The notes under the pieces are model-generated. The model was not told the origin of the DNA. It saw nothing but the letters and a program-made list of their open reading frames with translations, and ran no database searches. Positions 1-50,771 of a DNA stretch of 50,771 bases are shown here, piece after piece. Origin of the DNA: Candidatus Pacearchaeota archaeon (GTDB lineage Archaea; Nanobdellota; Nanobdellia; Pacearchaeales; GW2011-AR1); assembly GCA_002688015.1 (NCBI GenBank), contig NZBT01000012.1, positions 1 to 50,771 of the forward strand, in the 5' to 3' direction. The first letter of the stretch is position 1, and each line of letters starts with the position of its first letter. A program made the position numbers and the translations under genes.

Positions 1-103
1 AAAGTCCGTATTGGAATAAACCCAGAGTGAGAAAAATCAAGAAGAAATAATTTTTTTAGCTAAAATAGCTCCCGCTTACTTAACAATGCATAACACTGGA
101 AAG

Positions 104-112
104 TTTTAAATA
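104..112 (+). promoter_or_regulatory. TATA-like element (TTTTAAATA) upstream of the rpl7ae operon
   Basis: Archaeal TATA-like sequence ~120 nt before the L7Ae start, implying a ~100-nt leader. Confidence 0.5.
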
Positions 113-234
113 CCCTGATTTTGAATGATAACTAATCGACTTGAAAAAGTTGATAACCCTAACTTTACAAAGTTAGAAACTAAACCAATGAAGTGCAAAT
201 CTCTCGGGATTTGAATTCAAACACGGAGGTCACA

Positions 235-564
235 ATGGTTGACTTCTACAGTATTGTTGAAAAAGCAAGAAAAACAGGAAAAATCGATAAAGGCACGAAT
301 GAAGCGACAAAAGCAGTCGAACTTGGAGTTGCGAAGCTAGTTGTTTATGCGGCTGATGTTGAACCAAAAGAAATTGTACAGCATTTCCCTGCTTTATGTA
401 AGGAAAAAGGAATTCCTTGCGTTGAAGTTGATAGCAAAGAAAAACTTGGAGTTGCCGTAGGCATTCCAGTTAGTTCTGCAGCAGTTGCAGTTGTTCAGGC
501 TGGGGAATCTGAGAAAGACATAGCCAACATTAAAGAAGAAGAAGCAGAAGAAGCTGCAGAATAG
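235..564 (+). CDS. rpl7ae: 50S ribosomal protein L7Ae
   Basis: ORF 193-564. Internal ATG at 235 follows GGAGGT. Protein KGTNEATKAVELGVAKLVVYAADVEPKEIVQHFPALCKEKGIPCVEV is typical L7Ae. Confidence 0.95.
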   Translation: MVDFYSIVEKARKTGKIDKGTNEATKAVELGVAKLVVYAADVEPKEIVQHFPALCKEKGIPCVEVDSKEKLGVAVGIPVSSAAVAVVQAGESEKDIANIKEEEAEEAAE

Positions 565-605
565 GCTAAACTTTAGAAAAGTTTAATCAAATAGGAATAA
601 ACAAA

Positions 606-905
606 ATGGCAAAGCAACAAAAAATCAAGGATAAGACTGGGGAAGGAAAGGAAAGTTCTAAAAGTCTTTCTGGAAGAGAAGTGGTTAATGCTCTTGTAGA
701 GAGTTTTGTTGGAAGAACAGGAGCGAGGGGAGAGGTTACACAAGTTATTGTTAAAATTCTATCAGGAAGAAATGAGAGTAGAAGTATGAGAAGAAATGTT
801 AAAGGCCCTGTGAAGATTGGAGATTTACTTACATTAAGAGAAACAGAAATTGAAGCCCAGAGATTGAGGGGAAACAGGGGCGGCGGTAGAGGCAGGGGAA
901 GTTAA
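606..905 (+). CDS. rps28e: 30S ribosomal protein S28e
   Basis: FVGRTGARGEVTQVIVKILSGRNESRSMRRNVKGPVKIGDLLTLRETEIEAQRLR matches S28e. Confidence 0.95.
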   Translation: MAKQQKIKDKTGEGKESSKSLSGREVVNALVESFVGRTGARGEVTQVIVKILSGRNESRSMRRNVKGPVKIGDLLTLRETEIEAQRLRGNRGGGRGRGS

Positions 906-906
906 A

Positions 907-1200
907 ATGGGAGAAATAACTATTGATGGAGTAGTCGGAAGAGAGATTATATTAGGTGGGGAAGAAGCTTGGCCTTATGATGGAACCCTAAGTTTTAATG
1001 GAAATTCAGATGGATGTATTATTCTTGGAGATCATGGAAGAGATCATGGAGAAATAGTTATCGATACAGAGGTTGAGGGTGTTAGATATGCTGATGGAGA
1101 AGTAAGTAATAGAGCTGAAGGGGAGTTGACGATTAATGGAAAAATAGACAGGTGTGTAGTTATTACAGGCCATGGCTTAACCGAGGGTGAAAATGCCTAA
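907..1200 (+). CDS. hypothetical protein within the ribosomal operon
   Basis: 97-aa ORF between rps28e and rpl24e, overlapping the rpl24e start; no family recognised. Confidence 0.7.
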   Translation: MGEITIDGVVGREIILGGEEAWPYDGTLSFNGNSDGCIILGDHGRDHGEIVIDTEVEGVRYADGEVSNRAEGELTINGKIDRCVVITGHGLTEGENA

Positions 1201-1456
1201 ATGTGTATTTTGTGGAAAAGATGAATTGAGCTTTAAAGGAACTCATTTAGTTCTAAATGAAGGAAGTGTATTATACTTTTGTTCTAGTAAATGTCAGAAG
1301 AATGCAAGGAAATTAAAGAGAGATAAGAGAAAGGTTAGATGGTCTGAAGCTTTCCATGAAACAAGAGAAAAAGCTAGAGTAAGAGCAGAAGCAAAGAAAG
1401 AATCTGAGAAAGAAGTTAAGGAAGAGAAAAAAGAAGTGAAGAAAAAGAAGAAATGA
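1193..1456 (+). CDS. rpl24e: 50S ribosomal protein L24e
   Basis: MPKCVFCGKDELSFKGTHLVLNEGSVLYFCSSKCQKNARKLKRDKRKVRWSEAFH: CxxC...CxxxC zinc motif and L24e signature. Lysine-rich tail. Confidence 0.95.
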   Translation: MPKCVFCGKDELSFKGTHLVLNEGSVLYFCSSKCQKNARKLKRDKRKVRWSEAFHETREKARVRAEAKKESEKEVKEEKKEVKKKKK

Positions 1457-1458
1457 TT

Positions 1459-1764
1459 CTATTGTGAGTTTTCTCTAAAATATCTTTGTAATTCTGGCCT
1501 GTCCATTACACCATTACGATTTGTGTCATAATCTCTTAACATTGCTGCTGATTTGTTTAAGGCATCTGCTCTTTTTTGTTCTCCTTGGCTAATAAGTGAA
1601 AGACCGAATCCCCCTCCTAGACATACTCCAAGAACTATTACTAGGGAGTTTTCTAGAATTACGCTGCTTTTTTTTCGTGGTGTACTTTCTGTAGGGGGAA
1701 GTTCCATGATTTTTTTATTAGAAAGGATTTTATAAATGTTTTGGGCTTTAAGCCCTTTCTTCAT
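1459..1764 (-). CDS. single-pass membrane protein with EF-hand-like loop
   Basis: Hydrophobic stretch SLVIVLGVCLGGGFGLSLI plus DYDTNRNGVMDRPEL, which fits DxDxNxxGxxDxxEL. Confidence 0.6.
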   Translation of the reverse strand: MKKGLKAQNIYKILSNKKIMELPPTESTPRKKSSVILENSLVIVLGVCLGGGFGLSLISQGEQKRADALNKSAAMLRDYDTNRNGVMDRPELQRYFRENSQ

Positions 1765-1770
1765 ATTCGT

Positions 1771-2025
1771 TTAGCCAATCTTCTCTAACTGCATAAATTT
1801 CTCCATTCCAAGCATCATTTCCCATTCTTGGCGATTCTGGAGGAAACCAAGCTCCTTCTTGAATCCCTGCCAATCTTCGAAAGTCCAACGATCTTCTGGA
1901 AGTATAATGCCTCCTGTTTTTGCTTGAACTACAATGTATCCTTCAGCAGGAGATCCAATTGAAACTATATGGCTTTGATTATTTTCTCGTTCAGTTATTC
2001 TTTCTAATCCGATTTCATTTTCCAT
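1771..2025 (-). CDS. hypothetical protein
   Basis: 84-aa ORF, convergent with rpl24e. Confidence 0.5.
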   Translation of the reverse strand: MENEIGLERITERENNQSHIVSIGSPAEGYIVVQAKTGGIILPEDRWTFEDWQGFKKELGFLQNRQEWEMMLGMEKFMQLEKIG

Positions 2026-2075
2026 AAAAAATCTATTAGGAATCTGTTTTTAAGTCTTTCTTTTAACAGAACACA

Positions 2076-2164
2076 GTCCGAATAAATCCAATACGTCCGA
2101 TAACTTTTAGTTCTGTCCGAGAAGTGTCCGAATAAAGAGGCTTTGTGTATAAAGTCTGAATAAA
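2076..2164 (+). repeat. cluster of five GTCCGA(ATAAA)-type direct repeats
   Basis: GTCCGAATAAA at 2076 and 2126, GTCCGATAA at 2095, GTCCGAGAA at 2115, GTCTGAATAAA at 2154. Confidence 0.6.
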
Positions 2165-2259
2165 GGCTTACTTTTTGCACAGAATTAAACGACCGTTTTA
2201 TTTGATTTCAGAACGTGTATAAAACTCTTTCTCCTCAGTAGAATAACAAAAGAGGAAAA

Positions 2260-2499
2260 ATGGCATTAGATCCAACTGTATTCGCGGGGCTTTTAGGAGG
2301 AATTGGAGGTTTAACAAGAGGTGTCGTTGGTTTATTGAAGGCTATGTCTTTACGAAGGAGAGTTCTATGGGTTATTATGCAATTACTGTGGTTGTGGCAA
2401 TTATTATAGGAATATTTGTGGGGATTATTTTTGACTTTGATCCTAGACTCTCACTATTAGCAGGTTATGCAGGAACAGATATTCTTGAAGGGATATAGG
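2260..2499 (+). pseudogene. small membrane protein gene interrupted by a one-base frameshift (or -1 recoding)
   Basis: Frame 1 from ATG 2260: MALDPTVFAGLLGGIGGLTRGVVGLLKAMSLRRRVLW. Frame 3 from ~2367: GYYAITVVVAIIIGIFVGIIFDFDPRLSLLAGYAGTDILEGI*. One extra G in the GGG run at 2369-2371 joins them. Confidence 0.6.
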
Positions 2500-2539
2500 T
2501 CTTTCAAAGTTGATAAGGTATATGTGAGAAAGAAGTAAA

Positions 2540-2779
2540 ATGACAAAGTTAACAATCCATTTAGATGAACCCATCTTTAATATTATAAAGAAACGAGCTA
2601 AGAAAAATCTTCTAACTTCAAGAGAACAAATAGAAGATATTGTTCGACGTTCTGCAGTTTCTTATAAAAACCAAGACAAGCTATCAGCGCTTAAGCCAGA
2701 TGATAAATTGATTGCTGTTTTTTCTAGAGAGAATCGTGGTAGGAAGCCGAAGAAGAAAAAGAAAGGAAAGAAGAAGTAA
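2540..2779 (+). CDS. small basic protein, possibly ribbon-helix-helix-like at the N-terminus
   Basis: MTKLTIHLDEPIFNIIKKRAKKNLLTSREQIEDIVRRS followed by a KKKKKGKKK tail. Confidence 0.5.
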   Translation: MTKLTIHLDEPIFNIIKKRAKKNLLTSREQIEDIVRRSAVSYKNQDKLSALKPDDKLIAVFSRENRGRKPKKKKKGKKK

Positions 2780-2866
2780 ATTTTCTGTTTTTTATTCCTG
2801 TAACTTAGTTCCATTCGAAAACTATTGCAAAAGGGTAACTAATGTAGTCACTTCTTTCTGAGAACA

Positions 2867-2885
2867 GTTTTATCGACGGTAAAAC
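2867..2885. promoter_or_regulatory. palindromic putative operator GTTTTATCGACGGTAAAAC
   Basis: 9-bp arms with one mismatch, upstream of the 3061 gene. Near-identical to the site upstream of gyrB. Confidence 0.5.
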
Positions 2886-3060
2886 GTGTTCATTAATTCA
2901 TAGTAATATCAAAAATGTTGCGTTGAAGTGAAAGAGTCTTTAAATAGAAAACTCAGTAAGACAATTCATGGAGTCTTTGAGGTGCGCAAAAGAGAACATG
3001 AATTACAGCTACAATTATTTAATATTCCCAACAAATGAAAGGAGGTTAATATAGATAAAA

Positions 3061-4170
3061 ATGAATAATAAAATTTTAAGTTTATCAGTAATGGCTTTAC
3101 TTGTGCTTTCTGTATTGCCTCTAGTAATTGCTGACGGAACTGATGTTGATGGAGGAATTGATGTTGATATTGGACATGAAAATCCACCCGTTATCTGTAA
3201 AGATAATACAAATAGATCTTGGTATCCAAACGATCAGACAATAAAGACTGCGGATTATTACGGAACTCCGGATACAAGCTCTTGTAGTGGTCAGTATTTT
3301 GACGTTCCTTTAAGAGGAGATTATGTCTTTGGAGGAGAAACAGTAACATACTGTGTTTATGCAGGAGATGATGATGGAGATGATAACATTGAAGATGTTA
3401 CTCTATTCGCTGATGGAGTTGCTGTTGGAAATTGTGCGGTTGTTATAGCTAATCCAAATCCAGCAACAGATCTTGGTAGTTTTGATTGTAATCCAGCAGA
3501 TCTTACAGATTTAGTTTCTGGGGATGGAAACATCTATGCTTGTACATTAACTGTACAAAATGGATGGACTGGAGATAAGTTAATCACTGTTAAAGCAACT
3601 GACGAAGAAGCTCACACAGCAGAATCAAACTCTGATATGTTAACAACAAACCCTGATTTATCTGTTACATTAACAGGATCAGTTTCATTCGGAACTGTTG
3701 AAGAAGGAGATGAAGTTACATCTAACACAGTATTCTTGAACAACGTTGGAAGTAATGGAGTTGTAATGGATATGTATATTGGATCTGACGATTATTTCAC
3801 AGACCCAACTACAGGAACAGCAGTTTGTGCTAACGATAATGGTGTTACAACAAACGGTATCCATCATGGACAGTTTAGTTACTATGCCACAAAAGGATCA
3901 GTTGATTCAGGAAGTAACGATAACCTATTCCCAGGACTTGGAGAGAGTACTCTTCCAAATGATTGTGTAGCAAATCTTGATGAATATACAAATATGACTT
4001 CCTATTCAGGAGATATTGAAGACGATTGTAGAATCATCAATCACGCTTTGGACACATCATTGCTAACACAAGGACAATCTATGTCTTTGACATTCCAGTT
4101 AAATGTTCCAGATACATGTGAGGGATCATTCTCTGATGGTAGCTTCCACTTTACAGGAAGAGTAGTTTAA
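3061..4170 (+). CDS. secreted surface protein, paralog 1
   Basis: Signal peptide MNNKILSLSVMALLVLSVLPLVIADG, AAAGGAGGTT RBS, extended similarity to the next gene. Confidence 0.85.
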   Translation: MNNKILSLSVMALLVLSVLPLVIADGTDVDGGIDVDIGHENPPVICKDNTNRSWYPNDQTIKTADYYGTPDTSSCSGQYFDVPLRGDYVFGGETVTYCVYAGDDDGDDNIEDVTLFADGVAVGNCAVVIANPNPATDLGSFDCNPADLTDLVSGDGNIYACTLTVQNGWTGDKLITVKATDEEAHTAESNSDMLTTNPDLSVTLTGSVSFGTVEEGDEVTSNTVFLNNVGSNGVVMDMYIGSDDYFTDPTTGTAVCANDNGVTTNGIHHGQFSYYATKGSVDSGSNDNLFPGLGESTLPNDCVANLDEYTNMTSYSGDIEDDCRIINHALDTSLLTQGQSMSLTFQLNVPDTCEGSFSDGSFHFTGRVV

Positions 4171-4251
4171 TTCCAAATTTGTTTTTTAATTTTTCTTTTT
4201 TTCTTTTCTTTTTTGAGATTGAGTTTCGTATGCTTTACTTAATCTTTAATT

Positions 4252-4292
4252 AGAGATTTTTACAAATCTCTTTATTTCTCTCTTGGCGAGAG
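4252..4292 (+). other. two adjacent inverted repeats between the surface paralogs
   Basis: AGAGAT-TTTTACAA-ATCTCT and CTCTC-TTGGC-GAGAG downstream of a T-rich stretch. Confidence 0.4.
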
Positions 4293-4404
4293 GTGCGTTT
4301 GTCGAGGATAACACTGTTAATCTTAGTTTTTAATTACTTAAAATTAATGAAAAAATATCATCAAGCTTTATATAACTGTTTTCCTTTTGTTTTTTACTAG
4401 AGGC

Positions 4405-4442
4405 GATATATGGAGTTAGTAAATCTGTTACTATCCTATATC
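4405..4442 (+). promoter_or_regulatory. 5' leader hairpin of surface paralog 2
   Basis: GATATA/TATATC, GGA/TCC and TAGTAA/TTACTA pair in register. Lies after the TATA-like CTTTATATAA and before GAAAGGAGG. Confidence 0.5.
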
Positions 4443-4465
4443 TTGTAAAAATATGAAAGGAGGTT

Positions 4466-5590
4466 TTGATAATCATGAATAGAATTTTAAGTTTATCAGT
4501 GATGGCTTTGCTTGTGTTTTCTGTTATAGCGATTGTGCCATTGGTGATTGCTGAAGGAGCTGATGTTGACGGAGGTGTTGATGTTGGCGTAGATAGTGAT
4601 GATGAGCCAGTTGTGTGTCAAGATAGTACACAAAGATCTTGGTATCCAAACGATCAGACAATAAAGACTGCAGAGATTTATGCTTCTGGACCTACACCAG
4701 ATACTAACGATTATGGTGCTAGTTTTTATGATGTTCCTGCTAGAGGAAGTTATGTGTTCGCAGGAGAAACAATAACTTACTATGTTTATGCAGCTCATGA
4801 AAGCGGAAAGGAGAACATAGAAGATGTTACTTTAACAAAAGATGGAGTTGGAGTTGGAAATTGTGCAGTTATTAATGATACTGTGGATCCAGCAACGGAT
4901 TTAGATGAATTTAGCTGTAATCCAGCAGATCTTGATGATCTTGATTCCAATGATGGAGACATCTATGCTTGTGTTCTTGTAGTACAAGGAGGATGGTCTG
5001 GAAGTGCTGAGATCTCTGTTGAAGTTGTTGATGAGGATGGAAATGTTGGACAGTTAGGTAGTTCTGACTTATTAACTATGAATCCTGATCTGAGTGTGAC
5101 TCTGACTGGGAGCGTTAGTTTTGGAACTGTTGAAGAAGGAGATACTGTTACATCCAATTCTGTGTTCTTGAATAATGTTGGATCTGAAGGAGTGGTAATG
5201 GATATGTATATTGGATCTGACGATTATTTCACAGACCCAAGTGGAGGAACAGCAGTATGTGCTAATGATAATGGTGTTACAACAAATGGTATTCACTTTG
5301 GACAGTTTAGTTACTATGCTACAAAAGGATCAGTTGATTCTGGAGATAATGATGGAGTCTTCTTTGGATTGGGTACAATAGATTGTATAGCAAATTCAGA
5401 TGAATATACTAATTTGACATCCTACTCAGGAGATCTTGATGATGATTGTAGAATTATTAATCATCTTGAAGAAGGATCATTGCTAACACAAGGACAGTCA
5501 ATGTCATTGACATTCCAGTTAGACGTTCCAGATACATGTGAGGGGTCATTCACAGATGGAAAGTTCCACTTTACAGGAAGAGTAGTTTAA
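4466..5590 (+). CDS. secreted surface protein, paralog 2
   Basis: Signal peptide (MNRILSLSVMALLVFSVIAIVPLVIAEG; start possibly 4475). Near-identical C-terminus DVPDTCEGSFTDGKFHFTGRVV to paralog 1. Confidence 0.85.
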   Translation: MIIMNRILSLSVMALLVFSVIAIVPLVIAEGADVDGGVDVGVDSDDEPVVCQDSTQRSWYPNDQTIKTAEIYASGPTPDTNDYGASFYDVPARGSYVFAGETITYYVYAAHESGKENIEDVTLTKDGVGVGNCAVINDTVDPATDLDEFSCNPADLDDLDSNDGDIYACVLVVQGGWSGSAEISVEVVDEDGNVGQLGSSDLLTMNPDLSVTLTGSVSFGTVEEGDTVTSNSVFLNNVGSEGVVMDMYIGSDDYFTDPSGGTAVCANDNGVTTNGIHFGQFSYYATKGSVDSGDNDGVFFGLGTIDCIANSDEYTNLTSYSGDLDDDCRIINHLEEGSLLTQGQSMSLTFQLDVPDTCEGSFTDGKFHFTGRVV

Positions 5591-5719
5591 ACAGAAGTTT
5601 TTATTTTCTTTTTTATTTTTCTTCTTCTGTTTTTCTTTTTTATTTTAATTTTTGTTTGAATTTTATAAGTTGTTTTGTAGTATAGAGATGTTTATAATTG
5701 GAAGGAGAGTAGAAATATC

Positions 5720-6169
5720 ATGAAAAAAGAGTTAATGCTTTTTGTTTTGGCTGTTTATGTGATTGGGATTTTGGGAAGTGTTTCTGCTAGCGGAATTGGA
5801 GGAGGATTGGGAATTCAGTTAGAAGTTACATCTTCAGATGATAATGGAGGAGATGATGATCCTGTTGATTCCAATGATGAGGACGATGATGAAGATGATG
5901 ATTCTGGAGAGGACGATGAGAATGAGGATGAAGATGATTTTTCTGTGAGTTCCGATGGGGATGGGAGCGTTATCTTGAGAGAAGAGAGTTTGAATATTTA
6001 TGAAAGCAATGTTGCTGAAACAAAGATTGTTCTTAATAGGAACCTTGTTGGGGAAGAGGAAATAGATCCAAAGATTATATTGGGATTTGCAATTGTCGAT
6101 ATTGTCGCGTTGATATTTTTTATTATTGTAATGGTTAAGTTTTTGAAAGCTGAGGAAAAGCGTAATTAG
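5720..6169 (+). CDS. secreted/membrane protein with Asp/Glu-rich low-complexity segment and C-terminal TM helix
   Basis: Signal peptide; DDNGGDDDPVDSNDEDDDEDDDSGEDDENEDEDD; TM IILGFAIVDIVALIFFIIVMVKFL. Confidence 0.75.
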   Translation: MKKELMLFVLAVYVIGILGSVSASGIGGGLGIQLEVTSSDDNGGDDDPVDSNDEDDDEDDDSGEDDENEDEDDFSVSSDGDGSVILREESLNIYESNVAETKIVLNRNLVGEEEIDPKIILGFAIVDIVALIFFIIVMVKFLKAEEKRN

Positions 6170-6281
6170 AAAGTAGCACTATTTTCATTGTCTTAGCATA
6201 GTTATATTCTAAGAGAGGTTATTAAAAAGATTGTTTTGGAGATGCTACAATACTTATAAAGAGAATACCTCTCACTTTGCA

Positions 6282-6866
6282 ATGACAAAAAAGGTAATAC
6301 TGTCATTGATTTTGGCATTACTGATTGTTCCTACTGTGTTTGCAGCTTTAACTGCAACCATTGGAAATCCAAGAATGGTTTTATATCACAATATTTCATC
6401 TGGGGAAATATTAGAATTTGAGAATTCTGTTACTGTTGATAATAAGAATGATTTTGATGTTATTATTAATATTGATCCTGCTGGAGTTTGGGAAGATAAG
6501 ATTACTGTTTCAGAGCCAGAGTTTGTAATGCCTGCTGGGGAAAGAAGGCCAGTTACATATACTGTTAAAATTGATGAAGCTGGATATTTTGAAGGAGATG
6601 TTATTGTTTCCTTTTCAGGAGGAAATGAGACCAATACTCTTTCATTAGCTCAAGAGCTTGTTGTAATTGCTTCAGATTCTAATGCCTCTGGTTTAGGAAA
6701 TGAGAATGGAGGGCTGGGAGCAGGAATTATTATTTCAATTGTAGCTCTTGTTATCTTATTGATCTTGATTGCGATTTTAGCTAATAGAGAGAAGAAAGGG
6801 AAGAAAGGGAAGAAAGGGAAGAAAGGGAAAGGAAACGGGAATAAGTCGGGGGGAAAGAAGAAATGA
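6282..6866 (+). CDS. membrane-anchored surface protein with lysine-rich tail
   Basis: Internal ATG 6282 (MTKKVILSLILALLIVPTVFA). TM IIISIVALVILLILIAIL then KKGKKGKKGKKGKGNGNKSGGKKK. Confidence 0.8.
   Translation: MTKKVILSLILALLIVPTVFAALTATIGNPRMVLYHNISSGEILEFENSVTVDNKNDFDVIINIDPAGVWEDKITVSEPEFVMPAGERRPVTYTVKIDEAGYFEGDVIVSFSGGNETNTLSLAQELVVIASDSNASGLGNENGGLGAGIIISIVALVILLILIAILANREKKGKKGKKGKKGKGNGNKSGGKKK
6790..6830 (+). repeat. in-frame GGGAAGAAA tandem repeat (KKG units)
   Basis: About four copies of a 9-bp GAAGAAAGG unit encoding KKG repeats. Confidence 0.7.
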
Positions 6867-8008
6867 CAAAGAAATTAGGATTGTTATTAATTACTGGAAT
6901 ATTCTTGGTTAGTTTAATTGGGATTGCTTCTGCAGCTGATGTTGCTTATATAATACAGGTTTCTCAGAATGAAAAGCCAGAGTTTACAGATGCTATGAAT
7001 GATATTGGATTGACTTATGATCTTATTTTTGCTTCAGATGTAGGAAGTGTTGATTTCGATGATTATAAACTTATTTTATTGAATGATGAGAATTTCCCTA
7101 ATTGGGCAGAGATTCCTGTTAATGAAGTGCCTGCTGTTCTTGTTAATGGAAGACACATGGATGAATGGGGATGGACAAAGTCGATAAGTTCTGGATCACA
7201 AAGTATTCCAATGCATATTAATTTGACTGGTGCACATCCTGTTGGTTCTGGTTTGCCAGATGATGTAGTGATATACACAACAGAAGATGCCGATATTTAT
7301 TATTTAGATAATATTAATGTTTTTGATGGTATTGAGAAAGTTGCTTCTCCTGGTTTTGATTCTTCAGGAATTGTTATAGGAACAGTTGCGGCGGGGAGTG
7401 TTTTGACAAAATCTGGAAAGCCAGATACAAATGTAAATGCAAATACTGTTTTCTTTGGAATTTATGAGTCTGATTTTTGGACTGCAGATACAGAGCAGTT
7501 ATTTAAGAATTCTTTATTATTTACTTTAGAGGATGAAGATTTTCCTGTTTCTTTAGAAGAAGGGCAAAACTTGATTTCTTTACCTATACTTGGAAGTATT
7601 GATGCTGAGGACTTTATTGATGATAATCCTGGAGTTGTAAGTGTTAAAGAGTTTGTTAATGGAGAGTTAGTAGATGCAACAACTATTGAGAATGATAAAG
7701 CTTACTTTATTGAAGTTGATGAAGGAACAGGAGGAGTAGATGTAATATTTACAGGGCCAGGACCACTAGGAGAGAGAAATGTTGCTTTAGATGATGGAAT
7801 GAACCTAGTTGGTGTAACGTCTCTTTCAGATATTGATTTAGATACTTTGCCCGCTAATATTAAGGAAGTTTCGAGAAGAGGAGCAAATGGAGTATATGAT
7901 ATTGCTACAAGATATTCAAATGGATGGTTTAATGAATTTCCACTAGAGCCAGGAAGAGGATACTGGTTCAAACTAAATGGGGGAGCTGTATGGAGTTATA
8001 GTCCTTAA
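6863..8008 (+). CDS. secreted surface protein with repeated LISLP/NLVGV-type C-terminal domains
   Basis: Signal peptide MTKKLGLLLITGIFLVSLIGIASA; EGQNLISLPILGS and DGMNLVGVTSL motifs ending in GYWFKLNGGAVWSYSP. Confidence 0.8.
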   Translation: MTKKLGLLLITGIFLVSLIGIASAADVAYIIQVSQNEKPEFTDAMNDIGLTYDLIFASDVGSVDFDDYKLILLNDENFPNWAEIPVNEVPAVLVNGRHMDEWGWTKSISSGSQSIPMHINLTGAHPVGSGLPDDVVIYTTEDADIYYLDNINVFDGIEKVASPGFDSSGIVIGTVAAGSVLTKSGKPDTNVNANTVFFGIYESDFWTADTEQLFKNSLLFTLEDEDFPVSLEEGQNLISLPILGSIDAEDFIDDNPGVVSVKEFVNGELVDATTIENDKAYFIEVDEGTGGVDVIFTGPGPLGERNVALDDGMNLVGVTSLSDIDLDTLPANIKEVSRRGANGVYDIATRYSNGWFNEFPLEPGRGYWFKLNGGAVWSYSP

Positions 8009-8018
8009 AGGTGAGGCT

Positions 8019-8750
8019 ATGAAAAAAATAATCGCGATGGCAATAATAATGAGCTTAATGATGCCTGCTGTTTTTGCAGGGACTGAAAGGATCTATCCTA
8101 GTGATGACTCTTATGTAAGGGGAAAGAGTTCTGAGAGAAATAATAATTTTGGAACTTCTCAGGATTTGAAGGCAGGATTCCAATCAAGTTGGGGAGATCA
8201 GGAATCTTTCTTGAAATTTGACCTTTCTTCATTAGCTGGGGAGGAAATCACAGGTGCTGAGCTTTCTTTTGATATAACTTCTATTACAGATAATCCTGTT
8301 GTTGAATTGCATTCTGTGGAGAGCAATAATTGGAATGAGAATACAATTACTTGGAATAATAAGCCTAGCGTTGGATCTCTGATTTCATCAAAGAGTATTA
8401 ATGGACTTGGAAGAGTTGGTTATGATGTTACTTCAAATATTTTAGGGGAGACAGGAGATATTAGTTTTGCTTTAGTTGAAGATGGTGGAGATGGTTTCGC
8501 TCAATCATTCTCTAAGGAGTTCTTCTTTGAGGGATCTGATGAAGATAAAGAAAGATGGCCATTTTTGGAGATAGAGTTTGAAGGTGGGCAGGAATGTAAT
8601 ACTGAAGCAGATATAGATTGTAATGGGTGTGTTGATTTATTAGAAATTGTAGGAACAATGCTTGATTACAAACAAGGAAACCCAGATCTTGATTTGTTAG
8701 GGATGGTAAATATAATGTTACAATATAAGGGAGGAGAAATATCATGTTAA
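8019..8750 (+). CDS. secreted DNRLRE-type domain protein with dockerin-like C-terminus
   Basis: ATG 8019 (MKKIIAMAIIMSLMMPAVFA). ERIYPSDDSYVRGKSSERNNNFGTSQDLKAGF...ESFLKFDLSSL...WNENTITWNNKP is DNRLRE-like; DIDCNGCVDLLEIVGTMLDYKQGN is dockerin-like. Confidence 0.75.
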   Translation: MKKIIAMAIIMSLMMPAVFAGTERIYPSDDSYVRGKSSERNNNFGTSQDLKAGFQSSWGDQESFLKFDLSSLAGEEITGAELSFDITSITDNPVVELHSVESNNWNENTITWNNKPSVGSLISSKSINGLGRVGYDVTSNILGETGDISFALVEDGGDGFAQSFSKEFFFEGSDEDKERWPFLEIEFEGGQECNTEADIDCNGCVDLLEIVGTMLDYKQGNPDLDLLGMVNIMLQYKGGEISC

Positions 8751-11700
8751 ATAAATTCATGCCTTTATTGATGCTTATATTAATGATAAGTAGCGTTAGC
8801 GCTTTATCAGCTACTAGGTCTTTCTCAGATAATGATATTTTAGTTTCAGAATCTACTATTGTATCTGTAACAGTAGATGCAACTGGGGCGAGTGTTTATG
8901 GAGTTGATGAGTTTGTTCCTAATGGATGGACAGTTTCAAATGTAAACGAGGGAGGAGCATTCGTTAATGGAAAAGTTTCTTGGTTATTCTTAGATAATAT
9001 TAATCGTGTCTTGAGTTATACAGCTACTGCTCCTGCAGTTTCAGGAATATATGTATTTGATGGAAATTACACTGATGGAGTTAGTTTATTTGTTGTTGGA
9101 GGGGAAACAGATGTAAATGTTTCTGGGAATGGAGCTTCACCAACAATCAAGATAAACGAAATTGAGGCAAATCAAGCAAGTGGAGATGAATGGGTAGAAT
9201 TGTATAATCCAAATGGTGTTAGTGTTGATATTTCTGGATGGAAATTATATGACGGTCTTGCTAATGAGAATTTAATATTTACAATTCCTGGAAGTACAGT
9301 AATTAGTGCTAATGGATATTATGTTGCTGATACAGGAACAGGGGAATTGAATAATGCTGGAGAATTTGTTACATTGAAAGACCTTTCTGATACGGAGATA
9401 GATCAGACTACAGAGAGATCTGACAGTAATGGAGATGGAGATACATGGCAGAGAATTCCTGATGGGGCAGATGATTGGGAATTTGTTGCTTCAACGAGAG
9501 ATGCTACAAATGTTGATACTGTTGACCCTCCAGAGCCAACTGGAAATGAGACAGATGATTTAATGGTTAATTATGTAAGAGGAAAGATTTTAATTGACGG
9601 CCAGGGAGCTGCAGCTGGACAGGCTTATAGAGTTGAAGTGCTAAATGGGCCAAATGCTGGAATTATATTTGATGGAACTGTTGATAGAACTGGAGATATT
9701 CCAGTACACTTGTTGGGGAGAGGGTATTTTGATACAAGAGATAATATTGGATTTAGTACAGGAGCTGATTTCAAAGTTACAGTTGATGAATTTATTTGTA
9801 ATCAGGAAGGGACATTTGAGAATGGTGGAAATGGCTGGTTTGAGCCTGAGTCTGGCTTGACTATCTTAAATTGTGTTGGGCCAAACGATGTTCCTGAATT
9901 TGTTAATTTGAATGATGTTAACGCAACCGAAGGAGATACAATAGAATTCACAGTAAATGCGACTGATCTTGATGTTGGAGATACATTGACATATAGTGCT
10001 ACAGGGTCTTTGGCTTCTTTCTTTAATGCTGTCACAAGAGTTTTCTCTTGGGTTACTGGATTTATTGATGCAGGAGAATATGAGGTTGAATTTATAGTAA
10101 GTGATGGAAAGAATGAAACAAGAGAGAATATTACAATTACTGTTGCTAATGTAAATAGAGATCCTGTTTTGGGAGCTATAAGTGATCAAACGATAGATGA
10201 AGATATTCCAGGGATATTGACTGTAAACGCTACAGATATTGATATTGATGATGATTTAGACTTTGATATTATTGCTGAGAATGTAAGTGAAGTTGATTGT
10301 TCTGTTTCAGGAGAGACTGTTACATTGACTCCTGCTGCGAACTGGTTTGGAACTGCAGCATGTACTGTTGAAGTTGATGATGGAGCTGGAGGGACAGATA
10401 GTCAAGCCTTTAGTATTGTGGTTCAAAGTGTAAATGATATTCCTGTTTTAGATAATATAGATGATGTTAGTATGCAAGAAGGTGGATTAGTAAGTATAAC
10501 AGTAAGCGCTACAGAAGTTGATGGAGATACATTAACATTTGGAGTTAATGATACAAGATTTACTAAGATTGGATCTGATGTTTTCCAATGGCAAACTGAT
10601 TTTGATGATGCTCAAGTTTTCAATGTAGAGTTTGATGTTTCTGATGGGGTTGGAGGAACAGACAGTCAAAGTGTAATGATAGAGATTACTGTGAATGTTG
10701 CTCCTGTGATAGAATCATTTGTTCCAGACTATGTTCCAAAGATTCCGGAAGATGGAACATTTGACTTTAGCGTTATTTGGTCTGACTACAGTGGAGATAA
10801 TGTTACAGTTGAATGGTTTAAGAACGGAGTTTCTGATGGGACAGGAGATAGTTATACATTCCAGGGAGATGGAACTGGAGGAGTGATAACACATAATGTT
10901 ACAGTAGTTATTAGTGATGGAGAGTTTAGTGTTACAAGAGAAGCAAGTATAATTACAAGTGATATTCCTCTTACTGATAAGTATAATGGGGACACAACAA
11001 ACTTTACGAACTTTACTGATGCCGATTTGACTTGTGCTGATTTGATCCTAGAAATTGTAGGAGATGGAAGAGTTGACATGATTGATTGTGTTGATATGAG
11101 AGATATTGTTGACTTAGATAGATTTACAGATATACAGAGAGGATTTATTGGAGTTGATTCAATTGAATTCGGAAGTTTCCAGAATAAGAGAGCAAATTTG
11201 ACTATGTTTAATCTTCCTCAGGATAAGACACCAAGTATCGCGTATAATACTGGATTTACAACAAACTTTGGATTGATTACTGAAGATTGTCCTTCTAATG
11301 TGTGTTTGAATGTAGACTATAATACTGGAACGTTGAAATATGATATTCCTGGATTTTCAAGCTTCTTGGCTGGAGCAACAAAGTCCTGTTCTCAACAGGG
11401 AGGAAACTCATGTTCTTCAGGATTTGCATGTACTGGAAGCTGGTTGACAGCCTCCGATAGTAATATGTGTTGTTCTGCTGTATGTTTAGAGATCCCCCCA
11501 GAATTTAATGATATCAATAGATGTGCAAATATATCTAGCTTAATTGGAATAACAATCAAAGAGCCTGATAAAAATGAAGACTTTGATGTTGGAGAAGATA
11601 TGGAAGTTGAGATAAAGGTAAAGAATGATGATGTAGAAGATCATGACTTTGATGTTGATGTCTTCTTGTATAATGTAGATGATGATAATACAGAGGAAGA

Positions 11701-12442
11701 TGACGATGATTCCTTAGATGTTGATGAAGGAGAAAGTGAAGAAATTGAATTTACTTTACCAATCCCAAATGATTTGGATGAAGATGAGAGATATTACTTC
11801 TTTACAAAGGTAGAAGATGATGATATATGTAATGAAGCTTGGCTCCCAATAGGTATTGATAGACTTGATGATGATGTTGCGATTACTGATTTTGACCTAT
11901 CTGACTTAGATGTTATATGTGGAGATGTTGTAGAAGCTACAGTTGATCTTGAGAACATTGGATCAGATGATCAAGATGTTGTTGTAAGTATTGAAAGTTC
12001 AAGTCTTGGATTGAATGTGAAATCAGATGAAATTGAGCTTGAGAAGTTTGATGATGACGATGATGACTCAACAGTTCGTTTGTTATTCACTATTCCTGAT
12101 GGAGAGACAAAGCCAGGAGAGCACAATATAAATGCAGTTGCTTCTTATTCTGGAGAAGAGACTATAAGCAGGAAGACTATTACAGTAGGGACATGTTTGG
12201 ACGAGTTTGTATTTAAAGATCAGATTGACCTTACTAGAAGACCTAGTGATAGTAGAATTGAATTGAGAAGCGATTCAGGAGCAAGATTTGAAGTGCAGAG
12301 AGAGATTTCAAGACCAGGAATATTTAAAGGTGGATTTGTTGAAGTCTTTATGGAGAACTCATTGATATGGATCTTGTTAGTTGGTATCTTGATATTGATT
12401 ACGCTTATCTTTATAGTTCACTTGGGAAGAAGAAGGTATTAG
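8744..12442 (+). CDS. giant cell-surface adhesin-like protein (lamin-tail domain, cadherin/Ig-like repeats, C-terminal TM anchor)
   Basis: Signal peptide; KINEIEANQASGDEWVELYNPNGVSVDISGWKLYD lamin-tail motif; repeated EGDTIEFTVNATDLDVGDTLTYSATG...; TM SLIWILLVGILILITLIFIVHLGRRRY. Confidence 0.85.
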   Translation: MLNKFMPLLMLILMISSVSALSATRSFSDNDILVSESTIVSVTVDATGASVYGVDEFVPNGWTVSNVNEGGAFVNGKVSWLFLDNINRVLSYTATAPAVSGIYVFDGNYTDGVSLFVVGGETDVNVSGNGASPTIKINEIEANQASGDEWVELYNPNGVSVDISGWKLYDGLANENLIFTIPGSTVISANGYYVADTGTGELNNAGEFVTLKDLSDTEIDQTTERSDSNGDGDTWQRIPDGADDWEFVASTRDATNVDTVDPPEPTGNETDDLMVNYVRGKILIDGQGAAAGQAYRVEVLNGPNAGIIFDGTVDRTGDIPVHLLGRGYFDTRDNIGFSTGADFKVTVDEFICNQEGTFENGGNGWFEPESGLTILNCVGPNDVPEFVNLNDVNATEGDTIEFTVNATDLDVGDTLTYSATGSLASFFNAVTRVFSWVTGFIDAGEYEVEFIVSDGKNETRENITITVANVNRDPVLGAISDQTIDEDIPGILTVNATDIDIDDDLDFDIIAENVSEVDCSVSGETVTLTPAANWFGTAACTVEVDDGAGGTDSQAFSIVVQSVNDIPVLDNIDDVSMQEGGLVSITVSATEVDGDTLTFGVNDTRFTKIGSDVFQWQTDFDDAQVFNVEFDVSDGVGGTDSQSVMIEITVNVAPVIESFVPDYVPKIPEDGTFDFSVIWSDYSGDNVTVEWFKNGVSDGTGDSYTFQGDGTGGVITHNVTVVISDGEFSVTREASIITSDIPLTDKYNGDTTNFTNFTDADLTCADLILEIVGDGRVDMIDCVDMRDIVDLDRFTDIQRGFIGVDSIEFGSFQNKRANLTMFNLPQDKTPSIAYNTGFTTNFGLITEDCPSNVCLNVDYNTGTLKYDIPGFSSFLAGATKSCSQQGGNSCSSGFACTGSWLTASDSNMCCSAVCLEIPPEFNDINRCANISSLIGITIKEPDKNEDFDVGEDMEVEIKVKNDDVEDHDFDVDVFLYNVDDDNTEEDDDDSLDVDEGESEEIEFTLPIPNDLDEDERYYFFTKVEDDDICNEAWLPIGIDRLDDDVAITDFDLSDLDVICGDVVEATVDLENIGSDDQDVVVSIESSSLGLNVKSDEIELEKFDDDDDDSTVRLLFTIPDGETKPGEHNINAVASYSGEETISRKTITVGTCLDEFVFKDQIDLTRRPSDSRIELRSDSGARFEVQREISRPGIFKGGFVEVFMENSLIWILLVGILILITLIFIVHLGRRRY

Positions 12443-12443
12443 G

Positions 12444-12944
12444 ATGTTCTCAGTTGATGAAAGACAGGCTCTACAAGAACATATGAATAGGAATTATGGT
12501 GAGAGTCCTGAGATTGAATGGGCAAATAAGGAAGGTTATTTCTTATCTTCTTATACTCCTTTTGAGGGAGATTTTCCTGGAAGGGATATGATTATTTTTG
12601 ATCCTAGAGTTACTGGAAGAGTTCTTCGTGAACCTAAACAATCTGTTGGGAATTTAATATTTACCTCTGAGCGTTCTGATGATTGTGTGTTTAGGGTGGC
12701 CAATGCGTACCAAGTTAATCTTGATGCCCATAATGAAGATATACTTAATGCAGCTTTGCGTTTTAGAGGTGTTTTAATTATGGCAGGCAAAACTTTTGGC
12801 GATGATTATCATTTAGAAGATTTAGATCCATTAGGAATGATTGAAAGGAATGCAAGACATAATGTTAACTTGGCTCATTTAATGAGTATGGTTCTAACGC
12901 AAGATAGAAGTAATTATCAGACAAAAACATTTAGTGGAGGATGA
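12444..12944 (+). CDS. hypothetical protein
   Basis: 166-aa ORF immediately after the adhesin gene. Confidence 0.65.
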   Translation: MFSVDERQALQEHMNRNYGESPEIEWANKEGYFLSSYTPFEGDFPGRDMIIFDPRVTGRVLREPKQSVGNLIFTSERSDDCVFRVANAYQVNLDAHNEDILNAALRFRGVLIMAGKTFGDDYHLEDLDPLGMIERNARHNVNLAHLMSMVLTQDRSNYQTKTFSGG

Positions 12945-12990
12945 TTGTGATTGTGGCAAGATTTAAATAGAATTATTTTTCTGTTTTGTT

Positions 12991-13395
12991 ATGGCAAAAG
13001 CAAAAGATTTTTTTGTTGGAATGAGTGGTAGTGAAGCTTATCGCAAATATGTTGATTCCTTGGAAGGGGACTGCCCTTCTTCGTTGGAAACATTGGATTT
13101 TGGAGATGGTATAACAGAGGAAGTTATGCAATTTATAGAACAAACTATGCAGAATTTGACTGATAATATTTGCCGTGTTCCTAAAGGAAATAGTGGGGGT
13201 TGGCAAGAGTTTTTCATGGGTTGGCTGTTTCTAAATATTCGGGAAGAATTACAGAGGGATTTACTAATTTCTTGTTTGCCTTGCATAGACAAGCCGAGAG
13301 ATATGTACCTGAATGGTATGTTCGTTCTAGGGGAACTATTCCTAATCCAGCAATGTATCTCAACTCTGACAGACAGAGAGCAAAGTAGTGCCTAA
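12991..13395 (+). CDS. hypothetical protein, possibly frameshifted
   Basis: 134-aa ORF. The alternative frame (13200-13388) gives a plausible hydrophilic C-terminus. Confidence 0.4.
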   Translation: MAKAKDFFVGMSGSEAYRKYVDSLEGDCPSSLETLDFGDGITEEVMQFIEQTMQNLTDNICRVPKGNSGGWQEFFMGWLFLNIREELQRDLLISCLPCIDKPRDMYLNGMFVLGELFLIQQCISTLTDREQSSA

Positions 13396-13419
13396 GGAAT
13401 TGTGTTGTGTAGTGCCTAA
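13385..13419 (+). repeat. 11-bp direct repeat GTAGTGCCTAA (x2)
   Basis: Copies at 13385-13395 and 13409-13419. Confidence 0.6.
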
Positions 13420-13474
13420 TCTGTTTTTATTTAATGTTTTTCCTTAAAATTGGTGAAAATTGATGGGAAATGGG

Positions 13475-13491
13475 GTTTATCGACGATAAAC
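13475..13491. promoter_or_regulatory. perfect palindrome upstream of gyrB promoter: GTTTATCG-A-CGATAAAC
   Basis: 8-bp perfect arms, about 15 bp upstream of the GGTTTAAATAGG TATA element. Confidence 0.6.
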
Positions 13492-13558
13492 GGCTAGTAA
13501 GGTTTAAATAGGGAAATCACTATTTCTGGGTATTCTAATGCAAATTAGGAGCTAAAAT

Positions 13559-15460
13559 ATGGCAGAAGCTAGCGGAAAAACGGATTATCAAGGGAAGAGT
13601 ATAAAGGTACTGGAAGGACTGGAAGGAGTTCGCCACAGGCCTGCAATGTACATAGGGAGCACTAGTAAGTCAGGATTGCATCATTTAGTTTATGAAGTTG
13701 TTGATAATGCTGTTGATGAAGCTATGGCTGGAGAGGCTAATTTGATTGAGGTAAGCTTGAATAAAGATGGGAGTGTAACAGTAAAAGATAATGGTAGGGG
13801 AATTCCTGTTGATCCTCATCCTGTGTATAAAGTTCCTGCGGTTGAAGTTGTTGTTACGAAATTACATGCGGGGGGTAAGTTCGATAAAGGAAGTTATGCA
13901 GTTTCTGGAGGTTTACACGGTGTAGGAATTAGTGTTGTTTCTGCTTTGTCGAAACATATGAGTGTTAAAGTAAGAAGAGATGGGAAGATTCATCAACAAG
14001 AGTATAAGATAGGAAAGCCATTGTATAAATTAAAGGTAATAGGAAAAGTTGATAGGAAGGAGACTGGGACAGAAGTTACGTTTATGCCTGATGAGACAAT
14101 ATTCAGTTCGACAGTGTTTGATTTTTCTGTGTTACAGACTAGATTTAGAGAAATTGCATTTTTGAATAGGGGTGTGAAGATAACTTTGAAGGAAGAGAAG
14201 ACAGGAAAGAAAGAAGTATTTTATTATGAGGGGGGTCTTATTGAGTTTGTAAAATGGGTGAATAAGAGTAAGGATGCTTTACATCAGAAGCCTGTTTATT
14301 TTTCTAAGAAACAACAAGACGTGATTGTTGATATTGCTATTCAATATAATTCGGGATATCAGGAGAATGTTCTTGGATTTGTAAATACAATTAATACAGT
14401 TGAAGGAGGAACACATATTGTTGGATTTAAGACTGCTTTGACTAGGGCACTTAATGATTATGCGAAGAAGAATAATCTTACAAAGAATGGAGGTCTAACA
14501 GGAGATGATGTGAGAGAGGGACTGACTGCAATTGTTTCTGTTAAAGTTCCTGAGCCACAATTTGAAGGACAGACGAAGACAAAGCTTGGAAATTCAGAGG
14601 TAAAGGGAATTGTTGAGACTGTTTCTTTTCTAGGACTTGGACAGTTTTTTGAAGAAAACCCTACAGTAGCTAAGAGAGTTATAGGAAAAGCTCTTGAAGC
14701 ACAGAAAGCAAGAGATGCTGCTAGAAAAGCTAAAGAACTTATTAGAAGAAAGAATGCGTTCTCAATAGGGAATTTGCCAGGTAAGTTGAAAGATTGTGCT
14801 TCAAAGAAGAGTGAGAATACTGAACTTTATCTTGTTGAGGGAGACAGCGCAGGGGGAAGCGCAGTACAAGCAAGAGATAAGGAAAATCAGGCTATCTTGC
14901 CTTTGAAAGGAAAGATATTGAACGTTGAGAAAGCGAATCAAGTAAAGATGTTTGGGAATGAGGAAATTTCTGCATTGATTACTGCTATTGGATCAGGAGT
15001 TGGGGAAGAGCAGTTTAATATTGATAAATTAAGATATAGTAAGATTATTATTATGACAGACGCAGATGTTGACGGGGCGCATATTAGGACTTTACTTTTA
15101 ACATTCTTCTTTAGATTTATGCCTAAACTTATTGAGAATGGAAATATGTATATTGCTGTTTCTCCATTATATAGAGTTAGGAAAAAGAAAGTACATTATG
15201 TTTATTCTGATCCTGAATTGAAAGATTTGTTAAAGAAGATCAGTGGAGGAGATGTTCAGAGGTTTAAAGGTTTAGGAGAAATGAATCCAGAACAGTTATG
15301 GGAAACAACTATGAATCCAAAGAGTCGTTTGCTCAAGAAAGTCACGATTGAAGACGCTGTTCGTGCAGACGAGACATTTAGTAAGCTAATGGGAGATGAT
15401 GTAGAGGCAAGAAGACAATTCATTACGGAAAAATCAACGGAGGCTGAAATAGATATTTAA
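13559..15460 (+). CDS. gyrB: DNA gyrase subunit B
   Basis: GHKL motifs, EGDSAGGSA, DADVDGAHIRTLLLTFFFR, QRFKGLGEMNPEQLWETTM. Confidence 0.97.
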   Translation: MAEASGKTDYQGKSIKVLEGLEGVRHRPAMYIGSTSKSGLHHLVYEVVDNAVDEAMAGEANLIEVSLNKDGSVTVKDNGRGIPVDPHPVYKVPAVEVVVTKLHAGGKFDKGSYAVSGGLHGVGISVVSALSKHMSVKVRRDGKIHQQEYKIGKPLYKLKVIGKVDRKETGTEVTFMPDETIFSSTVFDFSVLQTRFREIAFLNRGVKITLKEEKTGKKEVFYYEGGLIEFVKWVNKSKDALHQKPVYFSKKQQDVIVDIAIQYNSGYQENVLGFVNTINTVEGGTHIVGFKTALTRALNDYAKKNNLTKNGGLTGDDVREGLTAIVSVKVPEPQFEGQTKTKLGNSEVKGIVETVSFLGLGQFFEENPTVAKRVIGKALEAQKARDAARKAKELIRRKNAFSIGNLPGKLKDCASKKSENTELYLVEGDSAGGSAVQARDKENQAILPLKGKILNVEKANQVKMFGNEEISALITAIGSGVGEEQFNIDKLRYSKIIIMTDADVDGAHIRTLLLTFFFRFMPKLIENGNMYIAVSPLYRVRKKKVHYVYSDPELKDLLKKISGGDVQRFKGLGEMNPEQLWETTMNPKSRLLKKVTIEDAVRADETFSKLMGDDVEARRQFITEKSTEAEIDI

Positions 15461-15461
15461 G

Positions 15462-15923
15462 ATGGCTGATAATGGGAAAATTAAGGCAATAGTTTTTGAT
15501 TGGATAGGAACATTGTATGAGAGAGATGTTGGGCTCTTTTCTTGGAGTACAGAAATTGTTGGAGAACTAACAAGGAGAAAGTATGATCTGGCTTTAATTT
15601 CTGCTGCTCCAGATGGGAATTTTGATGGAAGAATGAATCAGATACAGGATACTGGGATTTCTCGTTATTTTGATACAATTGTTGTTGATATAACTAAAAC
15701 ACAAAAGATTTTTGATACTTGCATAAGAGGGTTAGGTTATGTTTCTGAAGAGGTTGCAGTTGTGGACGATATTGCTACTAAGGGGATAAGAATAGGGAAG
15801 CAACTTGGATGTACTACTTTTTGGATTCAGAAAGGAGATAGATCACATCTCTTACCAAATGAAGAAAGTGGAGAGCCAGATTATAAAATTGATGATGTTA
15901 GGGAGGTATTAAAGATATTATAA
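15462..15923 (+). CDS. HAD-like protein between gyrB and gyrA
   Basis: FDWIGTLY motif I-like, [23 protein letters not shown] motif IV-like. Confidence 0.75.
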
Positions 15924-15924
15924 A

Positions 15925-18477
15925 ATGACGCCAAAAGAAATAGATGAAAGCAAGGCAGAGCAGGAAGTTGAAGAAGAAGAAATGAAGAGAAGGGAGAAGG
16001 AGCAGGTAGGCGAGGAGAAAGGGGTAATTGGAGCAGAGATAGTTGAAGAGATGGAGAAGGCGTACATTGATTATGCGATGTCTGTTATTGTTCAACGTGC
16101 ATTGCCTTCGGCTGAAGATGGTTTGAAGCCGGTTCATAGAAGAATTCTATATGCTATGCAGAAATTAGGAATTACTCCGGAGAAAGCTACTGTGAAGAGC
16201 GCGAGAGTTGTTGGAGATGTTATTGGTAAGTATCATCCTCACGGAGATGTAGCTGTTTATGATTCTATGGTGAGAATGGCGCAGGACTTTTCTTTGCGTT
16301 ATCCATTAGTTAAGGGACAGGGGAATTTTGGAAGTATTGATGGGGATAGACCTGCCGCTCATAGGTATACTGAAGCGAAATTGAATAAGATTGCTATGGA
16401 ATTATTGCAAGATATTGAAAAAGAGACTGTTAAGATGTTGCCAAACTTTGATAATTCTTTAAAAGAGCCAGAGACATTGCCTGGAAAGTTGCCTAATTTG
16501 TTATTGAATGGAGCAACAGGAATTGCGGTTGGAATGGCAACAAATATTCCTCCACATAATTTGGGAGAGATATGTGACGCGATTGTTCATTACGTTGACA
16601 AGGGCGAAAAGAAGACGAAGATAGAGGACCTAATGCAATATGTTAATGGGCCTGACTTTCCAACAGGAGGAATTGTTATGGGATCAGGAGTTGAAGATAT
16701 GCAGAAAACAGGAAAAGGAAAGCTGATTATGAGAGGGAGAACAAGTTTGGAAGAGAAGAAAGGAAGGACAAGCATAATTATTACAGAGATTCCTTACATG
16801 GTTAATAAGTCTGATTTAGTTAAGGAGATTGCGAAGCTTGCTACTGAAAAGAAACTTCCTGATGTTTCCGATTTAAGAGATGAGAGTGGAAAGAAAGGAA
16901 TTAGAGTTGTTATAGAATTGAAGAAGGGGGCAAACAGCACATTTACATTGAATAAATTGTACAAATTTACTAGATTACAGACTAATTTCGATGCGAATAT
17001 TCTTGCTCTTGTAAATAAAGAGCCAAAGATTATGAATTTGCTTGATGTTGTTAAAGAATATGTTAAGTATAGAATAAAAATTGTGACTAACCGTTCAAAA
17101 TATGAATTAAAGAAAGCTGAAGAAAGATTAGAGATTGTTACTGGATTATTAAAAGCTTTGAGTCAGATAGATAAAATTATTGATTTTATTAAGAAGAGTA
17201 AGAATGCTACTGAGGCACACGCAGGCTTAGTAAAGAAATTTGGATTTACAGATAGACAGAGTAAAGCAATATTGGAAACAAGATTGCAGCAATTAACTTC
17301 TCTAGAAGCTGGAAAATTGAAGGATGAGGAGAAGAAGCTTAAGACATTAATTGAAGAGCTTAAGAAAATCCTTGGAGATGAGAGAGAGGTTTTGAAAGTT
17401 ATTAGAAGAGAAGTTAATGAATTGAAGAGGAATTATGGAGATCCAAGAAGAACAAGAATAATTAAGAAAGTTGATCAGATAGAGGAATCTGATCTAATAG
17501 AAAAGAAAGATGTTATTGTTTCAATTACTAATTCAGGATATATTAAGCGTGTGGATCTTAAGGCTTACAAGGAGCAAAGGAGAGGAGGAAAAGGAGTTAC
17601 AGGGGGACAGATGAAAGATGATGAAGACTTTGTTACGGAGCTGATTACTTGCAATACTCATGATTATCTGTTGTTCTTTACTAATAGGGGAAGAATATAT
17701 TGGCTTAAGACACATGAAGTTCCTTCTACAGAAAGACAAGGGAAGGGACGTGCTTTGATTAATGTGCTTAATTTGAAAGATGAAAAAGTAGCTAATGTTA
17801 TGGCAATTAAAGACTTCGAATTGGATTATTTGATTTTCGCAACGAAGAAAGGACAAGTTAAGAAACTTCCTTTGAAGGATGTTTCAAGACCGAGAGCTGG
17901 AGGAATAAATATTATGAAACTTCCTATTGATGGTTCAGACAGCATTGTTAATGTGAGACGTGTTTCTGACAAACAAGAAGTTTTGTTAATTACAAAGAAA
18001 GGACAGGCAATTAGATTCAATAGTGATGATGTGCGTTCTATGGGGCGTGCTAGTTATGGAGTTAGAGGTGTCGATCTTTCTGTAAAAGATGAGGTTGTTT
18101 CTGTTGAAGCTCTGCCTTTGAAAGGAGAAACAACGATATTAACAACAACAGGAAAAGGATATGGAAAGAGGAGTAAGCTTGAAGATTATAGGAAGACGAG
18201 TAGAGGAGGAAAGGGAGTTATTAATTTGAAAACAAGTGAGAAGACAGGGGATGTAGTTGGTTCATTGTCAGTAGATAATAAGGATTCTGTTATTGTAACA
18301 ACAGGAAAGGGAATGGTTGTAAGAGTTGGAATGAAAGACCTGAGAGTAATGGGAAGAGCAACTCAAGGAGTTAGAATGGTTAAGCTTAAGATTGGAGATA
18401 GAGTTGCTGAAGTTGTTAAAGTTCGAAGAGAAGAGGAAGTTGTTAAGATAATTGAAGAAGTTTCTGAAGGGAATTAA
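15925..18477 (+). CDS. gyrA: DNA gyrase subunit A
   Basis: AHRYTEAKL catalytic Tyr region, [18 protein letters not shown], GyrA box QRRGGKG, C-terminal beta-pinwheel repeats. Confidence 0.97.
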
Positions 18478-18851
18478 TCCAGATCATGTCTGGTTGTTTG
18501 ATTGACCACAACATCTTCTGCTTCTGGAATACTTCCGCGAAAGATTTCTCCAGGAATGTAGGGAAGATTTCCTCTTCTTTCTGCAGCCATCAAAAAGTCT
18601 TTTTCTGTATTAGATTGATAAGAGATATACTTTAGAGGTCTTCCAATGATAATTCGGTTTGGCATTCCACATGTCATTTCTTCTGATCTAATTACTGTGT
18701 ATCCTCTATTTATTAAGTCTCTTTCAAGTTGCGCTATTTCTTCTGGGTTTTCCCCAAATTTTAAGGGTCGTTGGCTTTTAACGACTTTTTCAACTTTTTC
18801 TTCTAAGACTTTTTTTGACAGCAAGAATTCTTGAAGTGGAAATGATATCAT
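18474..18851 (-). CDS. hypothetical protein
   Basis: 125-aa ORF convergent with gyrA; stop codons overlap in TTAA. Confidence 0.6.
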
Positions 18852-18856
18852 GAGAA

Positions 18857-19162
18857 TTAATCTCCAGCCATCTCATATTTGGATTCTTCTTTATAGAATA
18901 TTTGTGTTGTGTAGAAAATGCAGTCTACGTCCTGTGTTATGGGTGCAGAAGATACAGGCGTTTCTCCTGGATCATGAGGTGATGTGTGTTTTTCTGTTGC
19001 TCTTGTAGATGTAATGCAAGGAGTTATTTTTTCTGGAGTTAAATCTGGATGTTTTTCAAAAAATGTGGCAGTTTTCGCTTCTAATTGTTCTGTTGCTTGA
19101 ATTCTTCCCATGTCATTATTTGGGAAAGTCGATGTGTGAATTACTTTTGATTTCATACCCAT
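18857..19162 (-). CDS. hypothetical protein
   Basis: 101-aa ORF, same orientation as its neighbours. Confidence 0.5.
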   Translation of the reverse strand: MGMKSKVIHTSTFPNNDMGRIQATEQLEAKTATFFEKHPDLTPEKITPCITSTRATEKHTSPHDPGETPVSSAPITQDVDCIFYTTQIFYKEESKYEMAGD

Positions 19163-19170
19163 TTTAGAAA

Positions 19171-19668
19171 TTATCTCCAGTTGTAATAACCGATGTATCT
19201 TGGTTTATAATAATAATCGTATCCGTATTTGTTTCCTGATCCATAACGATCATATGTGTATGAAGGGCGATAATTCCAGGAGTTATAATTTTTATCATAA
19301 GGATAGTAACCATTATAATCTGTATACATGTGTTCTGGATAATTTGATCCGTAGTAGTATCTATTTCCTAAGTTAGAATATCCAGAATAGCCTGATCTGA
19401 AATCAGGAGATTGTGTAGTTGTCTTTACATATCTTGTTGTTTTTGCATATCCTCCGCCTCCAAGATAAATTGTATCTGTTTCTTTATCGTAGTTTGTTGT
19501 TTTACTGTATGAAGGACCGTAAGGACTGTCTTTGGTAACTGTTTTTGTGTATGTTGTTCTTTTGTATCCATCACTGTAACTGTTATAACCATATGCTGAA
19601 GCTATTGATGTTATGAGCAGAATTGTAAATAGGGAAAGTACTGCAAGCAATAGAATATTTTTTCTCAT
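19171..19668 (-). CDS. secreted Tyr/Gly/Asn-rich low-complexity protein
   Basis: Signal peptide MRKNILLLAVLSLFTILLITSIASA; mature part dominated by Y/G/S/N/T. Confidence 0.7.
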   Translation of the reverse strand: MRKNILLLAVLSLFTILLITSIASAYGYNSYSDGYKRTTYTKTVTKDSPYGPSYSKTTNYDKETDTIYLGGGGYAKTTRYVKTTTQSPDFRSGYSGYSNLGNRYYYGSNYPEHMYTDYNGYYPYDKNYNSWNYRPSYTYDRYGSGNKYGYDYYYKPRYIGYYNWR

Positions 19669-19783
19669 GGTTTCATTAGATAAAAGTAGTATATAAAATT
19701 TATTGGGAGTTTTTTATCTTTTTGAGTGATAACATTTTGATGAGTAGATAAACTTAAAAAGCAAAATTAACAAGTAGATTTAT

Positions 19784-19800
19784 GCCCTGGTAGTTTAGTG
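19784..19800 (+). repeat. 5' fragment of tRNA-Asp (17 nt)
   Basis: GCCCTGGTAGTTTAGTG is identical to nt 1-17 of the intact tRNA-Asp at 20606; TATA-like AACTTAAAAAG lies ~25-30 nt upstream. Confidence 0.8.
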
Positions 19801-19816
19801 TGCCAACTTAAAAAAC

Positions 19817-20422
19817 TCAATATAAATTCCAATTAGAAATTTTATCTGAATATCCAATTATTACGTTTAAACCTTTTTTGATTAATCTTGGTTCATAAAG
19901 ATAAGCAGTTAATCTAGCATGTCCTTCTAGCACAACTTTTCTTGCCCTCTTATTCTTTGCAACTAATATAATCAATGGAATTTTCTTGTTTATTTTAATT
20001 ACCTTAACGATTTCATCAAAATTCTCCCAGTCTGCTTTTTTTATTTTCACACCGGATTTGATGTTTTTAACAGCGTCTTCTGGTTTTCTACTGTTTTTGG
20101 TAATCTTATTCCAATAATCCCAATTTATATATTTGATTTTTTTCAATTCCTTTTCGTTTAAGAACACCAGTTCCCATTTAATATCTGTAGGAAAGTTATG
20201 GAATATTCTTTCATTCGGGTATCCTCTGACTTCTCCAAGTAATTTTTTTCTATATTTGTTGTCTTTAACAATATCAAAATTCGGTTTGATAATTATCTCT
20301 TTTGTTTTTTTATCTCTTTTCAAGGCCTTTTTAATTCTTTTAGAAAATCTTGGTGAATCTATTTCGGCTCTTAAGAATTCCCCAATCATGATATTTTTAG
20401 TTATTTTTTTTATTAGTTTCAT
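19817..20422 (-). CDS. hypothetical protein with ParB-like features
   Basis: IPLIILVAKNKRARKVVLEGHARLTAYLYEP resembles the ParB GHxRxxA motif. Confidence 0.6.
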   Translation of the reverse strand: MKLIKKITKNIMIGEFLRAEIDSPRFSKRIKKALKRDKKTKEIIIKPNFDIVKDNKYRKKLLGEVRGYPNERIFHNFPTDIKWELVFLNEKELKKIKYINWDYWNKITKNSRKPEDAVKNIKSGVKIKKADWENFDEIVKVIKINKKIPLIILVAKNKRARKVVLEGHARLTAYLYEPRLIKKGLNVIIGYSDKISNWNLY

Positions 20423-20605
20423 TTCTTCCTCTTTTTAATCCAATGTAAAAGAAAAAAAGATATATAAAGCTAATTAAGGTTTCAAGAATAATATGTTCTT
20501 GAGTGAGAATGCTGGAACACAAAGATTTTAAAAGGCTTTTACGAATCCTATATTAGAGCTTAATAGAGAGGAATTATAACACTCTAAGAAGTTCACAAAT
20601 ACCAA

Positions 20606-20677
20606 GCCCTGGTAGTTTAGTGGCTAGAACACGGCCCTGTCGCGGCCGAGGTCCGAGTTCGATTCTCGGTCAGGGCG
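20606..20677 (+). tRNA. tRNA-Asp(GTC)
   Basis: Acceptor GCCCTGG/TCAGGGC, anticodon arm CGGCC-CTGTCGC-GGCCG (GTC), T arm CCGAG-TTCGATT-CTCGG, discriminator G. Confidence 0.95.
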
Positions 20678-20740
20678 TATTGTTTCTTTGGAGTGGTAAC
20701 AAATCAAAAGGTTTAAAAGTGATGTATTTGTAAAAAATTT

Positions 20741-21301
20741 ATGGAATTTGAATATGATCAAGAAGGGATATATAAACCTTTAAATCAGCTTTGTGATTTA
20801 AGAGTTGAATGTCCAGAGGAAGCTAGTCTGTTGTATTCTAGATTGAAAGAATCCCCATTAACAATAAGGCATTTGGTTGGTGATGAAATATCTGACCTTC
20901 CTAAACCCCATTTGGCTTGGTTTTCTGATCCTAATGTTTTTATGCAGGGATTTTCAGAGAGCGGTCTTACTGGCAATCTTGATTGTTTAATGTCTCCTAT
21001 TAACCCAATTGAGATTATGGTTGATTATGCAGAATGTGATCTTTCTTTGTATAGTTTTAATTCAGAAAGATGTAAAGGTTCGAAGGTTCCAGAATTTATT
21101 AGATATTTTGATAATGATTATGTTGTATTAAGATCTAAAGTAGGCACATTCTCATGCTTCAGTGAAAATGTTGGTTTACATGTTTTTTATCCAGATCATA
21201 ATAACATTCCAAGAGCAATTAGATTCTTTGGCGCAGAAAATTTACTGGACACTAAAGCTTATTTTATTAATGCTGAAGGGTCGGAAGAATATTTTAAATA
21301 A
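20741..21301 (+). CDS. hypothetical protein between intact tRNA-Asp and its 3' fragment
   Basis: 186-aa ORF with own GGTTTAAAAG promoter. Confidence 0.65.
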   Translation: MEFEYDQEGIYKPLNQLCDLRVECPEEASLLYSRLKESPLTIRHLVGDEISDLPKPHLAWFSDPNVFMQGFSESGLTGNLDCLMSPINPIEIMVDYAECDLSLYSFNSERCKGSKVPEFIRYFDNDYVVLRSKVGTFSCFSENVGLHVFYPDHNNIPRAIRFFGAENLLDTKAYFINAEGSEEYFK

Positions 21302-21331
21302 GATCTCCTTAAAAGTGCTACGCCCCGTTAC

Positions 21332-21347
21332 TCTCGGTCAGGGCGTA
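21332..21347 (+). repeat. tRNA-Asp 3'-end fragment, copy 1 (TCTCGGTCAGGGCGTA)
   Basis: 16-nt identity to 20664-20679. Confidence 0.85.
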
Positions 21348-21350
21348 CTT

Positions 21351-21385
21351 AGAGAATCGAATAATTTAAATAAGTAACATTCTCT
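21351..21385. repeat. inverted repeat AGAGAAT...ATTCTCT
   Basis: Perfect 7-bp arms between the two tRNA 3' fragments. Confidence 0.5.
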
Positions 21386-21392
21386 ACACGCA

Positions 21393-21406
21393 CTCGGTCA
21401 GGGCGT
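21393..21406 (+). repeat. tRNA-Asp 3'-end fragment, copy 2 (CTCGGTCAGGGCGT)
   Basis: 14-nt identity to the tRNA-Asp 3' end, 60 nt after copy 1. Confidence 0.8.
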
Positions 21407-21410
21407 TATA

Positions 21411-22229
21411 TTAAAATCTCATTTGTACGAAAGTTTTAGCATTACTATACCCTGTTCGGCGTTGAAGTTCTTTTTCACAAGCATTTTTTTTACTATTAAA
21501 TGTGTCTCCAATATTTCCAATAGGGTAGTTTTCTATTTTTGTTCCATATTCAAGGATTTGTTCAGCTATCATTATTAGTTCTTCTTCAAATGCTTGGAGA
21601 TCTAGCTGTGAGAAAGAATACTCTTTTGGTGTGTTGAGTTTTAGATAGTGGAAAACTGTCTTTTGAGGGATTAGGGAAGTCTTCTTATTAATAAGATAAT
21701 TGTAAAATAGTGCTTGCCTTTCGAAATCCTTAGATTGATTTACATTATTACTTGTTTTGTAATCTATTATTACATTTTCATTGCTTGACTTTTCTATTGC
21801 TTGGAGATCGATAATTCCCTTTATTCCTATTTTCATGTATTCATTTTCTATTAATGGGAATTGTATCATCTCTTCACAAACATGGTTTTCATGTAAATCC
21901 ACGATTTGTAATCCTTTGATTAGAGCCAGAAGATAATCTTGAGGATTTAGCAGTTCTCCTTTGATATCTTTATGATAGTTTAGATTTTTCTTTTCCCATT
22001 CAGTTAGTAGGAGAAGATATGCTTCATCCTTTGTAATTTGGTTTTCCGCATATTTTTCTAGGCAGTCATGAACGATATTTCCTGAGAGGCCGTAGCACAC
22101 TGGGACTTTTGTGTCGTCTGGAACCTTTGCGATGTATGTTAGATAGAATAATAGTGGGCTCTGGAAGAAGGTATTTAGGGATGATGGAGAAAGATTAAAT
22201 CTAATTTTATCCTCTTTTTTTGGAAACAT
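21411..22229 (-). CDS. PD-(D/E)XK nuclease superfamily (RecB/Cas4-like) protein
   Basis: LSPSSLNTFFQSPLLFYLTYI N-terminal motif, IKGIIDLQAIEKSSNENVIIDYKTS core motif. Confidence 0.75.
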   Translation of the reverse strand: MFPKKEDKIRFNLSPSSLNTFFQSPLLFYLTYIAKVPDDTKVPVCYGLSGNIVHDCLEKYAENQITKDEAYLLLLTEWEKKNLNYHKDIKGELLNPQDYLLALIKGLQIVDLHENHVCEEMIQFPLIENEYMKIGIKGIIDLQAIEKSSNENVIIDYKTSNNVNQSKDFERQALFYNYLINKKTSLIPQKTVFHYLKLNTPKEYSFSQLDLQAFEEELIMIAEQILEYGTKIENYPIGNIGDTFNSKKNACEKELQRRTGYSNAKTFVQMRF

Positions 22230-22364
22230 TTCTGTTTGAAAGTTTAAGAGGTTAAATAGTTTTACCTGTTTTTGGGAAAGGCACAGGTTTAAAAGGTGAT
22301 TTTGGAATCTACATATGAGAATTTGGGATTTGAGATTGAGAATTTAGAATTCTTGAAGGTTAAA

Positions 22365-23732
22365 ATGGATAAATTTAAAGAATTTGGCTTAAGCGAGAAA
22401 GTGTTGAGTGTACTTAGAGATATGAAGTTTGATACGCCTACAGATATTCAGAAGGAGACAATTCCCTTGATTTTAAAGGGAAAAGATGTTATTGGGAATG
22501 CTGCTACAGGAAGTGGGAAGACATTTGCATTTGTTTCTGGGATATTAGAAAAGACAGAACCATGGAAAGGTGTCCAGGCTTTGGTTTTAACACCTACAAG
22601 AGAATTAGCAGACCAAATATTTAGAGTAACAAAGGAGTTTTCAAAGAATTTTGATTTAAGAAGTATTGAGATTTATGGAGGGGTTAATATAAGAACACAG
22701 ATTTCTAAATTGAGGGATTGCGAGATAGTTATTGGGACTCCTGGGAGAATCCTTGACTTGTTAAAGAGAAGAAATCTTGATCTTTCAAGAGTAACGACTC
22801 TTGTTCTTGATGAAGCAGATAGAATGGTTGATATGGGATTTATTGATGATGTTGAGAAAATAATCTCTTATTGTCCTAAGGAGAGACAGACATTGCTTTT
22901 TTCAGCTACAACATCAAGTAGAGTTAAAAATATAGAAAAGAAGCACTTGATAAATCCTGTAACTGTAACTGTTGATACTCAAGTAGATCCTTTAAAATTG
23001 AAACAAGTTTATTATGATGTTCCCATTTATTTGAAGTTTTCTTTGCTTGCACATTTATTGAGAAAAGAGAGGAAAGGGATTGTTATGGTATTTTGTAATA
23101 CAAGAAGAACTGTTGACATGGTTTCAAAGAGTTTAGGAAAAAATGGAATAAAGAATCATGCAATACATGGAGGTTTAGAACAGAATAGAAGAACAAAGAT
23201 AATTCAACAATTTCATGATAATGAGGCTGAAATTCTTGTTTGTACTAATGTGGCAGCTAGAGGATTGGATATAAAGGGAGTTACACACGTCTATAATTAT
23301 GATTCTCCTGCAGATTCTGAAGAATATATACATAGAATTGGAAGAACTGCTAGGGCGGGGAAGAATGGAGAAGCAATTAGTCTAATTTCACATACAGATT
23401 ACGCTAATTTTAATGATGTGGTTAATAAAAATGAAGTTAATGTTGAGAAGATGGAATTGCCAGTTATAGAGAAATTACATGTAGATATTCAGAAGAGAGG
23501 ACCTAGTAGAGATTCTAGAGGGAGAGGACGTGGGGGAAGCAGATATGGGGGAAATAGAGGAAGTGAATCAAGAGGAAGAGAGAATAAGGGTGGAAGTGAT
23601 AATCGACCAAGTGGGGGAGATAGAAGAAGAGGAAGTAGATTCGGAGGAAATAGGAGGCGTAGTTCAAGTGGAGGAAGTAGAGGACGTTCAGGCGGAAGAA
23701 GAGATAGTGGGTCTAGAAGAAGAAGGTATTGA
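22365..23732 (+). CDS. DEAD-box RNA helicase with RGG-rich C-terminal tail
   Basis: ATGSGKT, TPTRELADQ, VLDEADRMVD, SATT, HRIGRTARAG motifs; tail of RG/GG repeats. Confidence 0.95.
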   Translation: MDKFKEFGLSEKVLSVLRDMKFDTPTDIQKETIPLILKGKDVIGNAATGSGKTFAFVSGILEKTEPWKGVQALVLTPTRELADQIFRVTKEFSKNFDLRSIEIYGGVNIRTQISKLRDCEIVIGTPGRILDLLKRRNLDLSRVTTLVLDEADRMVDMGFIDDVEKIISYCPKERQTLLFSATTSSRVKNIEKKHLINPVTVTVDTQVDPLKLKQVYYDVPIYLKFSLLAHLLRKERKGIVMVFCNTRRTVDMVSKSLGKNGIKNHAIHGGLEQNRRTKIIQQFHDNEAEILVCTNVAARGLDIKGVTHVYNYDSPADSEEYIHRIGRTARAGKNGEAISLISHTDYANFNDVVNKNEVNVEKMELPVIEKLHVDIQKRGPSRDSRGRGRGGSRYGGNRGSESRGRENKGGSDNRPSGGDRRRGSRFGGNRRRSSSGGSRGRSGGRRDSGSRRRRY

Positions 23733-23781
23733 ATTATTAATTACTAAGAGCCTTTTTAAATCGGTTTTTGTTTGATATTCT

Positions 23782-24621
23782 ATGAGAGTAAGACATGATT
23801 TTTCAGCTAGGAAGGGTAAGACAAGAAAGTCTCCAGATAGGAATGATCATAATGTTAAGTTTCCTGTTGCAGTTAGGGATATGATAAGAACATGTGACAT
23901 TTTATTAGAAGTTCTTGATGCAAGGGAGATTGAAAGGACAAGAAATAGGGAGATTGAAAAGCTTGTTACTGATAGTGGGAAAAAGTTAATTTTAATATTG
24001 AATAAAGTTGATTTGGTTGACTTGAAAGAATTGAAGAAAGATTATGTTTTGAGTGACTTAGAACCTTATGTTTTGTTTTCAAGTAAAAATAAAATTGGGA
24101 AATCAAGATTAAGAGAGAAATTGAAGATTGAAGTTAAGAAATTGAAGTTGCGTGAACAGAAAGCGAGAGTGGGAATTATAGGATATCCAAATACTGGAAA
24201 AAGTACTTTGATTAATGCGTTGGCTGGAGGGGGGAAGGTTTCTACTTCTGCTGAATCTGGACATACGAGAGCTATACATAAAATAAGATTTAATAAAGAT
24301 ATTTTGATATTAGATACACCTGGAGTTATTCCAGATAAGGAATTTGAGGAAAGAAATATTTTTGATTCTAAAAAGCATTTTATTATTGGAGTTAAGACTT
24401 ATGATAAGGTTAAGGATCCGGATATGATTGTTATGGATTTTATGTCAAAACATAAAGGAAAATTACAGAAATTTTATGGAATAAAAGAAGATGATGTTGA
24501 GTTATTCATTGAAGCTATTGGGAAAAAATATAATTTTCTTAAGCAAAAGGGGAAAGTTGATACTGAGAGAGCTGCAAGATTTATTTTGAAGGATATTCAA
24601 GAAGGGAAAATTAAGAACTAG
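23782..24621 (+). CDS. circularly permuted GTPase (YlqF/NOG2-like)
   Basis: NKVDLV (G4) precedes GYPNTGKSTLINALAGGG (G1) and DTPGVIP (G3). Confidence 0.85.
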   Translation: MRVRHDFSARKGKTRKSPDRNDHNVKFPVAVRDMIRTCDILLEVLDAREIERTRNREIEKLVTDSGKKLILILNKVDLVDLKELKKDYVLSDLEPYVLFSSKNKIGKSRLREKLKIEVKKLKLREQKARVGIIGYPNTGKSTLINALAGGGKVSTSAESGHTRAIHKIRFNKDILILDTPGVIPDKEFEERNIFDSKKHFIIGVKTYDKVKDPDMIVMDFMSKHKGKLQKFYGIKEDDVELFIEAIGKKYNFLKQKGKVDTERAARFILKDIQEGKIKN

Positions 24622-24625
24622 TTAG

Positions 24626-24687
24626 AGAGTTATCACTAAGAATAAAATTAATTTAATTAGTAATTAAATAAAAAGGTTAGTAACTCT
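24626..24687. terminator. candidate bidirectional terminator between convergent genes
   Basis: Imperfect inverted repeat AGAGTTA(TCA)CTAA / TTAGTAACTCT flanking an AT-rich centre; overlaps the 3' end of the minus-strand gene. Confidence 0.3.
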
Positions 24688-25078
24688 TGTGTTTTGCAAA
24701 ACAGTCACGGCAATATACTGGCTTTCCTTGGGTTGGCTTGAAAGGAACTTCACATTCTTTCTTACATTCAGAACATACTGCTTTATGCATTTCTCTTGGG
24801 CCGTTGTTGAAGCCTCCTCCGCTTCCTCCACGATTTCCACCGCCGAATCTACTTCCGCCTGATCGGTTTCCTCCACGATTTCCACCAAAGCTTCTACCTC
24901 TTCCTCCGCCTTGTCCACCGCCAAATCTATTACCTCCTCTACTATTATCTCTAGATTGGTTTCCTCCAGATCTAAAACCTCCGGATCTGCCTCTTCCTTC
25001 ACCTGATCCTCCTGATCGGTTTCCGCCTCCAGATCTTCCACGATTTCCGCCACCTCTGCCTCTACTTTCTTGATTCAT
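24677..25078 (-). CDS. RGG-rich protein with CxxC-x17-CxxC zinc-binding domain
   Basis: GGNRGRSGG-type repeats then MHKAVCSECKKECEVPFKPTQGKPVYCRDCFAKHKSY. Confidence 0.85.
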   Translation of the reverse strand: MNQESRGRGGGNRGRSGGGNRSGGSGEGRGRSGGFRSGGNQSRDNSRGGNRFGGGQGGGRGRSFGGNRGGNRSGGSRFGGGNRGGSGGGFNNGPREMHKAVCSECKKECEVPFKPTQGKPVYCRDCFAKHKSY

Positions 25079-25275
25079 CTTCTACCTCCTACTGTCTTGT
25101 TTATGAATGTTACATTTTTACAAGAATTGCACTTGTAAAAATTAGCTGTTATTCCACCTGACTTTTTACCAAAAGGATGATTCGTTCTAGAAGAAAGCTT
25201 TGCTCTACTACCACAGGAGCAACTAATGGTTTTCTCTCTTGTATTCCTTCCTCTAAAATTTCTATTGAATGCCAT
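25075..25275 (-). CDS. small zinc-ribbon-like protein
   Basis: SCSCGSRAKL...YKCNSCKNVTF; start and stop overlap with the RGG gene. Confidence 0.65.
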   Translation of the reverse strand: MAFNRNFRGRNTREKTISCSCGSRAKLSSRTNHPFGKKSGGITANFYKCNSCKNVTFINKTVGGRR

Positions 25276-25369
25276 GTTATATTGGCTTCAGATTTATTTG
25301 CTTTATAAAGGTTTGTGATGATTGGGAAGAAAGGGAAGGTTTAAGTCATTATTTTAACTCTTATTTAGT

Positions 25370-25588
25370 ATGAGTTGGGATGATTGGAGTCTTAAAAAGA
25401 AGATTGTTGGAGGATCAATTGCTTTTATTATAGCGTATATTCTGACAATTCCTATAAGAGATTATAGTTCTTTGGGGATGAGTGAGCCAACGTTAGGGAA
25501 TCATTTGACGTTAATTGTTGCTGGGATTGTGGTTTATATAATTCTTCTTGTGATATTCAATGCTTTGTGGAATAAGATAAAGAATTAG
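25370..25588 (+). CDS. small two-TM membrane protein
   Basis: Two hydrophobic helices (IVGGSIAFIIAYILTI; LTLIVAGIVVYIILLVIF). Confidence 0.65.
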   Translation: MSWDDWSLKKKIVGGSIAFIIAYILTIPIRDYSSLGMSEPTLGNHLTLIVAGIVVYIILLVIFNALWNKIKN

Positions 25589-25640
25589 GGATTTTGGAAG
25601 ATTTCAATATATTTATTAATTAGGTGATTTTTCTTTAGAT

Positions 25641-26891
25641 ATGGGATTTATTGATAAGGTAAAGGGTTTTTTTAGCGATGAAGTTTCGGAGAATGGAAAG
25701 GTTGATGAAGAGATTGAGAAGGAAGTAATAAATCTTGAAAATTTACCTCAAGTCTTGGATAGGAAGAAGAAAGAGGTAGATAAATTAATTCAAGGGAAGG
25801 ACGAAGAGATACATGGGGAAATGTTTGATGTATTAAATAAACTTGAAGGAGATTTGAATGTCTTATCTAATGTGGATTTGGCTGATAAAAAAGCTAATGA
25901 GAGGTTGAAACAGATGTCTGATTTAGGAAGAAGAGATTACTTAGTTTCTGTAAATGCGTTATTAGAGATATTGAGAAATAAGGAGAATGGGATCAATGAT
26001 TTATATGCTGAGATGAACAAATTTATGGAAACTTCTGTGAAAAGTTATCATAAAGCAACTTTGCTTATTGGAAAGGAGATGGGTGTTGTGTTTAAGGACA
26101 TTGGAGAGATAAAAAGGATTTTAGAGGAGTTTTCAAAAAATAATGCAGATTTGTTTTCTAAGAAAGAGAATATTAATGATTTATTAAGTATATATGATAG
26201 AAAACTTCAGAATGAGGAAGAAAAATCAAAAATTTTAGAAGAGGTAGAAGATGCTAAGAAAATTTCTAAAAATTATGAATCTGATTTAAGCAAAATTGAT
26301 AATGAAATAAAAGTTGCGGAATCAGACGTTGAATACAAAAAGGAGAAGGAATACAGGTCTAATAAAGAGAAAAAAGAAATTGAATTGACTTCAATTCAGG
26401 CAGAAATTAATGGATTATTAGATGGAAGAATTCTTGAAAAATATGTGTATTTGGAGAAAGATACGGAGAATGGTAAAATTGCTAAGGGATATGTTGAAGA
26501 TTCTGTTAGTAAACTTATCTCTGATGAGAATTTGCAGATAATGAATGTTTTAAATGATATTAAGAATAAAGTTAGAAATAATGTATTAAATGTGAAAGAG
26601 CCCGATAAGATAATAAAAAAAATAGATATCCCTAAGAATGTCTTTTTAGAATTTAGAAGTAATGTTTTACAGTTAAATAAGGAAATTGAGGAGATAGATA
26701 GGGAAACAAAGAGTTTGCAATCAAAACTTCCTGATATACCTAAGATTCTTAGAGAAAAAGTAAGGATCGAAGATAAGATTAAAGAAAATTCTAAGAATGT
26801 TGCCTTTTTGAATAAAAAACATAAGGAGAATGAGGAGATGATCTCCAATTTCAATTCTAAATTGGTTTCTATGATTGATGAAATTCGATAG
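25641..26891 (+). CDS. coiled-coil protein
   Basis: 416-aa Lys/Glu-rich predicted coiled coil, no TM. Confidence 0.7.
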   Translation: MGFIDKVKGFFSDEVSENGKVDEEIEKEVINLENLPQVLDRKKKEVDKLIQGKDEEIHGEMFDVLNKLEGDLNVLSNVDLADKKANERLKQMSDLGRRDYLVSVNALLEILRNKENGINDLYAEMNKFMETSVKSYHKATLLIGKEMGVVFKDIGEIKRILEEFSKNNADLFSKKENINDLLSIYDRKLQNEEEKSKILEEVEDAKKISKNYESDLSKIDNEIKVAESDVEYKKEKEYRSNKEKKEIELTSIQAEINGLLDGRILEKYVYLEKDTENGKIAKGYVEDSVSKLISDENLQIMNVLNDIKNKVRNNVLNVKEPDKIIKKIDIPKNVFLEFRSNVLQLNKEIEEIDRETKSLQSKLPDIPKILREKVRIEDKIKENSKNVAFLNKKHKENEEMISNFNSKLVSMIDEIR

Positions 26892-26946
26892 ATATGGGTT
26901 CTCTGGCATGAGAAAGAATTTATAGTTTCTTTGTTCAATTAAGGGG

Positions 26947-28074
26947 ATGCCTGATAAAAGAGTTGGAGTTTACTCTATAATTATAAATGCAATTCGTGTT
27001 TTATTACTCTTAGGGCTGTACGTCGGTTTTCAGAATAATAGAAAGCTTGTTATGATAATGTCTATAGCTGGACTAATTGTGACTTTTCTTCCTTTTCTAC
27101 TGAAGAGCACGTTTAATATAGAATCCCCTGTTTTTATTGAAGTTATAATAATAGCCGCTGTTTATGGAAGTTTGTTCTTAATTGAAGTCAGAGGATTATT
27201 TGCAGGGGTTTGGTGGTGGGACATGTTGTTGAATATTGTTGCAGGGGCAGCTTTAGGACTTATTGGATTAAGTATAATGTATGCTCTTTATAGGGGGAGA
27301 ATAATAAGTGCAAATCCTTTTGTTATGTCCTTTTTTGCTCTTTGTTTTGCAGTTACAGTTGGAGTTTTATGGGAAGCCTTTGAATTTGCTTTAGATACTT
27401 GGGCTGGTTTTATTTTACAGAAGGCGGGAAATGATACAATAGGAGATTTATTATCTACATTATTTGGAGCGCTTGTTGTTTCTTTGTTTGGATATAATTA
27501 TTTGAAAGAAGGGAGATCAGGGATATTTAGCTCATTTTTAGTGAGGCTTGTTGGAGGACATAGAAAGTTCTTAGGGAGTGAGAATTTGCTTGAGAGAAGT
27601 TCTGAAGACATAGGGAATTCGATTAAGAAGGGGGAATCAGACAGACTTGAGTTTAAATCAAGTTTAAGAACGAATTTACACACTAATGAAACTGATAAGA
27701 ATATTGAAAAAGCTGTTTTGAAGACAATGGTTGCCTTTTTGAATTCTAATGGGGGAACTTTGCTTGTAGGGGTGTCTGACTCTGGAGATGTTGTTGGTTT
27801 GGAGAGAGATAAGTTTAAGGATAATGATTCTTTGAAGTTACATCTCACTAATCTTATCAGAAGACATATTGGAAGTCATTTTATGCAGTTTATTGATTTT
27901 GAGCTCTTCTCTGTAGAAGATAAACATGTTTTGAGGATAGATTGTCATAGGAGTGATAAGCGTGTCTTCTTGAAGTTCTATGGAGATGAGGAGTTTTATG
28001 TGAGACATGGGCCAAGTTCAGTTAAGTTGACTGGAGATGGGTTGATTGATTATATTGCTCATAGGTTTAGGTAA
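26947..28074 (+). CDS. membrane protein (YjdF/DUF2238-like) fused to Schlafen AlbA_2 domain
   Basis: N-terminal helices with WWWDMLLNIVAGAALGLIGL and GVLWEAFEFALDTWAG; C-terminal ESDRLEFKSSLR...VAFLNSNGGTLLVGVSDSGDVVGLERD. Confidence 0.75.
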   Translation: MPDKRVGVYSIIINAIRVLLLLGLYVGFQNNRKLVMIMSIAGLIVTFLPFLLKSTFNIESPVFIEVIIIAAVYGSLFLIEVRGLFAGVWWWDMLLNIVAGAALGLIGLSIMYALYRGRIISANPFVMSFFALCFAVTVGVLWEAFEFALDTWAGFILQKAGNDTIGDLLSTLFGALVVSLFGYNYLKEGRSGIFSSFLVRLVGGHRKFLGSENLLERSSEDIGNSIKKGESDRLEFKSSLRTNLHTNETDKNIEKAVLKTMVAFLNSNGGTLLVGVSDSGDVVGLERDKFKDNDSLKLHLTNLIRRHIGSHFMQFIDFELFSVEDKHVLRIDCHRSDKRVFLKFYGDEEFYVRHGPSSVKLTGDGLIDYIAHRFR

Positions 28075-28103
28075 ATTTAAAAACAGTCTCTTCAAAGAGA
28101 TTT

Positions 28104-28406
28104 ATGGCCGAAGAAGATTTAGATACAACTTCTAGAGAGAAGACTTGGTATGAAATGAAAGGAAAGATTTTGGTTCCTTTAGGTATCCATGCAAGAGTAG
28201 CTATGGATTTAGTTAATTTGGCTAAAGAATATGACGGAGAGACAAAAATGGTTTACAAAGGAAGAGAATACAATTTGAAAAGTATAATGAATATGATGAC
28301 TGCCGCTGCCCTTGCTTATACTTCTGTTGTTTTTAAGATTGAAGAAAGAGAAGGAAGTGAAGAATTAGCTAATGGATTGATTAGGATAATAAGTGAGCAG
28401 GATTAA
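28104..28406 (+). CDS. HPr-like protein
   Basis: PLGIHARVAMDLVNLAKEYDGETKMVYKGREYNLKSIMNMMTAAA: HPr-type HAR active-site motif and KSIM motif. Confidence 0.75.
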   Translation: MAEEDLDTTSREKTWYEMKGKILVPLGIHARVAMDLVNLAKEYDGETKMVYKGREYNLKSIMNMMTAAALAYTSVVFKIEEREGSEELANGLIRIISEQD

Positions 28407-28440
28407 GAAGGTTTAAGAAGAAGGGGAAAGTTGGGAAACC

Positions 28441-28632
28441 ATGGGATTTGGATATGTTGAGAAGGTTAGGACTCCGATTTTTGTAAACGTGCTTAAACCT
28501 TATACGGAATTATTTTGTACGAACAGAAAATGGTTTCTACTCGGGGGGAGATTTAGATTATCTCCTTGAGATGTTTGAGAATTCTTTTATGAAATTATTA
28601 AAGTTTCAAAGAGAAAGAAATAATAGGCCTTA
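28441..28632 (+). pseudogene. possible frameshifted small gene remnant
   Basis: Frame A MGFGYVEKVRTPIFVNVLKPYTELF...; frame B LIRNYFVRTENGFYSGGDLDYLLEMFENSFMKLLKFQRERNNRP*. Confidence 0.3.
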
Positions 28633-29721
28633 GTTAATTTTGTGAGCTGTTCCTATGGCATCACTGATATTTTTGAATCCATCTTTCTTTAGGAGGTTAA
28701 CAAGGTCACGATTGATTTCGCTTATTAGAGAAGGGCCCTCGTATATCATTCCAGTTATTAGCTGTACTAGGCTTGCTCCTAACTTTATCTTTTTGTAAGC
28801 ATCTTCAGCGGAGAAGATTCCTCCTACTCCTATGATAACGAATTTGCCTTTTGTTTTTTTGTATATGTATGAGATTAGATTATTTGCTTTTGCTTCTAAA
28901 GGCTTTCCGGAGAGGCCTCCTGATTTTTCTTTATGCTTCTTTGTTAGATTGGAACAGATAAGCCCAGAGATTTTGTGTTTTTTTGCTAACTTTAGGGTTT
29001 CGTCAATTGTTTTTTTATCTAAATCTGGAGAGATTTTTATGAAAATTGGTTTTTTCATTTTGAGAGCAGAGACTTTTGAGAGAAGTTGTGAAAGAAGCTT
29101 TGGATCTGAAAATGGTTGTCCCCCATATGCGTTCGGACAAGAGATGTTTATTGTTAGATAGCTTGCTTGTTTTAGGTTTGCGAATTTTTTTATTGAATAT
29201 AGATAATCAGAAATTGCTACTTTTTCTTTTACTGTTTCCTTGCAATTTGTTTTTGCTATGGAGATTCCTAAAGGGATCTGGGGGGAAATGGATTTTAGAG
29301 AATTGTAAATTTTGTCGGCTCCTTTGTTGTTGAGGCCGAGATTTATCCAGAGGCTTTCTTTGTTAGGAAGACGTTTGATTCTTGTTCCTTTATTTCCAGA
29401 ACAAGGTTTTGCTGTTATGCTTCCTAATTCTGCGAATCCGAACCCAATTGTTGGGAGAATGTCTGAAAGTTCAGCGTTTTTATCGAATCCTGCTGAAAGG
29501 CCAACTGGATTTTTGAATTTTATTCCCAGAAGGTTTTGGGATAGGATTGGGTTTTCATAGTTGTATATGTTTGAGAGCAGAGATTTGAATAGGGGAGATT
29601 TTCCAAGCTTTATTCCTAGTTTTATGGCTTTGTTGTGTGTTTCTTCGGGATCACGCTTAAAGGCAAGAGGTTTGAGGATTGATTTGTAAACCTTTCTTGT
29701 AAGGGTTTCCATACATTTCAT
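28630..29721 (-). CDS. pyrD: dihydroorotate dehydrogenase, class-2-like
   Basis: N-terminal helical extension; NPVGLSAGFDKNAE, GFGFAELGSITAKPCSGN, NISCPNAYGG, IGVGGIFSAEDAYKKIKLGASLVQLITGMIYEGP. Confidence 0.9.
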   Translation of the reverse strand: MKCMETLTRKVYKSILKPLAFKRDPEETHNKAIKLGIKLGKSPLFKSLLSNIYNYENPILSQNLLGIKFKNPVGLSAGFDKNAELSDILPTIGFGFAELGSITAKPCSGNKGTRIKRLPNKESLWINLGLNNKGADKIYNSLKSISPQIPLGISIAKTNCKETVKEKVAISDYLYSIKKFANLKQASYLTINISCPNAYGGQPFSDPKLLSQLLSKVSALKMKKPIFIKISPDLDKKTIDETLKLAKKHKISGLICSNLTKKHKEKSGGLSGKPLEAKANNLISYIYKKTKGKFVIIGVGGIFSAEDAYKKIKLGASLVQLITGMIYEGPSLISEINRDLVNLLKKDGFKNISDAIGTAHKIN

Positions 29722-29986
29722 TCAAGAAAGAGGTATATAAATTTGTTTGTTAGAAGATTCACATAATTTTATTCATCTCAGATACTCTTTTTTCAACCCC
29801 AAGAGATTCATTAAACATTTTATGAAAGAGTTTTTTTCTTGTAGAAGAGATTGTTGCTGCTTAGTCTTAGATAGGTTTAAATACCCTTATTCTTGCTTAG
29901 GTTAAAGGTAATAGGAAAATATACAGGAAGTGAATTATGTCAGCTATTTTTATGTTAAAAATTATAAGGAGGTTAAATGTTTGAGA

Positions 29987-30238
29987 ATGAAGGTTTACGT
30001 TGGAAATCTCCCATGGAGTGTTGATGATGCAAAGCTTAAGGAAATGTTCGCTGAATTTGGCGAAATAACTGAAGCTACTGTTATTAAAGACAAGTATAGT
30101 GGAAGATCCAAAGGATTCGGTTTTGTTACTTTTGCGGATGATGAGTCTGCGAAAAAGGCTATTTCAGAAATGAGCGAGAAAGAGCTTGAAGGAAGAGCTA
30201 TTAAGGTTAATGAAGCGAGACCAATGGAAGAACGATAG
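29987..30238 (+). CDS. RRM-domain RNA-binding protein
   Basis: KVYVGNLPW (RNP2) and RSKGFGFVTF (RNP1). Upstream extension to 29930 is unlikely. Confidence 0.9.
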   Translation: MKVYVGNLPWSVDDAKLKEMFAEFGEITEATVIKDKYSGRSKGFGFVTFADDESAKKAISEMSEKELEGRAIKVNEARPMEER

Positions 30239-30266
30239 TTAGCGGTTAATCGCTAATAAGGAGGTT
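30239..30266 (+). promoter_or_regulatory. 3' hairpin plus SD-like motif after RRM gene
   Basis: TTAGCG-GTTAAT-CGCTAA followed by ATAAGGAGGTT with no ORF behind it. Confidence 0.5.
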
Positions 30267-30352
30267 TTAGTTTATTTTTTTATTTTTATTGTTTCTTTGA
30301 ATTTTTTGTGTATTTTTGATAGTTTTATATATACATTTTTTCTTGTAATTTT

Positions 30353-30435
30353 GCCCAGATGCCGGAGCGGTCTAACGGAACGGTCTCGAACACCGTGTCC
30401 TTCGGGACTCCCAGGTTCGAATCCTGGTCTGGGCG
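30353..30435 (+). tRNA. tRNA-Ser(CGA)
   Basis: Acceptor GCCCAGA/TCTGGGC, anticodon arm ACGGT-CTCGAAC-ACCGT (CGA), long variable arm GTCC-TTCG-GGAC. Confidence 0.93.
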
Positions 30436-30440
30436 TAGGG

Positions 30441-32204
30441 TTATGTTTTGTTTTGTAATTTGTAGAGGCTGAAGAATTTACCTCTTTTTTTTACTAGTTC
30501 ATTGAATTTGCCTTGTTCAACAATTTTCCCGTCTTCCATAACTATGATTCTATCAACATTCTTTAGTGTAGAGAGACGGTGGGCAACAATTATTGAAGTT
30601 TTATCTTTTAGTTCTTTGCTAATGCTTTCTTGTATGTCTTGTTCTGTTTTGCTGTCTAAGTGAGATGTTGCTTCATCTAATATTAGAACTGAAGAATTTT
30701 TGTATATTGCTCTTGCTATGCCTATTCTTTGTCTTTCTCCTCCACTGACTTTATACCCTTTTTCTCCTAAAAGTGTTGAAAGTCCCTTAGGCAATTTCTC
30801 AATTACTTTGGCTAATGAAGATATTTTGATTGATTTTTCAAGAAGGGAGGCGTTTCTTTTTAGAGATGAGATAGAAAGATTTTCGGCTAAAGTCATATCA
30901 AACATTTCAGAATCTTGTAAGACCGCTGTTATAGTATTAGTGACGGAGCTATGTTTGAATTTGTTTATATCAATTCCATCAATGTAGATTCCTCCGCTTT
31001 TAATTTTGTATAGACCTAAGAGTAATTTTGTTATTGTTGATTTTCCGCATCCTGATCTACCTACAATCCCTATTTTTTCACTTCTGTTTATTGTTAAATT
31101 GAAATCGTCAAGAACTTGTTTTTTCTTGTATCTGAATAAAACATTTCTAAATTCTATTTTTTTCCAGTTTTTAGAAATTTCTAAAAGGTCTTCGGATTCT
31201 CTGTCAAATACTTTTTCTCCAAGAATTGTCATTAGTCTTCTTGTTGCAGATTTAATTTTGATGAAAATGTCTGTGGTTTCACTTACTTTGTCTAATGATT
31301 GTCTTAGTCTGTTGAAATATGTAGCAAATACAATGATTGATCCTAATGTGATTGCTCCAGAAACGAAATCAAATCCTACAAGTAAAATGAAGAGTGCATA
31401 ACCTATTGCTGCGAATGATCTTGTAACCTTTATTTTCATTTGAGAGGTCTTTTTTGTACTGAGCCAGATTTTGTAGTATTGTTCTTCATATTTTCTAGTT
31501 GATTTTTCGAAGACGTCTCTTAAACCTAAGGATTTTACAGAAAGGACATTTGATGTTGATTCGTGTATCTTTCCACTGACTTTTTCAGTGATCTTGTTCA
31601 TTTCATCTGCCCAATAACTAAGTTTCTTGTAGTAATATCTTTCCATAGTAAGATAGATTGAAATGTAGGTTAAGCTGAATAGTGCATATTGCCAGCCGAG
31701 AAAAATGAATATTCCTAAGCTTCCAAAGATTCCTATAATCACAAAGATAACATAATTGTTTGTGAAATTAGAGAAGAATGTGTAAATCTGATTGCTTCCT
31801 TGGTTTATTTTTTGTATTTTTGAGCCTGCATCTTCTTTTTCGTGCCATTGGAGTTCTAGATCCATAAGTCTTGACATTGATATTTCTCTTACTTTTTGTC
31901 TTGTTTTTGCTCCTACAATGCTACAGTTAATTTTAGCCCACATTCTTGTTAGGACTTGTAAGACTCCCGTGAGGCCCATAAAGGCAACTAATAGATAGAA
32001 TTTAGTGAGGTTTTGTCCTGCTTGGTATTTTGTAAAGAAATCTATGACCATACCCAAAAGGAAAGCCGTAACAAAGGGCGCAATTTCCGACAGGGCACGA
32101 ATTGTGACGAAGAACCCATATTTTAGTCTATTTCCTTCAAGAAATTTCCAAATATCACTAAAGAAATCACTGGTTTTATAGGCCCCCCTTATATTTTTTA
32201 CCAC
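30441..32204 (-). CDS. ABC transporter, fused permease/ATPase (exporter type)
   Basis: GRSGCGKST, VSGGERQRIGIARAI, LILDEATSHLD; N-terminal TM domain. Confidence 0.93.
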   Translation of the reverse strand: MVKNIRGAYKTSDFFSDIWKFLEGNRLKYGFFVTIRALSEIAPFVTAFLLGMVIDFFTKYQAGQNLTKFYLLVAFMGLTGVLQVLTRMWAKINCSIVGAKTRQKVREISMSRLMDLELQWHEKEDAGSKIQKINQGSNQIYTFFSNFTNNYVIFVIIGIFGSLGIFIFLGWQYALFSLTYISIYLTMERYYYKKLSYWADEMNKITEKVSGKIHESTSNVLSVKSLGLRDVFEKSTRKYEEQYYKIWLSTKKTSQMKIKVTRSFAAIGYALFILLVGFDFVSGAITLGSIIVFATYFNRLRQSLDKVSETTDIFIKIKSATRRLMTILGEKVFDRESEDLLEISKNWKKIEFRNVLFRYKKKQVLDDFNLTINRSEKIGIVGRSGCGKSTITKLLLGLYKIKSGGIYIDGIDINKFKHSSVTNTITAVLQDSEMFDMTLAENLSISSLKRNASLLEKSIKISSLAKVIEKLPKGLSTLLGEKGYKVSGGERQRIGIARAIYKNSSVLILDEATSHLDSKTEQDIQESISKELKDKTSIIVAHRLSTLKNVDRIIVMEDGKIVEQGKFNELVKKRGKFFSLYKLQNKT

Positions 32205-32351
32205 TTTTCTCTTAATTTGTTTACGTGTAGGTTATATATAAATGTAACTATCAAGTGATAACACATACGAAAAGTATTTAAAGAGCCCTATTCACATAAG
32301 AGTATAAGTTGAATTCTAAAGGTTTATATAACTTTTTTATGTTTAATTTTC

Positions 32352-32447
32352 ATGGTTTTAGATGAAATTGAAGAAGAGAAAGGCTCAGATCCAGAAGAGC
32401 AAGAAAGCGTTGATGTTCCTGAAGAAGTAGATAAATTTCTAACTTGA
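32352..32447 (+). CDS. putative 31-aa acidic peptide
   Basis: MVLDEIEEEKGSDPEEQESVDVPEEVDKFLT* just after a TTTATATAA element. Confidence 0.35.
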   Translation: MVLDEIEEEKGSDPEEQESVDVPEEVDKFLT

Positions 32448-32498
32448 TCTGCTGTTTTTCACACAAGAATTTTTAAAGCCTGATTGTTAAAGGCCGTA

Positions 32499-34628
32499 AT
32501 GGAGAGGATGAAGTTTGATTCTCAGGGAACTTTAGTGGGTGTTGACGGTAGTTTAATTAAGGAATCTGATAGAGGGAAAGGGATTAGAAAAAGAGATAGA
32601 TACAATGGGAATAATTGGAATAATGGTGATAACGGAGAGAATGACGAGCACGGGGAATACAAGTCTGAGAAGTTGAAGAGATCTGAGGACCTTGAATTTC
32701 TGAAAGAAGAAGGGGAAGAGAAAGTTGGAATTGAAGAAGAGAAGAGGACCGAAGATATTTTTGAGAAGAGTTATTGGAATTTATTTTCTGGAAAGGAAGC
32801 TTTGGCTCCGTTGAAGTTTAGTAATGGGAAGACACAAGAAGATGTTGTTAAGGAAATTGTTTCCTTAATAGAGAATGGTAAGAAGATTATATTTCTACAT
32901 GGAACTTGTGGGACTGGAAAGAGTGCGATTGCTCTAAATATTGCTCGTGTTTTAGGATCTGCTTCTATTGTTGTTCCTGTCAAAGCTCTACAGAAGCAAT
33001 ATGAAGAAGATTATATGGGGAATAAGTGGCTCAATATGGATTCCAAGAGAAAAATGAAAATTGCAATGATTACTGGAAGAGATAATCATGATTCTTTGTT
33101 TTTTCCTGGAAAGAGTTGTGCAGATCCAAGTTTGCCTGAGAATATTAAGATTACTGAAAAGAATTATGAAAAGATAAAAGAATATTATGAAGAGAATCCT
33201 TTGATAAGAAATAAAGTTAATGTGGATATGGACAGGATAAGAAGAATGTCAATTGCTCCAGCGAACCCTTATTGGAGTCCTATATTGCCAGCTGATTTCG
33301 AAGCTAAGCAGTTTCATGATGCTACTAAGAGAAGATATAAGGGATGTGATGGGAAGGATTATGTTTTTTATCATAGAAAACGAGGGTGTTCTTATTATGA
33401 TCAATATCTTTCTTATTTAATGGCTGATGTGAATATCTTTAATTCTGCTAAATATCTTGCTGAAATTAATATTGGGAGAAAGCCGGAGACAGAAGTTGAG
33501 ATTATTGATGAAGCTGATGATTTTCTCGATTCTTTGTTTATTCAAGAAGAAATCAATTTAACTAGATTGAAGGCTGCTTTGAAACTTATTTTTCCAGAAT
33601 CTAAAAGCGCGAAAGATGTAATTGATGAGATTATAAGCTTAATAGACTTAGAAGAGAAAAATAAAAGAGCTCTTGGAATTGATGAAGATGCAATTTTTAA
33701 AATCTCTGATACGAAGATATCTAAAGTCCTCAAATTATTGAATTCCAATCAGGAACTTAAGGCTGAGATTGCTCTTGATGAACTGAACTATTCAAATCGT
33801 GTTTTAACAGTAGCTGAGGATTTTCTTAGAGTTATAGATGAAGTGTACCTGAGCTACAGAAAAGATGAAGATGATAATTTATATTCAAAGATTGTTAGTA
33901 CTAATTTGAAGTCGAAAATTGATGAGTTGATAAGCAAAAGTAAGGCCATTGTGTTTATGTCAGGGACATTGCATTCTCCCGAGGTTTTGAAAAGGGTCTT
34001 TAAGATTTCTGACTATGAGACAGTTGAAGCAGAAACTTTGAATTTTGGGAATGTGGAGATTATTAGGACTGGGAAAGAGTTTGATTGTAAATATACTAAC
34101 TTCTCTAATGGGAGCAAGACAAGAGAAGATTATCTGACAGCTTTGAATTCCTGTGTTGAGAGGGCGAAATTACCTTTACTTGTGCATGTGAATGCTTTTC
34201 AAGATCTTCCGAGTGATGAAGATAAGATGAGTTTTGAAGTTAATAGTCTAATGAGTAATGAGAAACTTAAAGAAATACAGAAAGAAGATAAGACAGGAAG
34301 GGCAGTTAGTATTTTTAAGCAAGGTCTGTCTGATAGTCTATTTACAACTAAGTGTTCTAGAGGTGTTGATTTTCCAGGGGATGTGTGTAAAAGTATGATT
34401 TTTACAAAATATCCTAATCCAAATATGCAAGATACATTTTGGAAAGTTTTGATGAAAACACATAGTGATTACTTTTGGGATTTTTATAAAGATAAAGCAA
34501 GGCGTGAATTCTTACAAAGATTGTATAGGGCTCTTAGAAGTATGGATGATCATGTTTATATCTTGTCCCCAGATTTGCGTGTTTTAGAGGCTGTTCAGGG
34601 ATTGCAAAAGCAGAATGGAGAAATTTAA
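32499..34628 (+). CDS. DinG/XPD-like superfamily 2 helicase
   Basis: HGTCGTGKSAIALNIA (Walker A), VEIIDEADDFLDS (Walker B), SRGVDFPGDVCKSMIFTKYPNPN, RLYRALRS. Cysteines between A and B (SCADP, GCDGK, GCSYY). Confidence 0.75.
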   Translation: MERMKFDSQGTLVGVDGSLIKESDRGKGIRKRDRYNGNNWNNGDNGENDEHGEYKSEKLKRSEDLEFLKEEGEEKVGIEEEKRTEDIFEKSYWNLFSGKEALAPLKFSNGKTQEDVVKEIVSLIENGKKIIFLHGTCGTGKSAIALNIARVLGSASIVVPVKALQKQYEEDYMGNKWLNMDSKRKMKIAMITGRDNHDSLFFPGKSCADPSLPENIKITEKNYEKIKEYYEENPLIRNKVNVDMDRIRRMSIAPANPYWSPILPADFEAKQFHDATKRRYKGCDGKDYVFYHRKRGCSYYDQYLSYLMADVNIFNSAKYLAEINIGRKPETEVEIIDEADDFLDSLFIQEEINLTRLKAALKLIFPESKSAKDVIDEIISLIDLEEKNKRALGIDEDAIFKISDTKISKVLKLLNSNQELKAEIALDELNYSNRVLTVAEDFLRVIDEVYLSYRKDEDDNLYSKIVSTNLKSKIDELISKSKAIVFMSGTLHSPEVLKRVFKISDYETVEAETLNFGNVEIIRTGKEFDCKYTNFSNGSKTREDYLTALNSCVERAKLPLLVHVNAFQDLPSDEDKMSFEVNSLMSNEKLKEIQKEDKTGRAVSIFKQGLSDSLFTTKCSRGVDFPGDVCKSMIFTKYPNPNMQDTFWKVLMKTHSDYFWDFYKDKARREFLQRLYRALRSMDDHVYILSPDLRVLEAVQGLQKQNGEI

Positions 34629-34652
34629 ATATATATTCCTCTTTCATTTTGT

Positions 34653-34895
34653 ATGGTAAGTAAGAATATTAGTTGTTTGATTTCTGGGATTGCTTTAATT
34701 GCGTTGGGGATTTTCTTAATTGGAGTAGGTTTTAATATTGACGATAGGGGTGGAATTATAGCAGTTGGGATTTATGGTTTGATTGCTTTGGGAATTGGAA
34801 TCTTTATGTTATTTAATTTGGAGAAGGAAGACAAAGTTGAACAGATTAAGAAAGTTGAAAACAAAACAAATAAAAAGTCTGGGAGTAATAAGTAG
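34653..34895 (+). CDS. small two-TM membrane protein
   Basis: ISCLISGIALIALGIFLIGVGF...GIYGLIALGIGIFMLF; leaderless-style promoter spacing. Confidence 0.65.
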   Translation: MVSKNISCLISGIALIALGIFLIGVGFNIDDRGGIIAVGIYGLIALGIGIFMLFNLEKEDKVEQIKKVENKTNKKSGSNK

Positions 34896-34896
34896 T

Positions 34897-35223
34897 ATGG
34901 GAAAAGAAATTATTATAAGTACAACAGCTGAAATTCCTGGAAAGAAGGTTTCTGCTGTTCTTGGAGTTGTTAAAGGGAATACAGTAAGGGCGAGAAATAT
35001 AGGAAGAGATATTGGGGCTGGATTGAAGAATATTGTTGGAGGAGAAATTAAGACTTATACTGAGATGATTAGTCAATCAAGAGAAGAAGCGATAAATAGG
35101 ATGATAAATGAGGCTATTGATTTAGGAGCAGATGGAGTTATAGGTGTTAGATTTATGACAAGTATGATTATGGCTGGAGCAAGTGAAATGCTCGCTTATG
35201 GGACAGCTGTTAAGTTGAAGTGA
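34897..35223 (+). CDS. YbjQ/UPF0145 family protein
   Basis: ISTTAEIPGKKVSAVLGVVKGNTVRARNIGRDIGAGLKNIVGGEIKTYTEMISQSREEAINRM. Confidence 0.9.
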   Translation: MGKEIIISTTAEIPGKKVSAVLGVVKGNTVRARNIGRDIGAGLKNIVGGEIKTYTEMISQSREEAINRMINEAIDLGADGVIGVRFMTSMIMAGASEMLAYGTAVKLK

Positions 35224-35284
35224 CGTAACTCTAGAGTGATAGTTAATAGTAAGCTTTAAATATATGAGATATTAGGGTTTTTTT

Positions 35285-35824
35285 ATGGATAATACTAAAG
35301 GTAAGAGAGTTGTGTATAAAACTAAGGGAATGGGATCTGGAGTAGCATTTTTACTTGCAGTAGTTATGGCAATTGTAGGAATTTTGCTGATTTGGACATT
35401 TTCATTTAGTTTTGGGGAAGGGACTATTGTTATAGCCACTTTGTTACTTGGATATTTAGTTATTGTATTTGTAGCCTCTTCTAGGAAAAAGGTTGTTGTT
35501 CGTGAAGAAAAAGTTAGAGAAGTTGAGAAAGTTGTTGAGAAACCTGTTGTATACAAAGATAGGCCTGTTTTGAAGACACAAAGAGTTATGCCAAAGCCGA
35601 AATTGTATAAGTTTGTTGGATCTTCAGAAAGTAAGGTTTATCATAGAACACATTCAAGATTAGCTAGATTAATAAGACCAAAGAATAGAGTTTATAGTAA
35701 TTCTGAATCTTTCTTTAAGAAGAAGGGATTCAAGTCTTCTGAAGATATAAAAGACCATAAGAAAGAAGAAAGAGAAGAGAAAGCTAAGACAAGTTCAAAA
35801 AAGAGAGTAAGTAAGAAGAAGTAA
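35285..35824 (+). CDS. membrane protein with basic cytosolic tail
   Basis: Two hydrophobic helices then a K/R-rich C-terminus. Confidence 0.65.
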   Translation: MDNTKGKRVVYKTKGMGSGVAFLLAVVMAIVGILLIWTFSFSFGEGTIVIATLLLGYLVIVFVASSRKKVVVREEKVREVEKVVEKPVVYKDRPVLKTQRVMPKPKLYKFVGSSESKVYHRTHSRLARLIRPKNRVYSNSESFFKKKGFKSSEDIKDHKKEEREEKAKTSSKKRVSKKK

Positions 35825-35854
35825 TTTTATAAATCCTGATTTCATGGAGATAAG

Positions 35855-36418
35855 ATGGGAATTAAGATATCTGGAAACCATAGGATACTTTTAATAATCA
35901 TTGTTTTGATAGGTATTGTAATAGGAATTTACACAATGCAAGGAGATTTAGATTCAAGAAAGAAAGTGAAGCTGGAGACAAGTGAAGGAGACATAGTTAT
36001 TTCTTTGTATTCCGATATGCCTATTACTACTGGAAATTTTGTATCTTTAGTTGAGAAAGGATTCTATAATGGGGTGATTTTCCATCGTGTGATCCCGGAT
36101 TTCATGATTCAAGGAGGAGATCCCACTGGAACTGGAACGGGAGGGCCAGGATATAATATTCAAGATGAGTTTACTCATAAAGGTGGGAATAATAATAAGA
36201 GAGGAACGATAAGCATGGCTAATGCAGGGCCGAATACGGGGGGGAGTCAGTTTTTTCTTAATGTGGCAGATAATAACTTCTTAGATGATAAGCATCCTGC
36301 TTTTGGAGAAATTATTGAAGGAATGGACGTTGTTGATAAAATTGTTAATTCTGATAGGGATGGAAATGATAAGCCTTTGACTGATGTTAAGATTGCTAAG
36401 GCAAGTGTCGTTGAATAG
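35855..36418 (+). CDS. cyclophilin-type peptidyl-prolyl isomerase, membrane-anchored
   Basis: GVIFHRVIPDFMIQGGDPTGTGTGGPGYNIQDEF, GTISMANAGPNTGGSQFF; N-terminal TM. Confidence 0.95.
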   Translation: MGIKISGNHRILLIIIVLIGIVIGIYTMQGDLDSRKKVKLETSEGDIVISLYSDMPITTGNFVSLVEKGFYNGVIFHRVIPDFMIQGGDPTGTGTGGPGYNIQDEFTHKGGNNNKRGTISMANAGPNTGGSQFFLNVADNNFLDDKHPAFGEIIEGMDVVDKIVNSDRDGNDKPLTDVKIAKASVVE

Positions 36419-36465
36419 TTTTTTATATTCATGAAGGTATGTTAATTTAAAGAGGAAGGATAAAA

Positions 36466-37293
36466 ATGAAACTATTTATAGATAGTGCGAAGATAGAAGA
36501 AATAAAAGAGGCTGAGAAGCTGGGTGTGTTAGATGGAATTACTACAAATCCTAGTTTGATTAAGAAGGCTGCTGTTGGGAAGGGGAAGATAGATATGGAG
36601 AAATATATTATTTCTATATTCAATGCAGTTGGGAAGAAGATTCCAGTTAGTTTAGAGGTTGTTGCTTCTGATTTCAATGAAATGGTTCGAGAGGGGAAAG
36701 TTTTACATAAGAAATTTAGGAAACATGGGAACGTTTATGTGAAAATTCCAGTTAATCCTTGTTTGGAGGACAAGTGTTCAACGGCAAGTGATGGGATTAG
36801 AGCAATAAAACTTTTGTCTTCTAAGGGGATAAAGATAAATTGTACATTGATATTTACACCGGAGCAGGCTTTGTTAGCTGCTAAGGCAGGAGCTAATATT
36901 GTGAGCCCCTTTGCAGGAAGAGAAGATGATTATATTAGGGAGATGAGTAGGATAAAGTTCGAGAAGGAAGATTATTATCCTTCTAGGGGAAAGAAGAAGT
37001 TAGGGAAGATTCTTTCTGATGATGGAATTGTTTCAGGAATTGATTTAGTTGCAGAAATTAAGATGATATTTAGGAAGCAAGGAATTAAGGCTGAGGTGTT
37101 GGCTGCTTCAATTAGGAATAAGAGACAGTTTAGAGAAGCTGCTTTGGCTGGGGCAGATATTGCTACTGTTCCCTTTTCTGTTATTAAGACATTATTGGAA
37201 CATAACAAGACAAGTGAAGGAATGAGGAAATTTGTTAAAGATATTGTTCCTGAATATAAAAGTATGTTAAACAAAGGGAGAAAGGGAAAATGA
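36466..37293 (+). CDS. tal: transaldolase
   Basis: MKLFIDSAKIEEIKEAEKLGVLDGITTNPSLIKKA; VSPFAGREDDY. Confidence 0.9.
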   Translation: MKLFIDSAKIEEIKEAEKLGVLDGITTNPSLIKKAAVGKGKIDMEKYIISIFNAVGKKIPVSLEVVASDFNEMVREGKVLHKKFRKHGNVYVKIPVNPCLEDKCSTASDGIRAIKLLSSKGIKINCTLIFTPEQALLAAKAGANIVSPFAGREDDYIREMSRIKFEKEDYYPSRGKKKLGKILSDDGIVSGIDLVAEIKMIFRKQGIKAEVLAASIRNKRQFREAALAGADIATVPFSVIKTLLEHNKTSEGMRKFVKDIVPEYKSMLNKGRKGK

Positions 37294-37778
37294 CGAAAAC
37301 ATTTGAGAGTACGATAAAAGAATTTGAGAAGAATGGGAAAAGAGGGATTAGAACACTCAGAGATATGAAAGGGTATTTTTCAGATAAGAAGGAAGAAGAA
37401 AGGATTTTGAAGAGTGGGAAGAATCCGATTATATATGAGACTTTTGTTGAAGAGAAAAGCCCAATAAATTTAGGATTGACTATTATGCGGGCAGGGAAGG
37501 TTGGAAAAGAGTTTTATTTTACTAAAGGGCACATACATCGGACAGGGAAACCAGAGTTTTATATCTTGATGGAAGGAAAGGGGAAATTGTTGTTGCAGAA
37601 GGCTGGAAAGACAAGAGTAATTGAATTGAAGAAAGGAGAGTTGACTCTTATTGGAAAAGGAGAGGCTCATAGAATTGCTAATACGGGAAAGAAAAAGTTG
37701 AAAGTTTTGACAGTTTACCATGATAATTCAAAGCCTGATTATTCTATTAAGTTTAAGAAGAGGTTTTTTAGGAAATGA
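37290..37778 (+). CDS. pgiA: cupin-type glucose-6-phosphate isomerase
   Basis: FTKGHIHRTGKPEFYILMEGKGKLLLQ...GEAHRIANTGKKKLKVLTVYHDNSKPDYS. Confidence 0.85.
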   Translation: MTKTFESTIKEFEKNGKRGIRTLRDMKGYFSDKKEEERILKSGKNPIIYETFVEEKSPINLGLTIMRAGKVGKEFYFTKGHIHRTGKPEFYILMEGKGKLLLQKAGKTRVIELKKGELTLIGKGEAHRIANTGKKKLKVLTVYHDNSKPDYSIKFKKRFFRK

Positions 37779-38449
37779 TGAAATATCTTTCTGTTAAGGA
37801 GATGGGAAAGGTTGATAAGGTTGCTGTAAAGAAATTTAAAATAAGAATAGAACAGATGATGGAGTTGGCTGGAAAAAGTTTAGCTGACTTTGTTTATTGC
37901 AAATTAAAACCAAAGAAAGTTTTGATTTTGTATGGGAAAGGAAATAATGGGGCAGGAGGATTAGTTGCTGCAAAGCATTTGATTAATAGGGGAGTAAAGG
38001 TTAGTATTGTGAAGGCTTCTAGAAGAGGAAATGGAATTGTTAGAGCTAGACTGAAGACACTTAGAAGGATTGGAGTTTTAGAAAAAAATAATGTTGAAAA
38101 GACAGATGTGATAATTGATGCCCTTTTAGGATATGGTATGAAAGGAAAAGCTACTGGGAGATATGCAGAGTTGATTGATCAGGCGAATTCTATGAAGTCA
38201 AAGGGAACAAAAATTGTTTCTCTGGATTTACCTTCAGGGGTTGATCCAGATACTGGAGAAAGTTCGGGGAATTTTATTAGGGCAGATTCTACTTTGACAT
38301 TGGCTTTGCCGAAGTTAGGAATGAAAGATTCGAAGAGAGGTATTGGAAGTTTGTATTTGGTTGATATTGGGATTCCGAAACAAGTGTATGATTATCTTGA
38401 AATTAAATATGAAGACCTTTTTGAGAAGGAGAGCGTTGTTAGAATATAG
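37775..38449 (+). CDS. nnrE: NAD(P)H-hydrate epimerase (YjeF N-terminal domain)
   Basis: QMMELAGKSLADFV, YGKGNNGAGGLVAAKHL, DLPSGVDPDTGE. Confidence 0.88.
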   Translation: MMKYLSVKEMGKVDKVAVKKFKIRIEQMMELAGKSLADFVYCKLKPKKVLILYGKGNNGAGGLVAAKHLINRGVKVSIVKASRRGNGIVRARLKTLRRIGVLEKNNVEKTDVIIDALLGYGMKGKATGRYAELIDQANSMKSKGTKIVSLDLPSGVDPDTGESSGNFIRADSTLTLALPKLGMKDSKRGIGSLYLVDIGIPKQVYDYLEIKYEDLFEKESVVRI

Positions 38450-38450
38450 T

Positions 38451-39203
38451 ATGAAAATCAAATTAGGAAAGATAATGAAGAAAGGCAAAGCAATGTATTT
38501 AGCTTATGATCAGGGCTTGGAGCATGGGCCATCTAGTGATTTTAACGATAAGAATGTTGATCCTTTGTATATTTTAGATATTGCGAAGAAAGGGAGATTT
38601 AATGGAGTTGTTTTTCAGAAAGGAATTGCTGAGAAATATAATAAGGAGATTAGGAGATCAAAGGTTCCACTTATATTAAAATTAAATGGGAAGACAAGAT
38701 TGTATAAGGGGGAACCTAAGAGTGCTTTGCTTTGCAGTGTGAAAGAGGCTATTAAATTGGGAGCTTCAGCAGTTGGATTTACAATTTATCTTGGAAGCAA
38801 GTATGAAGAAGAAATGCTTGAAGAATTTGCTAAAATTGAGAGGGAATCTCATAAAGCGGGATTGCCAGTAATAGCTTGGATTTATCCTAGAGGGAAGAGC
38901 GTTCGAAATCCAGACAGCAGGGAGAATTTAGCTTACGCTGCTCGTACAGGGCTTGAAATAGGGGCTGATATTGTTAAAGTAAAATGGATTGGAAATCTTT
39001 CAGACCTGAAATGGGCGGTTAAGTCTGCGGGGAGAACGAAATTGGTTGTTGCTGGAGGAAAAGCAAAAGGAGAGAAAGAATTTCTTAATATGGTGAGAGA
39101 TGTTAAGAAATCAGGAGCTGCTGGGCTAGCAATTGGAAGAAATGTCTGGCAGAATAAGAATCCTTTGGCTTTAAGTAGGAAAATTAGTAAAATTTTGTTC
39201 TAG
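38451..39203 (+). CDS. fba: archaeal class I fructose-bisphosphate aldolase (DhnA-type)
   Basis: MYLAYDQGLEHGPSSDF...WIYPRGKSV...ADIVKVKW...VVAGGKAKGEKEFLNMV. Confidence 0.9.
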   Translation: MKIKLGKIMKKGKAMYLAYDQGLEHGPSSDFNDKNVDPLYILDIAKKGRFNGVVFQKGIAEKYNKEIRRSKVPLILKLNGKTRLYKGEPKSALLCSVKEAIKLGASAVGFTIYLGSKYEEEMLEEFAKIERESHKAGLPVIAWIYPRGKSVRNPDSRENLAYAARTGLEIGADIVKVKWIGNLSDLKWAVKSAGRTKLVVAGGKAKGEKEFLNMVRDVKKSGAAGLAIGRNVWQNKNPLALSRKISKILF

Positions 39204-39259
39204 AATGGATATATAAATCTATTGACAATTATTAGTAATCTTGGAGTGATAAGTTAGCT

Positions 39260-39268
39260 TTAAATATA
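39260..39268 (+). promoter_or_regulatory. TATA element TTTAAATAT upstream of hairpin RNA candidate
   Basis: About 26 nt before the hairpin at 39286. Confidence 0.5.
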
Positions 39269-39285
39269 GTAATAATGTGGTTTGT

Positions 39286-39328
39286 GTGAGGTTGATGGAC
39301 TTCGGTTTATTGGCCTCACTTTTATTTT
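39286..39328 (+). ncRNA. candidate small structured RNA / leader hairpin
   Basis: GTGAGGTTGATGGAC-TTCG-GTTTATTGGCCTCAC: all 15 positions pair (5 G-U), followed by TTTTATTTT. Confidence 0.5.
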
Positions 39329-39406
39329 CGGCAACTTATTGTTTCAAAGGTTTTGATAAGGTTTATAATATGTGTTTGCTTTGTCTTATTTGTTTAAGGA
39401 GAGAGG

Positions 39407-40051
39407 ATGATAATTATTAATTTTAAAAATTATAAACATGGCAAAGAAGCTTTAGAATTAGCTAAGAAAATTGAGAAGAACTTAGGAAAGGTTGTTATTG
39501 CTGTTTCTTCTGTTAATCTTGCGGAGATTTCAGATAAGACGGGGCTTGCAGTTTATGCCCAACATGTTGTTCCTGTTGAATCTGATAGACACACAGGATT
39601 TGTTACAGTGGAATCTATTAAGAAAGTAGGAGCTAAGGGAACTATAATAAATCATTCAGAGCATCAAGTGCCTTTACATTATATTTCAGAAACGATTAAT
39701 GTATGTAAGAAGGAAGGTTTAGGAACGATCGTTTGTGCTTCTTCTCTTAAGGAAACGAAGAAAATTTTGAAATTGAAGGAAAAACCTTTGGCAATTGCTT
39801 TTGAGTCTTCTGAACTAATTGGAACTGGAAAAAGTATTACTCAATATAAGACAAAAGAACTTGTCGATTTTATAAATATATTGAAAGGAACGAAGGTTTT
39901 GGCTGTTTGCGGAGCAGGAATTTCTAGTGTTGATGATATTAAAGCAGCTTATAATTTAGGATGTGAAGGAGTTTTTATTTCTAGTGCAATAGCAAACAAT
40001 AAAAATGTAGATGAACTGCTTAAGGATATAAAAGGGGAAATAAGAAAATGA
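39407..40051 (+). CDS. tpiA: archaeal triosephosphate isomerase
   Basis: MIIINFKNY, INHSEH, AFESSELIGTGKSITQ, VCGAGISS. Confidence 0.92.
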   Translation: MIIINFKNYKHGKEALELAKKIEKNLGKVVIAVSSVNLAEISDKTGLAVYAQHVVPVESDRHTGFVTVESIKKVGAKGTIINHSEHQVPLHYISETINVCKKEGLGTIVCASSLKETKKILKLKEKPLAIAFESSELIGTGKSITQYKTKELVDFINILKGTKVLAVCGAGISSVDDIKAAYNLGCEGVFISSAIANNKNVDELLKDIKGEIRK

Positions 40052-40698
40052 AGACAAAGAAAAAAGGTATTGGGAAATTGGATCCTAAGCATTTTAGAGT
40101 TGCTATCTTTGGATCTGCGAGAATAAAGAAGAAAGATAGAATTTACAAGCAGATATACAGTCTTGCTGGGGAGCTTGGCAAGAGAGAGATAGATGTTGTT
40201 ACGGGAGGAGGGACTGGGCTCATGGAAGCTGCTAATGCTGGGCATAAGGTTGGAAGTAGGGGGAATAAAGCACATAGTATTGGATTGGGAATAAAACTTC
40301 CTATGGAACAAGGATTTAACAAAAGTTTAGATAAAATGGAAACTTTTTCAAGATTTACTAATCGTTTAGACAGGTTCATGTTGTTGAGTAATGCTGTTAT
40401 TGTTTCTCCTGGAGGGGTTGGAACTTTATTGGAATTCTTTTATACATGGCAATTAATACAAGTGGAACATGTTTGCAATATTCCAGTTATTTTATTAGGG
40501 AATGAGTGGCCTGGGCTAATAGAATGGATTGAGCGGGGTCCGTTAAAGGCAAAATATTTGGATAAGTCTGATATGCATCATCTGTTTTTGGCTAAGAATA
40601 ACAGTGATGTTTTAAAAATTATTGATAAAGCTCATAGCGAGTTTAAAGAAGGAAAGAAAGATTTTTGTGTTAATTTTAAGAAATATAGGATAGATTGA
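40048..40698 (+). CDS. LOG-family (TIGR00730-like) Rossmann protein
   Basis: VVTGGGTGLMEAANAGH, SPGGVGTLLEFFYTWQLIQ. Confidence 0.9.
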   Translation: MKTKKKGIGKLDPKHFRVAIFGSARIKKKDRIYKQIYSLAGELGKREIDVVTGGGTGLMEAANAGHKVGSRGNKAHSIGLGIKLPMEQGFNKSLDKMETFSRFTNRLDRFMLLSNAVIVSPGGVGTLLEFFYTWQLIQVEHVCNIPVILLGNEWPGLIEWIERGPLKAKYLDKSDMHHLFLAKNNSDVLKIIDKAHSEFKEGKKDFCVNFKKYRID

Positions 40699-40701
40699 AT
40701 T

Positions 40702-41001
40702 TTATTCGTGTTGATAAACGATTTCTTCTAATAAATCACAGAACTTGTTTCCTAAGGATTGCCTTGCTTCGTTTTCGATTGTTATATCTAGAGGAACATG
40801 TTTCCTATTTTCTGCTAATTTTTGGATTATCCCAATGATTAAGTCGTTTTGTGATACTTGAGTAGATCCAAATGTCTTATTGGAAGGATATTCTTTTGCA
40901 GTAATGGTATAATCAGTATTATTTTTTCTTAGAGTTATTTCCATTCTTTCTGTTGTTCTATCAAGGGGATAGGTTCTTAAGTCTCGATTTTGTGATGCCA
41001 T
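40702..41001 (-). CDS. hypothetical protein
   Basis: 99-aa ORF with its own upstream AT-rich promoter region. Confidence 0.6.
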   Translation of the reverse strand: MASQNRDLRTYPLDRTTERMEITLRKNNTDYTITAKEYPSNKTFGSTQVSQNDLIIGIIQKLAENRKHVPLDITIENEARQSLGNKFCDLLEEIVYQHE

Positions 41002-41107
41002 GTGGAATTTATTAATGGAAGGTTTATATCTTTTTATATCATTGTGTTATTAGTAAGGTATAAATATGTTCTTTGGTATTTCTATATGTTACCTTAAAAT
41101 AAGAGAG

Positions 41108-42004
41108 ATGAAAATTGGATTTATTGGCTTAGGCAAGATGGGGGAGAATATGGTTTTGAACTTAGCTAGCAAAGGGCATAAGTTAGTTGTTTCTAATAGG
41201 AGCCCAGAGCCGATTAAGAAGTTAAGTAAGAAGAATGTTACTGCAGTTTACGAGTTGAAAGACATGTGTTCTAAGTTAGGAGGGAATAAGATAATTTTTA
41301 TTATGGTGCCAGAAGGAAAGCCAGTTGATTCTGTCCTTTCAGTGTTGAAGTCTGATTTAAGTAAGGGAGATATTGTTGTAGATGGGGGAAATTCATATTA
41401 TGAAGATTCTATTAGGAGATATGGTGAGCTAAGAAAACTCGGAGTTTCATTTATGGACCTTGGTGTCTCCGGAGGTTTAGAAGGAGCAAGACACGGAGCT
41501 AGTTTAATGATTGGAGGGGATAAGAGCGCATTTAAAAAAGTTGAGCCAATTTTTAGAGACTTGGCAGAAAAAGATGGTTATGCTTATTTAGGAAAGAGTG
41601 GGGCAGGACATTTTGTTAAGATAATTCATAATGGGATTGAATACGGGATTTTAGAAGCTTATGCGGAAGGTTTTGAAGTTTTAGATAAAAGTAATTATGA
41701 TTTAGATTATGAGGCGGTTAGTAGGGTTTGGAAGAACGGTTCAGTCATTAGATCTTGGCTTATTGAGCTTGCAGAGAAAGCATTTAAGAAAACTGATCGT
41801 TTGCGTAAGGTACCTGGAGTTGTTGGAGGAGGAAAAACAGGAATGTGGGCTGCTAAGATTGCGAAAAAAGAAGGGGTTGAGTTTGTTACATTAAAGCATG
41901 CTTTGTCTAGAAGGAGAGAAAGTAAAAAGAAACAGAGCTTTGGAACAAAGTTCATTGCAACTATGAGAAACATGTTTGGAGGGCATATGATTGAAAAGGG
42001 ATAA
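41108..42004 (+). CDS. gnd: 6-phosphogluconate dehydrogenase (decarboxylating), short type
   Basis: MKIGFIGLGKMGENMVLNLASKGH, DGGNSYYEDS, DLGVSGGLEGARHGASLMIGG, GHFVKIIHNGIEYG. Confidence 0.95.
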   Translation: MKIGFIGLGKMGENMVLNLASKGHKLVVSNRSPEPIKKLSKKNVTAVYELKDMCSKLGGNKIIFIMVPEGKPVDSVLSVLKSDLSKGDIVVDGGNSYYEDSIRRYGELRKLGVSFMDLGVSGGLEGARHGASLMIGGDKSAFKKVEPIFRDLAEKDGYAYLGKSGAGHFVKIIHNGIEYGILEAYAEGFEVLDKSNYDLDYEAVSRVWKNGSVIRSWLIELAEKAFKKTDRLRKVPGVVGGGKTGMWAAKIAKKEGVEFVTLKHALSRRRESKKKQSFGTKFIATMRNMFGGHMIEKG

Positions 42005-42005
42005 A

Positions 42006-42236
42006 ATGGTATTTGAATTTAATATTGAGTTTTGGGCTTTTACGTTTGATTCGTTAGGTAAGATTTTGATAGCTGCGACTGCTTTGATGGCTCACAGAAT
42101 TATTATGAAACATAGAGGAATAGATGATATTGTTTTGAAAGATATGAGATTAGAGTTTACAACTGGCATTGTGGGTATAATAATGATTGTTATTGGGTAT
42201 GCTTTACATCTGACTAGATTGGGGGGATTTAAATGA
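42006..42236 (+). CDS. small two-TM membrane protein
   Basis: ORF between gnd and rpiB; ATG 42006. Confidence 0.65.
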   Translation: MVFEFNIEFWAFTFDSLGKILIAATALMAHRIIMKHRGIDDIVLKDMRLEFTTGIVGIIMIVIGYALHLTRLGGFK

Positions 42237-42691
42237 AAATGAAAATTTATATTGGAGCAGATCATGCAGGCGTGAAATTGAAGGAGAAGATAGTTAGTTA
42301 TTTGAAAAAGCAGAAGATTGCTTTTGAGGATTTTGGGAGTTTTGATGGAAAAAGTAAGGATGATTATCCTGATTTTGCTGTGAAGGTTGGAGAGGGTGTT
42401 TCCAAACATAAGGGAGAGAGTCTTGGAATCTTGATTTGTGGCTCTGGAACGGGAATGGCAATAGCTGCGAATAAAGTTAAAGGGATAAGAGCAGCTACGG
42501 GATATGATGCCTATAGTGTTAAGAAGGGAAGGGAAGACAATGATGTCAATGTTCTTTGTTTGAGGGGAAGAGAAATGTCTGATTTGAAGAACCTAGGCTT
42601 ACTCAAATTGTTTCTGAAGACAGGATTTAGTAAGAAAAGTAGGCATTTGAGAAGAATACATAAGATTTCTAGATTTGAGGGAAGAAAATGA
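42233..42691 (+). CDS. rpiB: ribose-5-phosphate isomerase B
   Basis: IYIGADHAGVKLKEKI, ILICGSGTGMAIAANKVKGIRAA, REDNDVNVLCLRGR. Confidence 0.93.
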   Translation: MKMKIYIGADHAGVKLKEKIVSYLKKQKIAFEDFGSFDGKSKDDYPDFAVKVGEGVSKHKGESLGILICGSGTGMAIAANKVKGIRAATGYDAYSVKKGREDNDVNVLCLRGREMSDLKNLGLLKLFLKTGFSKKSRHLRRIHKISRFEGRK

Positions 42692-43332
42692 AGGTTGTTC
42701 CAACAGTTTTTGCTAAGAATAAGAAAGATTTTGATTCAAGATTTAAGAAGCTAATAAAGGTAAGTAAAGAGTTACAGATAGATTTTATGGATGGTAAATT
42801 TGTGAAGAGCAAGGGTGTTTCTTTAAAAGATATCCCTCGTTTGAGAGGGAAAGGGAAGTTTGAAGCTCATTTGATGGTTAAGAATCCTGGAGAATGGATT
42901 CAGGATTTAAAGAAAAAGGGATTTTCTAAAGTTTTAGTTCATTATGAAGCTGTTAAAGATATAGACAATTTGAGTAGAATTGTTTTTCTGATTAAGAGTG
43001 AGAAAATGAAATCTTGGCTTGTTTTTAATCCAGAAACCGATTTTAATAGAATTAAAGAAGTTTTGTCAAGAATGGATATAGATGGAATAATGTTTATGGG
43101 AGTCAAACCAGGAAAAGAAGGACAGAAGTTAGATCCTAATTTAATTAGAAAGGTGTCTAATGTGAGGAATTTTGATAGGAAGATAAAAATACAAGTGGAT
43201 GGAGGAATTAATGATAAGAATGTTGGGAATTTGGGGAAGGCAGGAGTTGATATAGTTAATGTCGGAAGTTTTGTGTCACAGGCAAAAGATCCGAAAAAGT
43301 CTTTTGAATTGTTAAAGAAGAAAGCTGCTTAA
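42688..43332 (+). CDS. rpe: ribulose-phosphate 3-epimerase
   Basis: QIDFMDGKFVKS, FEAHLMVKNPGEWI, IMFMGVKPGKEGQKLDP, IQVDGGINDKNV. Confidence 0.9.
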   Translation: MKVVPTVFAKNKKDFDSRFKKLIKVSKELQIDFMDGKFVKSKGVSLKDIPRLRGKGKFEAHLMVKNPGEWIQDLKKKGFSKVLVHYEAVKDIDNLSRIVFLIKSEKMKSWLVFNPETDFNRIKEVLSRMDIDGIMFMGVKPGKEGQKLDPNLIRKVSNVRNFDRKIKIQVDGGINDKNVGNLGKAGVDIVNVGSFVSQAKDPKKSFELLKKKAA

Positions 43333-44009
43333 CTTTGTATGTTTGTTAAAACATAAGATTCTTTGATTCTGTTAACGAGTTTCGCTGGAACATCCTTTAC
43401 TTTTAGCTTGGGATTTATAAACTTTTCATAAGCCTCTTTCTTTTTTTCTCCGAAGAATAGTAGAATTGAGAGCTTGGATTTTGTTAATAAGGAATATGAA
43501 GCAGAAATTCTATCTTTAGGAGGTTTGGAAGAATTTTTTACATCTATATAGTAGGGGGAAGAAGATTTTATTGAACGGTGTTTTGGAAATAATGAAGCAA
43601 CATGTCCATCTTCTCCTGCGGAAAGGAGAACGATATCAAATTTTCCTCCGTATTTCTTTAGCTCTTTAGTGTATTTAGATACAGGTTCTTGAAAGTTATA
43701 TGCATGAATGTTTTCTTTTTTTATCTTTCTTTTTTCTAAAAGTTCTTTTAGGAAAGAGGATCTTGCGAGTTTGAAGTTGCTTTCTGAATCGAATATTGCT
43801 ACTTTTCTGTCGTCAACGAGAAAGATATGAACTTTTTTCCAAGGAATTTTGGAGTCTAAGAATCTTTTGAATATTCCTGGGACTGAAGTTCCTCCAGGAA
43901 TGCCTAGGACAACATGCTCTTTTTCTTCTAAAAGTGCTTTTATTTTAGATTCAATTAAATGTGTTGCTCTTTTTTCCATTAAATCTTTATTTCCGAAAAT
44001 TAGTCTCAT
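43329..44009 (-). CDS. pgl: 6-phosphogluconolactonase
   Basis: LGIPGGTSVPGIFKRF, VHIFLVDDRKV, DIVLLSAGEDGHVASLFP. Confidence 0.88.
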   Translation of the reverse strand: MRLIFGNKDLMEKRATHLIESKIKALLEEKEHVVLGIPGGTSVPGIFKRFLDSKIPWKKVHIFLVDDRKVAIFDSESNFKLARSSFLKELLEKRKIKKENIHAYNFQEPVSKYTKELKKYGGKFDIVLLSAGEDGHVASLFPKHRSIKSSSPYYIDVKNSSKPPKDRISASYSLLTKSKLSILLFFGEKKKEAYEKFINPKLKVKDVPAKLVNRIKESYVLTNIQS

Positions 44010-44049
44010 CCTTTGATTTAGGAATTATGTATTATAAACTTAGCGGATT

Positions 44050-45867
44050 TTATTTTATCTCTCTTACTGCTAAAGAAATGTGTTGCCAGTTTATTTTATG
44101 TTTGTCAAGGAGTTGGGACATTGTTCCAGAATGTGGAATGCCAGAGACATAAAGATGTTTAATTTTTATTCCAGTGGAGACAAGAGATTCAGAAAGCATT
44201 TCTCCAATTCCTCCTGCTTTGAAATGATCTTCCGCTATTACAACTTTTTTCCCATGGGATTTGATGAAAGAGATTAGTTTTTTGGAGTTTAATGGTTTTA
44301 TAGAATAAAGATCTATGACTGAAGTATTGATTTTTTTACTTTTGAGAAGTTCATGAGCTCTTAGAGATTCGTGTACAGTTATTCCAGATCCTATTAAGAC
44401 AACTTTATCCTTAGAAGATTGTTTGATGACTTTGAAATCTCCTATTTTGAAAGATTCATTTGTTGAATGGATAATTGGTGTTTTTGGCCTTGAAGTTCTA
44501 ATATATGTTATCCCTGGATTGTTTGCTGCTGAGACAAGTAATTTCTCTGTTGAAACAGCGTCACAAGGATAGAGAACAGTTGAATTTGGAAGATCACGGA
44601 AGATTGATATATCTTCTAATCCCATTTGGCTGGAGCCATCAGGTCCTATGGAAACTCCGCTGTGGGAACCGCAGACAGTAAAGTTAGCTGAGGAGAGAGC
44701 AGCCATTCTTAGTTGATCATGGGCTCTTGACAGGAATGCAGAGAAAGTTGAGGCGAAGGGTTTGTATCCTTTCTTGGAAAGGCCAAGGGAAACGCCAATA
44801 AGGTCTTGTTCCGCAATATATGTTTCAATGAATTGTTGAGGTGTTTTCTTCTTTACAAGATCTGAATGTGTTGAGTTTGATACTTCAGCATCTATTGCTA
44901 ATATTCTGGAATCAGATTTTGCAAGGGCAGCGAGAGCTTGTCCGTAAGCTTCTCTTGTAGCAATCTCTTGATCACTTGGGAATTTAGGAGAGATATATTT
45001 AGATTTTTTTAATTTGGGAGATATCTTCTTTGGAGATTGAATTTTTATTTTTGGCATTTCATGATCTGGTATTTCAGAAAGAGCTTTTACCATTTGTTTT
45101 TCATCAAGGGTTTTTCCATGCCAGTTTTCTTTGTTTTTTAAGAAACTCACAGATTGCCCTTTGAATGTTTTTGCTATTATTATTGTGGGCTTTTTACTTT
45201 TTCTTGATTTCTTTAGAGCTGAAATTAAAGATGGAATTTTGTGTCCGTTTACAATTATTGTGTTCCAACCAAAAGATTTGAATCTGGAAGCATATGTTTT
45301 AACGTCATGAGCTAGCATTGTTTGCTTTGTTTGGCCTAATCTGTTTGCATCAAGAATTGCTATTAGATTTCCAAGATTGTAATGGCTTGCTAACTGTAAA
45401 GCTTCATAGATGGATCCTTCAGCCATTTCGCTGTCTCCTAATAATACATATGTTTTGTAGCTGCGTTTGGAAAGTTTTGCTGCTAGAGCCATTCCAAGAC
45501 CAACAGAAAGTCCTTGTCCTAAACTGCCTGTAGCTACTTTAATCCATGGAAGAGAACGCGGCATTGGATGTCCTTCTAAAGGAGAAGATAGGGAACGTAA
45601 GGTTAACAGATTATGTCTAATTGCTCCCGCGCGATATAGAGCTGAATAGAGGATTGGGGCTGCGTGCCCTTTTGATAGGATAAATTCATCATTGTTTTTA
45701 TTGCTTGGATTTGAAGAGTCAAATTTCATTTCGGAGAAGAAGAGAACGGACAGGATTTCAGCACAAGACATGCAAGAAGTTGGATGTCCAGAGCCAGCTG
45801 CACTTGTAGAAAGGATCGAGTCGCGCCTTAATATATCTGCAATTTGTTGGAGTTGTTTTATTTTCAT
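44050..45867 (-). CDS. tkt: transketolase, full-length
   Basis: SAAGSGHPTSCMSCAEIL, GSLGQGLSVGLGMALAAKL, LLGDSEMAEGSIYEALQLAS; C-terminal half with pyrimidine-binding domain. Confidence 0.95.
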   Translation of the reverse strand: MKIKQLQQIADILRRDSILSTSAAGSGHPTSCMSCAEILSVLFFSEMKFDSSNPSNKNNDEFILSKGHAAPILYSALYRAGAIRHNLLTLRSLSSPLEGHPMPRSLPWIKVATGSLGQGLSVGLGMALAAKLSKRSYKTYVLLGDSEMAEGSIYEALQLASHYNLGNLIAILDANRLGQTKQTMLAHDVKTYASRFKSFGWNTIIVNGHKIPSLISALKKSRKSKKPTIIIAKTFKGQSVSFLKNKENWHGKTLDEKQMVKALSEIPDHEMPKIKIQSPKKISPKLKKSKYISPKFPSDQEIATREAYGQALAALAKSDSRILAIDAEVSNSTHSDLVKKKTPQQFIETYIAEQDLIGVSLGLSKKGYKPFASTFSAFLSRAHDQLRMAALSSANFTVCGSHSGVSIGPDGSSQMGLEDISIFRDLPNSTVLYPCDAVSTEKLLVSAANNPGITYIRTSRPKTPIIHSTNESFKIGDFKVIKQSSKDKVVLIGSGITVHESLRAHELLKSKKINTSVIDLYSIKPLNSKKLISFIKSHGKKVVIAEDHFKAGGIGEMLSESLVSTGIKIKHLYVSGIPHSGTMSQLLDKHKINWQHISLAVREIK

Positions 45868-45958
45868 ACGGACCTCTTTTATTATGAAGATAATTAGAAT
45901 GGGATATATAAAAATGTGTTGTTAGTTAGGTTTAAATAGAGGTTTTCTTGAGAATTTC

Positions 45959-46588
45959 ATGGTAGATATAGTTAGAGGAAAAGTAAATGGATGCAGTAGA
46001 GATATTTTTGATATTTACAGAGAGGCGTTTTTTGTTTTAACACCTGATGAAGAAATATTTTCTGAACGAGAAGAATATCTTTCAGAAATTCTTAAAAGAG
46101 ATTCTATTGTCTTAGCGCTTAATTCAGGAAATGTTGTTGGTTTCCAGACTTACTCTTTTTTAGGGGATTCAGAATTAATAGAGGATAATGTGAAATCAAA
46201 ACTTTATTATGCTGCTTATCCTGGAGAAGAGGATTCCTTAAGAAGATATTATGAAAGGCATCTATGTCTTTGTCAAAAAGGAAAGGTTGTTGTAGAATAT
46301 TTTGATAATGAATTCGGTGGGGAAAAAAGAGAGTCAGAGGATTCTGATTTTTATTTTGATTCTTTAGCTGTCCATCCAGATTTTAGAGGGAGAGGTATTG
46401 GAAGAGAATTGATTAAAGAAGGATTAGCTATTGCTAGGGAAGGAGAATCTTCTGCAGTTTATGTTGATTGTTGGGATAATTCTCCAGTTTCAAAATTATT
46501 TGGTTCTTTTGATTTTTTACCGATTATAAGACTTGGGCCTGCGCATTTTGATGGAAGTTCTTCTTTGTTCATGGGAAAAAGGCTTTAA
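45959..46588 (+). CDS. GNAT-family N-acetyltransferase
   Basis: FDSLAVHPDFRGRGIGRELIKEGLAIAREG. Confidence 0.85.
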   Translation: MVDIVRGKVNGCSRDIFDIYREAFFVLTPDEEIFSEREEYLSEILKRDSIVLALNSGNVVGFQTYSFLGDSELIEDNVKSKLYYAAYPGEEDSLRRYYERHLCLCQKGKVVVEYFDNEFGGEKRESEDSDFYFDSLAVHPDFRGRGIGRELIKEGLAIAREGESSAVYVDCWDNSPVSKLFGSFDFLPIIRLGPAHFDGSSSLFMGKRL

Positions 46589-46658
46589 CAGAGTTTCACA
46601 CAAGTATATAAAGTAAACACACGTTTACCCATTATGAATAAAAATGGAGGTACTAAAA

Positions 46659-46841
46659 ATGAAATACAAAAATTTTATGGATGGAGACGTTATTGGAGTT
46701 CTAGATTGTAATGCTTGTGAAGAGATGTTATCCCAAGATGCAGAATTGAAAAGAGTTCAAACAAAAGAAGAATTAGAAGAGATTAAGATTATGTTAAAAG
46801 AAATTGAAGAACTTTGTTATGCATGTAGGTTAGAGAAGTAG
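46659..46841 (+). CDS. small hypothetical protein
   Basis: Preceded by GGAGGT; MKYKNFMDGDVIGVLDCNACEEML...; four Cys (CNAC, CYAC). Confidence 0.6.
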   Translation: MKYKNFMDGDVIGVLDCNACEEMLSQDAELKRVQTKEELEEIKIMLKEIEELCYACRLEK

Positions 46842-46871
46842 GTTTATAAGTTATAATTACCTTTTTGTTTT

Positions 46872-47639
46872 ATGAAAAAGAAGGTGTTATTTTTAGGAGC
46901 AAGTGGACGGATCGGAAGGAATTTTGTTAATGATTATTGGAATCAGAGGTTTGATAAGAAATATGAGTTGATTTTAGGATCTAGGAATCCAGGAAAAATT
47001 AAGGACAAGAGGTTTAAGACAAGGAAAGTAGATATTCTAGATATTTCTGAATTAAAGAAGGCTTTCAAGGGGATAGACGCGGTTTTAAATTTGGCTGCTA
47101 ATGCTAATCAAAATGCTGCCTTTTCTGATCTAGTCAAACCAAATATATATGGAATTTATAATGTTTTAGAGGCAGCTAAGCAGGCAAAGGTTAAGAGAGT
47201 TATAACTGCAAGTAGTATTCATGCTGTTAAAGGTTATAGGGAAGGTAAGATTATTGAGGAAAGTGATGCTCCAAAGCCTGAGAATCTTTATGGGGCTACA
47301 AAAGCTTTTGCAGAAGCTTTATGTTATGTTTATTCTAAGAAGTTTGGGCTTTCTTGTCTAGCTATTAGAATTGGAGCTTATGTTTCAGATGATTTAAGAC
47401 AGAAAGTTTGTTTTGAGAGACATAATTATGATTATGTAATAAGTCAAAGAGATATGGCTCAGTTGTTTCATAAAGCGATTATTGCTCCTGAGAAAGTTAA
47501 GTATGGAGTTTTATCAGGAATTTCAAATAATAAGAAGAAGCGTTTGGCTCTAAATTGTACTAAAAAGCTTGTTGGCTATAAACCGAAGGATGATGCTTAT
47601 GCTTTATGTGATTCTGTAAAGAAACATTCTATAAGGTGA
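46872..47639 (+). CDS. NAD-dependent epimerase/dehydratase
   Basis: VLFLGASGRIGRNFV, YGATKAFAEAL. Confidence 0.88.
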   Translation: MKKKVLFLGASGRIGRNFVNDYWNQRFDKKYELILGSRNPGKIKDKRFKTRKVDILDISELKKAFKGIDAVLNLAANANQNAAFSDLVKPNIYGIYNVLEAAKQAKVKRVITASSIHAVKGYREGKIIEESDAPKPENLYGATKAFAEALCYVYSKKFGLSCLAIRIGAYVSDDLRQKVCFERHNYDYVISQRDMAQLFHKAIIAPEKVKYGVLSGISNNKKKRLALNCTKKLVGYKPKDDAYALCDSVKKHSIR

Positions 47640-47686
47640 TTCTTGAGTGCAATAAATAATAAAAAGGGCTCCTCTTTCTTCTGAGA

Positions 47687-47881
47687 ATGAGTGATGAAGT
47701 GGATCCACAAAGGGCTTTTAGACAGGCAGAAAGATATTTTGGATATAAGGGTCCTGATGTTCTTATGAGGGAAGGAAGAGATTATCCAAAGATCCATCCA
47801 GGAGTTTCAGCTTTTAATAGGGAAATGAAGAAGAAAGCAGGTTTACATAAAAAGGGCAGGAACCTTCCTGTTGGATTTTAG
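47687..47881 (+). CDS. small hypothetical protein
   Basis: 64-aa hydrophilic ORF between the epimerase and rtcB. Confidence 0.55.
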   Translation: MSDEVDPQRAFRQAERYFGYKGPDVLMREGRDYPKIHPGVSAFNREMKKKAGLHKKGRNLPVGF

Positions 47882-47936
47882 GGGTTGTTGATGTTCCTAA
47901 TTGGGCTTTAGAAGCCCGAGATGAGAGATACTAGTG

Positions 47937-49115
47937 TTAGGTTTGCCAGTTGATTAAGGGAATAATGTGCTTTTTTGTGGAAACTGAAGTTTTCTGTTTT
48001 TCCATAACTTCTTTTATTGGTTTGTATGCTATTGGAGATTCATCTAGATTTTCTTCATTGAAATCAGCTGTTACGTTAGGAACCAAGGCTTTGAATTGGG
48101 CGATTGTTAATTTGTTTCTTGCTTCTTTTCTACTCATCGCACGGCCTGCTCCGTGAGAAGAGGAGTTTAGGAATTTTGAACTCCCAAGGCCCTCTACTAG
48201 ATATGAGCCATCACGCATGTTTGCTGGAATCACACCACGCTCTCCTTTCTTTGCAGGGGTTGCTCCCTTTCTATGGATGTATCTCCCTTTCTCTAAAATT
48301 GCGTGATTATGTGTCTTGTTTGCATAAAGAGTTGATTTTAGAGGGATTTTGAGTACTTTTTCTAGGGAGTCCAGAACGCGGTATGACATTTCTAATCTGT
48401 TTAATAGTGCAAAGTCAAGTCCAAATTGAAGAAGGGCGAGGTATTCTTTTCCCATTTGGGATTTGTCTGAAAGGGGAGCTGTTTTTTCATATTCTTTTTG
48501 GGAGCCAGAAGATTTAATCATGTATCTTTTTGCTACTTCGTGTCCAATGCCTCTTGATCCTGAATGAATTACAAGCCATAGTTCTTTTTCTGTTTTTTCA
48601 TCAAAACCTAGAGAGATGAAATGATTCCCAGCTCCTAAAGAGCCAAGATGTCTTGGAGCAACTTGCTTTATGTGTTGGAGAACAGATTTATCATGTTCTT
48701 TGCTTTCTAGAGAGGAGAGAATTTTCTTGAAGGTAGACATGGTTTTCTCATTAAGGGAAGAAGAATCTTTGTTCTTTTCTCCTAGGCCCATTGGAACGGC
48801 TTTTTTAACTTCTGAAAGAATGGCCTTTGATTTTGATTTTACTAATTTTATTAGGTTTGTTGATTTGTTTTTTGCAGAGATTTTTACAGCTATTACTCCG
48901 CATCCAATATCATAACCTACCCAAGCTGGAACAACGAATTCTTTTGTGATGAGGACAGCTCCAATAGGGGCGACGTAACCACGATGAGCATCAGGCATTA
49001 GAGCCGCTGCTGTTACGAAGGGTTCAGAATAGCAAGCTTTGAATTGGGCTTCTGTTTCTTTGTCAGGGGAAAGGGAATAATTATAGATTGGTTTTGTTTT
49101 ACTTGTATTTGTCAT
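47937..49115 (-). CDS. rtcB: RtcB RNA ligase
   Basis: MPDAHRGYVAPIGAV, WVGYDIGCGVIAVK, GAGNHFISLGFDE, HSGSRGIGHEVAKRY, SHGAGRAMSRKEA. ATG at 49115 avoids overlap with the upstream gene. Confidence 0.95.
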   Translation of the reverse strand: MTNTSKTKPIYNYSLSPDKETEAQFKACYSEPFVTAAALMPDAHRGYVAPIGAVLITKEFVVPAWVGYDIGCGVIAVKISAKNKSTNLIKLVKSKSKAILSEVKKAVPMGLGEKNKDSSSLNEKTMSTFKKILSSLESKEHDKSVLQHIKQVAPRHLGSLGAGNHFISLGFDEKTEKELWLVIHSGSRGIGHEVAKRYMIKSSGSQKEYEKTAPLSDKSQMGKEYLALLQFGLDFALLNRLEMSYRVLDSLEKVLKIPLKSTLYANKTHNHAILEKGRYIHRKGATPAKKGERGVIPANMRDGSYLVEGLGSSKFLNSSSHGAGRAMSRKEARNKLTIAQFKALVPNVTADFNEENLDESPIAYKPIKEVMEKQKTSVSTKKHIIPLINWQT

Positions 49116-49140
49116 GTTAGGGAGAAGGAAAAGAGGTTTA

Positions 49141-49440
49141 TTAAATTGATGATTCATAGTTTCTGAATATTCTTTCAAGTTTGTTCATTTTGTTTATTGT
49201 TTTTGTTTTTTTATCGTTTTGTTTCACTTTTACATGTATTGTTTTTCCATCTTTAACTGTGACAATAAATTCAATTCCTTGATAATCTCCTTTTATTCTG
49301 TGATCATCTTCTGTTATCTCTGCTTTAATTTTAGATCTACTTAAATAATCAACTAATGATAATACTGCGGTTTCTCTGTCTAAAAAATTATCTGGTGTTC
49401 CCACATCATACTGGCTTTTTGTTTGATTTCCTCGAGGCAT
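49141..49440 (-). CDS. hypothetical protein
   Basis: 99-aa ORF upstream of rtcB. Confidence 0.6.
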   Translation of the reverse strand: MPRGNQTKSQYDVGTPDNFLDRETAVLSLVDYLSRSKIKAEITEDDHRIKGDYQGIEFIVTVKDGKTIHVKVKQNDKKTKTINKMNKLERIFRNYESSI

Positions 49441-49489
49441 AGTTTTTTTTAGAGGGAGGATTTATAAATTCTTTTGTTTTAAGGAAAGA

Positions 49490-50407
49490 ATGAGGTTGAT
49501 AGATTTTACGATGATTGTGCTTATTTTGATACTATTATCTTTTGGAGGGATTATTGCTTATAAGACGTTTTTTACTAAATTAGTTGAATATGAAGAATAC
49601 AAAGCTGATTTAGAATTAAATGTGTCTGGGGATTTACAATTTTATCCTAATATGCGATATAAAGATAGAGATATAACTTATTCTTTTGAAAGTATTTGTA
49701 ATCTTGGAAAAAGGGAAGAGGTTTCTGAAGCGTTTGATATTTTATCTGGGAGAACGATATTGGGGTTTGACGAAGTTGAGGAAGAAGGAGAGATACAGAT
49801 TTTATGTTCTTCTATTGCTCCAGAACCAGAGCAAAAGGGACATTTTGTTGCAGGAGAGGGAGGCCCTACGGAAGTTATTCGGGCTGGTAGAAATAATATC
49901 ATTTTATCTGGTAAAATAAGTTTGTTTAAGAATGATAAATGTAAGACTTCTAAGATTGCATTGCATGAAATTTTACATGCGTTAGGATTTGATCATAATA
50001 AAAATGAAAGCAGTATTATGTATCCTGTAACTGAATGTGATCAAATATTAGATGACTATATTATAGAAAAAATAGACTCTATTTATCAATCAGATAGTTT
50101 ACCTGACTTGATTATTGATGAATATAAAATTAGCAGTGTTGGGAGATATTTAGATTTCAAGGTTTCTGTGTTGAATGTAGGTTTTAAAGAGGCAGGAAAT
50201 TTCTCATTAATAGTTTTTGCAGATGATAATGAATTAAGAAAGATTCCTTTGGAAGAAGTAGGGGTCGGTGTTAAGAGAATTGTGGATGTTGAAAATTTAA
50301 GACTTCCTTTGAGAAGTTTTGATAAAATTTCTTTTGTTGTAGAGTTTCCTGAAAATGAGCTAGATAAAGAGAATAATAGGGTTGAGATTTTATTGAATAA
50401 GGTTTAA
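49490..50407 (+). CDS. membrane-anchored matrixin-like metalloprotease with CARDB-like C-terminus
   Basis: N-terminal TM; HEILHALGFDHNKNESSIMYPV fits HExxHxxGxxH plus Met-turn; PDLIIDEYKISSVGRYLDFKVSVLNVG CARDB-like. Confidence 0.8.
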   Translation: MRLIDFTMIVLILILLSFGGIIAYKTFFTKLVEYEEYKADLELNVSGDLQFYPNMRYKDRDITYSFESICNLGKREEVSEAFDILSGRTILGFDEVEEEGEIQILCSSIAPEPEQKGHFVAGEGGPTEVIRAGRNNIILSGKISLFKNDKCKTSKIALHEILHALGFDHNKNESSIMYPVTECDQILDDYIIEKIDSIYQSDSLPDLIIDEYKISSVGRYLDFKVSVLNVGFKEAGNFSLIVFADDNELRKIPLEEVGVGVKRIVDVENLRLPLRSFDKISFVVEFPENELDKENNRVEILLNKV

Positions 50408-50432
50408 ATATGTAATATCCTATTCTTTATTG

Positions 50433-50771
50433 ATGGCAGAAAGAGATATGTTGTTGAAGGAGAAGGTGGATCATACTGGGATCTTTGATTTTAAAGGGTT
50501 TTATAGATTTGCGCATACATGGTTTAAGGATGAAGGTTATGGCGTTGATGAGGGGAAATATTCTGAGAAACTTTCAGGGAATTCTAAAAATTTAACGATA
50601 GAATGGAAAGCTACAAAACAACTTTCTGATTACTTTAAGATTGAGCATATAATTAGGTTCACTATAGAGAATTTGACAGATGTTGAAGTTGAAGTAGATG
50701 GGGAAAAGAAACAGATGAATAAAGGAAAGGTTGAAATGGAGATTAAAGCAAATCTTGTTTCAGATCCAGAA
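50433..50771 (+). CDS. conserved-looking hypothetical protein, truncated by window end
   Basis: ATG 50433, open to the window edge: MAERDMLLKEKVDHTGIFDFKGFYRFAHTWFKDEGYGV... Confidence 0.6.
   Translation, partial: MAERDMLLKEKVDHTGIFDFKGFYRFAHTWFKDEGYGVDEGKYSEKLSGNSKNLTIEWKATKQLSDYFKIEHIIRFTIENLTDVEVEVDGEKKQMNKGKVEMEIKANLVSDPE

What the first reader, a model, noticed from the sequence alone, without database searches (positions are those of the whole stretch)
19784..21406. tRNA-Asp locus dissected into one intact gene plus a 5' fragment and two 3' fragments framing small genes
The intact tRNA-Asp(GTC) lies at 20606-20677. A 17-nt exact copy of its 5' end sits at 19784-19800, and exact copies of its 3' end sit at 21332-21347 (16 nt) and 21393-21406 (14 nt). 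An ORF lies between the 5' fragment and the intact tRNA (19817-20422, minus strand), and another between the intact tRNA and the first 3' fragment (20741-21301, plus strand). tRNA 3' ends are established attB sites for tyrosine-recombinase elements. The nested arrangement suggests several small integrase-less cassettes inserted one after another.
Basis: partly seen in the sequence, partly recalled or inferred. Interest (0 to 1): 0.85.

Follow-up and report, generated by a model that had tools for sequence, protein, structure and literature searches.

The report
tRNA-end duplications framing small inserts
In a group of tiny uncultured archaea, many tRNA genes carry small hairpin-rich or single-gene inserts at their 5' or 3' end, each bounded by an extra copy of that tRNA's own end; the window shows one such locus, and it points to an undescribed way of adding DNA at tRNA genes without breaking them.

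Summary
The exact 17-nt 5' copy and the 16- and 14-nt 3' copies around tRNA-Asp are real and far beyond chance. Among 296 tRNA genes in 10 related genomes (Pacearchaeota family, plus one genome from another family of the same order), 39 carry a copy of their own 3' end downstream and 33 a copy of their own 5' end upstream. Wrong-side controls are 0 and 0. In two genomes more than half of the tRNA genes are affected. Most intervals are 28-198 nt, hairpin-rich and non-coding; six are 378-939 nt, and most of those hold one gene or a toxin-like pair. Unit families recur at different tRNAs and genera, with the bounding copy specific to the local tRNA. Orthologous empty sites exist, and 5' inserts sit between promoter and tRNA. 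'Tyrosine-integrase cassettes' is not established: unit-rich G267 has one tyrosine recombinase, as has unit-free G011. Best explanation (0.5): insertion that duplicates the target tRNA end, enzyme unknown. Main rivals: tyrosine recombinase in trans, and template switching. No description was found in the papers searched.

The parts
19753..19760 (+). TATA-like box of the original tRNA-Asp promoter, now in front of the 5' stub
   Evidence: sequence. In 34 tRNAs with 5' copies a box precedes the outer copy in 21 and the tRNA itself in 1; without 5' copies 177/270
19784..19800 (+). 5' stub: exact copy of tRNA-Asp nt 1-17
19801..20605 (.). 805-nt insert between 5' stub and intact tRNA
   Evidence: 5' side empty in G033
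19817..20422 (-). orphan ORF, 201 aa, pointing away from the tRNA
   Evidence: no Pfam/PHROGs/NCBIfam hit; only marginal hits in 2 of 190 other family genomes
20606..20677 (+). intact tRNA-Asp(GTC)
   Evidence: ARAGORN, Rfam RF00005 62.5 bits
20678..21331 (.). 654-nt single-gene insert
   Evidence: no terminal inverted repeats
20741..21301 (+). orphan ORF, 186 aa
   Evidence: no relative in 190 other family genomes, nor in GTDB or IMG/VR pattern scans, nor in plasmids
21332..21347 (+). 3' stub 1: exact copy of the last 14 nt of tRNA-Asp plus 2 downstream nt
21348..21392 (+). 45-nt hairpin unit with anti-T-arm GAGAATCGAA
   Evidence: ssDNA fold z -2.8
21393..21406 (+). 3' stub 2: exact copy of the last 13 nt of tRNA-Asp plus 1 downstream nt

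Best explanation
The locus is one case of a lineage-wide insertion process aimed at the ends of tRNA genes. Short hairpin-rich units, and occasionally units with one or two genes, are inserted so that the segment from a mature tRNA end to the nearest arm (nt 1 to about 14 on the 5' side; about nt 54-63 to 73 on the 3' side) is duplicated. One copy completes the intact tRNA and the other is left as a stub beyond the insert. The copy comes from the target, not from the cargo, so any unit can land at any tRNA and the tRNA survives, much as a CRISPR repeat or a casposon target is duplicated by staggered cutting. Repeated rounds and tandem duplication give arrays. Shown: the copies, their side specificity, the recurring unit families, empty sites, and placement of 5' inserts between promoter and tRNA. 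Inferred: staggered cutting as the cause of duplication, a dedicated enzyme, and the order of events in the window. The enzyme is not identified.
For: Copies lie only on the correct side: 39/296 and 33/296 against 0 and 0. Outer boundaries fall at mature tRNA ends (3': mostly nt 73-75; 5': mostly nt -1 to 2), and 18 of 43 5' copies end exactly at nt 14. Empty vs filled tRNA-Lys(CTT): upstream gene at 71 vs 148 nt, insert 78 nt. A conserved unit family, with 8 of 11 covarying pairs in its terminal hairpin, sits at Glu, Asp, Ile, Leu, Gly, Ser, Gln, Ala, Asn and Pro tRNAs in several genera with tRNA-specific ends. 19 of its 23 model matches adjoin a tRNA or a tRNA-end copy, including the ends of two single-gene intervals in G410. 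A 3'-unit signature is found only in this family among 382 genomes of the phylum. Perfect hairpins are enriched 13.5 vs 1.7 per kb in 3' units.
Against: No enzyme was found: no Cas1 in the window genome (genome 82.7% complete) and no terminal inverted repeats. Duplication length varies from 12 to 28 nt, unlike a classical transposase, although decay explains part of this. About half of 3' units carry a complement of their own tRNA's arm (19/39 vs 7.8 expected), which a cargo-blind insertion does not predict. 5' units are only weakly structured (mean z -0.69).
Confidence: 0.5

Rival explanations
1. Tyrosine-recombinase cassettes. The tRNA end is attB, each insert carries a matching core, and the recombinase (XerA or a visiting integrase) acts in trans. 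The conserved structured unit would be an attC-like site at the end of single-gene cassettes.
For: In G410 a 401-aa integrase lies 67 nt after tRNA-Asp and heads an 11.6-kb element ending in a 12-nt tRNA-Asp core, followed by two single-gene intervals ending in the structured unit plus further tRNA-Asp copies. Many 3' copies begin in the T-loop or T-stem. Most cassette genes point away from the tRNA.
Against: Unit-rich G267 has one tyrosine recombinase, like unit-free G011; the window genome's only one is XerA-like, beside ribosomal-protein genes. A recombinase needs the cargo to carry the tRNA end, yet one unit family carries about ten different tRNA-specific ends. 5' insertions are about equally frequent. 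No donor was found in viral contigs.
Confidence: 0.22
2. Template switching or fold-back synthesis during replication or repair at structured tRNA genes. Jumps between tRNA genes through the shared T-loop or D-loop copy pieces of other tRNA flanks and leave duplicated ends and inverted pieces. No dedicated element is involved.
For: Units often contain the reverse complement of the local tRNA arm (3': 19/39 vs 7.8; 5': 14/41 vs 2.6). Perfect hairpins with tiny loops are enriched. Duplication lengths vary, and tandem near-identical units occur.
Against: A covarying unit family is conserved across genera. Gene-sized orphan inserts have no known local source. Boundaries are sharp at nt 14 and at mature tRNA ends. 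The signature is confined to one family among 382 genomes, although structured tRNA genes are universal.
Confidence: 0.2
3. Functional RNA: the outer tRNA ends and structured units are parts of the primary tRNA transcript that guide or regulate tRNA processing, and selection keeps them.
For: 5' units lie between promoter and tRNA (21/34 vs 1/34), and one unit family has a covarying hairpin.
Against: Most tRNAs in most genomes lack them. Orthologous tRNAs in one genus differ in presence and side. Stubs decay along their whole length. Some intervals hold orphan genes.
Confidence: 0.05
4. Chance or assembly artefact.
For: All data are from metagenome-assembled genomes.
Against: Wrong-side controls 0/296 and 0/296; shuffles; many independent assemblies and sampling sites.
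Confidence: 0.01

Closest known systems
Tyrosine-integrase elements at tRNA genes (archaeal ICEs and proviruses; PMC9897764, PMC8371274)
   Same: tRNA-end target, intact tRNA kept, partial tRNA copy at the far end; one such element (11.6 kb, G410 tRNA-Asp) occurs in this family
   Different: here mostly 28-198 nt, no integrase, both tRNA ends, tandem arrays, one unit family at many tRNAs; the integrations reported in PMC9897764 are about 9-23 kb
Casposons (PMC4046053)
   Same: target overlaps a tRNA 3' end, flanking target duplication
   Different: no Cas1 in the window genome, tiny cargo, no terminal inverted repeats in the window; 5' ends also used
CRISPR arrays
   Same: the target segment is duplicated with each insertion of unrelated cargo, giving repeat-spacer arrays (general knowledge)
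   Different: the repeat is a tRNA end, inserts are structured and of very variable length, no Cas1 in the window genome
Integron gene cassettes / attC
   Same: single-gene intervals; in G410 two of them end in a structured site with sequence-variable, covarying stems
   Different: no integron integrase; anchor is a tRNA; most units lack a gene; core copy is tRNA-specific
MITE / REP palindromic elements
   Same: small, hairpin-rich, non-coding, repeated families
   Different: no terminal inverted repeats at the window inserts; copies found almost only at tRNA genes
tRNA-Thr fragment and recombinase element in Caldiarchaeum (PMC3293823)
   Same: 5' tRNA fragment left beside an insert, explained by integration of a mobile element
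   Different: one locus, 1.8-kb insert encoding a recombinase, linked to intron gain

Membership tests
Tyrosine-integrase element at tRNA attB | intact tRNA at one end and partial tRNA copy at the other | tested here: met
Tyrosine-integrase element at tRNA attB | integrase encoded in the element or by a related element in the genome | tested here: not met
   only an XerA-like gene in the window genome; G267 likewise one recombinase; genome 82.7% complete
Tyrosine-integrase element at tRNA attB | excised circle with attP carrying the tRNA end | not testable with these tools
   needs reads
Casposon | Cas1-family integrase | tested here: not met
   (window genome only)
Casposon | terminal inverted repeats | tested here: not met
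   no arms at the insert ends in the window
Casposon | target duplication at a tRNA 3' end | tested here: met
CRISPR array | cas1/cas2 with uniform repeats and spacers | tested here: not met
   intervals 28-939 nt
Integron cassette array | intI-type integrase | tested here: not met
   only an XerA-like recombinase in the window genome
Integron cassette array | structured recombination site at the end of each gene cassette | tested here: inconclusive
   a structured unit ends two G410 intervals; no match in the window, nor, by reading, at the end of the G021 and G410 tRNA-Ser gene inserts
MITE | terminal inverted repeats and fixed-length target duplication | tested here: not met
Known structured RNA family (Rfam 15) | match to a covariance model | tested here: not met
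   only tRNA, rRNA and group I intron hits over the cut-offs

The most novel reading that the evidence does not exclude
An undescribed insertion system in Pacearchaeota (and, rarely, other small-genome prokaryotes) uses tRNA ends as universal, regenerating insertion sites: it duplicates the local tRNA end and inserts any cargo, building CRISPR- or integron-like arrays of structured units and single genes on most tRNA genes of a genome.
Probability: 0.4. Interest if true: 0.9.

Novelty: new variant of a known kind. Interest (0 to 1): 0.78.

Why it matters
If true, a minimal archaeal lineage has a way of adding DNA at essential genes without damaging them, which would give episymbionts with 0.5-1 Mb genomes protected sites for new genes. 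It also offers a natural experiment on how tRNA genes are invaded, split and duplicated, and a defined target (tRNA end plus structured unit) for finding a new integrase or a strong replication-error pathway.

Tried and rejected
Casposon/CRISPR origin by Cas1: absent in the window genome. Known RNA family: none. Cassette ORFs: no Pfam, PHROGs or NCBIfam family, no clear relatives; single-sequence structure models useless (pLDDT 31-32). Viral donors: signature and unit motifs absent from IMG/VR; five looser matches not followed up. Genome-wide dispersed repeats: rejected, unit families are almost all within 250 nt of a tRNA. The Flavobacteria matches are a conserved tRNA-Gly/tRNA-Leu pair without 3' copies. 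A 3'-side empty site for the window was not found: relatives of the downstream nuclease gene are not beside tRNA-Asp where checked. Literature gave no description; no preprints were held.

Full report
Observation. The tRNA-Asp(GTC) gene at 20606-20677 has an exact 17-nt copy of its 5' end at 19784-19800 and exact copies of its 3' end at 21332-21347 and 21393-21406. Chance is excluded: the 14-mer is expected 0.03 times in the window and no shuffle reached three. The intervals are 805 nt (201-aa ORF, minus), 654 nt (186-aa ORF, plus) and 45 nt. The 45-nt interval is a hairpin unit (ssDNA fold z -2.8 with its bounding copies) and holds GAGAATCGAA, the exact reverse complement of part of tRNA-Asp's own T-arm.

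Identity of the organism. The window is contig 12 of a 592-kb, 82.7% complete genome. The name for the window's own organism is therefore inferred.

Not a single oddity. In the window's own genome a second tRNA, tRNA-Ser(TGA), has both a 5' copy (44 nt from the tRNA) and a 16-nt 3' copy 66 nt downstream. Neighbourhoods of tRNA genes were then taken from nine relatives. In 296 tRNA genes, copies of at least 12 nt of the gene's own 3' end lie downstream at 39 and upstream at 0; copies of the 5' end lie upstream at 33 and downstream at 0. By genome: G267 23/39, G410 20/38, G028 5/28, G030 3/30, G330 3/16, window genome 2/31, G002 2/33, G021 1/33, G036 (another family of the same order) 1/16, G011 0/32. 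These are lower bounds because decayed copies are missed.

Anatomy. Intervals are 28-198 nt except six: 378, 654, 695 and 844 nt (3') and 805 and 939 nt (5'). Outer boundaries lie at the mature tRNA termini; 18 of 43 5' copies end exactly at nt 14, and 3' copies begin between nt 50 and 65. 3' units are hairpin-rich (perfect stems of 6 or more: 13.5 per kb vs 1.7 per kb elsewhere) with many GNA triloops (62% vs 9% of triloops). 5' units are weaker in this respect. Units often contain the complement of the local tRNA's arm, more than of other tRNAs' arms (3': 19 vs 7.8 expected; 5': 14 vs 2.6). A TATA-like box stands in front of the outer 5' copy in 21 of 34 cases and in front of the tRNA in 1 of 34, against 177 of 270 for tRNAs without a 5' copy. 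The 5' insert therefore lies between the promoter and the tRNA.

Insertion, not loss. For tRNA-Lys(CTT) the same upstream gene lies 71 nt from the tRNA in G028 and 148 nt in G267, which has a 78-nt unit; the promoter region is conserved and abuts the outer copy. For the window, the same upstream gene lies 142 nt from an unsplit tRNA-Asp in G033 and 116 nt from the 5' stub here. That gene is only 30% identical, but gyrA is also in place at 66%. The two window ORFs are orphans: the 186-aa protein has no relative in 190 other genomes of the family, and the 201-aa protein only two marginal hits.

Units move between tRNAs. A conserved unit family ('class III') of about 75-123 nt occurs at ten tRNA species in two genera (g29 and g22; a more diverged match occurs in a third, G019), with the bounding copy specific to each tRNA. 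Its terminal hairpin has compensatory changes at 8 of 11 pairs. A covariance model of its 3' half finds 23 matches in 1.46 Mb. 14 of them are the sequences the model was built from; of the 9 others, 5 adjoin a tRNA, so 19 of 23 adjoin a tRNA or a tRNA-end copy. The stretches searched are mostly tRNA neighbourhoods, so this is not a whole-genome rate. Other families recur within G267 and G410, almost all within 250 nt of a tRNA. The window has no class III match.

Gene-bearing intervals. Besides the two in the window: G021 tRNA-Asp, a Peptidase_S51 gene; G410 tRNA-Ser, a weakly supported YoeB/ParE-like toxin plus a small winged-helix-like protein; G410 tRNA-Asp, an 11.6-kb element with a 401-aa tyrosine integrase ending in a 12-nt tRNA-Asp copy, then two single-gene intervals each ending in a class III unit and a tRNA-Asp copy. 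The last case is the best evidence for a link with integrases and for a cassette-like gene-plus-structured-site design.

Distribution. The signature T-arm, acceptor, linker, anti-T-arm occurs in 18 of 382 genomes of the phylum, all in the window's family; the reversed control pattern is absent. A three-part signature over all GTDB species gave 39 stretches, about 20 from Pacearchaeota/Nanoarchaeota. Units with a tRNA-end copy also occur in an Aenigmarchaeum, an Altiarchaeota and an unnamed bacterial record, which may be mis-binned; the Flavobacteria matches are false.

Mechanism. The main fact to explain is that one unit family carries different tRNA-specific ends. A site-specific recombinase would need every cassette to bring the right tRNA end. 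A staggered cut of the target would not; the duplication is then made from the target, as in CRISPR repeat duplication or casposon insertion. This favours insertion with target duplication (0.5). Against it: no enzyme found, no Cas1 in the window genome, variable duplication length. The tyrosine-recombinase model (0.22) gains from G410 but loses from G267 and G011, which have one recombinase each and opposite unit loads. Template switching (0.2) explains inverted arm copies and variable lengths but not conserved covarying units or orphan genes.

Order of events in the window (inference). The 45-nt unit was inserted at the tRNA 3' end; the 654-nt gene insert then landed between the tRNA and that unit; the 805-nt insert separated the tRNA from its promoter on the 5' side at an unknown time.

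Limits. All genomes are metagenome-assembled and most are of different genera, so insertions cannot be dated. The survey covers tRNA neighbourhoods only. tRNA identities are from ARAGORN and some intron-bearing ones may be mislabelled. E-values of the covariance model are rough. No preprints were searched.

Noticed in passing
L410:9542-20000 and L411:1-1193 (G410 contig 12: 9542-21193): Conventional 11.6-kb integrative element at tRNA-Asp: tyrosine integrase with zinc ribbon, AAA_25 ATPase, a putative C5-type DNA methyltransferase (by eye), ending in a 12-nt tRNA-Asp copy.
   Followed up: partly
L236/L202 (G405 contig 4): Two complete tRNA-Gln(CTG) genes about 0.9 kb apart with a 206-aa membrane-like protein gene between them; the first is followed by two identical 80-nt units in tandem.
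   Followed up: partly
L232 (Altiarchaeota), L239 and L224 (Aenigmatarchaeota), L240 (unnamed bacterium), L227 (Parcubacteria): Similar tRNA 3'-end units outside Pacearchaeota; those of L240 and L227 resemble each other and contain motifs seen in Pacearchaeota units. Mis-binning not excluded.
   Followed up: partly
L073:8918-9259: Group I intron in the archaeal 23S rRNA gene of G028; group I introns in archaea are known (PMC6125680).
   Followed up: no
L324:3442-3496 and L133:3770-3828: Class III units in inverted orientation directly abutting tRNA-Gly and tRNA-Glu.
   Followed up: no
window 21411-22229: PD-(D/E)XK (RecB/Cas4-like) nuclease gene ending 4 nt after the last 3' stub; close relatives (55-72% identity) in eleven other family genomes, none beside tRNA-Asp where the flanks could be checked.
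   Followed up: partly
L415-L419: Five viral-contig stretches with a T-arm followed by an anti-T-arm.
   Followed up: no
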